A DNA stretch of 64,000 nt from Diadophis punctatus similis. Taxonomy: Eukaryota; Chordata; Lepidosauria; Squamata; Dipsadidae. How positions within the stretch are numbered: position 1 is the stretch's first letter; each line of letters opens with the position of its first letter. The notes under the pieces are model-generated. The model was not told the origin of the DNA. It saw only the letters and a list, made by a program, of their open reading frames with translations, and did not search any database. Below, in pieces: positions 1-64,000 of this stretch. The position numbers and the translations under genes are program-made. The stretch is taken from the NCBI GenBank assembly GCA_023053685.1, contig JALIGW010000016.1, forward strand, positions 15,042,973 to 15,106,972. The letters are read 5' to 3'.

Positions 1-63
1 ATTCTGCGCCTTGAAACAAATCCAATATCGAAATTATTCCTACACTGGGCTACGTAGGAATCA

Positions 64-223
64 TTTTCTTCCATTCAATTATGGCTGATTCTTGGAGGCT
101 ACCTGGACAAATCCCTGCAGTTTTCTTGGCAAAGTTTATTTATTTATTTATTTATTTAATTCAATTATGTCTGATTCTTGGAGGCTACCTGGACAAATCC
201 CTGCAGTTTTCTTGGCAAAGTTT
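64..223 (-). mobile_element. SINE-B fragment, 3' part, carrying an 86-bp tandem duplication
   Basis: The stretch reads as the middle of a tRNA-derived SINE-B copy in reverse ('ggacaaatccctgcagtttt' type). The same segment occurs twice, at 74-159 and 160-245, in direct tandem. The rest of the same SINE continues at 773-935, beyond an inserted LINE. Family assignment is from recall of the squamate consensus; the duplication and the split are seen directly. Confidence 0.6.

Positions 224-245
<22 letters not shown>
74..245. repeat. 86-bp tandem duplication
   Basis: Two copies with a period of 86 bases, nearly identical. Both include the SINE-B piece plus the start of the (TTTA)n tail that belongs to the LINE inserted at 224, so the duplication is younger than that insertion. 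Confidence 0.8.
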
Positions 246-307
<62 letters not shown>

Positions 308-772
308 TTATTTATTTATTTATTATTTGTTTGTTTTTATTTATTTTGTCAACACGTGTACAAGATAACAGGTATGATATAAACATAAACAAAAGCAAAG
401 TATGTATAGGTAAAATTAGACAATAGGACAGAAGGACAGGGATGGTAGGCACGATGGTGCACTTATGCACGCCCCTTACAGACCTCTTAGGAATGGGGTG
501 AGGTCGACTGTAGACAGTCTAAGGTTAAAGTTTTTGGGGTTTGGGGAAGAAACCACAGAGTCAGGTAGTGCATTCCAGGCATTGATCACTCTGTTGCTGA
601 AGTCATATTTTCTGCAGTCGAGTTTCGAGCGGTTTACATTGAGTTTGAATCTATTGTGTGCTCGTGTATTGTTGCGGTTGAAGCTGTAGTATTCATTGAC
701 AGGTAGGACATTGTGGCAGATGATTTTATGAACTACAGTACATTTAGATCAGATCGAAGGCGACATAGCTCT
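224..772 (-). mobile_element. non-LTR retrotransposon 3' end inserted in SINE-B
   Basis: On the minus strand a frame from about 735 to 492 encodes the C-terminus of a LINE ORF2-like protein, with the typical spacing of 'YDFSNRVINAWNALPDSVV' followed by a stop. A short 3' UTR and an (AAAT)n tail (224-335) follow. It is flanked by the 6-bp direct repeat aagttt (218-223 and 773-778), consistent with insertion into the SINE. Truncated at its 5' end. The clade (CR1/Rex-like) is a guess. A second copy of the 3' end lies at 18298-18514. Confidence 0.7.
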
Positions 773-935
773 AAGTTTTCTGGAAGTGATTTGCCATTGT
801 TTCCTTCCTAAGGCAAGGAGAAAGTGATCGGCCCAAGGTCATCCAGCTAGCTTAGTGCCTAAGGCTGGAGTAAACTCACAGTCTCTTGGTTTCTAGCCTG
901 AAGCCTAAAACCATTACATCTAACTGGTTAAAATA
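773..935 (-). mobile_element. SINE-B, 5' part
   Basis: Continuation of the SINE interrupted at 223. It contains the reverse of the tRNA-like head, ending near 'acatctaactggttaaaat'. No gene. Confidence 0.55.
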
Positions 936-1165
936 CTGTGGGATTTCCAAATACAACCTGATTAAAATCTTGGCTTATAACACCCCAGATTTAACTATGG
1001 TTGAAAAGAAGAAAGTGTCGGGTTCCAACTCCCAGTGGGGAAAATGGATGTTTAACTGGAGATGGTATCACAGTTTGCTTTGCCTCATGGTTATTGGGGG
1101 GGGGGAGTGTTTCTTCCTCCAGATTTAAGAAGGAAACTTCAAATCGACCCAACTGTCCTCCAGAC

Positions 1166-1276
1166 CAGGGGTCTCCAACCTTGGCAACTTTAAGACTTGT
1201 GGACTTCAATTCCCAGAATTTAACTCTGGGAGTTAAAGTCCACAAGTCTTAAAGTTGCCAAGGTTAGAGACCCCTG
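1166..1276. mobile_element. hAT-I palindromic MITE, 111 bp
   Basis: Perfect 8-bp target duplication ctccagac at 1158-1165 and 1277-1284. The two halves are inverted copies of each other (CAGGGGTCTCCAACC at one end, its complement at the other). Non-coding foldback element. This is one of two hAT-I copies whose target lacks a central TA. Confidence 0.85.
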
Positions 1277-1292
1277 CTCCAGACTGTTGTTC

Positions 1293-1622
1293 TGTCACGA
1301 AGTGAATATTGTCAGTTGTATGTCTATGCAGGGTGATGCACCCCTATCCTAATATTATGGTATATTCCAATACAAGCAGAACACGTGATATGATGTGTAC
1401 GCATGTGTGCATTCCTAAGCCACCATTAATTTCTCTTCTGCCTTAGCTCTTGACCTGAACGGTCGTGTTTCTTAGCAAAGATGTAATTATTCAGGATTTA
1501 TTGTTTTTGTACTGAAATAAATATTTTCTATTAGACTTTTAATCTCGGCTTTATTTCTAACTGTCTGAATTCCAAGTAAAGATCCAAATCGCCTCTATGA
1601 GATTTTATTCTCATCCTTAACA
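1293..1622 (+). mobile_element. solo LTR, family shared with 24846-25184
   Basis: 330 bp, starts TGTCAC and ends TTAACA, flanked by the 5-bp duplication tgttc (1288-1292, 1623-1627). A polyadenylation-like 'aataaatattttc' lies near the end. No internal retrotransposon sequence is left, as expected after LTR-LTR recombination. Whether it is gypsy or ERV cannot be told from the LTR. Confidence 0.8.
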
Positions 1623-1776
1623 TGTTCCTCATGAGAAAGTAACGGAAATGGCAGTTTCTTTGGCTGGTGAGTTGAGTGGCAGGGAGGCAGGGTCTTTCAT
1701 CAAGTTAATAGCTGTCATGCAGCCTAAATTATGGACACTAGAACCAACATTCCTCAATTCTAAGACATTTTTAGAT

Positions 1777-1900
1777 CAATGTTACTCGCCCTTAGCAACT
1801 TTAAGATATGCGGACTTCAACTCCCAGAATTCCCCAGCCAGCACTGAAAATTTCAGAGCTGAAATCCACATATCTTAAATTTGCCAAGATTGAGAAACAG
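1777..1900. mobile_element. hAT-I MITE, 124 bp
   Basis: Flanked by ttttagat at 1769-1776 and 1901-1908. Imperfect inverted arms containing the 'acttcaactcccagaatt' motif shared with copies at 7573, 34394, 48698 and 51657. Confidence 0.8.
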
Positions 1901-2015
1901 TTTTAGATTATACTTTCGTCTTCAGTTAAAAAAATACTTTGTTCAGATATAGGTGAGTGTTTCTTTGGTGATTTTTGTTATTTCTGGAATGGTAATAGTT
2001 AGAAATGTGTGAGAA

Positions 2016-2055
2016 TTTTTACTGACTTTTGCTTATTTTTACTGACTTTTGCTTA
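2016..2055. repeat. 20-bp tandem repeat, two copies
   Basis: The unit beginning tttttactgac is repeated twice directly upstream of a SINE 5' end. Confidence 0.8.
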
Positions 2056-2072
2056 TTTGCTTTTAACCACTG

Positions 2073-2322
2073 AGCCGAGGTGGCGCAGTGGTTAAAAGCA
2101 GCACTGCAACCTACTTCAGCTGGCTGCTAGTTCAGCAGGTCAGCGGTTCAAATCTCACCGGCTCAAGGTTGACTCAGCCTTCCATCCTTCTGAGGTCGGT
2201 AAAATGAGGACCCAGATTGTTGGGGGCAATATGCTGAACTCTGTAAACGGCTTAGAGAGGGCTGTAAAGCACTATGAAGCGGTATATAAGTCTAAGTGCT
2301 ATTGCTATTGCTATTGCTATTG
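2073..2322 (+). mobile_element. SINE-A, tRNA-derived
   Basis: Box A-like GGTGGCGCAGTGGTTA and box B-like GGTTCAAATCTC mark the RNA polymerase III promoter of the tRNA-like head. The body runs to 'gcggtatataag' and a (CTATTG)n tail. The 14 bases before it (2059-2072) are the exact reverse complement of 2086-2099 inside its head. Confidence 0.85.
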
Positions 2323-2339
2323 TCTTACAAAAAACTGAG

Positions 2340-2960
2340 AAATTTAAAAGATTAAAATATTTAAATGGAAAGAAATAACTTTTCTTTTTTGAAAAGATGA
2401 ATAGAAAGAACCTCTTGGTGGGAAAGCTGTCTTATTATCAGTTGTAAAACAAAACCTTGAAGGCTGATTATCAAAGCACAAGATGCCTACTTTAAAGAAA
2501 ATATTTGATTTATGGGTCTGTGAAGGGCTTGGACTTTTTAACACTTTGCTGGAACTAGGAGTTACTACTGAAGATGAACAAATCCCTCTTGAGACAGCAG
2601 AGATGGACACACTGGGTTTACAAATGCAATTGGATGGCCATTTAAAAATTGAAAAAGACGTTATAGATTACTCTTTCCAATTGTAATATAAGAGATTTAT
2701 TGGGAGACTACTTCACAGAAACTACAAGTGAACTTGGAAGCTGATATTTGTGAGAGAAAATCAAACATCAAAATCACAAAATCAGAGAGAAAAGGAAAAG
2801 ATGCTGCAAGAAAACGGGAGCCATAACTTTATTTGCAGGATTTAAGGATGGCTGGGAAGAAGCGAAAAAAATAGATTTAGAATTCAAAATGATTTGTATA
2901 CTTCTGGTATACAAAAATTCTGGTCAGGAATTACGAATATCTGGTCATCTCTAACCTGAT
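2340..2960 (+). pseudogene. decayed retroelement-like coding remnant, unidentified
   Basis: An open stretch at 2483-2683 codes for a plausible acidic peptide (residues 'ETAEMDTLGLQMQLDGHLKI'). Past a stop, further protein-like reading continues to about 2940 in other frames. This looks like a broken LINE ORF, but I do not recognise the family. No splice signals, promoter or conserved motif support a host gene. Confidence 0.3.
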
Positions 2961-3468
2961 CCAGATCTCTGTACACACAAATAATTATCAGAAGGGAGCG
3001 AGCAGAGATAGATATCTTTGCACGCAAAAGAACTCATTCGTAGGCTTCTACTTTTTATTTTTTAAATGCTGATGCAGCCCCATCCACTCTGCACAAAACA
3101 CTGTTTAGCAGGAGCCAGAATGCCTTTCCTTCCTTCCAGCTTGCTCTGTCGAAACCTAATTATTTTATAGTGTCTATCTTTTTGAAAAGAGGATAAATAA
3201 TGCAAAATATCAGTTATATTTATTCTATTGCCTGGTTCACACATTTTGCTACATTATGTTGCTGTCAGGTTTCAGCTCAGCATGATGCATGAACCTATTA
3301 TGGCTTAGCATTCTATGCAGGGGGGAAAAGCCTCCACGGCTTGTGCAACGAAGTATTATTTTAAAATGGTTTATCCCTTATGTTTGAATGCAATCCATGT
3401 ACAAAGGTTAGGTATGAGGCCCTGGATGTACTATTTTTGTTCTGAAACATTTTATACATGGTCTAAAG
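2961..3468. other. no recognisable feature
   Basis: AT-rich single-copy-looking DNA, downstream of the second DEUP1 coding exon. Short frames only, none with a recognisable domain. Another DEUP1 exon was looked for here and not found. Confidence 0.5.
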
Positions 3469-3951
3469 CAGGTGTCAGCAACCTGCGGCTCCGGAGCCGC
3501 ATGCGGCTCTTTGGGCCCTCTGCTGTGGCTCCCTGTCGGGTGATCCCATCACTGGCTGGCCCCGCCCTTCGTCCTCCTCTCCCAGTCACTCCTCACCTGG
3601 CCTGAGAAGGTAAGGGTGACGGTGGGGGATGGAGAAGAGGCCAGGGCAGAGACAGAGACAGAGAGAGGGGGAGAGAGAGACATAGAGAGATACAGAGTGA
3701 GTGGGGAGAGAGGGAGGGAGATAGAGAGAGCAATGTCAAAAGGGTTTCGTGGTTCCCTGTGTTTTTTAACAACCGGTTCTCTGCCCTAATGACCAGCTGG
3801 GTAGGTGTGGCTTGGGGGGGTCATGTGACTGGTGGAAGTGAGTGACATTGAGTTGGCCACACCCACCCAGGTTTTGTGGCTCCCGGTATTTTATTTTCTG
3901 TGGGAAATTGGTCCAAATGGCTCTATGGGTGTTTAAGGTTGCAGACTCCTG
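3469..3951. mobile_element. hAT-I non-autonomous element, 483 bp
   Basis: Exact 8-bp duplication gtctaaag at 3461-3468 and 3952-3959. Termini CAGGTGTCAGCAACC and its inverted counterpart. Related to the element at 62623 ('cggctctttgggcc' internal motif). It holds a (GA)n-rich tract at 3645-3732 and no transposase frame. Confidence 0.85.
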
Positions 3952-3981
3952 GTCTAAAGGAAAAGGTTCCCCCATAAATGC

Positions 3982-4297
3982 ATGCTAGTCATTTCTGACT
4001 CTAGGGGGCAGTGCTCATCTCCGTTTCTAAGCCGAAGAGCCAGCGTTGTCCGAAGACGTCTCCATGGTCACGTGGCATGACTAAACGCCGAAGGCGCATG
4101 GAGCGCTGTTATCTTCCCACCAAAGTGGTCCCTATTTTTCTACTTGCATTTTTAATGTACTTTCAAACTAACAAGAAGCTGGGACAAGTAACGGGAACTC
4201 ACTCCGTTACGCGGCACCAGGGATTCGAACCGCCGAACTGCCGACCTTTCTGATCGACAAGCTCAGCGTCTTAGCCATTGAGCCACTGCATCCCTTG
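3982..4297 (-). mobile_element. Sauria SINE
   Basis: Reverse copy of the element seen intact at 46115-46472. The tRNA-like head with 'gattcgaaccgccgaa' lies at the right and the BovB-like tail 'ctagtcatttctgactctag' at the left. More diverged than the 46 kb copy. Confidence 0.8.
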
Positions 4298-4371
4298 ATA
4301 CATGATCTATTAAACTTTTTTTTAAAATCCAGAAAGATCAGGAAAATATTGCTGAGAGAAGGGCGATATAT

Positions 4372-4417
4372 CTGTCTGCCTGCCTGCCTGCCTGCCTGCC
4401 TTCTCTCTCTCTCTCTG
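4372..4417. repeat. (TGCC)n then (CT)n microsatellite
   Basis: About six TGCC units followed by seven to eight CT units. Confidence 0.9.
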
Positions 4418-4567
4418 TGCGCACACCAGCTGGATAGTGTAGTGTTTAGAGAGCCACTTTTCACATAGGATACCAGGGTGTGAATCCTGGCTTACCAATA
4501 GGTATCCTTCGGCAAAGACATCCTAATACTTCACCTGACTGCCTCAGACACAAGAGTGACACAAACT

Positions 4568-4867
4568 AGAAGAATTCTGGGAGTTGAAGTTCACAAGTCA
4601 TAAAAGGGCCTTAGTTAGCGCTCCTTGGTGCTCTCTGAGCTTGCTTGTTTCCTTGCAGACGTTTCATTACCCAAACTAGGTAACATCATCAGTGCTAGTC
4701 TAGTTTGCCAGTGCTAGTCATCAGCAGACAAGCACTGATGATGTTACCTAGTGTGGGTAATGAAACGTCTGCAAGAAAGCAAGAAAGCTCAGAGAGCACC
4801 AAGGACCCCACATTTCAACCTTGAGCTACAAACTTTCTCCTTTAAGGGCCATAGTTCCCCACCCCTG
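4568..4867. mobile_element. hAT-I MITE, part, split by a Penelope-like insertion
   Basis: The left piece (4568-4616, 'gaattctgggagttgaag') and right piece ending CCACCCCTG at 4867 belong to one MITE. The middle is occupied by 4617-4840. The left terminus is lost. Confidence 0.6.
4617..4840. mobile_element. Penelope-like hairpin insertion
   Basis: Arms of about 76 bp (4619-4698 and 4731-4806) are inverted copies of one sequence containing 'gtaatgaaacgtctgcaag', which I recognise as the 3' region of vertebrate Penelope-like elements. Flanked by a 16-bp imperfect direct repeat (4601-4616 and 4841-4856, 13 of 16 identical). The inverted arrangement and long target duplication match the element at 51790-52258. 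Confidence 0.6.
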
Positions 4868-5009
4868 CTAAACCCTTAACAAGGCTAAGATTTAGATTTC
4901 AACATAGATAAAATGATTGGGCATAAGATAGTGACGGGGGTGAAGTATCAAAGAGAGAAAGTCCCTCATGAATTAAGATCTTCTTCTATGTACTATGTAT
5001 TGTCTATGT

Positions 5010-5145
5010 CACGGGTATCAAATTCACTGTGTCACGTTGCCGTCATGTGACATTATTGTGATGTTTTTTTCCCTTCGCGGAGCTGGGATGGGCGTGGCCT
5101 GCGTGTGACGAATCCGGCCTGCGGGCCACCAGTTTGACACCCCTG
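5010..5145. mobile_element. hAT-I MITE, 136 bp
   Basis: Degenerate 8-bp duplication gtctatgt / ctctacgt (5002-5009, 5146-5153). Ends 'gggtatcaaattc' and 'agtttgacacccctg'. Same family as 52721-52855. Confidence 0.7.
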
Positions 5146-5351
5146 CTCTACGTAGTCCATGTTGTTTCCTTGGCAACAACAAGTCAAAATGGCTACCCAA
5201 TCTACTTATTCTTCAAGCCTGGGACTTCCTCTGGACTTCCATCCCGCAACTGAACTAATCTGTTCATCTTTTTTAAGATCATCCAAGGCAAATCATTGCA
5301 TAGCCCCTCCCGTTCAGTGCGATATTCACAATATAAATGATGCAACATTAC

Positions 5352-5523
5352 CTCTTGACCTTTCTGATCTAATTTGCTTTGGGCACTTGCTAACTCTTGA
5401 TCCCGGATAGTCATTCTTGCTTCCAATCCCTGCATCCTCTTTTCCCATTCCAGTTTCTTCTTGTTTACCATTATGTCGATCTGGTGCATTAGTTGTTGAA
5501 GTTCAGCATCACAAGGGATAGAT
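5352..5523 (-). CDS. DEUP1: DEUP1 coding exon (deuterosome assembly protein 1), second coding exon
   Basis: DEUP1 is a coiled-coil paralogue of CEP63 that builds the deuterosome, the platform for mass centriole production in multiciliated cells. This 172-base exon encodes 'DAELQQLMHQIDIMV' followed by a coiled-coil-type stretch ending 'SKLDQKGQE'. These closely match the N-terminal region of DEUP1 as I know it; the 'LDQKGQE' end favours DEUP1 over CEP63. The acceptor 'ttgcttttag' and donor 'GAG|gtaatg' give one spare base at the start and a codon boundary at the end, fitting the upstream exon at 18784. Conservation continues to the splice sites and breaks off at them. A longer open frame (5202-5546) simply reads into both introns. 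Downstream exons are not in the window. Confidence 0.85.
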
Positions 5524-5667
5524 CTAAAAGCAACCATTCGTTTCATTCTTTAAAGCAAATTCAAACATGTAGAGAACCCGCATTTTATCTGGAAAATGAC
5601 AACTCTCCCTCTTCATTATTCTGTCTTTTTGTTTTGGACTTTGGAAAAGTTCTGCAAGGGAAGAATA

Positions 5668-6061
5668 CAGGTAGTCCTTGACTTACAATAGTTCATTTAG
5701 TGACCAAAGTTATAACAGCCCTAGAAAAAGTGACTTATATGGCCATTTTGCACAGTTACAACTTTTGCAGCACCCCCAGGGTCGTGCGATGAAAATTCAG
5801 AGGGTTGACAACTGGTTCACATTTATGACGATTGCTGTGTTCCAGGGTCATGTGATCCTCTTTTGTGACCTTCTAACAAGCAAAGACTATGGCGAAACCA
5901 GATTCACTTAACAGCTGTGTTACTAACTTAACAACTGCCGTGTTTCACTGAACAACTGTGGCAAGAAATGTTGTAAAATGGGGCAAAACTCACTTAACTA
6001 ATGTCTTACTAAACAACAGAACTTTGGGGTTCAATTGTGATCGTATGTTGAGGACTACCTG
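5668..6061 (-). mobile_element. Tg MITE
   Basis: Full length, 394 bp, TA on the left side and CA on the right. Termini CAGGTAGTCCTTGACTTAC and AGGACTACCTG. Lies about 145 bases upstream of the DEUP1 exon on its transcribed strand. Confidence 0.8.
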
Positions 6062-6452
6062 CATTTAGACACTGCTCATTTGCAAACTAAGACACTCAAG
6101 ACGATGTGTTCAGATTAAGCTTTTGGGTGCCACTGACTAAGTCAAACAAAAGTAAATATTGTAACTTGTTCACCAAGGGATCATCCGCCCAGCTGCGTCG
6201 CCTGGCTGCAAAATGCACCCCTTACTTTTTGCCACGTCCTCAAAATGGATCCTCCACCTTGTAGCTACATGAACGGGAAATGCCAAGATACTACTACAAA
6301 CTAATTTGCTAATAACTTTGATTTTGTTTCCCAACATACTTGAGAGAAAGTCACGCACAGATCAGCTAAACTAACCTACTTCTGAATTGCCTAGAATTGG
6401 GTTGAGCACCAAGAAACATTGCAGGTACAATTTAAATCGAATTTAAACTCTA
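6062..6452. other. no recognisable feature
   Basis: Intron 1 DNA of DEUP1 without detectable repeats, genes or motifs. Confidence 0.5.
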
Positions 6453-7079
6453 TGGGTAATTCTCGACTTATGACCCATTGCTTAACGACTATCTGAAGTT
6501 ATGACAGATTCAAAAAGAAGGTTACTTATGACCCAGCCTCAAAGTTACAACTGCCATACCACTTTTATGGTCAAGAGCCGAGGTGGCGCAGCGGTTAGAG
6601 GCAGGTACTGCAGGCCACTTTAGCTGACACTGATCCGCAGGTCAGCGGTTCAAATCTCACCGGCTCAAGGTTGACTCAGCCTTCCATCCTTCCGAGGTAG
6701 GTAAAATGAGGACCCAGATTGTTGGGGGCAATATAAATATACATTGCTTACTAGTGTAAACCGCTTAGAGAGTGCTTGCACTGTGAGGCGGTATATAAAT
6801 TTCACAAAATAAATAAATAAATAAATAAATTTGGCAATCAGCTCGCATTTATAACTGGTTGCAGCATTCCACAGTCACATGGCAAAAAATACCCATTGGA
6901 TAAACTGAATTCGGACTTATGTCCATGCGATTCGCTTAACAACTGCAGGACTCACTTAATGACCATCATAAAAATAGTTGTAAAATCAAGTCTGGTCAAA
7001 TAGTGACTCAACCCATGACCGCAAAGACTTATGACTAAAATCCTGAGCTCAATTGTAGTTGTAAGTCGAGGGCTTTGTG
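6453..7079 (-). mobile_element. diverged Tg-like MITE hosting a SINE-A
   Basis: The left end (6453-6573) and right end (6831-7079) together form a Tg relative flanked by TA; the SINE at 6574-6830 splits it. More diverged than the 31927 or 55196 copies. Confidence 0.65.
6574..6830 (+). mobile_element. SINE-A, (AAAT)n-tailed variant
   Basis: Intact A-box (GGTGGCGCAGCGGTTAG) and B-box (GGTTCAAATCTC). The tail is (AAAT)n instead of (CTATTG)n, like the copy at 35836. Inserted in a Tg-like element. Confidence 0.85.
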
Positions 7080-7564
7080 TAATAGGCCAAGGTTGTCCTT
7101 TTGACAGGAAAATAAATAAATAATCCCAAACTTCAGGGAGTCTCTTCTTGATGATGTACTATCCTACCATTTACACTAAAGCTTTTGAAGTAGCCCAATT
7201 AGATAACAATTAAAAATGTTTTTCAACAAGATTCCTTTGATGGGGGGACGAGGGTAGATGATCAAACTGTAAACCTTTTCCTAATTGGCAAGTTTATGCG
7301 TGCCAGAGTGTTAAAAAAAAGAAAATTCCTTTTTCTTTGACCAGGTTTGGAAAGTAATTTCAGCAAGTAATGAGAGTCAATTTAAAAAGCCCCTCCCTAA
7401 TGAAAAGTAGTTAGCCCCATCGTGGCTCCATAGCCTAATAAATGGAATCTTAAATTTGTCAGTATCAATTCAAGCCTTATAGTGCTAATTAACAAGCTGA
7501 TTGGCTTTTGCACCTGTAATAGTGACACAATATGATTTGCTTATTTGTGGTTTTCTGTATAAAT
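7080..7564. other. no recognisable feature
   Basis: AT-rich intronic DNA. No repeat family recognised. Confidence 0.5.
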
Positions 7565-7572
7565 CTCTAGAA

Positions 7573-7743
7573 GAGTGTTTCTCAATCTCAGCAACTTGAA
7601 GAAGTGTGGACTTCCATTCCCGATGATTCTGTGTTGCGATGTGTTGCAAGGTTACCAAGGCGATTGAATGTGTTTTTAATGGAGGAAAAATACTGGGAGT
7701 TGAAATCCATGTATCTTAAAGTTGCTGAGGCTGAGAAACACTG
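7573..7743. mobile_element. hAT-I MITE, 171 bp
   Basis: Exact 8-bp duplication ctctagaa at 7565-7572 and 7744-7751. Termini 'gagtgtttctcaatctc' and 'gaggctgagaaacactg'. The right duplication also serves as the left duplication of the next element. Confidence 0.85.
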
Positions 7744-7751
7744 CTCTAGAA

Positions 7752-8122
7752 CCGTGATGGCGAACCTATGGCACGGGTGCCACAAGTGGCACGCAGAGCC
7801 ATATCGGTGGGCACGCGAGCTCAGGTCCGGCGTGCATGTCTGCACCAGCCGGCTGATTTTCGGGCCTTCTGGGCCCACTGGGAGTCGGGAAACAGGCCTC
7901 CAGAGGGGGTAGGGAAGGCCGTTTTCGCCCTCCCCAGGCTCCTAGAAAGGCTCTGGAGCCTGGGGAGAGCGAAAAATGGGCGTGCCATTGCATGCTGGGA
8001 GCAGGGGGGTCATGCGTGCATGTGCGGGGGTGCATGGAATTATGAGTGGGCACGCACACACGTGATCCCCCGCATTCCCCCCCCCTTTTGGCACGCGAAC
8101 CAAAAAAGGTTCGCCATCACTG
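7752..8122. mobile_element. hAT-I element, 371 bp
   Basis: Termini CCGTGATGGCGAACC and GGTTCGCCATCACTG, flanked by ctctagaa on both sides (7744-7751, 8123-8130). Same family as 53158-53590. GC-rich interior, no transposase. Confidence 0.85.
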
Positions 8123-8152
8123 CTCTAGAACCTCCTTAGATTCTCAAGTATA

Positions 8153-8693
8153 TGTTTTGACCCAGCTCCCCAAACATGACAAACCCTCTGAAGTGAACTC
8201 AAAGATTCCTTTAATTAGGAGCGCCAGCAGCCCCGGCAAAAAGTTTCTCTCTCAACACAGGCTAACAAGTCCTGCCGTCCGAAAGATGAAAAGTTGTCTG
8301 CCACATCTATTCATCTCCACCCCCTGCCTTTTATCGCCAGAGCTAGCGTGTGGCTTCGCTAGCAACGGTGGCTCTTCCTTCCCCAGGATCGGCCCACGGA
8401 TTTCCATTGCTCTCCTCTCCTCTGCCTTCTGTGCATCCCGCATCAGGCACTGGACCCAGCTGTTCCTCCTCTTCCTCATCAGCCACCTCCAGACCTGGAG
8501 GCTGTTGATGCTCCATCTGAGGGCTGACGGACGGCCCAGGCTCCGCCTCTGTCTCTCTCTCTCTGCCAGCTCCACTCCCTCTTCCCCCTTGGAGCTCTCA
8601 GGTTGCCTTGATGCTGACCCTGACTCCCACGCCTCCTCCTCCTCCTCCTCTGATTCGGCTGCTGGAGGCGCCAGCGGCCGACAGGCCACAACA
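8153..8693 (-). mobile_element. solo LTR, 541 bp
   Basis: On the minus strand it starts TGTTGTGGCC and ends GGTCAAAACA. It has a TATA-like 'gataaaagg' and flanking gtata on the left (8148-8152). On the right gtat (8694-8697) is followed, after removal of the copia insertion, by a (13302), restoring gtata. Open frames across it (for example 8046-8714) are by-products of GC-rich low-complexity sequence. Confidence 0.75.
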
Positions 8694-8697
8694 GTAT

Positions 8698-8961
8698 TGT
8701 TGGAATATTCATGACTGGGAGAGCCATGTGATTGAGTCAGCCAATCAGGCTGAAGTGTTATTTGAGCATGTCCAGAAACTTAGCAAGAAGAAGGGTGTGG
8801 TTTACTCTGTCCACCATTATACTCCAGTATGAAAACATCTCAACATGTGATGAAACAAAGTGTGGTATTGTAAATGTTTTATTCTACTTATAAAGAAGTT
8901 ATTTGAATCAGCAAAATGCAGTTATCTTTTGAAGCTTCTGATTTATTGCGTAACTCTGACA
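8698..8961 (+). repeat. copia 5' LTR
   Basis: 264 bp, TGTTGGAATATT start and CTGACA end. Differs from the 3' LTR only at the thirteenth base (c here, a in the 3' LTR). A possible TATA box TATAAAG lies at 8889-8895. Confidence 0.95.
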
Positions 8962-8975
8962 GGTTATGGGCCCAG
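8962..8975 (+). promoter_or_regulatory. primer-binding site for initiator-Met tRNA (internal, anticodon arm)
   Basis: GGTTATGGGCCCAG directly abuts the 5' LTR. It is the reverse complement of the anticodon stem-loop of vertebrate initiator tRNA-Met (CTGGGCCCATAACC), not of the tRNA 3' end. Priming by a half-tRNA cut in the anticodon arm is known for Drosophila copia. Match seen; use in this species inferred. Confidence 0.85.
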
Positions 8976-9076
8976 GAATCGCTCAAGAAGTAAAGTAAAA
9001 CTGCATTGTAATTTAAAGCTGATAAGAAGCTGTCTGTGTTGTTAAAGGAACAGGCAGAGAAGAAAAATAAAGCAGG

Positions 9077-10048
9077 ATGGCTGCTGCTATGGAATTTAAA
9101 GATAGTCCAATACCTAAATTGGGGAAGAAAAATTATTTAATTTGGGCTGCAAAAATGGAATGTTTTTTGAAAGCAAAAGAATTATGGGACATCGTAGCAG
9201 ACCCCCCACAAGTGCTTGGAGCAGCAGATCAAAAGGCTCATGACAAAGCTATGGCTTATCTTCTGTTAAGTCTGGGGGATGATCAATTCTTAAATGTAGC
9301 TGAATTAAAGTCTGCAAAAGAAATATGGCAGAAATTGAAAGCAGTACATGTCAATGTTTCTGCGTGTAATGTGGTCCAACTTTCGAGAAAGCTTTTCAGA
9401 ATGAGTTTGCAGACAGGAGATTCTATGGAAGATCATTTAATGAAAATGCAGTCTAATTTTCTAGAATTGGAGCAACGTGGAGTAAAGTTTCCAGAGTCCC
9501 AGAAAGTTTTATTAGTGTTAAATAGTTTGGATCAAAGCTGGGAGACTGTATCAGCTATTTTTGAAAGTAAGCCAGAAGCAGATTTGAATTTGGAGGCTTT
9601 GAAATCGTGTTTATTGAATGAATATGAGAAAAGGCTTTTCAGCCATGCTGATGGAAAATTCCACAGGCGGGGGCCCAACAAGGAGTACAGTGGAAACTTA
9701 CAGCAAGTCTCCAGCAAAATTTTCCACAGGCTGCCTATCTCTAGCAACAGCCGAGGTGTCTGCAGACAAGAGGAAAGCAGAGGCAGGAGAGATCAAGTTA
9801 CACAACAACAATTCTTCAAGCAAGTTAAAAAAGCATGTTTCATTTGTGGAGAGACAAATCATCTGCAGAAAAGCTGTGCACAGAGAAGAAATATGCAAGA
9901 CAAGAGACATTATTTGCAAGGACAGATTGCAGTTGCAAAAGTTTGTTATAATAACAATAGAGACAAATGGTTGATTGACAGTGGGGCTAGTCAAACAATT
10001 GTTAATAATTCTGACTTATTTTCCAGATTTTTTCCCAGGAAACAATGA
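9077..10048 (+). CDS. copia Gag plus start of protease
   Basis: 323 codons. The ATG has A at -3 and G at +4. Residues 1-40 ('NYLIWAAKMECFLKAKELWD') match the copia-type Gag N-terminal domain. A zinc knuckle C-x2-C-x4-H-x4-C spans residues 254-267. The aspartic protease active site D-S-G is at residues 301-303. The frame then stops at 10046-10048, a few codons later, while homology continues in the +1 frame. Gag forms the virus-like particle and binds RNA through the knuckle. The stop inside the protease is unusual and probably reflects an indel at the T-run 10028-10033 or a recoding site. Confidence 0.9.
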   Translation: MAAAMEFKDSPIPKLGKKNYLIWAAKMECFLKAKELWDIVADPPQVLGAADQKAHDKAMAYLLLSLGDDQFLNVAELKSAKEIWQKLKAVHVNVSACNVVQLSRKLFRMSLQTGDSMEDHLMKMQSNFLELEQRGVKFPESQKVLLVLNSLDQSWETVSAIFESKPEADLNLEALKSCLLNEYEKRLFSHADGKFHRRGPNKEYSGNLQQVSSKIFHRLPISSNSRGVCRQEESRGRRDQVTQQQFFKQVKKACFICGETNHLQKSCAQRRNMQDKRHYLQGQIAVAKVCYNNNRDKWLIDSGASQTIVNNSDLFSRFFPRKQ

Positions 10049-13046
10049 AGAAGTGGCCTTAGCCAATGGTCAAAAGGCTAAAATCATTGGAAGAGGCGAT
10101 GTGCAAATTCCATATTTGGACTCCAGGTTTACTGATGTGTTATGTGTACCTGAAATGGAGCATAATTTGTTAAGTGTGTCTAGTTTAGACAAGCAAGGTT
10201 ATGAAACCACATTTGTTAATGGGAAGTGTATCATCCAAAGAAATGGGAATGTTTGTGCACAGGGCATAAAAGAGGATAATCTTTATGTATTGCAGGGACA
10301 AAAGGTCCCACATTGTTCCCAGACATTTAAAAATGTAGCAGAACACAATTCGTGTGTTCATCTTCTGCACAGACGACTTGGTCATGCTAATTTTAAGGTT
10401 GTTCAACAAATGAAAGAATTTGCAGAAGGATTAGATTTGAAGGGATGTAAGGCATATTTGGATTGTGCAGTATGCAAAGCATCGAAATCCAAAGCATTCC
10501 CAGTTAGCAAGTTTAGCACAAGACAAACCAGAAAAGCTCTAGAACTGGTGCATGCTGATTTAATTGGGCCTATGCAAGCCAGTTTGGGAGGAGCAAAGTA
10601 TGCGCTGGTCATTGTGGATGACTACAGCAGGTTTGGGTTTTGCTACTTACTTAAGAGTAAAACAGAGGTGCTACAGCAATTTAAGCAATGGTTAAGTTTT
10701 GTAGAGAGAAGGTACAAACAACAGGTATGTCAGTTGCAAACTGACAGAGGTTCTGAGTTTATGTCAACAAATTTTCAACAATGGTTGAGACAATTGGGAA
10801 TAAGACACAGGCGCACAAATCCTTACACACCGGGAGAGAACGGAGTGGCTGAAAAGAGGAATGGTGTTTTGCAAACAATGAAAGACTCATTACTGGAGGA
10901 TTCTGGTATGAGCAGGTCATATTGGGGTGAAGCCATACTGACTGCCAATTATTTAGTAAATAGGTTGTGGTGTTCATCCATCAATAATACTCCATATGCA
11001 ATGCTATATGGGAGAAAGCCTTCTCTAGCACATTTAAAAATATTTGGAAGTACTGCATGGGTACATATTCCAAAGGCAATCAGAAGAAAGGGACAACAAA
11101 AGGCTAGAAAGCTCAGATTTGTGGGCTATGAGCCAGGCTCAAAAGGGTATCGCTTTAGTGATGGAAGTAAAAGGATAGTGATTTCAAGGTCTGCTAGTTT
11201 TGCAGAACAAAATTGGAACAGAATTGATGCAAATTCTGAAAATGATCCACTTAGTGACGGTGATCCACTTAGTGACAATAACTCATTTAATGATGGTGAA
11301 TCATTTACTGAAGGTGTCTATGTTCAGGGAGGAGAGTCTGAACAAGATATGAAGATAGAAAAGCTTGAAACACAAGTACAGGCAATGCCACGTAGGTCAG
11401 AGCGTAGGAACAGAGGGGTTCCGCCAGACAGGTATTCTGCCAGTAAAGTTAAAGTGTGTAATGTGTGGTATGAGCCAAGAAACTATAAGGAAGTATTGGC
11501 ATTACCAAAAGTTGAACAAGAAAAGTGGAAGGAAGCCATGGATAAAGAGATGAAATCCATGGGAGATCATGAAGTGTTCACATCTGTGACTTTGCCACAG
11601 GGTACGAAAGCTGTAGGATGTAAGTGGGTATATAAGAAAAAGGTATTACCCAATAATGAAGTACAGTATAAGGCAAGATTGGTGGCACAAGGTTTTTCTC
11701 AATTAAAGAATGTGCACTATGATGAGGTGTTCGCGCCAACTGTAAAAGGTGAGAGCATAAGACTAGCACTGGCATTAGCATCAGCATACAGGCATAGAAT
11801 TTGGCATTTTGATATAACCACTGCATTTCTCAATGCTGAATTAGAGGAAGAAATTTATATGGTTCAAGCGCCAGGGTATGAAAATAAAAAGCCTAACATG
11901 GTGTATAAATTGAACAAGGCCATTTATGGGCTGAAGCAGTCAGCCAGAAATTGGAATATCTGTTTAGATACTGCATTGAAAGGTCTTGGGTTCAAGAGTT
12001 GCAAAGCTGATGGTTGCATATACACTGGAAAGTTACAAGGTGGGAATTGTCTACTATTAGCATTTGTGGATGATCTTTGTTTCATTGCAAAGGATGCATC
12101 ACAAGTTAAAGAATTTGCTAATAAGTTAGAAAAGAAATTTGAATTAAAGAATTTGGGAGAAATAAAGAATTATCTCGGTGTAGAAATACAAAAAACTGAA
12201 AAAGGTGGTTATATTCTCAGTCAAAGGAGAAAAATTGAACAATTATTAGAGAAATATAACATGAAAGATTGTAATATTGCTCCTACACCTATGAGCACAG
12301 ATTTTTACAATAGTTTGGGTGAGGATAAAAGTGAAGCCTGTGATCAGGAGATATATCACTCTGCAATAGGGAGTCTGTTATATCTGTCACAGTGGTCCAG
12401 ACCAGACATAGCTTGTGCAGTGAGCATCTTAAGTCGCTTTACTGCTACACCTACAAAGTTGCATTGGATGGGTGTGAAAAGAATTCTCAGGTATTTGAAG
12501 GGAACTGTGAATTTGGGTCTTCAAATACAGGTCACTGAAGAATTAAAATTGAAATGTTATGTTGATAGTGATTATGCAAATGATGTAAAAACCAGAAAGT
12601 CTAATTCTGGAATTGTAATAATGTTTGGAGGGGCTTTAATTGGTTGGAAGTCCAGAAAACAAACAACGGCTGCTATTTCAACTGCTGAAGCAGAGTTTAT
12701 TGCATTGTCTGAGTTATGTTCTGAAGTAGTTTGGTATGTACAGTTGTTACAAGATTTAAATGTAAATGTAAATGAAGCTGTAACTGTTTATGAAGATAAT
12801 GCTGCTTGTATAAAAATGGCAACAGGTGACAGAGTGAAGAACAGAAGTAAACATGTGGACATTAAGTATTGTAATGTCAGGGAAGCTGTAAAAGAAAAAT
12901 TAATAAGTTTACATCATTGTTCTTCAGAGGATAATTTAGCAGACATGATGACCAAACCATTGGGTAATGTGAATCATGGGAAATGTTTAAATCCAATAGG
13001 TTTGATGTCTCTCCCAGTAATGAAGGGAGGAGTGTTGGAATATTAA
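9975..13046 (+). CDS. copia Pol: rest of protease, integrase, reverse transcriptase, RNase H
   Basis: Open frame of 1023 codons; genuine coding starts near 10035, where it takes over from the Gag frame. Domains by frame residue: pre-integrase zinc region with 'LHRRLGH' and C-x2-C near 125-165; integrase catalytic triad D195, D257, E293 (35 residues between the last two, the expected DD35E spacing); reverse transcriptase with the catalytic FVDD at 697-700; RNase H with 'YVDSDYA' near 862-868, then 'STAEAEF' and 'HVDIKY' blocks. All catalytic residues are present. A short tandem acidic repeat ('DPLSDGDPLSD') lies between integrase and reverse transcriptase. The stop lies just inside the 3' LTR. 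Confidence 0.92.
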   Translation: MTVGLVKQLLIILTYFPDFFPGNNEEVALANGQKAKIIGRGDVQIPYLDSRFTDVLCVPEMEHNLLSVSSLDKQGYETTFVNGKCIIQRNGNVCAQGIKEDNLYVLQGQKVPHCSQTFKNVAEHNSCVHLLHRRLGHANFKVVQQMKEFAEGLDLKGCKAYLDCAVCKASKSKAFPVSKFSTRQTRKALELVHADLIGPMQASLGGAKYALVIVDDYSRFGFCYLLKSKTEVLQQFKQWLSFVERRYKQQVCQLQTDRGSEFMSTNFQQWLRQLGIRHRRTNPYTPGENGVAEKRNGVLQTMKDSLLEDSGMSRSYWGEAILTANYLVNRLWCSSINNTPYAMLYGRKPSLAHLKIFGSTAWVHIPKAIRRKGQQKARKLRFVGYEPGSKGYRFSDGSKRIVISRSASFAEQNWNRIDANSENDPLSDGDPLSDNNSFNDGESFTEGVYVQGGESEQDMKIEKLETQVQAMPRRSERRNRGVPPDRYSASKVKVCNVWYEPRNYKEVLALPKVEQEKWKEAMDKEMKSMGDHEVFTSVTLPQGTKAVGCKWVYKKKVLPNNEVQYKARLVAQGFSQLKNVHYDEVFAPTVKGESIRLALALASAYRHRIWHFDITTAFLNAELEEEIYMVQAPGYENKKPNMVYKLNKAIYGLKQSARNWNICLDTALKGLGFKSCKADGCIYTGKLQGGNCLLLAFVDDLCFIAKDASQVKEFANKLEKKFELKNLGEIKNYLGVEIQKTEKGGYILSQRRKIEQLLEKYNMKDCNIAPTPMSTDFYNSLGEDKSEACDQEIYHSAIGSLLYLSQWSRPDIACAVSILSRFTATPTKLHWMGVKRILRYLKGTVNLGLQIQVTEELKLKCYVDSDYANDVKTRKSNSGIVIMFGGALIGWKSRKQTTAAISTAEAEFIALSELCSEVVWYVQLLQDLNVNVNEAVTVYEDNAACIKMATGDRVKNRSKHVDIKYCNVREAVKEKLISLHHCSSEDNLADMMTKPLGNVNHGKCLNPIGLMSLPVMKGGVLEY
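13019..13032 (+). promoter_or_regulatory. polypurine tract
   Basis: Purine run 'gaagggaggag' immediately before the 3' LTR, the expected plus-strand primer for reverse transcription. Confidence 0.85.
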
Positions 13047-13296
13047 TGACTGGGAGAGCCATGTGATTGAGTCAGCCAATCAGGCTGAAGTGTTATTTGA
13101 GCATGTCCAGAAACTTAGCAAGAAGAAGGGTGTGGTTTACTCTGTCCACCATTATACTCCAGTATGAAAACATCTCAACATGTGATGAAACAAAGTGTGG
13201 TATTGTAAATGTTTTATTCTACTTATAAAGAAGTTATTTGAATCAGCAAAATGCAGTTATCTTTTGAAGCTTCTGATTTATTGCGTAACTCTGACA
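13033..13296 (+). repeat. copia 3' LTR
   Basis: 264 bp, followed by the agtat target duplication at 13297-13301. Confidence 0.95.
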
Positions 13297-13330
13297 AGTA
13301 TATTCAAAATCTAAAGAAGTTTTGAAATGT

Positions 13331-13702
13331 CAGGTAGTCCTCAACTTGCAGCTATTCATTTAGTGAACATTCGAAGTTATAACGGCACTGAAAAAAGTGC
13401 CTAATGACTATTTTTCACACTTACAACCGTTGAAGCATTCCCATGGCCATATGATCAAAATTCAGATGCTAGGCAACAGGTTCACATTTATGACGGTTGC
13501 AGTGTCGTGGGATCCCCTTCTGACAAGCAAAGTCAATAGGGAAGCCGGATTCACTTCACAGAGGTGATACTAACTTGACAACTGCAGCAATTCAACAGTG
13601 GCAAGAATGGTCGTAAAATGAAGGAAAACTCACTTAACAACTCTCTTGCTTAGCAATAGAAATTTTGGGCTCAGTCGTGGTCGTTAAGTCGAGGACTACC
13701 TG
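13331..13702 (-). mobile_element. Tg MITE
   Basis: Ends CAGGTAGTCCTCAACTTGC and GTCGAGGACTACCTG. TA on the right; the left TA is mutated. Confidence 0.8.
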
Positions 13703-14497
13703 TACAGTGTCCTAGATCCACAGCTAAAATTAGATCAACACCTTACAGCTGTGGCTAGGGGGGCTTTTGCACAGGTTCGCCTGGTGCACCAATTGCGACC
13801 ATACTTGGAGAAGGAGGTTCTACTCACGGTCACTCATGCCCTTGTCACCTCCCGATTGGACTACTGCAATGTGCTCTACATGGGGCTACCCTTGAAGAGT
13901 ATTCGGAGTCTTCAACTGGTGCAGAATGCGGCTGCGCGTGCTGTGGTGGGTGTGTCAAGATACACCCACGTAACACCCATACTCCGCCAGCTGCATTGGC
14001 TGCCCATTGGTCTCTGGGTACAATTCAAGGTGTTGATCATCATCTTTAAAGCCCTACATGGCTTAGGACCAGGCTATCTCCGGGACTGCATTCTGCCTCA
14101 TACTTCCCTTCGACCGGTCAGGTCCCACAGAGTGGGTCTCTTCCAGGTCCCGTCAGCCAAACAATGTCGACTGGCGGGGCCTAGGGGGAGGGCCTTCTCT
14201 GTAGGGGCCCCTGCTCTCTGGAACCAACTTCCCCCAGAGATCCGAATTATCCCCACCTTGCTGGCCTTCCGAAAAGCCATTAAGACATGGCTCTTCCTGC
14301 AGGCGGGGTGATTTTGAGACAACCTTACACCTGATGTCTCCCCCATGTATGTATGGTATTATATGTTTTTTTCTTAATTGCTTTTAAATTGTTTTTAAAT
14401 GATTTGTTTGGTTGTTTCCTAAAATGTTGTATTTCCTCCGAGTCCTTAGGGAGTAGGGCGGCATAGAAGAACCTCCAAATAAATAAATAAATAAATA
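13703..14497 (+). mobile_element. L2-like LINE, 3' end with ORF2 C-terminus
   Basis: A 186-codon frame (13751-14311) encodes the reverse-transcriptase thumb and C-terminal part of an L2-type LINE: 'LVTSRLDYCNVLY', 'LQLVQNAAARAV', 'LHWLPI', 'FKALHGLGPGYL', 'RAFSVGAPALWNQLPPEIR'. It ends with a 3' UTR and an (AAAT)n tail. 5' truncated, as usual for LINEs. The frame is still open, suggesting moderate age. Confidence 0.85.
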
Positions 14498-14989
14498 TTC
14501 TTACTGTCTACGTGCTATTTTTTTTTTTGCAAAGAGTATGGTAGGATTTTTTTTTTAATTTTCCAACTTATTGTGGCATTGTATATCCAGGTACTAATCA
14601 GATCGGCCCTTCTTAAGTTTCCAAATTCTATCCATATCTGCCAGATTCTGCCAATTTGTAAGGCTATTTAGAAATAAGCCTCACTAAAAAGTAATGGGCC
14701 ATTTCAAATCTAATGGGTCTTCCTTGCTAAACTGTTGCTTAGCTAGCCATGAAGAAGCAGTGAAAACATGTCATCCATCTATCACACCTTCATTTACAAG
14801 CCTCTCATTTAAACCAGAGTTTCCCATTACTCTTTTAATAGGGAGCGCTGGGATAATACTGGCTTACATACTGGAGTCATGCAAAAATATTGTGCTAAGC
14901 CATGGTTGGTATAACATTTCTCAATTGGTTGGGAACACATATAGAACATGCAATACAAAAAAGTAAACCAATTACTATATGGCTTGGAG
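14498..14989. other. unassigned, with an 'aagccatggttgg' dispersed repeat at 14859-14945
   Basis: Mostly featureless. Positions 14859-14945 recur inverted at 15906-15990, so this is an interspersed repeat of unknown class. Confidence 0.4.
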
Positions 14990-15063
14990 CAGTTCTTCCC
15001 AACTTTGGCAACTGTAAGACGCGTGGACCAACTCTCAGAATCCCCCAGCCAGCATTTATTCTG
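14990..15063. mobile_element. hAT-I MITE, left half
   Basis: Begins CAGTTCTTCCCAACTTTGG and stops close to the SINE at 15071. Confidence 0.55.
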
Positions 15064-15070
15064 GAAAAAG

Positions 15071-15290
15071 AGCCGAGGTGGCGCAGTGGTTAAAAGCAGC
15101 ACTGCAGTTCAGCAGTTCAGCTGTTCAAATCTCACCTGCTCAAGGTTGACTCAGCCTTCCATCCTTCTGAGGTCGGTAAAATGAGGACCCAGATTGTTGG
15201 GGCCAATATGCTGAAAACTCTGTAAACCGCTTAAAGAGGGCTGTAAAGCACTATGAAGCGGTATATAAGTCTAAGTGCTATTGCTATTGC
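15071..15290 (+). mobile_element. SINE-A
   Basis: Head GGTGGCGCAGTGG, body and (CTATTG)n tail present. About 20 bp shorter in the head than the 2 kb copy. Confidence 0.85.
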
Positions 15291-15497
15291 TAAAATAAAC
15301 CAGTTTTTCTGGTTCATCCAAATCAGCCATAATCTGTAAATTTTATTTATATTAATTAATCCCAACTACGCGATGGTGTGTAAATATGTTAAGTCATTCA
15401 AGGGGTTTTTGTAGACCCAGAGCAAGTTTTATTAATTAGTAATAAATTCCTGGGAGAGATATTTGTATTTCATATATTGTTGTGTAGTTGACTATCA

Positions 15498-15733
15498 AGA
15501 ACCGTGGTGGTGCAGTGGTTAGAATACAGTACTGCAGGCTACTTCTGCTGACTGCCAGCTGCCGGCAGTTCAAGTCTCACTGGCTCAAGTTGACTCAGCC
15601 TTCCATCCTTCCAAGGGTGGTAAAATGAGGACCCAGATTGTTGGGGGCAATATGTGACTCTGTAAACCGCTTAGAGAGGGCGGTAAAGCTCCAAAAAGCG
15701 GTATATAAGTCTAAGAGCTATTGCCATTGCTAT
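15498..15733 (+). mobile_element. SINE-A
   Basis: 'accgtggtggtgcagtgg' head variant, shared with the copy at 58497; tail CTATTGCCATTGCTAT. Confidence 0.85.
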
Positions 15734-15895
15734 CTGTCCCTGCAACATTCACCTTTCAACCTCATGTTCACCACTAAGGACAATCCAGTTTGTTAGCCAC
15801 CAGGACAGCAGCAAGACTCATACCCAGCTTATCACTCTACAAACAAGCCATTACTGTGCAGGTAATCCTCGACCACAACTGAGCCCCAAATTTTC

Positions 15896-15999
15896 AGTGT
15901 TGTGTGTTTTATATGTGTTCCCAGCCAATTGAGGTTCATTATACCAACCATGGCTTAGAATAATATTTTTGCATTATGCCAGTCAGTTGGCCAAATGTC
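15896..15999 (-). mobile_element. unclassified short repeat inserted in Tg
   Basis: Inverted relative of 14859-14945 ('ccaaccatggctta'). The boundaries are set by where the Tg consensus breaks and resumes. Confidence 0.45.
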
Positions 16000-16303
16000 T
16001 GTTGCTAAGCAAGACAGTTGTTAAGTGAGTTTTGCCTCATTTTACAACCTTTCTGGCCACAGTGGTTAAATGAATCACTGCAGTTGTTAAGTTAGAGTAG
16101 TAACGTGGCTATTAGGTGAATCTGGCTTCCCCACTGACTTTGTCAGAAAGTCGCAAAAGGTGATCATGTGATCCCGGCACACTGCAACTGTCATAAATAT
16201 GGACCAGTTGCCAAGCATCTGAATTTTGATCACATGACCATAGGGATGCTGCAATGGTCATAAGTGTGAAAAACAGTCATAAATAACTGTTTTCAGTGCC
16301 GTT

Positions 16304-16646
16304 CAGGGGTGGGTTCCTCCCAGTTCGGATCAGTTCGCCTGAACCGGTAGCGACCCGCTGGTGATGTCACGATGATGTCATCGAACCGGATTGGTCAGTG
16401 CCAGTCCGTGGGCGCTGCCATCTTTTTAATTTTTTTTAATTTTTAATTTTATTTTTTTTCCTTCTGAGCATGCGCAGAAGCCAAGTTCTGGCACTGTGCA
16501 TGCTGTCGCCATCTTTTTTTTGGCTTTGTATTTTATTATTATTTTTGGATTTTTCATTATTGCGTATGCGTGCGCAGCGCACGCGCGCACCCACGAGGCG
16601 CGCCCACGAGCAAACCAGCAGCGAGGTAAGTTGGAACCCACCCCTG
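16304..16646. mobile_element. hAT-II MITE, 343 bp
   Basis: Exact 8-bp duplication gtgccgtt (16296-16303, 16647-16654). Termini CAGGGGTGGGTTCC and GGAACCCACCCCTG. Contains 'accggtagcgacccgctgg' and a GCGCATGCG-rich half. Short GC/AT-rich frames inside are not genes. Confidence 0.9.
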
Positions 16647-16704
16647 GTGCCGTTGTAACTTTGAATGGTCACTAGACAAATGTTTGTAAGTTGAGGACTA
16701 CCTG

Positions 16705-18297
16705 TACATTGATATAACAAAGCTAGGATTTACCGTATGTTAAAGATCCCTAAAAAGGAAAGTTTGCAACAACTGTTGACACTTAATGCTGATAGAATAT
16801 TGAGCAGTTGATGCAAAGAAAAAAGAGCTATTAGCATAACAATGTTATGCCTATACACGTAAGACTTTAAACCAGAGGTGGTAAATTTGGATTATTCCAT
16901 GGAGGGACACAGATTTCTCTATTTCTACCTGACCAAAGATACCAAATCAGAGCCAGGAGAGAAAAAAAACACCCAATCTGACTCATCCAGCCATTTTTAT
17001 CTTCCTTACGGTGCATTTTTAATCAGCAATTCTTCCTCTTTATCCGATCTGCCCAAAAGACACTTTCAACAACTTTGAAAGAGCTACGGTTCTTTCTTTT
17101 TTTAGGCTGAATGCCATGTCATCATAGCTAAAAAAAATGCAGAGAACCAAAAAGGACCCCTTGTGTATCTCTTATAAAACTGTATTAATTAAAAAAGGGG
17201 GGTTAATAATTTGTATGATGCTTTTAAGGGCTCAGAGTGCTTTATGTGCATTAACCTGTTCTAGTTTTTGCATCGGTTTTTTTAAGGAAGGAAAGATGTA
17301 GCAGCAGAACCAGAAGTGGAGAAAGAAATTTGCGGGAAGGCATCCTAGGGACAAGATTTGAACCCAGTAGTGCCTGCACTATGTAACTCATTTTAAGATT
17401 AACTATACTACATCACTGCATTGGAGTGTTTCTGCACTTCATAGAAGACCCCAGTCAATTCCTTTCTGACCAGATATTTTGGGAAGCAGAGTTATTTCTA
17501 AAAGTAGCCGTAACAAATGATTCTTCCAATTGGACTTCAGTTGCCAGGATACCCCAGCAGACTGAGCCAATTGGGAAATTATAATAGTTGAAATTCACAC
17601 TATATGGGTGAGCATTACTTGAGGAGCTGATTAGTTTAGATACTAGTTTATATAACCCAATCTCTACAGATTAGAATCTAGTACCTAAGTGTTATTACCT
17701 GTTTCACACAATCTGACTGCTTTGCAGGAAACCATTACAAGACCTAGTGACCACATAAAGCCCTTATAAGCAGAAGTACACCGACACTGACATTCCCCCA
17801 ATTCTACTGAAGATGTTACCTAGCCTGGTAACAAAACGTTCGGAAACCAACCCACAAGCTCGGAGAACGAACCTCCACCCTCAGGAGACTATATGCTAAC
17901 TAAATTAATCATCCTCTAGTAGCCATCGATGCACTATTCACACACTGTCTGAATAGGCTACAGGTAAAATCCACCATCTGAATATTTTGAATAGTGCAAA
18001 ATGATTTTTTTAAAAAATAATAATGCATATACAATGTTTAATCATTGATGTATACGTGATAGCCTTGTTTTGTTTATATATATATATTTCCCTTTGTTTT
18101 GTTTATCAGTTGGTCTTTTCTTGCATTTGGGGTATTTTTGTGTATTTTGTTGCTTTTTAAAATATACTATATTTAATATACCATGTTTTTTGGAGCCTCC
18201 GACTGGCTCTCTGGATGGGCTGCAAGGTAAAATCGGCTGTCTGGAGAGGCTGCAAAGAAAAGCAGCCTGACTTCTGAATACGCTGTCAAGCAATGTT
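16705..18297. other. mostly single-copy DNA
   Basis: No gene or complete repeat recognised apart from a Penelope-like scrap at 17797-17875. Intronic to DEUP1. Confidence 0.5.
17797..17875 (+). mobile_element. Penelope-like 3' fragment
   Basis: 'gatgttacctagcctggtaa' followed by 'acgttcggaaacc' matches the 3' segment seen in both arms at 4617-4840. Confidence 0.45.
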
Positions 18298-18514
18298 TTA
18301 TTTTTATTTTATTTATTTATTTATTTGTCAAACATGTACAGGATAGTAGTTGTTTGTATAAACATAACATAAGTAAAAAGTACCGATAATAGAGGACAAT
18401 AGGACAGTAGGACAGGGACGATAGGCACAGTGGTGCGCTTAAGCACGCCCCTTACAGACCTCTTAGAAATGGGGAGAGGTTGACTGTAGACAGTCTAAGG
18501 TTAAAGTTTTGATC
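18298..18514 (-). mobile_element. non-LTR retrotransposon 3' end (same family as 224-772)
   Basis: (TTTA)n tail, then the same 3' UTR ('cacgccccttacagacctct') as the copy at 224-772. Confidence 0.65.
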
Positions 18515-18783
18515 TGAAGTTTCCTCTTTTCCATTGGACTCTCTAAAAAGATCAGAGAAGCTTGAAAAGATAAGCACCAGCTATGCCCTTCTAAAGAAGG
18601 GCTTTCTAAATGTGCCTTGCTATTTATCCATTCATTCGTTCAATGACTTTGTGCTAATCCTTATTAATCCAGTTTGTTGTTTCAATGAGGGAATTAAAAT
18701 TAGCCACCGTGCTCCAGGAGAAGCTCCAAAATTGCTCCCTGTCTGAAAAAAATGTCAAATCGCGGTCTGTCCTTCGACCTTAC

Positions 18784-18827
18784 CTAGCCATCATTTGTTC
18801 TTGCAGTCCCTCTATGGTCTTCTCCAT
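18784..18827 (-). CDS. DEUP1: DEUP1 first coding exon (start codon)
   Basis: On the minus strand, ATG at 18827-18825 in strong context (A at -3, G at +4) opens 14 codons (MEKTIEGLQEQMMA) plus two bases. They end at a good donor, AG|gtaagg. The two spare bases are completed by the single spare base of the exon at 5352-5523, giving 72 in-frame codons. A pyrimidine tract and acceptor 'tttgaaacag' lie just upstream, so the exon probably spans 18784-18845 with 18 bases of 5' UTR. The short N-terminus resembles the start of the paralogue CEP63 in form. Supported by phase, splice signals and the CpG island upstream, not by strong protein similarity. Confidence 0.65.
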
Positions 18828-18989
18828 CCTGGTCTTTGGTCAGATCTGTTTCAAACGGGAAAACAAGAGGGAAAAGTTTAGTTCTCTGGAAGCCCTCAGC
18901 TTTTTGCAGAGGGTGGGGAGGAGAACAACAAGCTTTCTTTCCCTTTCCAGAGACTTTCGGTGGAGCAAAAAGCTCGTTCGAGCCGACAG

Positions 18990-19390
18990 GTGCCCTTTCC
19001 GAAGGAATCGGGAAAGAGGTCCTCTGAGCATAAGCAGAGCGCGCGCCTCAAAAATGCCCTCGGGCTGGGTCGGCGCCCTCTTTCAGAGGGTCCAAGAGCT
19101 CACCTGGAGGGCTCTGAAGGACTCTCCCATCCACCTGCGGATCCCCGCGGCTCTAGTCACGCAGGTGGGCAAGACGCCTCGCATCTCGGCCGCCCTCCCG
19201 CCGCGGCTGCCGCCTTTCGTGGCCACGCCCCCTTCGGCCCGGCGGCAGTTGCAGGCGAGGCCGCCAGGCTTCTCCCGTTGCTAGGGCGACGGGGCAAGCC
19301 GCGGCGGTGACGGCGGCGGGGGAAACCCCCGAGGGGGCGGAGCCAAACCAGATGCTGCGCACGCCGGAGCCGCTCGCTTAATAGAATATC
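18990..19390 (-). promoter_or_regulatory. DEUP1: CpG island / DEUP1 promoter and putative 5' UTR exon
   Basis: Abrupt CpG-rich block in otherwise AT-rich DNA. On the minus strand it carries GC boxes ('ggctccgccccctcg', 'gggggcgtggcc'), a perfect RFX X-box and a strong donor 'ctccag|gtgagc' at 19104/19103. That donor could join a non-coding first exon to the acceptor at 18846. No TATA box. It lies immediately upstream of the DEUP1 start codon. Confidence 0.7.
19277..19290 (-). promoter_or_regulatory. RFX X-box
   Basis: GTCGCCCTAGCAAC on the minus strand fits the X-box consensus GTNRCC-N(0-3)-RGYAAC at every position. RFX2/RFX3 drive ciliary and multiciliogenesis genes through such sites close to start sites. 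Confidence 0.7.
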
Positions 19391-20398
19391 TCTATATAGA
19401 CACGTCGCCTAATATTTCTGCGCGATGCGCTGCGAGTCCCTGTCGCCTTTTTTCCCCCCTCTCTCTCTTTGAGAGTCCGAGAGTGGGAGGGCTACTACAG
19501 GTAGTCCTCGATTTACGACCACAAGGGAGACCAACATTTTCGTGGCTAACCGAGGTATTTGTTCAGGTTTGCTCCACTTTACGGCCTTCCTTGCCTCAGT
19601 TGTTAAGGGAATCGCTGCGGTTGATAAGTTAGTAACCCAGTTGTTAAGTGAGCCCCGCTTCCCCATTGACTTTGCTTGTCAGAAGGTCGCAAAAGGGGGG
19701 AGGGTCGCGTAACCTGGGGACACACACACAGCATAAATAGGTCATAAATAGGAACCCGTGGCCAAGCCTCTGAATTTAGATCACATGATCCTGGGGATGC
19801 TGCAAAGGTCGTAAGTGTGAAAAACGGTCATAAGTCACTTTTCAGCGCCATTGTAACTTTGAACGGGGTGTGTGGGGTGCTCAGGGAAGGGTAGCACCTC
19901 TGGTGTAGGGGCATGTCGTGTCTTTTTACGGCAGCTCATTTTAGGGAAGCTTTTAGGGCAGTTCGTTCACCTTTGGTCCCCACCTGTCATTCAGCTCTCA
20001 CCTGTGGCTCCTAGCAGCTGTAGCATGCGCAGCGGCCACACCCCGGGCAACAGCTTCGACAGGCTGGCCAAACCAGGTTGAGAGTAGCCGTTGGGTCATT
20101 GACCTTTGGTGAGATAGGGACTTGTCTATCCCGAGCATGTGAAGACAGATTCCGGCGGACTGAGCGAATGAAATCTACTAGAATAGGACAACGGTCATGA
20201 AGGTGGTCTCTGCAAGCGATGTGGTACGCTAAGAGCACGGCAAGACACGAAAGACACCCTGGTCAACCACTGCGCCCAGTCCATCTCCAACTGTCTCGAC
20301 TCTTGTCCTGCTATTGGAGCAAGATGGAATCTGGGAAGAGAGAGTGAGGCTGACTATGCGCCCCTCTCCCTCACTTTAATCCAATTCACGTGCAAGTC

Positions 20399-21091
20399 AG
20401 AAGCTAACTGGCTTAGGACCAGTTTACCTCCGAGACCGCCTTCTCCAACACACCTCCCTAAGACCACAGAGTTGGTCTGCTGGTGGTCCCGTCAGCCAAA
20501 CAATGTCGGGTGGCGGCCCACGAACAAGGGCCTTCTCTGTGGTGGCACCGGCCCTCTGGAATACACTATCCCCCGAAGATCCGCATAATTCCCACCCTGC
20601 CAGCCTTCAGAAAAGCATTAAAAACATGGCTTTGTCGACAGGCCTGAGGCCAATGATTTTTTTTTTTTAAAAAATAATATTTATTGAGTTTTCCTTTAAA
20701 AACCTAACAATTGAATACACACAACAAAAATAAACACAACAGAAAAAAAAGCAAATACAAAAACTGTAGAAAACACTACAGTAAGCAAATAACATACGCA
20801 ATCAACTACAAACATAACGCCGACTATTACAAACCATAAAAGTGAAATCATGCTTCTTTGACAGCCGATTTTAAATCAACATTGATTATTCTTGGCCCCA
20901 TGAGTGAATTATTGGGTTTTTAAATTGTTTTTTAAAATGCTTTTAAATGTTTTAATTTTTTACATTGTTTTAATTTTGCTTTTAAATCTTTTAACTGTTT
21001 TTTAGATTTTGTATTTAATATGCTGTGAGCCGCCCAGAGTCCCTTTGGGAGTTGGGCGGCATACAAATCTATTAAATAAATAAATAAATAA
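20399..21091 (+). mobile_element. L2-like LINE 3' end inside X
   Basis: Flanked by aagtc (20394-20398, 21092-21096). Encodes the broken C-terminal block ('WNTLSPEDP'-type reading). 3' end 'gtttgggagttgggcggcat' and (AAAT)n tail. Contains its own insertion at about 20659-20888. Confidence 0.8.
20659..20888 (-). mobile_element. retroelement 3' tail inside L2
   Basis: Poly(T)/AATAAA-like left end then AT-rich sequence in minus orientation, breaking the L2 reading 'caatgatt|cttggcccc'. Unclassified; similar in style to 24541-24700. Confidence 0.45.
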
Positions 21092-21467
21092 AAGTCTTGA
21101 CATCCCCCAAAATTCCTGTGAAAAGTCCTGTGGCGATGAGCGAGCGACAAAGCAGCTGGTGTGGATACACTGGGAGCTGTAGCTGCGGACCTGCACACAG
21201 GCGACTCAGGTCTATGATAGATGTCAAGGTCCTCTTCGAATACGATGGACGAACATCATCACAACTTTGAACGGTCACTAAATGGACTGTTGTAAATTGA
21301 GGACTACATGGGGATCAATAAATCCACCTGGGAGAGGGAGGGAGGGTAGAGGATTCATTGATAGTTTCCCCCCTTGTCAGTATATTATTGTTTTGGACCC
21401 TGGGGTTTTTAGCTGGTGACAGCCATGAGACTGTCACTGGGGAAAGCGCAAAATAGCTCTGGATTTA

Positions 21468-21833
21468 CAAATAGTCCTCGACTTACAGCAGTTCATTTAG
21501 TGACCGAAGTTACAACGGCACTGAAAAAAGTGACTTATGACCGTTGCAGCATCTCTGTGATTTGCATTTGGATGCTTGACAACTGATTTAAGTTTATGAC
21601 GGTTGCAGTGTCCCGGACTTACGTGATCCCCTTTTGTGACCTTCTGACAAGCAAAGTCAAAGGGGAAAATCAGATTCACTTAACAATCGTGTTACTAATT
21701 TAAGAACTGCTGTGATTCACTTAACAAATGGGGCGGGAAAAGTCGTAAAATGGATTAAAGTCCGCTTAACAAATTACTCACTTAACAACATACATATTGG
21801 GCTCCATTGTGGTCGTAAGTTGAGGACTTCCAG
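21468..21833 (-). mobile_element. Tg MITE
   Basis: TA-flanked, 366 bp. Left end CAAATAGTCCTCGAC, right end GAGGACTTCCAG. Confidence 0.8.
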
Positions 21834-22621
21834 TATTGCAAAAACTTCCTCTGCTGCTTCGGTTGTGTCTCTAGGCGGCAGGACTTGGAATCCATTGACT
21901 TCCTTACAGTTAAACCGGAAAGGATCCAAATGAGAGAATAAAGCATTCTATTGTATTCTATTCAGCACTGAAATGGTTGTCAAGATCTTCTATTTATTTC
22001 CCGATCCTGCATGGAAAAACAACAACATGGATTTGGCTGATCATTTCAACGACTGGATTAGATTTTGGCCACCTCCGTGGGTGTTAGTATAGCCTCTGCT
22101 TATCAATCAAATCATACACCCCCCCCCCCGTTTATTAAATCATTTGCACTATCAAGCTACACCTATAGTCCTTTCTTTTCCTTTCCTTTCCTTTCCTTCT
22201 TTCCTTTCCTTCTTCTTTCCTTCCCTTTCTGCTTCAGTCAGCAGACACTAAGCAGTTTAGAGCAAAACATACATGAGCCATAATATATAATCATTCAAAG
22301 ACTATTAAATATGTCAAATGACAGTAATAACTACCATCAACATAAAGTCCGTGTAATCCAACATTTGCTCAGTGGGCTTATATTTTATTACATTTATATC
22401 CTGGTGTTCAAAAATAGCTTGAGTCTGACATATTTAGAGGATATTAAGGTAGGAAAAGAGGATTCAGGTATAATTGATATTCTATGGTAGGTCATGGTTT
22501 GTTGGACCATGATTTCTCAAATAAGCCATGATTCATACACAAAACTATAAACTGGTTGGCAAACCAGAGCAGTTGCAGTCACACAGCACATAAAGTCATC
22601 ATGCTGCATGGTTTTGGCTTT
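21834..22621. other. mostly single-copy, with (TTCC)n and a degenerate 'ccatg' repeat
   Basis: A pyrimidine microsatellite lies at 22171-22231. From 22480 to 22600 there is a diverged dispersed repeat with 'aagccatgattcat'. No gene. Confidence 0.5.
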
Positions 22622-22679
22622 TGCTGGCTGAGGAATTCTGGGAGTTGAAGTCCACATGTCTTAAAGTTGCCAATGTTAT
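22622..22679. mobile_element. hAT-I MITE half
   Basis: 'ggaattctgggagttgaagt' and 'cttaaagttgcca' motifs; no partner arm. Confidence 0.55.
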
Positions 22680-22681
22680 TT

Positions 22682-22752
22682 AACAGATTAACAGAGTTGG
22701 AAGGGACCTTGCAGGTCATCTAGTCCAACCCCCTGCCCAAGCAGGAGACCCT
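22682..22752 (-). mobile_element. CR1 LINE extreme 3' end
   Basis: Reverse of 'ggaccttccaactctgtta'-type CR1 end, as in 27411-27948. Confidence 0.7.
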
Positions 22753-23056
22753 ACATCTGTGGAGAATCTGCCCTGTAAGTTATCTTCTGAGAGTTTTGGA
22801 GATCTCCTCCCACTGATTGATCCAGAGCTCCTTTGACCATGTTGGCTGGGCCCCCTGAAATGGAATGGGTCTCCCTGCCTGGAGACCCAGGCCCTCTCCC
22901 TGGTACTCCGCTTAATGACCACAACTGGGAGAGCCAGGATTGTGGTCATTGAGCAAAGCAGTCATATGGCATCTTCCTTAAGGACCACTTGGCTCAATGA
23001 TCAAAATGATCCGGGGCCAATTGTGATAATCATTGGATGATTACCTTTATAAACTA

Positions 23057-23545
23057 CTGTATTTTTCGGCGTATAAGACGCACCGGAGTATAAGACGCAC
23101 CTTAGTTTTTGGAGAGGAAAATAGGGGAAAACAATCTGCCTACCAGGTATTGATCTGGCTAGCATCCTTAGTCTGGTCAGCTTCAGCACATTATTTTATC
23201 CCCTGGTTAGGACTTAAAAAAACCTTCTTCTGAGAAAGTAACAATGAAAGAACCTGCAAGCCAGTAAGAGCTGGGAAGATTGTTAGCACCTGGTTAGGGC
23301 TAGAAAAAAACTTACTCGGAGCAAGTAGAGCAATGAAAAAAAACCCTGCAAAGACTTAGTGCTGGAAAAACATTCTTCTGAGAGAGTAACAATGAAAGAG
23401 CCTGCAAGCCGGTAAGAGCTGGGAAGATAGTTAGCACCTGGTTAGGGCTGGCAAAAAAAAGCTACATTCGAAGTATAAGATGCACCGAAATTTTCAGCCA
23501 CTTTTAGGGAGGAAAAAGGTGCGTCTTATACTCCAAAAAGTACGG
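23057..23545. mobile_element. Ct MITE
   Basis: Flanked by TA. Ends CTGTATTTTTCGGCG and its inverted counterpart with 'gtgcgtcttatactcc'. 489 bp, full length. Confidence 0.85.
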
Positions 23546-23589
23546 TAACTAGTTTGCGAAAGACTAGATTAAAATAAAACAGGGTAGTT

Positions 23590-23648
23590 GCTGGTTGGGG
23601 AATTTTGAAGTCCATTCATCTTAAAGTTTCCAAGATTGAAAAGCACTG
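23590..23648. mobile_element. hAT-I MITE half
   Basis: Ends 'gattgaaaagcactg', the right terminus of the 7573-type family. Confidence 0.5.
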
Positions 23649-23751
23649 GGCTAAATTTCCATGAGTTCTGCAAACATAGTCAACTCAACCAAACTTGGCC
23701 TACTCCGTTTTTGTTTTCCTGTTGTGAGCAGTCCATCTGACCTGTGAAAAT

Positions 23752-23952
23752 GAAATAGCAATAGCAATAAGACATATATGCCACTTCACAATACTTCACA
23801 GCCCTCTCCGAGTGGTTTACAGATGGTTTGCCCCCAACAATCTGGGTCCTCAACCTTGAGCTGGTGGGAATCGAACTGTCAAACTGATGGCAGCCGGCAG
23901 TTAGCAGAATTAGCCTGCAATACTGCATTCTAACCACTGCGCCACCACAGCT
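23752..23952 (-). mobile_element. SINE-A
   Basis: Reverse copy. (CAATAG)n tail at left, head 'ccactgcgccacc' at right. Confidence 0.85.
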
Positions 23953-24540
23953 TTTGACATCATAGAAAGGAAAGGAAATTGTAATTCTCTATGGACTGAG
24001 AATCAGCTTCTGATTTTGTGGCCGACAAAATAAAAGGATATTTATTTATTTATCAAATGTATATAGCCTCCCACCTCACAAATCATGATTCTGGGCAGCG
24101 TACAGCAATCTATCAGTAACAACAAAAATAAAACAATTACAACATCATTAAAAGCGTTCCAGACTGCCACAACTTCAAGGTATCAAAATTATTTAGTAAC
24201 GGAGACTAGTTTTGCTTTCTTGCATTGAGGTCCCTAACTGAGAGCGCTGATTATAGCAATAAAGAGAGATGGATGTAAGATTTGGGATTCAGTTGTGTGG
24301 AGGCATCGTACTGTTTTCTTGACAGTTGCCATTTCATTGAAATTGCTCATCTCTTATTAAACACCAGTTTCAGATCTACAAAGCAGAAGGAAATATATTT
24401 GACAGATGTAAATGCTATTTTATTTCACTTTATACAAAGTCAGCACAATCAACTTCAAAGCAGCTGGGCGGATCTGTCAGGGAGGCAGGCAGTGAAGGGT
24501 AGCAAATGTTGACACATGCATAACGATGCAATCACACAAA
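23953..24540. other. no recognisable feature
   Basis: Single-copy-looking intergenic DNA. Confidence 0.5.
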
Positions 24541-24780
24541 TACTGCACTGAAATCAGATTTTTTTTTAAAAAAAAGTTTTTTTATTTTTTCACCAAACTT
24601 ACATAAACATCCATACATATATCATAGTATCAAAACATCCATAGTTATACATTTCTATACAAAATTCCATACATATATATCCTTAATTTGTTCCTTTCAT
24701 ACTTTTATCTCCCGTCTGCTTTCCTTCTATATGTCATACTACTCCCCTCCCTCTATCTCCCTCTCTTCCCTCTACCTTCT
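24541..24780 (-). mobile_element. unclassified retroelement 3' tail
   Basis: Poly(T) start followed by AT-rich and pyrimidine-rich sequence in minus orientation. Right boundary unclear. Confidence 0.35.
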
Positions 24781-24845
24781 TTCTCCCTCTCTCCCTCTTT
24801 TCTACTTCCCTCCTCTCTCTCTCCCCTTCCTTTCTCCTTCCTCTT

Positions 24846-25184
24846 TGTCACAATGTGAATGTTGCCAGTTGTGAGTTTATGCAGGGTGATGCACCCCTAT
24901 CCTAAATACTATGGTACTTCCCAATACAAGCAGAATACGTGATATGATGTTCTGCGCATGTCTACATTCCTATCCACCATTAATCACTTCTGTTATGCCT
25001 TCCGACCTGGAAGGACGTGTTATGTAGCAAAGATGTAGTTTATTCAGGATTTATTGTTTTATATTGTTTTGTACTGAAATAAATATTTTCTATTAGACAT
25101 TTTAACCTCGGTTTTATTTCTAAGTATTTGAATTCCAAGCAAAAGATCCAATGTCGCCTCTACGGGGGAATGCTCCCCTTAACA
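24846..25184 (+). mobile_element. solo LTR (same family as 1293-1622)
   Basis: 339 bp, TGTCAC...TTAACA, exact 5-bp duplication ctctt (24841-24845, 25185-25189). Colinear with the 1293 copy over its whole length with scattered differences. Confidence 0.85.
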
Positions 25185-25522
25185 CTCTTCCTCCCTCTGA
25201 TCCTGCCCTGAGTACATCTAAACATAATCCATTTTATGGTTAGCAGACAAGCAATTCAAAAACCCTGTGGAGTCAGATTTTTCATGCAGGCGTGTAGTAC
25301 AGGACAGTCCTGTCAAATGCGAGAAGTCAGGGACCAGGATAGAGTTCAAAAGTACAATGAGTCCGTGACTTACAACCATTTGCTTAGTGACCGTTTGAAG
25401 TTACAACGGCTTCTGACTGTTTTTCACACTTATGACCATTGCAGCATCCCCGTGGTCAAGTGATTAAAATTTGGATTAAAGTTCAAATACTTGGCAAGGC
25501 TGGGTTCATATTTTTCATGTTT

Positions 25523-25603
25523 TGTCTGAAATGGTATAGGGTTTCCTGACTGAGCAGGGGGTTGGACTAGAAGACCTCCAAGGTCCCTTCCAACACTGTT
25601 ATT
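25523..25603 (+). mobile_element. CR1 LINE 3' end
   Basis: 'gggttggactagaagacctc' and 'ccttccaacactgtta', running directly into a pentanucleotide array. Confidence 0.75.
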
Positions 25604-25684
25604 CTACTCTACTCTACTCTACTCTACTCTACTCTACTCTACTCTACTCTACTCTACTCTACTCTACTCTACTCTACTTTATTC
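25604..25684. repeat. (ACTCT)n microsatellite at a CR1 3' end
   Basis: About 15 units of a 5-bp repeat starting where CR1 ends. Confidence 0.9.
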
Positions 25685-25922
25685 TCAACAGTCACTACCA
25701 ACTTCTGGCAAGAGAATTCAATAGGTAAGCTGGCAGGAAGTTACAAGTTGCAGTTATGTGATGTCATATTTGACAACTTGCAGTGATTTGCTTAACCACT
25801 GCAGCTGAACTGGCAAGCTGCTGTTATAAGTTGGGTGTGGTCACATGATGTTTCATTTTATGACCACATCGCTGAACAGCAGAATTGCTGGTCTCACTTG
25901 CAGTTGATAAATGAGGACTGTT

Positions 25923-26124
25923 CAGGTGTGAAATCCAGCAGGTTCTGACAGGTTCTGGAGAACCGGTAGCGGAAATTTTGAGTAGTTCGGAGAACCGGCA
26001 AATACCACCTCTGGCTGGCCCCAGAGTGGGGTGGGAATGGAGATTTTGCAGTATCCTTCCCCTGCCACGCCCACCAAGCCACGCCCATAGAACTGATAGG
26101 GAAAAATTTTGCATTTCACCCCTG
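25923..26124. mobile_element. hAT-II MITE, 202 bp
   Basis: Exact 8-bp duplication ggactgtt (25915-25922, 26125-26132). Single copy of the 'tggagattttgcagtatcct' unit that is amplified at 32480. Confidence 0.9.
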
Positions 26125-26132
26125 GGACTGTT

Positions 26133-26538
26133 GGTAATTAATATCCCTACCATTTAATTGGTGGAAAAATCCTAGGAGGAAATGAATGCCTGGGGAAAGC
26201 AGGAAGGAGTTTAATCTAGAGACCTTTAAATGATACTTTATCACATACTTGCCCCCCCTTTTACTGTGTTATTAACAAAATCTTGAGATATTGTGTTATA
26301 TCAATACAGTGAGGTTAACATAACTAATGACTTTTGACATTGTGTGGTTTAGATAACGTGCAGCATTGAAAACAGAAGAGAAAAATGTTCTATCAATGTT
26401 AACTATAATTTAGGATATCAATATGACATGCATTAAAATTATTTGGCTTTTTCATTCAAAATTGAGTATAGCATAAAAAAGCACCACACCTCATTGAAAA
26501 ATATTTCTTATATATAATACAAGTTTTGACCTTAAGTA
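26133..26538. other. no recognisable feature
   Basis: AT-rich intergenic DNA. Confidence 0.5.
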
Positions 26539-26735
26539 CAGATAATCCTCGATTTATGGCCACAATTGAGCCCAACATTTCCATTGCTAAGCAAGTCAGT
26601 TGTTAAATGAGTTTTGCCCCATTTTACAAACCTTCTTGCCACAATTGTTAAGTGAATCACTGCAGTTGTTAAGTTAGTAACGGGGTTGTTAAGTGAATCT
26701 CGCTTCCCCACTGACTTGGCTTCTCAGGTGGCAAT
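26539..26735 (+). mobile_element. Tg MITE, left half
   Basis: Starts at CAGATAATCCTCGATTTATGG after TA; breaks off near 26735. Confidence 0.7.
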
Positions 26736-26827
26736 AAGCCCGGATTGCAAAGCATTGCACGCAGCCTTCTGCACATGGGCTTTGCTTGCACGCAGGGCTT
26801 GCACGCATGCACTCGACTTGAAAACAT

Positions 26828-27329
26828 CAGTGGTGGGTTCCTACCAGTGCGGTCCACTCTATAGCACCGGTAGCGGCCCGCTGGTGATGTCACAGTACCA
26901 GTGCGGTCGGTTACCAGTGCCTGGGTGCCGCCATTTTTTTAAAAAATAATATTTTAAAAAAAATTTCTTCTGCGCATGTCCAGAAGCCGAGTTTCTGGCA
27001 CTGCTCATGCGCTGCCTTCCTACCCCACAGTGAGTCCAAGCAGGGGAGGATGGCTGAGGGAGCGCGTGAGACCCCGAAAGAACGGGCGGCAGGAGCTATC
27101 TCCATTCCCCTCCCTTCAGCAGTCCGAGAAGCCACGAACGCGCAGTGATGATCCCAGGCATTTTCGCACGTTTGAGGCTTCTCAAGCTGCTGAGGGGAGG
27201 GGGAATGGGCGGCAGGACCTATCTCAGTTCCCCTCCCTTCAGCAGTCCGAGAAGCCATGCCCACCCGGTCACAAGGCTGGCAAGCCACGCCCACAGAGTG
27301 GTAGTAAAAAAATTAGGAACCCGCCCCTG
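26828..27329. mobile_element. hAT-II element, 502 bp
   Basis: 8-bp duplication gaaaacat / gaaaatat (7 of 8). Termini CAGTGGTGGGTTCC and GGAACCCGCCCCTG. Same subfamily as 40578-41277. Confidence 0.85.
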
Positions 27330-27410
27330 GAAAATATGGCTAAATAGGACGGCATAGCACCCACCCGCAGGTCGCTACGAACCGGTCCAAACCGGCTGAA
27401 TGCCACCTTT
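27330..27410. other. hAT-II-like scrap
   Basis: 'gaaccggtccaaaccgg' resembles hAT-II internal sequence; no termini seen. Confidence 0.3.
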
Positions 27411-27948
27411 GTTGTTATTACCATTTTATAATGCCTTGGTAAGGCCACACTTGGAATACTGCATCCAGTTTTGGTCGCCACGATGTAAAAAAGATGTTGA
27501 GACGCTAGAAAAAGTGCATAGAAGAGCAACCAAGATGATTAGGGGACTGGAGGCTAAAACATATGAAGAATGGTTGCAGGAACTGGGCATGGCTAGTTTG
27601 ATGAAAAGAAGGACTAGGGATGACATAATAGCAGTGTTCCAATATCTAAGGGGCTGCCACAAAGAAGAGGGAGTCAAACTATTCTCCAAAGCACCTGAGG
27701 GTAGAACAAGAAGCAATGGGTGGAAACTAATCAAGGAGAGAAGCAACATAACTAAAGAGAAATTTCCTGACAGTGAGAACAATTAATCAGTGGAACAACT
27801 TGCCTCTAGAAGTTGTGAATGCTCCAACACTGGAAGTTTTTAAGAAGATATTGGATAACCATTTGTCTGAAGTGCTGTAGGGTTTCTTGCCTAAGCAGGG
27901 GGTTGGACTAGAAGACCTCCAAGGTCCCTTCCAACTCTGTTATTCTAA
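27411..27948 (+). mobile_element. CR1 LINE 3' end with ORF2 C-terminus
   Basis: The frame 27400-27783 encodes 'LVRPHLEYCIQFWSPRCKKD', 'RRATKMIRGLE' and 'RRTRDDIIAVFQYLRGC', the CR1 thumb/C-terminal region. A frameshift follows near 27760; the next block 'INQWNNLPLEVVNAPTLEVF' is in another frame. Ends 'ccttccaactctgttattct'. Confidence 0.85.
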
Positions 27949-28516
27949 CAAGAATATCATGAATGAAATATAATTGTTATTATATACAAATGTGGTATGT
28001 AGTTGCATCTCTCATTACGTCTAAAATAATTATGCCTAAAATAATTATGCCCATTTAACATAGATTTTACCTGTGTTTATCCCTTTTGTTTCTCACCAAG
28101 TAGAACGTTTTCTCCAATCTGCGTTTCTGTATTTTAAAAAACCCGTGTTTTAAATTCTATTCTGTTATTCAGATGGCAAAAAGGCAATTTAGTTCTGCGT
28201 TTCTGAATGGCAGCTGAAACAGTTACAGATCGAAGCATGCGATTAAATGTCAAAGAAGATACTTCTAAAGCAAATATGCAACCATGGACAACTCCAAGGT
28301 TGCACACCATGGCAACAAGGGACGCTGTGTTTTTCCATGAAAAGGAAGTTTAATACTAGCAGGTGTAAGAAGCTGCAAGATGAATGCATAATCAAGGAGA
28401 GAACTGGGGATTTACACGTACTTCTTTTTTTTGAACACTAACATTTGAAGGGAATTTAATGATATCTTAGATTGGATGAACTGAGTGCACAATTTAAAAC
28501 AAAGTTATTTCTAGAT
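27949..28516. other. no recognisable feature
   Basis: AT-rich intergenic DNA without repeats I can name. Confidence 0.5.
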
Positions 28517-28646
28517 CAGTGGTTCCCAAACTTTTTCAGTCCACCGCCCACTTGGTGCTACAAACTCATCCTCAGTGCCCACCCACCCCCACCCCCTTCA
28601 GGTGGGCGTGGCTTGATGGTTAGGTGACCGGGTGGACGTGGCCAAC
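28517..28646. mobile_element. hAT-like left end
   Basis: CAGTGGTTCCCAAACTTTTT is a typical hAT terminus; no right end found. Confidence 0.5.
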
Positions 28647-28722
28647 TTGTAAAATGTGGTGAAACTCACTTAACAATGCTCTTGCTTAGCAACCAAAGTT
28701 TGGGCTCAATTGTGGTCATAAG
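28647..28722 (-). mobile_element. Tg MITE, right-end fragment
   Basis: 'aactcacttaacaatgctct' to 'gtggtcataagtc', then runs into (TTTC)n. Confidence 0.6.
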
Positions 28723-28812
<90 letters not shown>

Positions 28813-29010
28813 TTCCTTCCTTCCTTCCTTCCTTTCTCTTTCTTTCTTTCTTTCTTACTTCCCTCCATCCATCCCTCCTTTCCCTCTCTTCCCCCTTCTT
28901 TCTTTCTTTTTCATTCTTTCTTTCTGTCTTCCTTCCTTCCTTTCTACCATCTTCCTTCCTTCCTTCCTTCCTTCCTTCCTTCCTTCCTTCCTTCCTTCCT
29001 TCCTTCCTTT
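28723..29010. repeat. (TTTC)n / (TTCC)n polypyrimidine tract
   Basis: About 290 bases nearly free of purines on the plus strand. Produces long repetitive false frames on both strands. Confidence 0.95.
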
Positions 29011-29430
29011 CTTTCTGGCGGGGACCTTGGCAGGGCAGGGAAAAAGTGCTGCTGCTTGGAGAGCCGCCGGATGGGCGTGCTGGGCGGTCTCCGAGCCTCG
29101 CCAGGAAGATAAGCTGAGCACCAGCCGGGCCAAGGCACTCCCGCCCGCCCCTCATTCTGGCTGTCTCTCGGGAAGTTCGCGGGAAGTGGCGGCGGGCAGA
29201 GCTGGGCAGTTCACGGCGCTGTGGGGGTGGATGGGCTGGAAGAAGCGCAGTTGAGCGGGGCTGGGGCAGCGCAGCCTATTGTGCTTTCTCTTGCCCCACT
29301 CTCCATCCCAGAGGGCCACGTATCCCCCACTTGTTTTATGTCCTCTCTTGGGCCGTGCCCTGGGGGCCTCCTGCTCCTGTACAAGAAATGCACTCTGATT
29401 GGCTGTCAGACTCCCATGGGGCCATGCAGG
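29011..29430. other. GC-rich single-copy block of unknown role
   Basis: CpG-containing block between a microsatellite and AT-rich DNA. Frames on both strands (for example 29152-29688 minus, 178 codons) have no recognisable domain and no matching splice signals. Could be a regulatory element, a non-coding first exon or TE-derived. Confidence 0.3.
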
Positions 29431-30433
29431 GGCAACTCTGTAGGCTGTGTTTGAGTTCAAGTTTGGCTGAGCCTTGCTGGGTGATGGTGTAATGAAAGGG
29501 CTTTGGGCAATTCCTAATATGGCTCTGTCTGAAGGAGGTAGATCTTTGTTATGTAGAATAGACTGGTCCAGGCTATTAACAAAGGTGGGGAGGGATGAGT
29601 GAGCTGGGCCATTCCTTGATGGCACATTGACAAAGGTGAGGGCTACTAGGAGTGAGTCTTTTTCCTGCCTAAAAGCAGGTTTCTCCATTTCTCAGCCAGG
29701 GATATTCTATATAATATTCTGCCTTTTTAAATATTTCCTAGGATATTTCATTTTTCTAGGAGAGGGGTGGGTGCTAACTTCCTACAAAATCTTAAATCGC
29801 ACAAATCTTAAAAGAGTCCCGTCCTTCCAAACTCCCCTTTTTGTTCAAATCCAAACCAGGGCCATCCTATTTATCATTCTGGATGAGCCAAAACCAATCA
29901 GATGCTGCCATCTGTTGGCAAAGCTCGGTTAGTTGTGCAGATATCTAAATCCCAGTTTTAAAAAATCGTGCAGTATTATTTTGTGACAAAACGCGAACAA
30001 AATTTGGCACACCACATGGGAGCAGCAGAGTCCATGAGAACGAGATTGCAGCATTCAAAGGAAAAAAAAGGTGGAGTATTAAAAAAAAAACTTTATTCAG
30101 TTTATAGGGTGTTGCCTGATTTTGTAGGAAGCCCACCCCCCCCCAAGAATGAAATGTTTTGGGAAATATTAAAAAGTCAGGATAAAACCTTTTCCCTAAA
30201 GGAGAAATTTAAAAAATCTTAAGGGAGGCAGAAACCAGCCCGTTTCCCTGCCCCAAGCAGAAACTGAGGAGGCCAGATTTACAAATGCAGATTTGGTAAT
30301 CCATTCAGAAAGACTGAGTCAAGACAGAAACTCAGATAAGCAACAAACGAAAGGTTGACAAAATTAGCTCAGACAAACACCTAAGATTTGCATTTCCTCT
30401 TTTGCCTACAGAGCCAGCCATGACCCCTACATG
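29431..30433. other. no recognisable feature
   Basis: Intergenic DNA between the two promoters. No repeat family identified. Confidence 0.45.
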
Positions 30434-31044
30434 ATGTTCGTCTATCCTGTTCGAAGAGGACCTTGACATCTATCATTCACGGGAATTGGGGGGGGGATGT
30501 CAAGACTTGCGCGTGAATTGGATTAAAGTGAGGGAGAGGTGTGCATAGTCAGCCTCACTCTCTCTTCCCAGATTCCATCTTGCTCCAAATAGCAGGACAA
30601 GAGTCGAGACAGTTGGAGATAGGCTGGGCGCAGTGGTTGACCAGGGCGTCTTTCGTGTCTTGCCGTGCTCTTAGTGTACCACATCACTTGCAGAGACGGC
30701 CTTCATGACCGTTGTCCTATTCTAGTAGGTTTCATCTGCTCAGTCCGCCAAAATCTGTCTTCACATGCTCGGGATAGACAAATCCCTATCTCACCGAAGG
30801 TCAATGACCCAACGGCTACTCTCAACCTGGTTTAGCTAGCCTGTCGAAGCTGTTGCCCGGGGTGTGGCCGCTGCACATGCTACAAGCTGCTAGAGCCACA
30901 GGTGAGAGCTGAGTGACAGGTGGGGACCAAAGGTGAACGAGCTCCCCTAAAAGCTGCCCTAAAATGAGCTGCCGTAAAAGGACACGACATGCCCCTACAC
31001 CAGAGGTGCTACCCCTCCCTGCGCACCCCATACAACCCAAGTTA
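30434..31044 (-). mobile_element. X retroposon, uninterrupted copy
   Basis: Inverted counterpart of 19867-21262 without the L2 insertion. It shows the intact junction 'ccaattcacgcgcaagtcttg' in reverse. Flanked by an imperfect repeat of about 13 bp, 'gacc(c/t)ctacat'. Confidence 0.7.
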
Positions 31045-31083
31045 CGACCTCTACATAACCCCTTAATGACCCCCATAGGAATC

Positions 31084-31331
31084 TGACAACAGCCAATAGA
31101 ATATTAAATGACATGTTCTTGCACAGGAACAGGAAGCTCAAAAACAAAGCCCAAAGAAGGTATAAAACCCACTCACTCTCAACTCCATTTGGTCAGCTGT
31201 CCCTGAATGACATGTGGTTGGTGGTTCTGCTTCATCAATAAAGAGAACTTTTCTTTCCAATCAGTCTCCAGCCTCCATTTTATCTCCAGTGCCTTTCCCC
31301 GGCTTGGACCTGGACCTGGATATTTCTTCCA
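31084..31331 (+). mobile_element. LTR-like sequence
   Basis: TATA box 'ggtataaaaccc', then 'aataaagagaac' about 75 bases later, then an end in 'cttccaaca'. This is the U3-R-U5 arrangement of a retroviral-type LTR. Start and target duplication not resolved. Confidence 0.4.
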
Positions 31332-31850
31332 ACAATTCCAAAGTGATTTGGGGTGGGTTAGAAGAAAAGCAATCAAAATGCAGTTCAATTAAGTTATAAA
31401 AAGGAGCAAAGGAATAAAACACAAGGAACAAAGGCCAAGAATAGATGGGGAGTCTAGCTAACATCACCCACACTTCCTGATTTGTTCACTAAGGGCCCAC
31501 TCACTCCAAGTGAAGCCTGGAAAAGCATCCAGATGTTTAAGGAGGTTCAGAAGTGGGTGCCAAATGGATCTCAGGGTGAACCTTATTTTGGAGGGCAAGC
31601 ACTGTGACAAGGAAAGACTTCCGGCATTCTGATCTATGACATTTGTTAATGGAAGGGAACTATAGTATACCAACCCGGTCAGTTGTGCAGGGACCAAGGA
31701 AGATAAACAGCCCTTCAAATAAACCCCATGGCTTTACAGGGCTTTACAGGTGAATTGGACCCACAAGCATACAAGAAACCAGTGCAATTTGGGGAATAGA
31801 AGCTTCTTGGATGGGAAGCTAAAATGTTTTCAAAGACAAAAAAAAAATAA
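31332..31850. other. no recognisable feature
   Basis: No domain-bearing frame or repeat recognised. Confidence 0.45.
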
Positions 31851-31852
31851 GA

Positions 31853-31922
31853 AAGTCCAGTTGCCTTTTGGAAAAAGTACCTTTGGGGACAACCATGATC
31901 TGGATGATTGAGAATCTCCATA
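31853..31922 (+). mobile_element. Penelope-like right-end fragment
   Basis: 'ttttggaaaaagtacctttg' to 'gagaatctccatag', matching the right end of 51790-52258. Confidence 0.55.
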
Positions 31923-31926
31923 GATA

Positions 31927-32316
31927 CAGGTAGACCTCAACTTACGATCACAACTGAGCCCAAAATGTATGTTGCTAAATGAGAAATGTGTTAAGTGAGT
32001 GTTGCCCACAACTTTACTTGCCACGGTTGTTAAGGGAACCCCTGCAGTTGTTAAGTTAGTAACACGGTTGTTAAGTGACTCTGCCTTCCCCATTAACTCT
32101 GCTTGTCAGAAGGTCTCAAAAGGAGGTCGCGTGACCCCAGGACACTGCAACCGTCATAAATGTGAGTCAGTTGTCAAGCATCTGAATTTTGATCACGTGA
32201 CCCTGGGGATGCTGCACTGGTCGTAAGTATGAAAAATTGTCATAAGTCACTTTTCTCAGTGCCATTGTAACTTTGAATGGTCATTAAATGAACGGTTGTA
32301 AGTTGAGGACTACCTG
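31927..32316 (+). mobile_element. Tg MITE, full length
   Basis: 390 bp, TA on both sides, both termini intact. A good reference copy of the family. Confidence 0.9.
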
Positions 32317-32352
32317 TACTGTGAAGCAGAAGTACTGCCCGAGCATACTGAG

Positions 32353-33022
32353 CAGTAGTGGGATTCAATTTTTTTAACTACCGGTTCTGTGGGCGTGGCT
32401 TGGTGGGCGTGGCATGGCTTGGTAGGTGTGGCTTGGTGGGCATGGCGTGGCTTGGTGGGCGTAGCTTTGTGGGCGTATCAGGGGAAAGATACTGCAAAAT
32501 CTCCATTCCCACCCTACTCCAGGGGAAGGATACTGCAAAATCTCCATTCCCTCTGTACTCCAGGGGAAGGTTACTGCAAAATCTCCATTCCCACCCTACT
32601 CCAGGGGAAGGATACTGCAAAATCTCCATTCCTACCCCACTCCAGGGGAAGGATACTGCAAAATCTCCATTCCCTCCCCACTCTAGGGGAAGGATACTGC
32701 AAAATCTCCATTCCCTCCCCACTCCAGGGGAAGGATACTGCAAAATCTCCATTCCCTCCCCACTCCAGGGGAAGGATACTGCAAAATCTCCATTCCCTCC
32801 CCACTCCAGGGGAAGGATACTGCAAAATCTCCATTCCCTCCCCACTCCAGGGGAAGGTTACTGCAAAATCCCCATTTCCTCCTGATCAGCTGGGACTCGG
32901 GAGGCAGAGAATAGATGGCGGCGGGGTCAGTCAGAGGTGGTATTTACCGGTTCTCCGAACTACTCAAAATTTCCGCTACCGGTTCTCCAGAACTGGTCAG
33001 AAGCTGCTGAAACCCACCTGTG
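32353..33022. mobile_element. hAT-II element expanded by an internal minisatellite
   Basis: Exact 8-bp duplication atactgag (32345-32352, 33023-33030). The ends match the family of 25923-26124, but the interior holds ten units of a 41-bp repeat. Confidence 0.9.
32480..32883. repeat. 41-bp minisatellite, about 10 copies
   Basis: Units start at 32480, 32521, 32562, 32603, 32644, 32685, 32726, 32767, 32808 and 32849 (last partial). Period exactly 41, not a multiple of 3; ten units give long false frames on both strands. Confidence 0.95.
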
Positions 33023-33115
33023 ATACTGAGGCATACTGAGGCATGGCCTTCAGTTTCTGAAGGCCATTTTGAACCAGTTGAAGCTTCTGGGAAGTCTTCT
33101 TCAAGGGCCGCCCCT

Positions 33116-33450
33116 CAGAGGTGGGATCCTGCCGGTGCGGTTAATCGCTGAGTTCGGCGCAGAGCCAAAGACGCTGCTCCCGTTCGTGGAGCGGGAGCTT
33201 TCCCCGGGCGCTTTCCCCGCCCGCATGGATGCCGCCAATTGCGTTCTTTTGCCCTCTGCGCATGCCCAAAGCGTTCCGCATGTGCAGAGGGCAAAAGAAC
33301 GCAATTGGTGGCATCCATGCGGGCGGGGAAAGCGCCCGGGGAAAGCGAACGGGAGCAGCGTCTTTGGCTCTGCGCCGAACGCAGTGCCGAACTCTGCGCC
33401 GAACTCAGCAATTAACCACACTGGCAATCAGAGGCAGGAACCCACCTCTG
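33116..33450. mobile_element. hAT-II foldback MITE, 335 bp
   Basis: Exact 8-bp duplication ccgcccct (33108-33115, 33451-33458). Nearly full-length inverted arms meeting around 'gcgcatgcccaaagcg'. Confidence 0.9.
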
Positions 33451-33689
33451 CCGCCCCTTGTACAGCACATTGCAGTGGTTGAGCTGCAAGATAATTTGGG
33501 CATGAAAGTGAGTGGCCTCCTGATCCAGGAAAAGGTATAATTGGTGCACCAGATATTCATCTGTAAGGTCCCCCTTGGCTAAGCTGCTACATGCTCTTTT
33601 GAGCAGGAGCTGTGAGTCCAGGAAGACTCCAGCTTGTGCATCACTCTCGAATGGAAAAGTGCCACCCTAACCATGATTCAATGGAATAT

Positions 33690-33846
33690 CCGCAGATCTT
33701 TGTGTGCGCCTTTGTGTCAATGTTGACTCCTAACAACCACCCGGACAAGTCCCTGCAGCTTCTTGGCAAGATTTTGGGTATGGCTTGCATTGTATTCTTT
33801 CCATGGCTGAGAGAGAATAAGTGGCCCAAGGCCACCCAGCTAGCTT
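33690..33846 (-). mobile_element. SINE-B fragment
   Basis: 'ggacaagtccctgcagcttc' and 'gcccaaggccacccagctag' are SINE-B internal motifs in reverse. Confidence 0.6.
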
Positions 33847-33848
33847 TC

Positions 33849-33852
33849 ACTA

Positions 33853-33932
<80 letters not shown>
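33849..33932. repeat. (ATAG)n microsatellite
   Basis: About 20 pure tetranucleotide units. Confidence 0.95.
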
Positions 33933-34385
33933 CTGGATGGATGTTTACTCTTGGCTGATCTCAGAAGCTGAATCAGAGCTCTGCACTAGTGCTTCAACGC
34001 CCCACAGTTGTAGACTAGCCTTATAATTTTAAAAATAGCCCAAATGTCAGCAGTAGCAAATTCCTTCCCTATTATTGTCAAAGTAAACAAGTTGAACCTC
34101 ACACAGGACTGTGCACAAGAACCTGCTTAACTTGTATAATTGTTTACCTTTCCTACATTTTTCTACCAACTTACTTGTTCTGTCTGACTGGTTCATTTGT
34201 TAGCCTGCAGCAATCTGTTGCTACCAAGAATAGTTTATATGCATGCTGTTATTAGACTGTGACTGCAACTTCTATTGCCAAGACAGAAATGAGTGACAAG
34301 AATGTTTGCCTTATTACTTGCAGGGGAATAATATTAGGTTCACCTTATCAAAAGAACAGCACTGTCCTTTCTGTTGTCATCCAGA
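33933..34385. other. no recognisable feature
   Basis: Single-copy-looking intergenic DNA. Confidence 0.5.
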
Positions 34386-34393
34386 GCTTACAG

Positions 34394-34528
34394 CAGAGGT
34401 CTTCAAACTTGGCAACTTTAAGACTTGTGGACTTCAACTCCCAGAATTCTCCAGCCAGCATAGCTGGCTGAAGAATTCAGGAAGTTGAAGTCCACAAGTC
34501 TTAAAGTTGCCAAGTTTGGGGAATCCTG
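34394..34528. mobile_element. hAT-I palindromic MITE, 135 bp
   Basis: Exact 8-bp duplication gcttacag (34386-34393, 34529-34536). Arms of about 65 bp. Confidence 0.9.
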
Positions 34529-34607
34529 GCTTACAGTAAGAGAAAAAAGGAACTAAAGCAGTGGAAGAGAAGGACCTTTGATCTCCATCTACAGGTAGTC
34601 CTCAACT

Positions 34608-34612
<5 letters not shown>

Positions 34613-34662
<50 letters not shown>
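34613..34662. repeat. (AATC)n microsatellite
   Basis: About 12 units directly adjoining a reversed CR1 3' end. Confidence 0.9.
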
Positions 34663-34663
<1 letters not shown>

Positions 34664-35431
34664 GAATAGAACTGGAAGGGAATTTGGAGGTCTTCTAGTC
34701 CAACCCCTGCTCAAGCAGGAGATCCTATACTATTTCAGACAAGGGGCGGTTCATTTTTTTCTTAAAAACCTCCAGTGATGAAACACCGACAACTTCGGGA
34801 GGCAAGTTGTTTCACTGCTTAATTGTCCTCAATGTCAGGAAGTTTCTCTTTAATTCCAGGTTGCTTCTCTCCTTTATTTATTTATTTATTTAATAGATTT
34901 GTATGCCGCCCAACTCCCAATGGGACTCTCGGTGGCTCACAGCATATTAAATACAAAATCTACAAAGCTGTTAAAAGATTTAAGAACAAAATTAAAACAA
35001 TATAAACAATTAAAACATTTAAAAGCATTTAAAAAACCACAATTTAAAAACCCCATAATTCACTCATGGGGCCAAGAATCATTGGCCCCAGGCCTGTCGG
35101 CAAAGCCATGTTTTTAATGCTTTTCTGAAGGCTGGCAGGGTGGGAATTATGCGGATCTCGGGGGGTAGTGTATTCCAGAGAGCCGGTGCCGCCACAGAGA
35201 AGGCCCTCGTTCGCGGGCCCGCCAGCCGACATTGTTTGGCTGACGGGACCACCAACAGACCAACTCTGTGGGCTCTAATCGGTCTTAGGGAGGTGTGTTG
35301 GAGAAGGCAATCGGTCTTAGGGAGGTAAACTGGTCCTAAGCCATGTAGGGCTTTAAAGGTAATCACCAACACCTTGATTAATTTCCATCCATTGTTTCTT
35401 GTCCTGCCTTCTGGTGCTTTGCAAAATAATA
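34664..35431 (-). mobile_element. CR1 LINE 3' end split by L2
   Basis: Parts 34664-34874 and 35372-35431 are contiguous in the CR1 sequence seen at 27411-27948. Confidence 0.75.
34875..35371 (-). mobile_element. L2-like LINE 3' end inside CR1
   Basis: (TTTA)n tail at left. The minus frame encodes 'KALHGLGPVYL', 'RAFSVAAPALWNTLPPEIR' and 'KALKTWL'. Short duplication cctt on both sides. Confidence 0.8.
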
Positions 35432-35835
35432 CAATCCTTCGTTTAGGGACCATTCAAAGATACAATGGCACTGAAAAAAATGACGGACCCCACACTTTGG
35501 GACCGTTGCAGCATCCCCTTGGACGTGTGATCAAAATTGGGGCACTTAGCAACCAGCACGTATTTACATGGATCGCAGTAAATACTCCGGGTGATGTGAT
35601 TGTCATTTGCAATCTATCCAGCTGATGTCCGACAAACAAAGTCAATGGCGGAAGCCAGATTCGCTTAACAACTCTGCGATTCACTTAGTAACTCAGTAAT
35701 TGGCTTAAAGACCACGGCAAAAAAGATTGCAAAATTGGGCATGACTCACTTAACTGCTTTGTTTAGTAATCAAAATCCTTGTCCCAATTGTGGCAAGATA
35801 GCTCGTAAAATGGGGCAAAACTCACTTAACATAAT

Positions 35836-36100
35836 AAGAGCCGAGGTGGCGCAGCGGTTAGAGTGGGGTACTGCAGGCCACTTTAGCTGACTATGATCCG
35901 CAAGTCAGTGGTTCAAATCTCACCGGCTCAAGGTTGACTCAGCCTTCCATCCTTCCGAGGTCGGTAAAATGAGGACCCAGATTGTTGGGGGCAATATAAA
36001 TATACATTGCTTACTGGTGTAAACCGCTTAGAGAGTGCTTGCACTGTGAGGCGGTATATAAATGTCACTAATAAATAAATAAATAAATAAATAAATAAAC
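35836..36100 (+). mobile_element. SINE-A, (AAAT)n-tailed variant
   Basis: Same variant as 6574-6830, also inside a Tg element. Confidence 0.85.
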
Positions 36101-36152
36101 AAATGACGGAAATTTTGGGCTCAATTGTGGTCATACATCGAGGACTACTTCC

Positions 36153-36658
36153 ATTGGCCTCTCCCCATTATGTGCTGAAAGAATGTCAAAGCAGTGTTTT
36201 TTTTCCCTGGAGCCAATAACGTGATTCTTATTGCCGATTTCAAAAACGGTTAAGGAAACTTAAAAGCAAGCCATAGCATTATTATTACCTGCTCCAGCTG
36301 TTGATGCGAGTAGAATGGCAAATGCTTATATTTGAGAAACCTGGTGTGTTTGCCTTGAGAACACAAGGAACTTTGTGTGCTTATAGACTATAGCAGGATT
36401 TAATGGAGAGGAAGAACAAATAATGACATTACCTCTGGCTTTAAAGATTGGCTCCTGCTTTGGAAAAGTCACTTATTTAGTGTTAAACTCACTTACATTT
36501 CTTTAATTCCCTGTCTTCTTCTTCTCACCTTGTCTTCATCCACTTTTGCTCGGTTTATTTTTAGATCCACCTGAACTAGACTGAAAAGGGATACAGAAAA
36601 CTCTAATGTCTAAAGTTTTGCAATTGTTCTATTTCTTTTGTTGTTGTTTTCCTTGTTT
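36153..36658. other. no recognisable feature
   Basis: AT-rich intergenic DNA. Confidence 0.5.
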
Positions 36659-36666
36659 CCCTATTC

Positions 36667-37237
36667 CAGTGCTTCTCAAAAAGTGGGGCGGGGCACCCTG
36701 GGGGGGGCCGGAGCGATGTCAGGGGGGGCGCATGACCCCGGGGAACGTGCTTTTTTTTGCCGCAGGGAGTAGGGTTTTTTTGCACCGAACAATAGCACAC
36801 AGCACAGAGCAGGAGATATGAAGTGCAGATAACAAACCCTTAAGAGACACCGTGGAAAAATATTTAACAGGGATGAAAAGAAAGGAGGAGAGAGACGGAG
36901 ATAATGAGACAAACATAAGTCTCCCGAAAGCTAAGACGAGGAAATATGATAAAGCGTATGTAGCGCTTGGCTTCACTGTGACTACGGTGGGAGGCGAGGA
37001 AAGACCGATATGTTTACTGTGTCTAAAAATGTTGGCAGTGGACAGCATGAAGTCAAATAAATTAAGGCATCACTTAAACACATTACACCCCAATCACGCT
37101 GATAAGCCGCTTGAGTTTTTTCAGCGAAAACGTGCCGAATATTGCAAACAATCGTCCCGGCGGAGAGTTGGGGGCGCGCGAAATGTTTATTTTTTCCTAG
37201 GGGGGGGGGCGTAACAAAAAATAATTGAGAAGCACTG
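36667..37237 (+). mobile_element. hAT-I element retaining a BED zinc-finger frame
   Basis: Exact 8-bp duplication ccctattc (36659-36666, 37238-37245). Termini CAGTGCTTCTCAA and TTGAGAAGCACTG. 571 bp, so the DDE catalytic core of a transposase is gone; only its N-terminal DNA-binding part is left. Confidence 0.9.
36852..37214 (+). pseudogene. truncated hAT transposase, BED-type zinc finger
   Basis: A 120-codon open frame. 'KYDKAYVALGFTVTTVGGEE' is followed by C-x2-C ('CLLCLKML') and H-type ligands in 'LRHHLNTLHPNH', the layout of a BED finger as found in hAT transposases and the ZBED-type genes derived from them. Then 'KPLEFFQRKRAEYCKQ', after which the frame runs into the element's 3' terminal region. 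No host promoter or splice sites seen. Inference: a deletion derivative, possibly still able to make a DNA-binding peptide. Confidence 0.75.
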
Positions 37238-37265
37238 CCCTATTCCAAGCCTAGATAGCTCTATA

Positions 37266-37385
37266 CAGGTAGTCCTCGACTTACAACAATTCATTTAGTG
37301 ATCGTTCAAAGTTACAACGGCACTGAAAAAAGTGACCGTTTTTCACTCTTATGACCGTTGTAGCAGCCTCATGGTCCTTTTGATT
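37266..37385 (-). mobile_element. Tg MITE fragment
   Basis: Left 120 bases from CAGGTAGTCCTCGACTTAC; truncated. Confidence 0.75.
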
Positions 37386-37480
37386 TACACGCACTTGCCC
37401 ATCGCTCATGCAGCCCAGTTTCAAAGAGGCCGCAGCGCCCCGGTAGTGGGCCACGGCCCTGGGTTGGAGATCCCTGACTT

Positions 37481-37660
37481 AAATTTCCTGACAGTTAGAA
37501 CAATTAATCAGTGGAACAACTTGCCTCCAGAAGTTGTGAATGCTCCAACACTGGAAGTTTTTAAGAAGATGTTGGATAACCATTTGTCTGAAGTGGTGTA
37601 GGGTTTCCTGCCTAAGCAGGGGGTTGGACTAGTAGACCTCCAAGGTCCCTTCCAACTCTG
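37481..37660 (+). mobile_element. CR1 LINE 3' end
   Basis: Encodes 'TINQWNNLPPEVVNAPTLEV' and ends 'ccttccaactctg', running into (TATTC)n. Confidence 0.85.
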
Positions 37661-37738
37661 TTATTCTATTCTATTCTATTCTATTCTATTCTATTCTATT
37701 CTATTCTATTCTATTCTATTCTATTCTATTCTATTCTA
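37661..37738. repeat. (TATTC)n microsatellite seeded at a CR1 3' end
   Basis: About 15 units. The complement is (AATAG)n, the motif reported to be seeded by snake CR1/L3 ('Snake1') elements. Confidence 0.9.
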
Positions 37739-38560
37739 GAGTTGGAATCTGGAGGTCATTGGCTAGAGAAATCTGCTGTATTCATATCTGAGGAGATAAC
37801 TGGTGTTTTGCTAATCTACAACTTGTTTTTTTTTACTTTGGTAGACTAAGAAATTTCAGGGTTAAATGTTAAATAAAGTAATACTCCAGCGATAAGACGC
37901 TTCCCTGACCCTCTAGTCTTCTACACATAAGAATGTTAATGGTATGGGTTTTAACTTGGCACAATCAATATTTTAATTATCTTGTCTGTTGTTTGGACTG
38001 ACATTGTATAAGTAATGTGTAGGCCAGTATTTTAAGTCATTCAACATAGCCTGTAAATTGACAAGAATTGAGCTGGACTGTGGATTTTTTTCTTCTTATA
38101 TTGTGAAGAAAAGACAGTAGATAATGTGCATCTCTGCTAACAGTTTGTTGGAGGGAAAGGGAAACCATGTTTTGACATCTGAAAGGAATTTAGAGGAGAC
38201 ATTAGGATGTGAATTTAAATTATATGGGAGAAGAACATTGGTAAAAATAAGTATCTGGGTGTGTGGTCTTCAAATCCACTTGAGTTTCAGATCTTTCCTC
38301 AAAGAGAAAACTCAGAAGTTGGTTAACATTTTGTACATTCACTGAACTGTAGTTTACTAATGAATAGAATTGCACAGAATGGAAAACCCTAACAAGCTGA
38401 GATGGCTAAGTTTGCACATCCTACTACGCCCAAGCCAAATTGAATTATAATTTGTGTGAATCTCTGCCCTAAAAATGTAATTTTTTGTCTGTATGAAGAA
38501 TAAAATTGTCTTTATGAAGAATACAATTTTCCCTGTCTCTCTGCTGCCCTCAAGCGGTGG
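37739..38560. other. single-copy DNA upstream of SLC36A4
   Basis: No repeats recognised. Distal promoter region by position. Confidence 0.5.
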
Positions 38561-38576
38561 ACTCGATTTAGCATCT

Positions 38577-38592
38577 CCCCCCCCCCCCCCCC
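38577..38592. repeat. C16 homopolymer
   Basis: Sixteen consecutive C, about 285 bases upstream of the SLC36A4 start codon. Confidence 0.95.
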
Positions 38593-38739
38593 AAAGAAGA
38601 CACTCCCCAACTTGGGGCTCCCAGATCTGCTGGAAGTCCCATAATCCTCCCCCTGTTGAAAGGCCCTAGATGGGATGATAACCACCTCCTCTGCCCTTCT
38701 AGCACTTAGCATATCTATGATATCGAGGGCGAGGACTAC

Positions 38740-38876
38740 AGAACCGCACACTGTGCAGTACTGTATAGCTAGCAGCAAGTGCCGGGCATCCTTGAGCCGC
38801 GCAGGCGCGGTTATTCCTTTGGCGCTCGGGCTCCACATTGGCGGAAGGGAGAGGAAGGTACCATAGAGACGGCGCG
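38740..38876 (+). promoter_or_regulatory. SLC36A4: SLC36A4 promoter, CpG-rich
   Basis: A CpG-rich stretch directly upstream of the ATG contains an NRF1-like 'gccgcgcaggcgcgg', an inverted CCAAT box (ATTGG near 38836) and an ETS-like 'ggcggaag'. TATA-less, housekeeping style. Start site not defined. Confidence 0.65.
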
Positions 38877-38904
38877 ATGGGGACGCCGGCCAGAGAAGAA
38901 TTAG
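38877..38904 (+). CDS. SLC36A4: SLC36A4 exon 1 (coding start)
   Basis: ATG in good context (G at -3 and +4) opens 'MGTPAREEL' plus one base, then donor g|gtaccg. The Arg-Glu-Glu-Leu end and the phase (one base, completed to Asp by exon 2) agree with the N-terminus of vertebrate SLC36A4. The match is short; promoter context and phase carry most of the weight. Confidence 0.7.
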
Positions 38905-38936
38905 GTACCGTACTTGGCAAACGGATTCTCGCGAGT

Positions 38937-38954
38937 GGGGGGGGGGGGGGGGGG
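38937..38954. repeat. G18 homopolymer in intron 1, 33 bases after the exon 1 donor
   Basis: Eighteen consecutive G on the coding strand, followed by more G-rich sequence to about 38990. Confidence 0.95.
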
Positions 38955-38989
38955 AGGCTAGACGTGGAGGTGGGGAGCGGGCGGTGGGT

Positions 38990-39202
38990 CCTAAAGAAAA
39001 ACGAGGAGGGCTTTCTTATTATTTTTATTTCTTTTTTACTCCCTTATCGGGGTTTTGAGGGTTCCCCCGTGAGGTTATTGTAGCCCAGGGTTTGCAAAAT
39101 CGGGGGGACGAATCGGGCTTGCAAAAGATGGTTTGCAGAACCATCTTTGCAAGGCGCGCCCGGTGCAAAACGGGCACCGCTTTTAGACGAGGCGCAGGTC
39201 GC
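38990..39202. other. no recognisable feature
   Basis: Start of SLC36A4 intron 1. Confidence 0.5.
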
Positions 39203-39630
39203 TGTGCAATAGAGAAGAGCAACCAAGACGATTAGGGGACTGGAGGCTAAAACATACGATGAACGGTTGCAAGAACTGGGCATGGCTGGTCTAGGGAAGA
39301 GAAGGACCAGGGGAGACATGATAGCAGTGTTCCAATATTTGAGGGGCTGCCACAGAGAGGAGGGGGTCAAGCTATTGTCCAAAGCACCCGAAGGACAGAC
39401 AAGGAATAATGGATGGAAACCCAAGGAGAGATTCAGCCTGGAAATAAGGAGAAATATTCTGACCGTGAGAGCCATCAACAAATGGAACAGAAGTTGCCTT
39501 CAGAAGTTGTGGGAGCTTCATCACTGGCGGCTTTCAAGAAGAGACTGGACTGCCATCTGTCAGAAATAGTGTAGGGTCTCCTGCTTGGGCTGCATGACCT
39601 ACAAAGTCCCTTCCAACTCTGTTAATCTGT
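39203..39630 (+). mobile_element. CR1 LINE 3' end
   Basis: Readable in pieces: 'RRTRGDMIAVFQYLRGC', then frameshifted 'WNRSCLQKLWELHHW'-type reading. Ends 'ccttccaactctgttaatctg'. More diverged subfamily than 27411. Confidence 0.8.
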
Positions 39631-40257
39631 TGAACTCCGTCCGTCGATTCTCCTATCTTTTACAATCCCAGGGGAGATTGAAGGCAATGACTTAACATTC
39701 CTCCCTTCCTTAGTTTCTTCTTCTTCTTTTAGCTGATCCTAAATTAAGGGTATTTACGCGGGCAAAACATGATCTCCCAAAAAATGAGGGAGAATGTCCC
39801 AATAAAGGTTTTTGTAGGACAGTCCACGGGCAAAAGATTGTGTGAGCAGTGTCATTAGAAATTGTTTGCGGTACTCTTCTGTCCCCTCCCTCAATTGTGG
39901 TTTTTGTTTTGGTTATTTATTTATTTAATTGGTTCACGAAGGGCTCAGTGGAAAAACACAGGCATTAACGGAAAGATGTCCACACCCAGGGCTTTGGAAA
40001 ATTTTGTAAAAGAGGCAGCTGAAAAGTAAATCCTTTCCTTAGTAGCCCACCCACAAAGTCCAGCTGTGTAGTGTTTTTTGATGGTGCTAAATCCCCTTTC
40101 TTTAGTAATGACTGTTTGGGTATGTATTTTAAAAGGCGAAGGCTCAGTTGAGTTGAGCAGGACTCCTTGGGACTTCATGAACTTGGCATCAAGCCAGAAA
40201 CTGTTTGCCGTTGCTTCCTACTATTCATCATGTGTCTCCTTTTTCCATTTCAAAGTA
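39631..40257. other. no recognisable feature
   Basis: Intron 1 DNA without recognisable repeats. Confidence 0.5.
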
Positions 40258-40577
40258 CAGGTAGTCCTCAATCCTAACCCTCGACCACCGTTAAGTCCAA
40301 AATTTCTGTTGTTAAGTGAGACGTTTGTTAAGTGAGTTTTGCCCCATTTTACGACTTTTCTTGCCACCATTGTTTAAGTGAATCATTGCAGTTGATATAT
40401 TAGTAGCCTGGTTTGTTCAGTGAATCTGACTTTGCTTGTCAGAAGGTCACGGAAGGGGATCAAATGATCCCGGGCCACTGCAACCATCAGAAATATGAAT
40501 CAGTTGCCAAGCATCTGAATATTGGTTGCATGATCATGCGGATGCTGCAAAGGTTGTAACTGAAACATGGTCATAAG

Positions 40578-41277
40578 CAGTGGTGGGTTCCTACCAGTGC
40601 AGTCCACTCTATAGCACCGGTAGCGCCCCGCTGGTGGCGTCACAGTACCGGTGCGGTCGGTTGCTGGTGCCTGGGCGCCGCCATTTAAAAAAAAATTTAT
40701 TTTTTTTTAAAAATTTCTTCTGCGCATGCCCAAAAACCTGACAATTAAGTCTTTCCCCGTCCCTTCGCTTGAAAATAATAAGAAACTTGCATTTGACACT
40801 TTTCCTTCGCCTTTGCCTAAAGCTTCCCAAAGTGGGCGTTTTCCGAAAGCTTAACCTTTTATACTGTTAATTTTATACAGTTTTATATTGTTATTCTTTA
40901 GACGAAAACATTGAGGACTGTTAAAAGATACTGTTCTTTTAACAGTCCTCAATATTTTCGTCTAAGGAATCCATGACTGAAACCAAAAATGCTGTATGAG
41001 ACTTGCTTGTCTTTTAACTATAGCATTTTCTGCATATAAAGGTTGCTTGTTGCCATGGTGTAACAAGCACTTTGTATGCAAAGCTTTTCATGTAAGGTAT
41101 AAAATAGCAAAAATAGTAACGTCTCTCTGAAATAACTAATATATGACCGGCAAGCCACACCCACCAGGTCACATGGCTGGCAAGCCACGCCCACCCAGTC
41201 ACATGGCTGGCAAGCCACACCCACAAAATAAGCCACGCCCACATAGTGGTAGTAAAAAAATTAGGAACCCGCCCCTG
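40578..41277. mobile_element. hAT-II element, 700 bp
   Basis: 8-bp duplication gtcataag / gtcgtaag (7 of 8). Same termini as 26828-27329; contains the hairpin 40898-40965 and repeated 'ggcaagccac' units near its right end. Confidence 0.85.
40898..40965. repeat. near-perfect hairpin, 31-bp arms
   Basis: Arms 40898-40928 and 40935-40965 pair at 30 of 31 positions around a 6-base loop. Confidence 0.9.
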
Positions 41278-41355
41278 GTCGTAAGTCACATTTTTCAGTG
41301 CCGTTGTAACTTTGAATGGTCACTAAATGAACTGTTGTAAATCGAGGACTACCTG

Positions 41356-41776
41356 TATTTATCTATCACCTGTCCTTGCTTTCACCAGAGAATAGGGCTG
41401 CTCCCTCTTCAAGTTGCCAAGGTTGAGAAACTCTGACCTAGAATACAGAGCGAAAGAGATGCTTATCAGATGTGTACATTATGCCAGACTAGAGGCTTTG
41501 ATTTCACAAATCAACATTCCGAATGAACTCAGATTGAGTCTATATCTAACAGGATGAAGTTCCTATACCTGAGTAAATAGAATTAAACATAGAAGTGCTA
41601 GTTTGAGAGCATTGGGATTGTGCATGTGAGAAGAATCTGGAAACATTAGTGATCCACCAACTGCAGGATCCCATGATCCAGCCTCTTAATGTGATCTTGG
41701 GCTGCACTGACAGAAGCCCAGTGCAAAATAATTGTTCCATTGTTCTCTGCGCTGATTACTCCATTTTCACAGAGTA
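41356..41776. other. mostly unassigned, with a hAT-I scrap at 41398-41437
   Basis: 'caagttgccaaggttgagaa' is the right end of a hAT-I MITE; the rest is featureless. Confidence 0.45.
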
Positions 41777-41820
41777 CGGGTAGGTCCTCGACATACGACC
41801 ACGGTTGAGCCCAAAATTTC

Positions 41821-42765
41821 TGTTAACTCACGTGAGAAACAGACTCACCAGTCAGAAATTTGACAGAGTCATAAAGTGAAACAGCAAGCAGTTTTATTGC
41901 ATGTAAAATACGTTTTTGCAAGAGCGGGTGGCTAACAGGTAGGCACAGGGAGGAGTACATTTCTTCCAACTTTTTATTCCCTCCACCCAAGCCACAATTC
42001 CCTTCCTTTGTCAATTTCCTTTGAGAAAGACCACAGGGTTGCAATTTGCAATCTTCCCGGAATGCCTGTTTCTTTATGAATTTCCCCATGCTTAATCTGT
42101 TTCCCCACCTTTTGCACAGTTCCCGGTTTTCCATACTACCTTTTGTCTCCCCTTTTTAAATTTCTTAACCTATATTTCTTGTTTCCTTACAATCCTTGCA
42201 GCATAAGCATAATAAATTGAGGCAAGGGATTAATTGATTTCTCCACTATATTACCAGACTGTGGTTAAAACTGTTAACTGATCTGCTTGACCAAGCTGAC
42301 TCGCTTATCGGAATAACAATTTCTTCCTTTTTACCTTTAATGTCCCAATGTCCTACTGAACTTTTATACCCACAACCAGGGGTGGGTTCCTCCTGGTTCG
42401 GACCGGTCCTCCAGAACCGGTAGCGACCCGCTGGTGACGTCACGATGATGTTTCCGAACCGGATCAGTCGGTGCCAATCCGTGGGCGCCGCCATCTTTTT
42501 TTAAAAAAATTTTAATTAAAAAAAAAATTCCCTTCTGAGCATGCTCAGAAGCCGAGTTCTGGAACTGTGCCGGTCGCCATCTTTTTTTTCTGTTTAGTTC
42601 CCCCCCCCCCGGATTTTTCGTTACTGCGCATGTGCGCGCCCACGAGGCACGCCTACGGGGTGAGGAAGGGAGGGAGCGAACCAGCAATGAGGTAAGTTGG
42701 AACTCACCCCTGCCCACAACTCTTAAAAATTGCTTTCTTTGCAAAGGCAACATCAGTTTCTTACA
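41821..42765 (-). mobile_element. solo LTR-like element
   Basis: Read on the minus strand it starts TGTAAGAAAC and ends GTGAGTTAACA, with 'gggaataaaaag' as TATA-like and 'caataaaactgc' as polyadenylation signal. This is LTR order. No clean target duplication is visible. A hAT-II element at 42377-42712 lies inside; without it the LTR is about 600 bp. A 103-codon minus frame inside is not convincing. Confidence 0.5.
42377..42712. mobile_element. hAT-II MITE, 336 bp
   Basis: Exact 8-bp duplication cccacaac (42369-42376, 42713-42720). Closest to the 16304 copy. Confidence 0.9.
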
Positions 42766-43243
42766 CTAAGTAAGAAACACTTTTTAAGTGAGTTTTGCCC
42801 CATTTTATGACCTTGTTAAATGAATGACTGCAGTTGTTAGTAACATGGTTGTTAAGTCAGTCTGACTTCCCCATTGACTTTGCTTGTCAGAAGGTCACAA
42901 AAAGTGATTGCCTGACCTTGGGACACTACAACCGTCATAAATATGAGTCAGTTGCCAAGCGTCTGACTTTTGATCATGTGACCATGGGGATGCTGCAACT
43001 GTCAAGTGTGAACAACGGTCATAAGTCACTTTTTTCAGTGCTGTTGTAACTTTGGTCACTAAATAAACCGTTGTAAGTCGAGGACTACCTGTATTGTGTT
43101 TAGCTTTTTAAATGAGATTTGGAGAAACTAGAATGACAGAATCCGGAAGCCAGTTTCTTACATTGTCCAATGAAGTGGACATTTTTCATTTGCAAAAAAG
43201 AAACCTTGCGGGCAAAATGACAGCAGATTACCGATACCTCAAA

Positions 43244-43310
43244 AACTGGCAGCGGAATTCTGGGAATTGAAGTCCACATGTCTTAAAGTTGCCAAAGTCG
43301 AGAAATCTTA
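43244..43310. mobile_element. hAT-I MITE half
   Basis: Ends 'aaagtcgagaaatctta' immediately before the ctctaggt duplicated by the next element. Confidence 0.55.
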
Positions 43311-43318
43311 CTCTAGGT

Positions 43319-43812
43319 CAGCGGTTCTTAACCTGTGGGTCACGACCCCTTTGGGGGTCGAATGACCCTTTCACAGGGGTCGCCTAAGACCATCAGAAAG
43401 CACATATTTCCGATAGTCTTAGGAACCGAGACACCACTCCTCTATTCGTCTCCAGGCGGGTCCACCCACATGCAAATAGACTATTGCAAAAAAAAAATTC
43501 TGTACCATGGGAACTTCTGAGCATGCGCAGAAGCCGAATTTCCGGCACTGCGCATATGTCATTATCTTGTTTTCAGGGGGGTTTTTTTGCAATTTTTTTT
43601 TAAAATTGGCAATGCGCATGCGTGCACGCGCAAAGCTCACGCGCATCCATGAGGCACAGCCACGCAGCGCAGGAGGAAGCAAACCAGCAGCGAGGTAAGT
43701 TAGAACCCACCCCTGAGTTTCCTAATAATTTTGTTATTTTATGGTTGGGGGTCATCACAACATGAGGAACTGTATTAAAGGGTCGTGGCATTAGGAAGGT
43801 TGAGAACCACTG
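43319..43812. mobile_element. SPIN-like hAT element
   Basis: Exact 8-bp duplication ctctaggt (43311-43318, 43813-43820). The left end 'cagcggttcttaacctgtgg' and the following 'acccctttgggggtcg' and 'ggggtcgcctaagaccatc' match what I know of SPIN non-autonomous elements, which spread horizontally among tetrapods. Contains a partial hAT-II insertion. Confidence 0.7.
43497..43715. mobile_element. hAT-II right half inside the SPIN-like element
   Basis: From 'cttctgagcatgcgcagaag' to the terminus GAACCCACCCCTG. The left terminus is missing. Confidence 0.6.
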
Positions 43813-43820
43813 CTCTAGGT

Positions 43821-44362
43821 CATTTATTAAGATGTGAAATAGCATTGGTCTGAGGATGGAATCAGGATAAATCCACTCCAGTGTTTCCCTCCAAATCAAT
43901 GCATAACCATTTTATCAGCCCCTTTTGGCTGCAGTTCAGCAAGTTCAAATCCAGGAGGTTTAGCATCCTCAAATCCACATTTATCTGTCTTGTCCACTGT
44001 GGTATCATAGAAGGCCTTGTTAAATACGTTAATGAGATCAAAGTACACTTACATCCACAGAATTCCCTTGGTCTACTAAAATAGGCATTCTATCATGGAA
44101 AGATAAGAAGTTAGTCTCACATGATTTATTTTTGGCAGACTCGTTCTACTTCCTTGTATTGGCTTGCTTCTAAACAATTACGTGGCTGAATTTTAATTAC
44201 TAACAAATTAAGCATAACTTATTTACTTGAAAAGCACTGTAATAACAAACACCACTGTAATTTAAAGAAGAAAAATCCATAGCTGGAAAAAATTCCTGTC
44301 GCTTTTTCAACGAATATGAATATACAGTTAGTAAAATCAATTTATTATAGGCCTTCAAGTCA
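43821..44362. other. no recognisable feature
   Basis: Intron 1 DNA. Confidence 0.5.
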
Positions 44363-44370
44363 GCATCAAC

Positions 44371-44702
44371 CAGGGGTGAAATCCTCCCGGTTCGCCCGGG
44401 CCAGTCCTTCGGCGTATAGCCGATGGAACTGGCGGCGGTCGCGGCGCGGAGCTTCTCCCGCCCGCTTTCCCGGCCTGGCTGAACACAATCACCGCTTTCC
44501 CGGCCTGGCTGAACACAATCATTCGGGTTATTTTTCCCTCTGTGCATGCGCGCGCATGCACAGAGGGAAAAATAACCCGAATGGCGGCGTTCAGCCGGGC
44601 CGGGAAAGCGGGCAGGAGAAGCTCCGCGCCGCGACCGCCACCAGTTCCATCGGCTATACGCCGAAGGACTGGCCCGGGCGAACCGGGAGGATTTCACCCC
44701 TG
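44371..44702. mobile_element. hAT-II foldback MITE, 332 bp
   Basis: Exact 8-bp duplication gcatcaac (44363-44370, 44703-44710). The element is almost one long palindrome; the left arm has an extra tandem copy of a segment containing 'ggcctggctgaacacaatca'. Confidence 0.9.
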
Positions 44703-44909
44703 GCATCAACCCTTAGAAACCACATAGATAGATCTCCAGGGTGAAGTTAATAAAGCAGCAATTGTTAATTCTTCCCGAACAAGCCAAGATCATAAACTAG
44801 TTTTAAACATACAGATCCTGATTTATAATCACGAGTGCAGATGCTTTATGAAAACTGCTGTTCTTAGTTTGCTACCTGCTGATGTGACCAAAGCAGCAGA
44901 ATAGGAATA

Positions 44910-45267
44910 CCGTATTTTTCGGACTATAAGATGCATCGGACTATAAGACGCACCTAGTTTTAGAGGAGGAAAACAAGAAAAAAAAAGTTTTTGGCCTCCA
45001 TGTGTCCCCGTTTTCTCCCTCCCCGGCCCCCAGAAGCACTTTGCAAGCCAAAAACAGGCCCGTTTTTGGCCTCCTGAACCCTCCACGTGAAAATGGGCTG
45101 TGCGGAGCACTGCAAAGTGCTTCTGGAGGCCGGGGAGGGTGAAAACGGAATGAGCGGAGGGTTCGGGAGGCCAAAAATGGGCCCGTATTCAGTCTATAAG
45201 GCGCACCGAAATTTTCACCCACTTTGGGGGTGAGGGGGAAGTGCGTCTTATACTCTGAAAAATACGG
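44910..45267. mobile_element. Ct MITE, divergent interior
   Basis: TA-flanked, termini CCGTATTTTTCGGACTATAA. The interior is GC-rich and unlike the other four Ct copies. Confidence 0.85.
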
Positions 45268-45520
45268 TAAATTGGATATGCATGCAAATGCTTCTTCCCA
45301 AACATTGACCAACAGTGTTTTACTTCATTTTGTTCTCACTCATCTAGTTCATCATATAATTTAGGAAACATTTGATAGTCCTGATTGGAACTGGATGCTT
45401 AGAAAAAGCGGAAGAGCAGAAGATACTCGGTATAATGATAGCATCTCACTCAAAGCCTATGAATGAAAGCCCCCAATCATTTTACGTAGCTGCTGAACAG
45501 CATGGGGGAATAGTATGGTA

Positions 45521-45932
45521 CAGGTAGTCCTTGATTTATGATCACAATTGGATCCAGAATTTCCTTTGCTAAGCAAGGATCTTGTTTCTCCTACTTAGTT
45601 GTTAAGTGAGTCACACTCAATTTTACAACCTGTTTTACCAGGATTGTTAAGCGAATCCCTGCAATTATTAAGCGAATCACAGGGAAGTTAAGTGAATCCA
45701 GCTTTCCCCCCATTGACTTTGCTTGTTAGAAGCTGGCTGGGAAGGTCACAAAGGGTGATCACATGACTCCACGACACTGCAACTATTGTTAAATACATGC
45801 CAGTTGCCAAGTGCCTAAATTTTTATCATACGACTGAGGATCCTGCAACAGTCGTAAGTGCAAGGACCGGTTATAAATCACCTTTTTCAATGCCTGTGTA
45901 ACTTCGAACAGTCAAGAAATGAATATCTATCT
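45521..45932 (+). mobile_element. Tg MITE
   Basis: Starts CAGGTAGTCCTTGATTTATG after TA. The right terminus is eroded. Confidence 0.75.
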
Positions 45933-46114
45933 ATACAGGTCAGCAGCCTAAGTTGTCAGTACCACCAGGAGTAATCGCAAACTTCGGGAGGAGAGCAGAA
46001 CTGGAAATCATATATTTGATCAAATAGTCGGTGTCGATTTCTGCAATTATCAGGCTTTCCTTTCAGACTCTGTCTTTAGCAGTGTTCGATTTCTGTTAAG
46101 TATGCGATGTTAAA

Positions 46115-46472
46115 AGGGACGCAGTGGCTCAGTGGCTAAAGATGCTGAGCTTGTCGATCGAAAGGTCGGCAGTTCAGCGGTTCGAATCCCTAGTGCCGCG
46201 TAACGGGGTGAGCTCATGTTACTTGTCCCAGCTTCTGCCAACCTAGCAGTTCGAAAGCACGTAAAAAATGCAAGTAGAAAAATAGGGACCACATTTGGTG
46301 GAAAGGTAACAGCGTTCCGTGCGCCTTCGGCGTTTAGTCACGCCGGCCACATGACCACGGAGACGTCTTCTGACAGTGCTGGCTCTTCAGCTTTGAAACG
46401 GAGATGAGCACCGCCCCCTAGTGTCGGGAACGACTAGCACATATGTGCGAGGGGAAACTTTACCTTTACCTT
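46115..46472 (+). mobile_element. Sauria SINE, full length
   Basis: tRNA-like head with A-box 'gtggctcagtggctaa' and B-box 'ggttcgaatcc', body, and the BovB-like 3' end 'ggaacgactagcacatatg' with an (ACCTTT)n tail. Exact 14-bp target duplication tatgcgatgttaaa (46101-46114, 46473-46486). Mobilised by a BovB LINE by established knowledge. Confidence 0.95.
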
Positions 46473-46486
46473 TATGCGATGTTAAA

Positions 46487-47054
46487 TGTTCAGGTTGTGA
46501 TGACTAGGAATCAGTACTTTATCACTGGTTTAGTAACTGGATTTACTTGTTGAACCAGTTGGGGAAATTGTATAAATGACACATACGGTCAAATATGTGT
46601 AATCTTCTGTCCTTCCAGACTTTTCCACTGCTATCTCTTTCTGTAGTCATCTTTCTGTACTGGAAATTTCATCTGTTTTGGTTTTTCATGCCTTTGCGTG
46701 ATTGCTGCCAATATACACTCCTAATTATATTTCCTCAACAGTTTTATTTCCTCATACTGCTGACACCAAGCTCAGTAGCAACTCGTTTATTACTTTTCCC
46801 CTAAGCACTGCTTTTCCTCATCCCATAGGAGTGAACCAACATGAGAGACACCCACATCCTCTTTTATGAAAGAAACAAAAAATGGCAGACCAGTCTTTCT
46901 AGAGGGGGTCCAAGGATTGGGGGTTTTTGGAACAAAATAATCCAGAATGGGAAGTTGTTTGTGGAATTCTACTCAAGATGAGTAGAAGCATGTTTTTCAT
47001 ATTGAGAACAGCAAATTAATGAAATATGTTTGCTCACAACTTACCATGCTGATG
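46487..47054. other. no recognisable feature
   Basis: Intron 1 DNA. Confidence 0.5.
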
Positions 47055-47062
47055 ACCTATTG

Positions 47063-47768
47063 CAGTGGTGGCCAACCTTAAGCATACCATGCGCCAATCT
47101 CTTCACAGACGAGTTCAGATGCGCCATACAACTCAAGCACATTTTTTACCTTCTTACTTTCACGTTTGGGGTTGTAAAATAGGGATAGGGGTAGGATCTG
47201 CTTTGCTTAAGGGAGGAAAAGAAATAACTCAATCACGCAATTCAATTAATTAATTTACGCCATTTCAAAATTTGACAAACGTAATATATATTTAATCTTG
47301 AATCTGTCTTTCAATCACTCTCAATACGAAAACCACGCTAGTACACTCAATAAAACACTGCTTCAAACGCCACGCCATGATGGCTCACTCAGAACTGACT
47401 GACCATATCGAAAGCTCGCCGCTCATTCGCACGTGACTTCAAACACATGATGTGTTGCTAGTGTGCGGTGTTTGCGATTGTTTGAGCAGGAACGCGCAAT
47501 GGCAACACCGATAAAAATATTCATACGTTTGGTAACTCGCCTAAAGTAACATCTCACAAGTTCCATTCTAAGTTTCAGACACTGAGAAGTTGAACATTAC
47601 CGAAGGCTGTACAAATTGAACTGAGATCACTTTGGTGTTGAAAATATTAAGATGGATTCAGTTATGACACCTATTTTTTTAAAAAAGTAGGCGCAAGGAT
47701 GCAATGCGCCACTTGTAATCATCTAATGCGCCACGTTTGACGCATGCGCCACGGTTTGGCCACCCCTG
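47063..47768. mobile_element. hAT-I element, 706 bp
   Basis: Exact 8-bp duplication acctattg (47055-47062, 47769-47776). Termini CAGTGGTGGCCAACC and GGTTTGGCCACCCCTG. No intact transposase. Confidence 0.9.
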
Positions 47769-47801
47769 ACCTATTGTGTTAAACCATAGTTTGCTTTACA
47801 G

Positions 47802-47996
47802 CAGCGGTCCCCAACCTTTCCATGTTGACAGACCGATGTGGGGAGAGAGGGGATGGTTCTGTTGCTGGAGCTTTGCGTGAGCGCCCAGTGCTCGCTCAAG
47901 TGAAGCTGCACGCGCACGTTCTCACAATTTTCATGGCCAGGTTCTGAATGAGTCACAGCGTTTTAGTGTGCTGCAGGCCAAGCTTTGGGACCCATG
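47802..47996. mobile_element. hAT-like element, degenerate
   Basis: Starts CAGCGGTCCCCAACC. Right end near 'ctttgggaccc'. Flanks ctttacag / atttatag agree at 6 of 8. Confidence 0.5.
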
Positions 47997-48077
47997 ATTT
48001 ATAGAGTCCTTTGTGCTTTATGCACGGTTTAAATAGGCGGCTGGGTTGGGACAGCATTAAATTGTAACCATGCATAC

Positions 48078-48420
48078 AGGGGCGGATTGCTCTCTTACCT
48101 TGCTACTGGTGCGCTGCGCGCGCATTGCCATGTTTCATGCATGCTCCCGGTCGCTATGCGCATGCGCCCTCTCATGCAATTTTGCTTCCGTGCATGCGCA
48201 GAAGCAAAAAATCATCGAAATCTCTCTCGCGTGTGCATCCCCTCGTGAGATTTTGCTTCCGCGCATGCGCAGGAAACAAAACCCAAAAATTCTGAAAAAA
48301 AGATGGCGACGCGTGACGGACCGGTGAAGACGGCACCGGAGGTGTCGCGCACAGATTGCGTAATCGGACGGCCGCTACCGGTGCGGTAGAGTGGACCGCA
48401 CCGTTAGGAACCCACCACTG
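48078..48420. mobile_element. hAT-II element, 343 bp
   Basis: Exact 8-bp repeat atgcatac (48070-48077, 48421-48428), if the first terminal C is counted with the target. Contains two palindromic GCGCATGCGC cores. The right end GGAACCCACCACTG matches 26828. Confidence 0.85.
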
Positions 48421-48697
48421 ATGCATACAGTAATTACTGGTTTCATACTGTGCTCAGCAAACATTTTAAAAAGCATGAATCACCAGAGATGAACTGGTTG
48501 GATGGATTTTATAGCAATTCTTAAAGCATTTCATGAAGTAGTTTTCTTGATTCTTGATGTTTAAATAAAATACTTACCACAACAGACTGAAAAAAAAGGA
48601 AGTTATTTTGGAAGATGAAGGAATCTCATCCAATATAGATAGTTTTATGTGGTTAAGCAGATAGACCTTTGATGTCTCACCTTGGCTCATCCTAGAT

Positions 48698-48843
48698 CAG
48701 GGGTGGCCAAACTATGGTTCTTTGAGGACCTGTGGACTTCAACTCCCAGAATTCCTGAGCTAGCCATGCATGCATGGCTGGCTCAGGAATTCTGGGAGTT
48801 GAAGTCCACAGGTCCTCAAAGAACCATAGTTTGGCCACCCCTG
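48698..48843. mobile_element. hAT-I palindromic MITE, 146 bp
   Basis: Exact 8-bp duplication tcctagat (48690-48697, 48844-48851). The two 73-bp halves are inverted copies differing at one base, so it is probably young. Confidence 0.95.
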
Positions 48844-49118
48844 TCCTAGATAGTTCTAGACTTTGCTTGAGTTTTCAACAATGGGACTAGAATAGTTGGC
48901 TATGAGCATACCAAACATTCAAATCAAGTTGCCAGGTTTGAAAATTTGTTTGTTTTCATGTAAAAAAAAAAGTCTTAAATAGGTGATGTGTTAAAGCTCT
49001 GCTAGGTTTAAAAAATAAAGTTTCTTTGAAGTCAAGGTTGATTCTTGGTGACTTCTTGGCATTTCCAGGTAGCTTTCTTTACAACAATGGTGAAGTGTTT
49101 AATAACTGTGGTCTAGAC

Positions 49119-49314
49119 CAGGGATCACCAACCTTTCAGGCCTCAGGGACCACTAAATTCATAATTTTAAATCCCACGGACCACTAATATGATTTTTTTA
49201 AAAAGATAAATAGTATTTAGTGCAGTATAAAAAATGCAAATAATTTTTCTGCAGACCACCAAAATTTTCTCGCGGACCACCAGTGGTCCACGGATCACTG
49301 GTTGGTGACCACTG
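49119..49314. mobile_element. hAT-I element, 196 bp
   Basis: Exact 8-bp duplication gtctagac (49111-49118, 49315-49322). Termini CAGGGATCACCAACC and GGTTGGTGACCACTG. Confidence 0.9.
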
Positions 49315-49322
49315 GTCTAGAC

Positions 49323-50760
49323 AACAGATTTCCTGATTTTAGTATGGAGGTGGTTATCAATTGCACACCTTCTCAATCTGAAGTTCTGGGTGTCCCCTTA
49401 GAGTCTCATCCAGGTATTAATTAAGTTCAATCTTACTTAGGTTTTTGAGATTAGCCAAGGTAAGATAGATGCTATCACCTGTCTTCAAGATTAATGTGCC
49501 TATTTTACTTTAAATCTCTTCCCCCATGGATATCCATGGAGAGGAAGGCAAATGATAAAGTATGAATTGATGTTATGGGCCAAGTGACAAGATTTATACA
49601 TTTGCACTAGACATTAAAAATTAAATATGTAATCTTGGAATTTTCTTAATGATGTCACCACAGTGCATGGTGACATTTGACTATCTAAGCTGAATTCTAC
49701 TCCTACTTCCAAAAAGCAAATAAAACCAAGACACTTCAAGTCAAACTTGAAAGATGGGATACAAATCTATGAAGGAATCATCATTTTACAACTCCTACCT
49801 TGGGGAAAAAATGTGTTCGCCAATAATTTATAGTAATAAATTATATAGATTTATATCACAGATATTATGATTTATACCACAGCTAAAGTGTTGGTCAGAA
49901 AGCAGGCAGTTCCTCATCTATTTTTACATGCTCTTTCATCTAATATAAAGCTGTGGGGGAGCTGAAACAATGAACCAGTTTAAGTGAATTGGAACCCTTT
50001 TATTAAAGATTGCTTCGGTAAAGTAAGTAATTTAAGATAAGGATTACTTGGAAGGCAGGCACAGTTCCTGGTGGTGTTTCTAAACAGAAGGACTGTACTT
50101 AGAGTGGTTATTATATATATAGGATTGTTCTAAAAATGCGAGTTCCAGGCATGTGGACCGGTTACACGTGCAAAGTCTAAATTGACAGGCATTACATAAA
50201 TTGATAGGCATTCTATAAAAGCAAGCATCTCTTCCATGGGGATTTTACACTCTGACGAAGTCAACAGGGGTTGACGAAAGCTTAGCAATTTTAATAGTAG
50301 TTTTAAATAAACATTTAAATGTTCCAGAGATCGTGATGGCTATCGCTTCTTTATCGGTATATATATACATACACACACACACACACACACATACACAATC
50401 ATATTTTTACTGTTTATACTTTGCTTTAATCATATATGCTTGACAAATAAACAAATACAAATACAATGTTGGCAGAGGCTGGTTTCAGGCACTGCATTAA
50501 AATGAAGATCACATGGCTGTTAACTTGAGGTTTTTTTTACATTCTCTGCTGAGATCTCTGGTCCAGCTGCACAGCTGGAGTGATTAGAAGTTTTTGTTTT
50601 TGTTTTTAATGACTCAGTTTTGGAGATTACCAGTTTTCAAGCTCTGCATTCCCTCAACGGTTTTATCCCTACTGGCCTGTCTTCAAAACTTACAATTAAA
50701 TTATTACTCTCAAGGGTGGCTTTTTTGTTCTGACACCCAGGCTTTGTATTTTTGTTTTTA
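49323..50760. other. largely single-copy intron
   Basis: No complete repeats. A possible Penelope-like scrap at 50255-50300 ('gttgacgaaagcttagcaa') and a short (AC)n at 50366-50390. Confidence 0.5.
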
Positions 50761-51250
50761 CCGTATTTTTCGGAGTATAAGACGCACCGGAGTATAAGAC
50801 GCACCTTAGTTTTTGGGGAGGAAAATAGGAGAAAACAATCTGCCTACCAGGTATTCATCTGGCTAGCATCCTTAGTCTGGTCAGCTTCAGCACATTATTT
50901 TATCCCCTGGTTAGGACTTAAAAAAACCTTCTTCTGAGAGAGTAACAATGAAAGAGCATGCAAGCCGGTAAGAGCTGGGAAGATCATTAGCACCTGGTTA
51001 GGGCTAGAAAAAAACTTATTCGGAGCAAGTAGAGCAATGAAAAAAAATTCTGCAAAGACTTAGGGCTGGAAAAACATTCTTTGGAGAGAGTAACAATGAA
51101 AAAGCCTGCAAGGTAAGAGCTGGGAAGATCTGTTAGCACCTAGTTAGGGCTGGAAAAAAAAAAAAGCTACATTCGAAGTATAAGACGCACCCAAATTTTC
51201 AGCCACTTTTAGGGAGGAAAAAGGTGCGTCTTATATTCCGAAAAATACGG
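50761..51250. mobile_element. Ct MITE, full length
   Basis: 490 bp, TA on both sides, termini CCGTATTTTTCGGAGTATAA. Confidence 0.9.
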
Positions 51251-51344
51251 TATATCCCTTTTTTAGGTTTTAAGTTGGCGGGCACTGTTTTATTATGTTG
51301 CCACACAAACAACAAGAAATTGGTCAAATTGAAGCTTTCATGGG

Positions 51345-51345
<1 letters not shown>

Positions 51346-51396
<51 letters not shown>
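51346..51396. repeat. (CA)n microsatellite
   Basis: About 25 uninterrupted units. Confidence 0.95.
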
Positions 51397-51400
<4 letters not shown>

Positions 51401-51541
51401 CCACAAGACTTTCGTAATTTTTTTAAAGCAGTCCAGGTAACTTTCCAGAGAACATGAGTAAGCTAAGTATGCTTTTGAGTTCCTGAATTTCAGCAGCTTG
51501 TAATTGCGTTGACCAGAATGGTCAAATGTTCTCCGAAAGTG

Positions 51542-51656
51542 TTAAGCCATAGTTTGCTTAAATGTGATTTATTAAACCACAGTTGGCTGCCTTTGCACAA
51601 TATCCTGAACCACAAATCATGGTTTATATTCTAGATCCCACACAATTGTCAAAGCC
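51542..51656. other. dispersed 'aaccatagtttg' repeat, unclassified
   Basis: Similar words occur at 14859, 15906 and 22480. Confidence 0.3.
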
Positions 51657-51779
51657 AGTGTTTTAAGATGTATCAGTTGATGCATCTGTACTGTACATGT
51701 ACTTCAGTTGGTAGAATTCCAGGGAATTCTGGGAGTTGAAGTCCATACGTCTGAAAAATGCTGAGGTTGGGAAACACTG
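51657..51779. mobile_element. hAT-I MITE, 123 bp
   Basis: CAGTGTTTTAAGATG...GGGAAACACTG. Flanks gtcaaagc / gtttaagc agree at 6 of 8. Confidence 0.7.
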
Positions 51780-51789
51780 GTTTAAGCCA

Positions 51790-52258
51790 TCCCAAAGGTG
51801 CTTTTTCCAAAAGGCAACATGATTTTTCTTGGTTTTGTTTTTCCTTTTGAAAATGTTTCGCTTCTCATCCAAGAAGCTTTTTCAGTTGTTCTGAAGAAGC
51901 TTCTTGGATGAGAAGCGAAACATTTTCAAAAGGAAAAACAAAACCAAGAGAAATCCTGTTGCATTTTGGAAAAAGCACCTTTGGGACAACCTTGACCTGG
52001 ATCAGGGGTCCACTCCACAGCCTCTGGGCCGTGGCCCTTTCAGAACCAGGCCGCAGAAGCGGCAGCGAGGGCGTGCACAGCTCCACTTATGCACACAGCA
52101 TGTGGACGAGCATGCCCGCTACTTGTGCACATGGAGTTGTGCGCACACATGTGCTCCCCTGCCACTCACGTGAAGCCATCCCCTCTCCCCCCCACTGCCT
52201 GTCCGCAAAGCTGGAACATTTGGAGACCGTTGACCTGGATAATTGCGAATCTCCATAG
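51790..52258. mobile_element. Penelope-like hairpin insertion with nested hAT
   Basis: Exact 16-bp direct repeat acactggtttaagcca (51774-51789, 52259-52274). 51790-51990 forms an inverted repeat about 'ttctgaagaagcttcttgg'. The right end reads 'gcgaatctccatagac', as at 31853. A hAT-type element (52003-52232) lies inside. Confidence 0.65.
52003..52232. mobile_element. hAT-I-like element, 230 bp
   Basis: Exact 8-bp duplication acctggat (51995-52002, 52233-52240), without a central TA. Starts CAGGGGTCCACTCC. Confidence 0.8.
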
Positions 52259-52274
52259 ACACTGGTTTAAGCCA

Positions 52275-52720
52275 AACGCACAGAAATGCTACATTATGAC
52301 TTTAGCTTGTTGGATGAATCCAGGGATGGGCTGAATCTCCCTTCTATATACTCCACCACTTGAGTATATCCGTTTTTTGTATTTTACAGGCTTGGTCTTC
52401 TGGAGCAGAGCAGCTCAGTTGCCAAACAATAAAACTCTCCTTTCAGTATTGTGGCCAGTAACCTGAAGATTCCATCAAGCTCCACCCCCTTGTCCACCAT
52501 GTTCCATCAAGCCCCGCCCCCTTGTCTAGAGTGGGTGAGGACTTTTTGCATTCAAAGCTGGTAACCATAGAAGCACCACTGTGTAACCAGGTCCTATTGT
52601 AGGTCTCTGGGTTCTCCTTATAGTCAGGAGCTCTCCACTTAACATGGGACGTTCACAGGTACTGAGGAGAAATACTCAACCCAGCTTATGTGTTAAGTCT
52701 AGAAGGAAATGGACTAGATA
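52275..52720. other. no recognisable feature
   Basis: Includes a short direct repeat ('ccatcaagc...ccacccccttgtc') at 52473-52530. Confidence 0.45.
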
Positions 52721-52855
52721 CAGGGGTGTCAAACTCACGTCGTCACCTCATTGTCATGTGACGTATCGCGACTCCCACCCCCTTCGCTAAACCAGGAGTG
52801 GGCGTGGCCAGCGTGTGATGCATCCGGCCGGCGGCCCGCGAGTTTGACACCCCTG
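52721..52855. mobile_element. hAT-I MITE, 135 bp
   Basis: Same family as 5010-5145: 'caggggtgtcaaactc' and 'gagtttgacacccctg'. Flanks gactagat / aactagaa, 6 of 8. Confidence 0.75.
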
Positions 52856-53157
52856 AACTAGAAGGATAATGTGGGGTGAAGAAAACAGGGGGGTCAGCTT
52901 CTGTATGCTATATTAATTTAGTTTTGGGGGGAGATAATTTGGGAAAATAAAGGGAGATCTGAAGGAGACGTTGGCACCAGCATCCTTAATAGGGGCTTAA
53001 AAGAGACAAGATGGTACTTTAGGTTGATGTACTACTCAATGTATATAAGAGGGGAAGGCCTTCCATTGCAATGCTACAACTAGCATCTTGCCTTTTTTAA
53101 AAAAACCTTCACAGATGCCTCTGAATATTGAGCTTTATAGAGGGCAAAGGACTAGGA

Positions 53158-53590
53158 CAGTGATGGTGAACCTATGGCACGCGTGCCACAGGTGGCACGC
53201 GGAGCCATATCTGCCGGCATGCAAGCTGTTGCCTAGCTCAGCTCCATCTCGCATTTGCGCACTGGCCAGCTGATTTTTGGCTTGCACAGAGGCTCTGGGA
53301 GGGCGTTTTCAGCTTCTGGAGGGCCTCCAGGGGGACAAGGGGGGCGTTTTTGCCCTTCCCAGGCTCCAGGGAAGTCTCTGGAGCCTGGGGAGGGTGAAAA
53401 ATGGGCCTACCGGGCCCACCAGAAGTTGGGAAATGGGCCATTTCTGGCCTCCAGAGGGCCTCCGGGGGGCGGGGGAAGCCGTTTTCTCCCTCCCCAGGCA
53501 TTGAATTATGGGTGTGGGCACTCGCGCATGTGCGATAGCGCGCTTGCATGCACTTTCGGCACCCGAGGAAAAAACGGTTTGCCATCACTG
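53158..53590. mobile_element. hAT-I element, 433 bp
   Basis: 8-bp duplication gactagga / gagtagga. CAGTGATGGTGAACC...GGTTTGCCATCACTG, family of 7752-8122. Confidence 0.9.
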
Positions 53591-53598
53591 GAGTAGGA

Positions 53599-54348
53599 TA
53601 AGGAGTATATGGCTAGGAGTAGGACTGTGAGAAACAGCTGGGGTTGAACCGTTTTGAATTTAAAATATCCTACTCCTAGTGTGTGTGAAACTCTTGTTTC
53701 GGATGCAAAACAGTATTTTCAACATAAGATGCTTCGGTCTTGAAACCTGTTTCACACTCAAGTGTTTCATACCCTCAAAAGGAGATGTTTCAGATTCGAA
53801 ACTCGTAATCTTTTGCACCTTAATAATTAGCTTTTTCCAATCTTTCCATTTAAGATCATTTTCTTTCTTAATTTTAAACGATCAAATACCTGAAAGAATG
53901 CTAAATAAGGTTCTTCTATAAAAGTCCTCGTTTCCTGGAGGTTATAGTCATGAGTTTGTGAGATAAAGAAATTGGGCAATTTGAGCTTTTTTAAAAAAAT
54001 GAGGTTTTTTTTATCATGATTTTTGCAGAGCCAAAGAAAAAGAACTCAAAGCTAATAAAGAAAAGAGAAAGAATCAAGGCAAAACAAAAAGCTTTTTTTA
54101 AAAAAAAAAAAAAAGCTAGATGCTAACTGGGATATAGGTGCACAAACATTTAATGCATCGCTTTATAATATTTCTGTCCAAAATTACAAAGCTAATGGGG
54201 ATTTTTTTTAAAAAAAAAACCCACTTTCTTAAGGTGTTAAGAAATTACATGTAGGTGTCCATAAGTTATCAAGAATTGAATGTCACTTGAGGGAAACTTT
54301 ACTTTTTTTTAAATGGGCATTATCTCTGAAGAGGTTAATATATATATA
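53599..54348. other. no recognisable feature
   Basis: AT-rich intron with several A/T runs. Confidence 0.5.
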
Positions 54349-54802
54349 CCGTATTTTTCGGAGTATAAGACGCACCTTAGTTTTGGGGGAGGAAAATAGG
54401 GGAAAAAATCTACCTACCAGGTATTCATCTGGCTAGCGTCCTTAGTCTGTTCAGCTTCAGCACATTATTTTATCCCCTGGTTAGGGCTGAAAAAAATATT
54501 CTTCGAAGGGAAGGAATGAAAACAAGCCTGCAAAGACTTAGGGCTGGAAAAACACTTCTTCGGAGGGAGTAGGAATAAAAAAATGCTGCAAGCTGGTAAG
54601 ATCGTTAGCACCTCGCTAGGGCTGAAAAAACCTTTTTCGGAGGGAATAGCAATGAAAACAAGCCGGGAAGATCGTTAGCACCTCATTAGGGCTGGAAAAA
54701 AAAAGCTTTGAAAAAGCTACATTCGGAGTATAAGACGCACCCAAATTTTCAGCCTCTTTTAGGGAGGAAAAAGGTGCGTCTTATATACTCCGAAAAATAC
54801 GG
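54349..54802. mobile_element. Ct MITE
   Basis: 454 bp, TA-flanked, inserted in a (TA)n stretch. Confidence 0.9.
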
Positions 54803-55195
54803 TATAAAAGTATATACTACACCTCTCTCCAACTGATTCTAGAAATGTTACAAGTGGCCATTTTATTTTAGTGAACTGTTTTGCTTACCCTTGAGGTAAA
54901 TTCTTGATAATCACTGAAACAGATTCAGGGCAGATATCTGCCATAAAGCGTTCTAACTAGATCCATATTCTTTAAAACTGTGAAGAATATGGGAAAATAT
55001 TCGTTTGGTTTTTTTTAAAAAAAAACTGCAAATACTGTATATAAGTCACTGCCTCGTAGCCCTGGTTGAATCTTCCTAGCAAGAGCACTGCAGAGTTGGA
55101 GAACCATGAGGAAGAGAGGGCTTTCTTTAGTCAAAAACTAATTTAGAGGGACATCTTCTTCATGCGTGCGGTTATTGACGCTGAAGCCCTGAATA
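54803..55195. other. no recognisable feature
   Basis: Intron 1 DNA. Confidence 0.5.
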
Positions 55196-55589
55196 CAGGC
55201 AGTCCTCGACTTACAACCAAAATTGAGTCCCAAATTTTCATCGCTAAGTGAGATAGTTAAGTGAATTTTGCCCCGTTTTACGACCTTTCTTGTCCCAGTT
55301 GTTAAGTGAATCCGTGCAGTTGCGAAGATAGTGACATGGTTGTTAAGTGAATCAGGATTCCCCATTGACTTCGCTTGTCAGAAGGTCGCAAAGGGGGATC
55401 ACATGACCCCGGGACATTGCAACTGTCCGAAACACGGGTCAGTTGCCAAGTGTTTGACTATTAAATTGTGTGACCATGGGGATGCTGCAATGGTCGTAAG
55501 TGTGAAAAATGGTCATAAGTTGCTTTTTTCAGTGCTGTTGTAACTTTGAACGGTCACTAAATGAACTGTTGTAACTTGAGGACTACCTG
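55196..55589 (+). mobile_element. Tg MITE, full length
   Basis: 394 bp, TA on both sides, CAGGCAGTCCTCGACTTAC and GAGGACTACCTG. Confidence 0.9.
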
Positions 55590-55860
55590 TAGTCTCAGCT
55601 GATAGTGAGGCTACCATTCCATTCATTTAATTGGAATTAATTTTTAGAATGCCACGTTTGCATGTACAGAAGAGTCACATTATGATGGAGTCTTGTGTTG
55701 CCACAAACTGTGACGCTGGGGTCACGTATGTGATGTGGCAAAGCACATACTAGGAAAGGGATGGGCTTTGCAACACATTGACATGCTACTTTTGTTACTT
55801 TGACTCTCCTTCTCGCCCAGCTGCTGCTGTTTCTGGAGTTTTTTCATCCCCTAAAAAATA

Positions 55861-56191
55861 CAGGTAGTCCTCGCTTAACGGCTGCTCTGCTTAGCAACTA
55901 TTTGAAATTATGACAGTGCCAGAAAGATAAAAGTGGTGGTCATTCTTTGCACTTAACATGTCACATGATCATCATTTGGATGCTTTGCTTCTGGACCTCG
56001 GCATCCCGCATATGATCACTATTTTTGAACTTCGAAGTCGGCAGTAAAATCATAAGTTGCAGTCATTATGATGTCTTGCATAACAACTGCAGGTGACTTG
56101 CTTAATAACTGCAGCAGATGTGAGGTCTTAAGTCCAGCATCATCTCGCTTAGCAATGGCCCCAATTTTGCTCGCTAGGCAAGGACTGCCTG
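55861..56191 (-). mobile_element. Tg-related MITE, second subfamily
   Basis: 331 bp, TA-flanked, CAGGTAGTCCTCGCTTAACG and AAGGACTGCCTG. Interior differs from Tg and resembles 6453-7079. Confidence 0.8.
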
Positions 56192-56615
56192 TATGAATTA
56201 AAAGTACTTATAATATTTTTTCCTTGGGGAAAAAAGTTTTGTTTTTAACCGCTTCCCCAATACCCGCATCTCTATAATGAATCACCATCACTTTGAACTG
56301 CAAAATAAGTTTCAAAAGTGAAGCGATTCTGCATTTTCAGCAATTACATGCTTCTTTTTTTTCGATGGTGGCAGCAGCAGCTATGTTATGGAATAAACAT
56401 AACTGGAAATTAGAAAATGAACTGATTTGGAGGGTTATGGTGAATGATGGCATCCCCAGGATTGTTCATTGTGATTATTGATTTCTTTTTCCGGTATTAC
56501 TGATTTTGCTAGTTTTAGTTGTGGCTGCTTCAATTCACACGCTTTGCTTCGTGTTGCTCTTCTTATAAACTGCAGAGAATCTGTTTTGATTATAGTGGGT
56601 GTAAAATAAATAATA
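56192..56615. other. no recognisable feature
   Basis: Intron 1 DNA. Confidence 0.5.
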
Positions 56616-57004
56616 CAGATAGTCCTTGACTTACCGCTCCTAACGGGGCCGGTTCGTTATGGTCCTAAATTGTGAAGCGGGTCACCCATGGGAAGGAACC
56701 CAATTTTACTACCTTTGTTGCAGTGGTTGTTCAGTGAACCCATTGTTCGCTTTGGGAAGTTTTTCCTGAAGACCGGAAGTAAACATTCGTTTTCAAGCTC
56801 AAAATGTTGTAAATCGTGATCGTGGGTGTGGCAAACTGTCTGTAAATGCAGACTGATTGTCCACTCCCTGATATTTTGGTCATGTGACCAGGGGGAGGGG
56901 TTGGCCATGAGAACTTCAGAACCAGGTTGTAAATAGCCCTGGGAAGGTCCAGTCATAACTTTGAACAGTTGTTAAGCAACTAGTCGTAAGTCAAGGACTA
57001 CCTG
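56616..57004. mobile_element. Tg-related MITE, third subfamily
   Basis: 389 bp, TA-flanked, CAGATAGTCCTTGACTTACC and AGGACTACCTG. Its right end is the target of the next element. Confidence 0.8.
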
Positions 57005-57007
57005 TAC

Positions 57008-57275
57008 CAGGGGTGAAATGCTCCCGGTTCGGACGTGCCTGTCGGTCGTCGGAGAGCCGGTTGCGAAGGCAGCACGAGGCTCCACCCACCCGTCAGGACG
57101 CCGCCACTTGGGTTCTTTTACCCTCTGCGCATGCGCAAAGCGTTCTGTGCAGGCGCAGAGGGTAAAAGAACCCAAATGGCGGCATCTGGGCGGGTGGGCG
57201 GAGCCTCGCGCTGCCTTCGCGACCGGCTCTCCGACGACCGACAGGCACGACCAAACCGGGAGCATTTCACCCCTG
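57008..57275. mobile_element. hAT-II foldback MITE, 268 bp
   Basis: Exact 8-bp duplication acctgtac (57000-57007, 57276-57283), placed on the terminus of the Tg-related element. Long inverted arms around TGCGCATGCGCA (57126-57137). Confidence 0.9.
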
Positions 57276-57342
57276 ACCTGTACTACCTGCATGTGCAAAT
57301 CTTGACAAACAATTCTGGCTAAACCTTTTTCCTTAATGCTAG

Positions 57343-57540
57343 TTTGGTGTAAATGGTTAAAGGCACCAGGCTAGAAATTGGCAAGTTCAATCCTGCCTTA
57401 GGCAAAAAGCCAGTTGGATGACCTTCAACCAGACACTGTGTTTTTACTTGGCTGTTCACCGCCCTGAGTCCCCTGGAGAAGGGCGGTATATAAATTTAAT
57501 TAAACTAAACTAAACTAAACTAACACACTCTCTCAATCCT
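57343..57540 (+). mobile_element. SINE-B, full length
   Basis: Head 'gctagtttggtgtaaatgg', B-box-like 'gcaagttcaatcctg', and a 3' end 'gaagggcggtatataaattt' resembling an L2 tail, with (AAACT)n. Confidence 0.75.
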
Positions 57541-58044
57541 AGGAATTAGGCAATTGCAAACCACTTCTGAAGACGTTGCCAAGAAAACTGTGGGAGCCAT
57601 ACTCCCACACTTCCCTGGAATCAAGGCTGATTCAAAGGCATAACCAACCCCTCCCCAAAGCCAAACGCTATTCCTCTATAAGGAATTAAGTTACTATACA
57701 CCTTAAACTACCTTTTAACATTTAGGGAATCTCAAATCACTTGGATTTCAGTTGTAAATCCGGCAAATGATAGACGTTTCCCACTTCATCTGCTACTCTA
57801 TGAACCAAAATCAGTTGCTTCGTTGACTTTAGGGGAACATAAAAAAGGAAAATCCGCAGCACTACAAAATACAAAAGGAATTAAACTTGATTGGGAAACA
57901 GCACTTCAAAGCAGAATTAACCAGGGAAGTGATTTTTATAATGATGACTTGTATTAATGTTCTAATAAGAAAACTGATGGGGATCTGAAGATATCCTTTG
58001 GTACTACTATATTCAGTAATACAGAATGTTTTGTTTTAAAGTAG
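57541..58044. other. no repeats recognised
   Basis: 3' end of SLC36A4 intron 1, leading to the acceptor at 58044. Confidence 0.5.
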
Positions 58045-58159
58045 ACCTGGAAGTAATGAAGCCTTTAATGGAAGACCAGAGTTCAGACGATGAATATGAG
58101 AATGAATCAGATTTACTACCGGCAGAGAAAAAGTATCAGCTTGATCAGGAGGGCATTAC
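58045..58159 (+). CDS. SLC36A4: SLC36A4 exon 2
   Basis: 115 bases encoding the acidic cytosolic N-terminus, '[20 protein letters not shown]' then 'KYQLDQEGI'. SLC36A4 is a high-affinity proline/tryptophan carrier of the amino acid/auxin permease family, in plasma and endolysosomal membranes. I chose acceptor 'aaagtag|ac' over 'aaag|tag': with one base carried from exon 1 it gives Asp where the vertebrate protein has Asp, while the other choice inserts an extra Val. Donor ac|gtatgt. Two bases carried forward. Confidence 0.88.
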
Positions 58160-58191
58160 GTATGTACTCCATTCCCATGTATTTACAATAA

Positions 58192-58428
<237 letters not shown>

Positions 58429-58496
58429 TGAGGCCTGCCACAAAATGGCCGGGTTCGCATAACACATGAGGCAATGGTGGGAGATTCAGCATATTA

Positions 58497-58738
58497 AGAA
58501 CCGTGGTGGCGCAGTGGTTAGAATGCAGTACTGCAGGCTACTTATGCTGCCTGCCGGCTGCCTGCAATTTGCCAGTTCGATTCTCACCAGGCTCAAGGTT
58601 GACTCAGCCCTTCCATCCTTCTGAGGTGGGTAAAATGAGGACCCAGATTGTTGGGGGCAATAGGCTGACTCTGTAAACCGCTCAGAGAGGGCTGTAAAGT
58701 ACTGTGAAGCGGTATATAAGTCTAAGTGCTATTGCTAT
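58497..58738 (+). mobile_element. SINE-A
   Basis: 'accgtggtggcgcagtgg' head, CTATTGCTAT tail, in SLC36A4 intron 3. Confidence 0.85.
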
Positions 58739-59014
58739 ATTGTGAGAACCCGGCCAGGATCTTTCTATATTCTGTGAACCAGGCCATTATATGAAATCAG
58801 AATATGATTTTATTTATTTCATTGGGGGTAGATCATTATGGGAAAATAATATTTATTTATTCAATAAATATTTATTCATAAGGCTGCCTTTCTAATCAGT
58901 GAAACTCTGGATGGTGAAAACAGAGCACATATTGTAATCCAAATCAATTAAAATTCTAAGTTGAGCCCTGTAAAGATTCTCATTGTCACCATATCACCCA
59001 CCCGCACCCAATGG

Positions 59015-59040
59015 TGATTTTTAAATTGAGGACTACCTGT
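59015..59040 (+). mobile_element. Tg MITE right-end scrap
   Basis: 'attgaggactacctgtg' only. Confidence 0.5.
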
Positions 59041-59042
59041 GT

Positions 59043-59228
59043 TGTAGGCTAATTCTGCCCACAGTCTGGAGTTCGATCCTGATCGGCTCAAGGTTGACTC
59101 AGCCTTCCATCCTTCTGAGGTGGCTAAATTGAGGACCCAGATTGTTGTGGGGTAATCTGCTGATATTGTAAACCGCCCAGAGAGTGCTGTAAAACACTAT
59201 GAGACAATATGTAAATCTAAATGCTATG
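59043..59228 (+). mobile_element. SINE-A, head truncated
   Basis: 'gttgactcagccttccatcc' body present, promoter boxes largely lost. Confidence 0.7.
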
Positions 59229-59682
59229 GCGAAAGGCTAACATGCAAATGACATAAATCACTGTTGGTCTGTTGTGTGCAAAGTCCTTTATTTTGAGGTC
59301 CAGAATCAAGACTTCACTGTCATTTGAGATGCCACATAGCGGCCAAGCTTGAAACTTGTTTTCTTGATGTATTTGACACTAGAACTGCAAAATACATCAA
59401 ATGTTATAGTCACTCAGCAGGACAGAGGTGGAATTGGGACAAGATTTATAGTTTACTTATTCCCATCCTGAATTGGAATGACATGCAAACATTTAAATAT
59501 ATAAACCCAGAGCTTTTGTATTTTTAGGAGCCTAACAGAGATGACAAAAGCATTGAGAGCTGGATATTCTTTCCGATACTTTGCAAATCTTCCAGATCTG
59601 TTTTCTGCTCATCACTGCAGAAAGGGGAGGCACATTACTCTTTGTAAATTGGTTGGTAATCTTTGTTCTTTTTCCCATGCAG

Positions 59683-59771
59683 GTTGGACCAGTCAGTCTT
59701 CTTTGCATTGGAATTATATCAGTTCACTGCATGCACATTTTGGTACGATGCAGCCAGTATCTATCTGTCAG
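59683..59771 (+). CDS. SLC36A4: SLC36A4 exon 4 (second transmembrane segment)
   Basis: 89 bases. Acceptor 'cccatgcag', donor 'tcag|gttggt'. Encodes '[20 protein letters not shown]' then 'VRCSQYLSV'; '[15 protein letters not shown]' is characteristic of SLC36A4. Starts in phase 0 and leaves two bases (AG), completed to Arg by exon 5. A competing donor three bases further (ttg|gtatgt) would break the frame with exon 5. Confidence 0.95.
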
Positions 59772-60480
59772 GTTGGTATGTAGCTAGCTTATTTTGTCGA
59801 TGTCGCTTCGGCCGTGGAAATCAACCGGCCAAATATTATCAGCCTATATTTCTATGTAGGACATCAAGTTTAGGGATAGACCCTTTCTTTGCAGCCACTA
59901 GGGGGAAAAAAGCTATTAACAGGTTAGATTAGTGGGTTTGTTTTGTTTTATATTGTATTGCTTTGCTCTATGCCATGTGGATTAATGGAGTCAGGGTGCC
60001 CTCCATATTTCTGTGCTGGTTGTAGGAGAGGAAACCTTTTGCCCTCTGGGATTTGCTCATATAGAAAGCAAGCAGGCTGGCAGAAGGAATTCAGAAATCT
60101 GTCCCCTTCCCTCCAGTCTGTTCACTTGCATAAAATTCCTGGTCACCATGTGTTTGATTAGCTTGGTAAATTTGAGTACTATACCCTTTGTGTTTTTCTG
60201 GACTTTGTTTTTTTTCTCTTCTATCAAACTATGTCTACTCTCGGGAGGATGCTTGCATTTCCTTGAACACTTTAATAATGGCTTAACTATATCCATCTTC
60301 CACGGCTCTCTTCCTCTTAATGTATTGGAAGAGGTCATCTGGCAGCCTGGGGTGAGGTATCATCAATATGCTAATGATACCTGTTTATATAACTCCATCC
60401 TTTGCATGGAGATCTGGAAGGGGAGAAACAGGATTAGGACGAATTCTACCAGGTAATTATGGATTCAGAAGCTAGTTGAG
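59772..60480. other. intron 4, no recognisable feature
   Basis: Frames here (for example 60013-60456) show no known domain. Confidence 0.5.
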
Positions 60481-60484
60481 CCTA

Positions 60485-61013
<529 letters not shown>

Positions 61014-61023
61014 AATAATAATC

Positions 61024-61210
61024 TATTCTATGCCATCCAGAATAATAATCACTCCCTTTTTGAGGGAAATGAATAATTCAAAAATGTGTTTGGCTGATAG
61101 ATTCCCTCCCTCCACCTCCCTCCCTCCCTTACCTACTTACTACCTACCTATCCTATTTTTGAATTGTCCATCTCCCTCAAAGAGGGAGCTATTATCCTCC
61201 TGGATGGCAT
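61024..61210. repeat. inverted repeat, arms about 56 bp
   Basis: 61024-61083 and 61157-61210 are inverted relatives ('atgccatccag', 'gagggaga', 'aattcaaaaat'). The spacer is pyrimidine-rich. Confidence 0.75.
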
Positions 61211-61703
61211 GGTTCTTCTCCAGGTAGAGCTAACTTGTAGCCTGGAGGTCCTTCCGCACTTAAGGGCTCCTGCAAAACAGCAGATGGAAAGCCACAGCCA
61301 AGAGACCCTTCTTGTAATTTCACCTTGTGTGCCAGTACCAGACATCCTTGGACCAAGAGACTTTACTCATACCTTGTAACCTTACATCTGGATTACTAAA
61401 TCTTGGTAAACAAGGGGCAGCCCTTGAAGACTATCTGCAACCTATCTCTGGGACTGTCTGCTCCGCTTTGAGTAAGGTCTGGGAGGGGTCTTGCTGGGGA
61501 ATGCTCTGTTCAGAGACTTTCCCAGTGATGCCCCTTCCCCCCTTCTTGGTACCGCTTATTCCTGAGTAGCCAGACTCCTCGCTCTTACTACATTTTTGGT
61601 TTTTAATCTTTTTATACAATTCTGTGAACTGCTCAGAGTCTCTGAAAAATTGCAGCGGCAAACAAGCAACTTGATCTTTTTTTTTCCAATTGGAGGAGAA
61701 ATA
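61211..61703. other. no recognisable feature
   Basis: Intron 4 DNA. Confidence 0.5.
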
Positions 61704-62197
61704 CCGTATTTTTCGGAGTATAAGACGCACCGGAGTATAAGACGCACCTTAGTTTTTGGGGAGGAAAATAGGGGAAAACAATCTGCCTACCAGGTATTCA
61801 TCTGGCTAGTGTCCTTAGTCTGGTCAGCTTCAGCACATTATTTTATCCCCTGGTTAGGACTTAAAAAAACCTTCTTCTGAGAGAGTAACAATGAAAGAGC
61901 CTGCAAGCTGGGAAGAGCTGGGAAGATAGTTAGCACCTGGTTAGGGCTAGAAAATAACTTACTCGGAGCAAGTAGAGCAATGGAAAAAAATTCTGCAAAG
62001 ACTTAGGGCTGGAAAAACATTCTTTGGAGAGAGTAACAATGAAAAAGCCTGCAAGGTAAGAGCTGGGAAGATCTGTTAGCACCTAGTTAGGGCTGGCAAA
62101 AAAAAAAAAAAAGCTACATTCGAAGTATAAGACGCACCCAAATTTTCAGCCACTTTTAGGGAGGAAAAAGGTGCGTCTTATACTCCAAAAAGTACGG
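61704..62197. mobile_element. Ct MITE ending 25 bases before a splice acceptor
   Basis: 494 bp, TA-flanked. Its right end at 62197 is followed by TA and then the polypyrimidine tract of SLC36A4 exon 5. Confidence 0.9.
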
Positions 62198-62222
62198 TAA
62201 TTACTTTTCTTGTTCTTGATAG

Positions 62223-62318
62223 ATTGAAAATACCTTTCTTGGGGTATAGCGACACCGTTAGCCATGCCATGGAAACGTGTCCCTTTCACTTATTACAGAA
62301 ACGATCATCTTGGGGAAG
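62223..62318 (+). CDS. SLC36A4: SLC36A4 exon 5
   Basis: 96 bases. Acceptor 'cttgttcttgatag', donor 'gaag|gtaaga'. Encodes '[20 protein letters not shown]' then '[13 protein letters not shown]'; '[11 protein letters not shown]' and 'LQK...WGR' match SLC36A4 rather than SLC36A1. Phase fits exon 4; two bases (AG) are left for exon 6, which is not in the window. Together exons 1-5 code for about 140 of roughly 500 residues. Confidence 0.93.
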
Positions 62319-62614
62319 GTAAGAACTGTTTTTGCACGGACTCACTTATTTTTAATGCAGAGAATTATGTAGCCTTCGGGTTCCGCGATAACAGAGCAGA
62401 ATGGGTAGGTCTGATCAGAAAAAATCCCCCCAGTCTCTGTCTGAAAAGGAAAATCCCTGCTACGTTGCCATGATCACAATGATCTACTATGCCCTCTTAG
62501 GAGGCCCAAGAGCTGCAGTTTTTACACAACTGGACAATGCCATGTTGCGAAGTTAGACCATATATATTCTCCTTTCCCTACCCCTGTTCTGTAGCTTTTC
62601 TCTGCAGCCCTTGA
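62319..62614. other. intron 5 start, no feature
   Basis: No repeat or exon recognised. Confidence 0.5.
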
Positions 62615-62622
62615 GGCTAGAC

Positions 62623-63409
62623 CAGGGGTCGGCAACAGAGATGGGTTCCTGCCGGAGCTGCCCAATGCGCAGCTCCGGTAGGGAGCGGCGGATTTCGCAA
62701 CCACTCCGGAGCCCTCTCTGCCGGTCCACCCGGCGCGTTGCCATTTTTTTTCGCTGATTTTCGCTAATTTTCGGGCGATTTTGCTTGCGCATGCACGGAA
62801 GCAAAATTGCACCAAAATCTCGTGAGGGGACGCGTGAGTGCGTGAGATTTTGGCGAGATTTTGCTTCTGCGCATGCACAAAAGCAAAATTGCACCGAAAT
62901 CTCTCTCTCGTGCGCGTCCCCTTGCGAGATTTTGGTGCGATTTTGCTTCCGCGCATGCGCAGAAGCAAAATCGCGCAAGGGGGTGCACGCGCATAGTTAG
63001 CGTGCCCCCCCGAAGCGTGGAGATGCGCGCACATGGCTTCGGCAGCGAGGTAAGTGAGCAACCCGCCCCTGGTCGGCAACCTTAAACACTCAGAGAGCCA
63101 CAAAGGTCCTAACAGGAAGCCCCCCATTCAATTCTGGAGCCGACCAGAAGTCCGGTTCCCCCACCATAGAGTCTCCTCCTAGCACGGCGTCCTTTTTCCT
63201 CTACCTGTCCTAATCAAAAGCAATATCAATTGTAGAGCTGACCGGAAAACCCACCCCTTGCCATAGAGTCTCCTCCTGGTGCGCCATGCTTTTCCCCTCC
63301 CTAACCGGAAGCTCCTCTCAAAATTGTGGTGCCAACTGGCAAGAGGGAGCCGCAATAGAAGGATGAAAGAGCCACATACGGCTCCAGGGCCGCAGGTTGC
63401 TGACCCCTG
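62623..63409. mobile_element. hAT-I element hosting a hAT-II element
   Basis: Exact 8-bp duplication ggctagac (62615-62622, 63410-63417). Termini CAGGGGTCGGCAACC and GGTTGCTGACCCCTG. Outer sequence 62623-62635 and 63072-63409. Confidence 0.9.
62636..63071. mobile_element. hAT-II element, 436 bp
   Basis: Exact 8-bp duplication gtcggcaa (62628-62635, 63072-63079) inside the terminus of the outer element. Internally three related palindromic modules around 'cgcatgc' with flanking 'gattttgctt' / 'aagcaaaat'. Confidence 0.9.
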
Positions 63410-63417
63410 GGCTAGAC

Positions 63418-64000
63418 ATATAAACACAAAATGCCACCTGATAACAGTTGCTATGTTCTGGTTGTGTAGTGGCTGAATAAACTTGATTTATTGAGCCAAG
63501 TATGGCCTATGGCTGTATATAAACCCAATCAGTAAGTTATGAATTCAAACTGATTAAGAACCAGCAGAAATGATGTGACCCTTAGAAGCATTGCCAGTTA
63601 GATGTATTTAAACTGCCTTAATCATCACATGGTGTATCTTTGGAATGTGAGGGAAAGGGAAGACCAGACATTATTTGGCTTAGTTTAATCCTGGTCTGTT
63701 GTTTAAGTTTGTGGATTAAAGAAGCATGAATCTTGCCACTTCTGTACCAATAGTTCACAAATCAAAAATTACATATCACGGTGAGCCAAAATTAAGTTGA
63801 TGATATACAGGTGGCTTAGCATAAAGTGGGAAATCCACAAGCCATGATCAGCATCCCATTGCCCCATTGCATCTCCCAAGAATTTTGCCAAGGATGAAAT
63901 TCTGTTTTGCTACTTAAATCATCTCAATCCTGCAAAGTGTTGACTCTGTCCACCCTAGTGAAATTATGGTGGACAACCAATTAAATATGAGCTAATAGTG
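63418..64000. other. intron 5, no recognisable feature
   Basis: Single-copy-looking DNA to the window edge; exon 6 not reached. Confidence 0.5.

What the first reader, a model, noticed from the sequence alone, without database searches (positions are those of the whole stretch)
8698..13296. Very young, almost complete Ty1/copia element in a vertebrate
The two 264-bp LTRs differ at one base, the agtat duplication is perfect and every catalytic motif of Pol is present. Copia elements are scarce in amniotes, so a recent insertion implies a lineage active now or recently. Its position in an intron suggests it may be polymorphic.
Basis: partly seen in the sequence, partly recalled or inferred. Interest (0 to 1): 0.8.

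Follow-up and report, generated by a model that had tools for sequence, protein, structure and literature searches.

The report
Young copia retrotransposon in a snake
A recently inserted jumping gene of the copia type sits beside or within a snake gene and belongs to a family with hundreds of similar copies in the same genome, most of those sampled very young; active copia elements were already known in snakes, so it is a new member of a known kind.

Summary
In detail: 8698-13296 is a complete Ty1/copia element, with 264-bp LTRs differing at 1 base, perfect AGTAT duplication, PBS, PPT, and all domains in copia order. It lies antisense in what is very probably the first coding intron of DEUP1 in a colubrid-type snake. 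This copy is broken: a one-base frameshift splits gag-pol in protease; 17 of 17 other copies examined are open there. In a positional sample of 20, 14 had both LTRs whole; 9 of 14 pairs were identical, 14 of 14 had perfect duplications. Of 142 RT matches scored (4,183 candidates), 97 lie in open frames of at least 1,310 codons. pN/pS between copies is 0.13-0.16: several functional lineages were active. The claimed surprise is weaker: copia is common in some snakes, and an active one causes corn-snake colour mutants. Present mobility and polymorphism are untested.

The parts
8693..8697 (.). target-site duplication AGTAT, left copy
8698..8961 (+). 5' LTR, 264 bp, TGTTGG...CTGACA
8962..8975 (+). 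primer-binding site GGTTATGGGCCCAG directly after the 5' LTR; complement of the anticodon arm of initiator tRNA-Met, as in Drosophila copia (tRNA match recalled, not tested)
   Evidence: same 14 bases after the LTR in 17 of 17 other full-length copies
9077..10048 (+). ORF of 323 codons: gag (PF14223, PF13961), zinc knuckle 9836-9877, start of protease with DSGA at 9977-9988
9975..13046 (+). pol ORF of 1023 codons in another frame: rest of protease, integrase, RT, RNase H
10344..10856 (+). integrase HHCC zinc finger and DDE core motifs
11571..12296 (+). reverse transcriptase RVT_2 (PF07727), FVDD at 12063-12074
12558..12806 (+). RNase H catalytic motifs
13022..13032 (+). polypurine tract GAAGGGAGGAG directly before the 3' LTR
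   Evidence: AATGAAGGGAGGAG before the 3' LTR in 17 of 17 other copies
13033..13296 (+). 3' LTR, 264 bp
13297..13301 (.). target-site duplication AGTAT, right copy
8153..8693 (.). older solo LTR of another element (TGTTTT...ACAACA) at whose right end the copia inserted; its own duplication GTATA (8148-8152) is restored in the empty site
5352..5523 (-). coding exon of host gene DEUP1 (second coding exon if the exon at 18784-18827 is used)
18784..18827 (-). probable first coding exon of DEUP1 (14 of 15 residues as in Notechis and Vipera, GT donor, matching phase); the element then lies antisense in the intron 5524-18783

Best explanation
A young copy of a high-copy Ty1/copia LTR retrotransposon family of a colubrid-type snake. 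The family moves, like other copia elements, by copying its RNA into DNA and integrating with a 5-bp duplication (integration products shown, process inferred). It is presumably primed on the initiator tRNA-Met (inferred). Several sequence lineages of the family were active within roughly the last million years and kept their coding capacity under purifying selection; solo LTRs are a minority. The copy in the window jumped into the edge of an older solo LTR, very probably in the first coding intron of DEUP1, opposite to the gene. It later (or at insertion) suffered a frameshift in the protease region, so it is probably an inactive passenger itself.
For: Anatomy. Host and intron: DEUP1 exon match to snakes, splice sites. 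Copy number: 940 matches to the 26-base 5' LTR-PBS junction with at most 1 mismatch, reversed control 0; 1,905 matches to the LTR end, control 0; 44 pairs and 12 unpaired among the first 100 LTR ends listed on one contig. Youth: 15 of 17 LTR pairs chosen by similarity to the window LTR identical, 17 of 17 perfect duplications; in a positional sample of 20, 14 had both LTRs whole, substitutions 0 in nine, 1 in four, 9 in one, 14 of 14 perfect duplications. Coding capacity: 142 of 4,183 candidate RT places scored, 141 of 142 without a stop in the RT piece, 97 of 142 in an open frame of at least 1,310 codons. Several lineages: LTRs differ by 3.1% on average between 20 copies but mostly not at all within a copy; pN/pS 0.16 in gag (17 copies) and 0.13 in RT (18 copies). 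Frameshift private: 17 of 17 others unbroken there. RT tree: sister to a Podarcis lilfordi copia, 48% identity, support 100/99.
Against: No expression, pedigree or population data, so 'active now' is not shown. LTR identity could be raised by gene conversion between LTRs. The first 17 pairs were picked by similarity to the window LTR, the sample of 20 by an exact 26-base junction on one contig, and the 142 RT places are the best-scored ones; all three favour young or window-like copies. In the sample of 20, 6 lacked two whole LTRs at the expected place (2 of these read N) and are not dated. 45 of 142 RT places lie in shorter frames. One of 17 gag pieces of other copies is out of frame. Solo LTRs are not negligible: up to 12 of 56 loci among the first 100 LTR ends. 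Three of the eight DEUP1 models printed, Pituophis among them, start at the downstream exon, which would put the element upstream of the coding region. A sequencing error cannot be excluded for the window frameshift.
Confidence: 0.92

Rival explanations
1. The family is the same as, or a subfamily of, the 5,832-bp corn-snake Copia (OCA2 and CLCN2 insertions), seen here in a shorter form.
For: The host DEUP1 exon is closest to Pituophis catenifer; among the snake genomes interrogated in that paper the corn-snake Copia was found only in Pantherophis and Pituophis. Order and rough spacing of RNase H, RT and integrase from the 3' end reported for that element resemble this one.
Against: Length 4,599 against 5,832 bp; 42 of 44 LTR-end pairs on one contig are 4,336-4,361 apart (the pairing script looked up to 4,600; the other two are 3,188 and 4,133), and no two of the 12 unpaired ends lie near 5.6 kb apart. 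The paper reports 85 copies above its length threshold, here 940 junctions.
Confidence: 0.2
2. The window copy is still autonomous, the two frames being joined by a programmed frameshift as in Ty1.
For: Both frames are open and overlap; Ty1 uses +1 frameshifting (recalled).
Against: 17 of 17 other copies are unbroken at that point, 97 of 142 scored places have a single long frame, and the shift lies inside protease, after its active site, not between gag and pol.
Confidence: 0.03
3. Recent arrival by horizontal transfer from an invertebrate or plant.
For: Extreme youth of most dated copies; the best phmmer score was a plant protein.
Against: The RT tree joins the element with a lizard copia at 100/99, apart from the named plant and arthropod rows; the plant hit is 35% identical, the lizard 48%. 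Only 1 named vertebrate row was among the 119 other rows and most rows are unnamed, so a transfer between reptiles, or from an unsampled source, is not excluded.
Confidence: 0.08

Closest known systems
Copia LTR retrotransposon of the corn snake (OCA2 amelanistic and CLCN2 stripe insertions; PMC4657000, PMC11948899, passages read)
   Same: Ty1/copia type, snake host of the same circle (Pantherophis/Pituophis), intronic insertions, near-identical copies
   Different: 5,832 bp and 85 copies over its threshold against 4,599 bp and 940 junctions here; sequences not compared
Copia of Podarcis lilfordi (protein P0002)
   Same: closest named relative in the RT tree, 100/99; gag, integrase and RVT_2 domains
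   Different: only 48% identity in RT
Recently expanded Copia of hydrophiine and sea snakes (PMC8872380, PMC10709897, passages read)
   Same: recent copia expansion in a snake, expression reported in four hydrophiines
   Different: elapids, families not resolved to sequence in what I read
Mtanga-like copia of tuatara and Mtanga/Hydra1.1/Zeco copia of frogs (PMC7116210, PMC4131045, passages read)
   Same: vertebrate Ty1/copia
   Different: clade assignment of the window element not tested against these

Membership tests
Ty1/copia LTR retrotransposon | two LTRs with TG...CA ends and a short target duplication | tested here: met
   17 of 17 and 14 of 14 other dated pairs with perfect 5-bp duplications
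Ty1/copia LTR retrotransposon | integrase before reverse transcriptase, order PR-INT-RT-RH | tested here: met
Ty1/copia LTR retrotransposon | copia-type gag and RVT_2 reverse transcriptase | tested here: met
   PF14223 2.2e-26, PF07727 3.7e-73
Ty1/copia LTR retrotransposon | primer site complementary to initiator tRNA-Met (common in the family, recalled) | tested here: inconclusive
   PBS GGTTATGGGCCCAG read; the tRNA complement is recalled, the tRNA gene was not searched
Ty1/copia LTR retrotransposon, autonomous copy | one gag-pol reading frame | tested here: not met
   the window copy is split, so I do not call it autonomous; the family meets it: 17 of 17 unbroken at that point, 97 of 142 with at least 1,310 open codons
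corn-snake Copia (5,832 bp) | high identity over more than 5 kb of the published insertion | not testable with these tools
   sequence only in a supplement; no look-ups allowed
endogenous retrovirus | env gene between pol and the 3' LTR | tested here: not met
   pol ORF runs to 13046, past the PPT and into the 3' LTR; no room for env
Mtanga or Hydra1.1 clade of copia | position in an RT tree with reference elements | not tested
   no named reference sequences of these clades among the hits

The most novel reading that the evidence does not exclude
A Ty1/copia family distinct from the published corn-snake element is mobilising today in a colubrid snake, from many co-active source copies rather than one master, with 97 open-frame copies among the 142 scored (by extrapolation hundreds in all) and solo LTRs only a minority: among the most prolific young LTR retrotransposons of any amniote, and a likely source of new mutations.
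Probability: 0.35. Interest if true: 0.6.

Novelty: new member of a known kind. Interest (0 to 1): 0.42.

Why it matters
Copia elements cause visible mutations in snakes, but which families are active, how many sources they have and how the host copes are open. A family with 940 junctions, solo LTRs in the minority and most scored copies still open is a good natural system for measuring insertion rate, polymorphism and silencing in a reptile by sequencing alone.

Tried and rejected
Horizontal transfer from plant or arthropod: judged less likely from the RT tree. Programmed frameshift: rejected. Recombination between copies: over half of shared-site pairs fail the four-gamete test in most comparisons, but incompatibility does not fall significantly with distance (63 sites, p = 0.14), so neither recombination nor recurrent mutation is shown. 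A hairpin from an imperfect inverted repeat around the PPT and 3' LTR start (13005-13024 / 13043-13062): folding of the window copy no better than shuffles (z -0.89); dropped. Viral contigs gave 1 weak match, 41% over 37 residues; genome contigs none; phages none. The gag homologue search gave 3 remote hits, 23-32% identical. Rfam 0 and tRNA 0 in the window. The empty-site search found none, which is uninformative for polymorphism. A search for the rest of DEUP1 in the genome (to name the host better) did not complete. Planned but not run or not answered: counts of the PPT-3' LTR junction, search for other copia families with the lizard RT, search for the initiator tRNA gene.
Full report
What was checked. 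LTRs at 8698-8961 and 13033-13296 are 264 bp each and differ at one base, 8710 C / 13045 A; AGTAT flanks both ends. A primer-binding site follows the 5' LTR and a polypurine tract precedes the 3' LTR. Two open frames cover the inside: 9077-10048 (gag and the start of protease) and 9975-13046 (rest of protease, integrase, RT, RNase H). Pfam names copia-type gag, integrase core, SH3-like domain and RVT_2, and the catalytic motifs are present in copia order.

Where it sits. A stretch at 5352-5523 on the minus strand is an exon of DEUP1 (Pfam CEP63 8e-21). The closest database protein is from the snake Pituophis catenifer annectens, 98% over the 60 residues scored; the one mismatch in the alignment lies beyond the splice donor read. 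In the list four elapids have 95%, a dipsadid 95%, Thamnophis 93%, vipers 88-90%. The Pituophis protein represents a cluster of 8 sequences, so the species is not fixed; a colubrid-type snake is the safe statement. A probable first coding exon, MEKTIEGLQEQMMAR, is at 18784-18827: 14 of 15 residues as in Notechis and in Vipera, weak E-values of 0.003-0.004 because it is short, but followed by a GT donor in matching phase. Of the eight DEUP1 models printed, five start with this exon and three (Pituophis, Pseudonaja, Erythrolamprus) start at the exon 5352-5523. If the exon is used, the element lies in the intron 5524-18783, antisense to the gene; otherwise it lies upstream of the coding region. 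The left flank is a solo LTR of another element, 8153-8693, with left duplication GTATA; removing the copia restores GTATA on the right. So the copia hit the very end of an older insertion.

The rest of the genome. The window's assembly is held (1.78 Gb, 419 contigs). The LTR as query gave 40 scored hits of 1,774 candidates, all 99-100% identical: 18 pairs about 4,350 bases apart, the window's among them, and 4 single LTRs. I fetched the 17 other pairs and the 4 singles. In 15 of 17 pairs the two LTRs are identical, in 2 they differ by one base; 17 of 17 have a perfect 5-bp duplication. These were chosen by similarity to the window LTR, so I also took a positional sample. The 26-base LTR-PBS junction, at most one mismatch, occurs 940 times, reversed control 0. 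From the first 100 places listed (all on one contig, all exact) I took 20, about every fifth; one place already sampled was replaced by its neighbour. Fourteen had two whole LTRs at the expected distance: nine identical, four with one substitution (one of these also a one-base gap), one with nine; 14 of 14 perfect duplications. The remaining six: two read N, two had no LTR there (one of them interrupted by a nested copy, from the positions), two had a partial LTR. The LTR end occurs 1,905 times, control 0. That is about twice 940, but as some copies lack a whole 3' LTR the excess hides an unknown number of solo LTRs; among the first 100 LTR ends listed, all exact, 44 pairs and 12 unpaired were found, two of the unpaired being the ends of one copy into which another copy inserted. 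Solo LTRs are thus a minority, not absent.

Ages. At the sea-snake rate of 4.71e-9 per site per year (methods passage of PMC10709897), the window copy dates to 0.40 My, range 0.01-2.24; the 18 similarity-picked copies pooled to 0.067 My (0.014-0.196); the 14 of the positional sample average 0.37 My, median 0, maximum 3.62. The rate belongs to another snake family, so these are rough.

Coding state and sources. With the RT piece as query, 142 of 4,183 candidates were scored, the best ones: all at 99-100% amino-acid identity over the full piece, 141 of 142 without a stop in it; 97 of 142 lie in an open frame of at least 1,310 codons, 45 in shorter ones, the window copy among the latter with 1,023. 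I single out none of them. At the point of the window's frameshift 17 of 17 other copies are unbroken. In gag pieces 17 of 18 copies, window included, have no stop; in RT pieces 18 of 18. Between the 18 copies mean divergence is 0.7% in the LTR, 1.6% in gag, 2.3% around protease and 1.3% in RT, far more than LTR pairs differ within copies; in the positional sample LTRs differ between copies by 3.1% on average. pN/pS is 0.16 in gag (17 copies; one out-of-frame row left out) and 0.13 in RT (18 copies). Hence most differences arose on lineages that still replicated by functional proteins, and several such lineages were active in the same recent period (inference). The window's 264-bp LTR type is a minority in the positional sample: 18 of 20 are 266 bp, one 265, one 264. 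Whether copies recombine is open.

Relatives. A search with the RT region gave 2,838 proteins, 120 listed. In a tree of the window and 119 of these 120 (one too short), the element pairs with a Podarcis lilfordi copia at 100/99, 48% identity. The lizard is the only named vertebrate among them and its branch is long, so the pairing speaks against a recent source in the named plants or arthropods but does not resolve the squamate history.

What was known. From passages read: an intronic 5,832-bp Copia in OCA2 is the likely cause of amelanism in the corn snake (PMC4657000); the same element, one base different, lies in CLCN2 in the stripe mutant, with 85 copies in that genome and copies only in Pantherophis and Pituophis among the snakes interrogated (PMC11948899). 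Copia is 0.47-1.65% of six elapid assemblies, expanded in hydrophiines and expressed (PMC8872380), and expanded in sea snakes (PMC10709897). Searches for copia with squamate, snake and lizard, Pantherophis, colubrid and snake genomes listed no paper that I recognised as describing a 4.6-kb family with 264-266-bp LTRs; most of those listed were seen as titles and abstract starts only, and most subscription papers are not in the library. So the kind of element and its activity in snakes are known; this family may or may not be the published one.

Verdict. A new, well-populated member of a known kind.

Noticed in passing
window 8148-8693: A solo LTR of another element (TGTTTT...ACAACA, 541 bp, duplication GTATA) into whose right edge the copia inserted.
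   Followed up: yes
window 5352-5523 and 18784-18827, minus strand: One sure and one probable coding exon of the deuterosome gene DEUP1, useful to identify the host as a snake; database models of snakes disagree on the first coding exon.
   Followed up: partly
G000:C1 79789246-79798245: A copy of the same copia family inserted into another copy in opposite orientation near its 5' LTR (from LTR-end positions).
   Followed up: no
G000:C1 156931562 and 156935911: Two PBS junctions on the same strand 4,349 bases apart, as in a tandem element sharing an LTR; the sampled one nevertheless has matching 5-bp flanks (row 14).
   Followed up: no
window 13005-13024 and 13043-13062: Imperfect 20-base inverted repeat around the PPT and start of the 3' LTR, present in the 17 other copies too; the fold is not better than shuffles.
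   Followed up: partly
18 copies, gag, protease and RT pieces: About half or more of shared-site pairs are incompatible by the four-gamete test with no significant decay over distance; unexplained.
   Followed up: partly
window 32479-32882: Minisatellite of about 10 copies of a 41-bp unit, 95% matches.
   Followed up: no
window 13688-14311: ORF of 207 codons that looks like the end of a LINE reverse-transcriptase protein (recalled resemblance); no Pfam match.
   Followed up: partly
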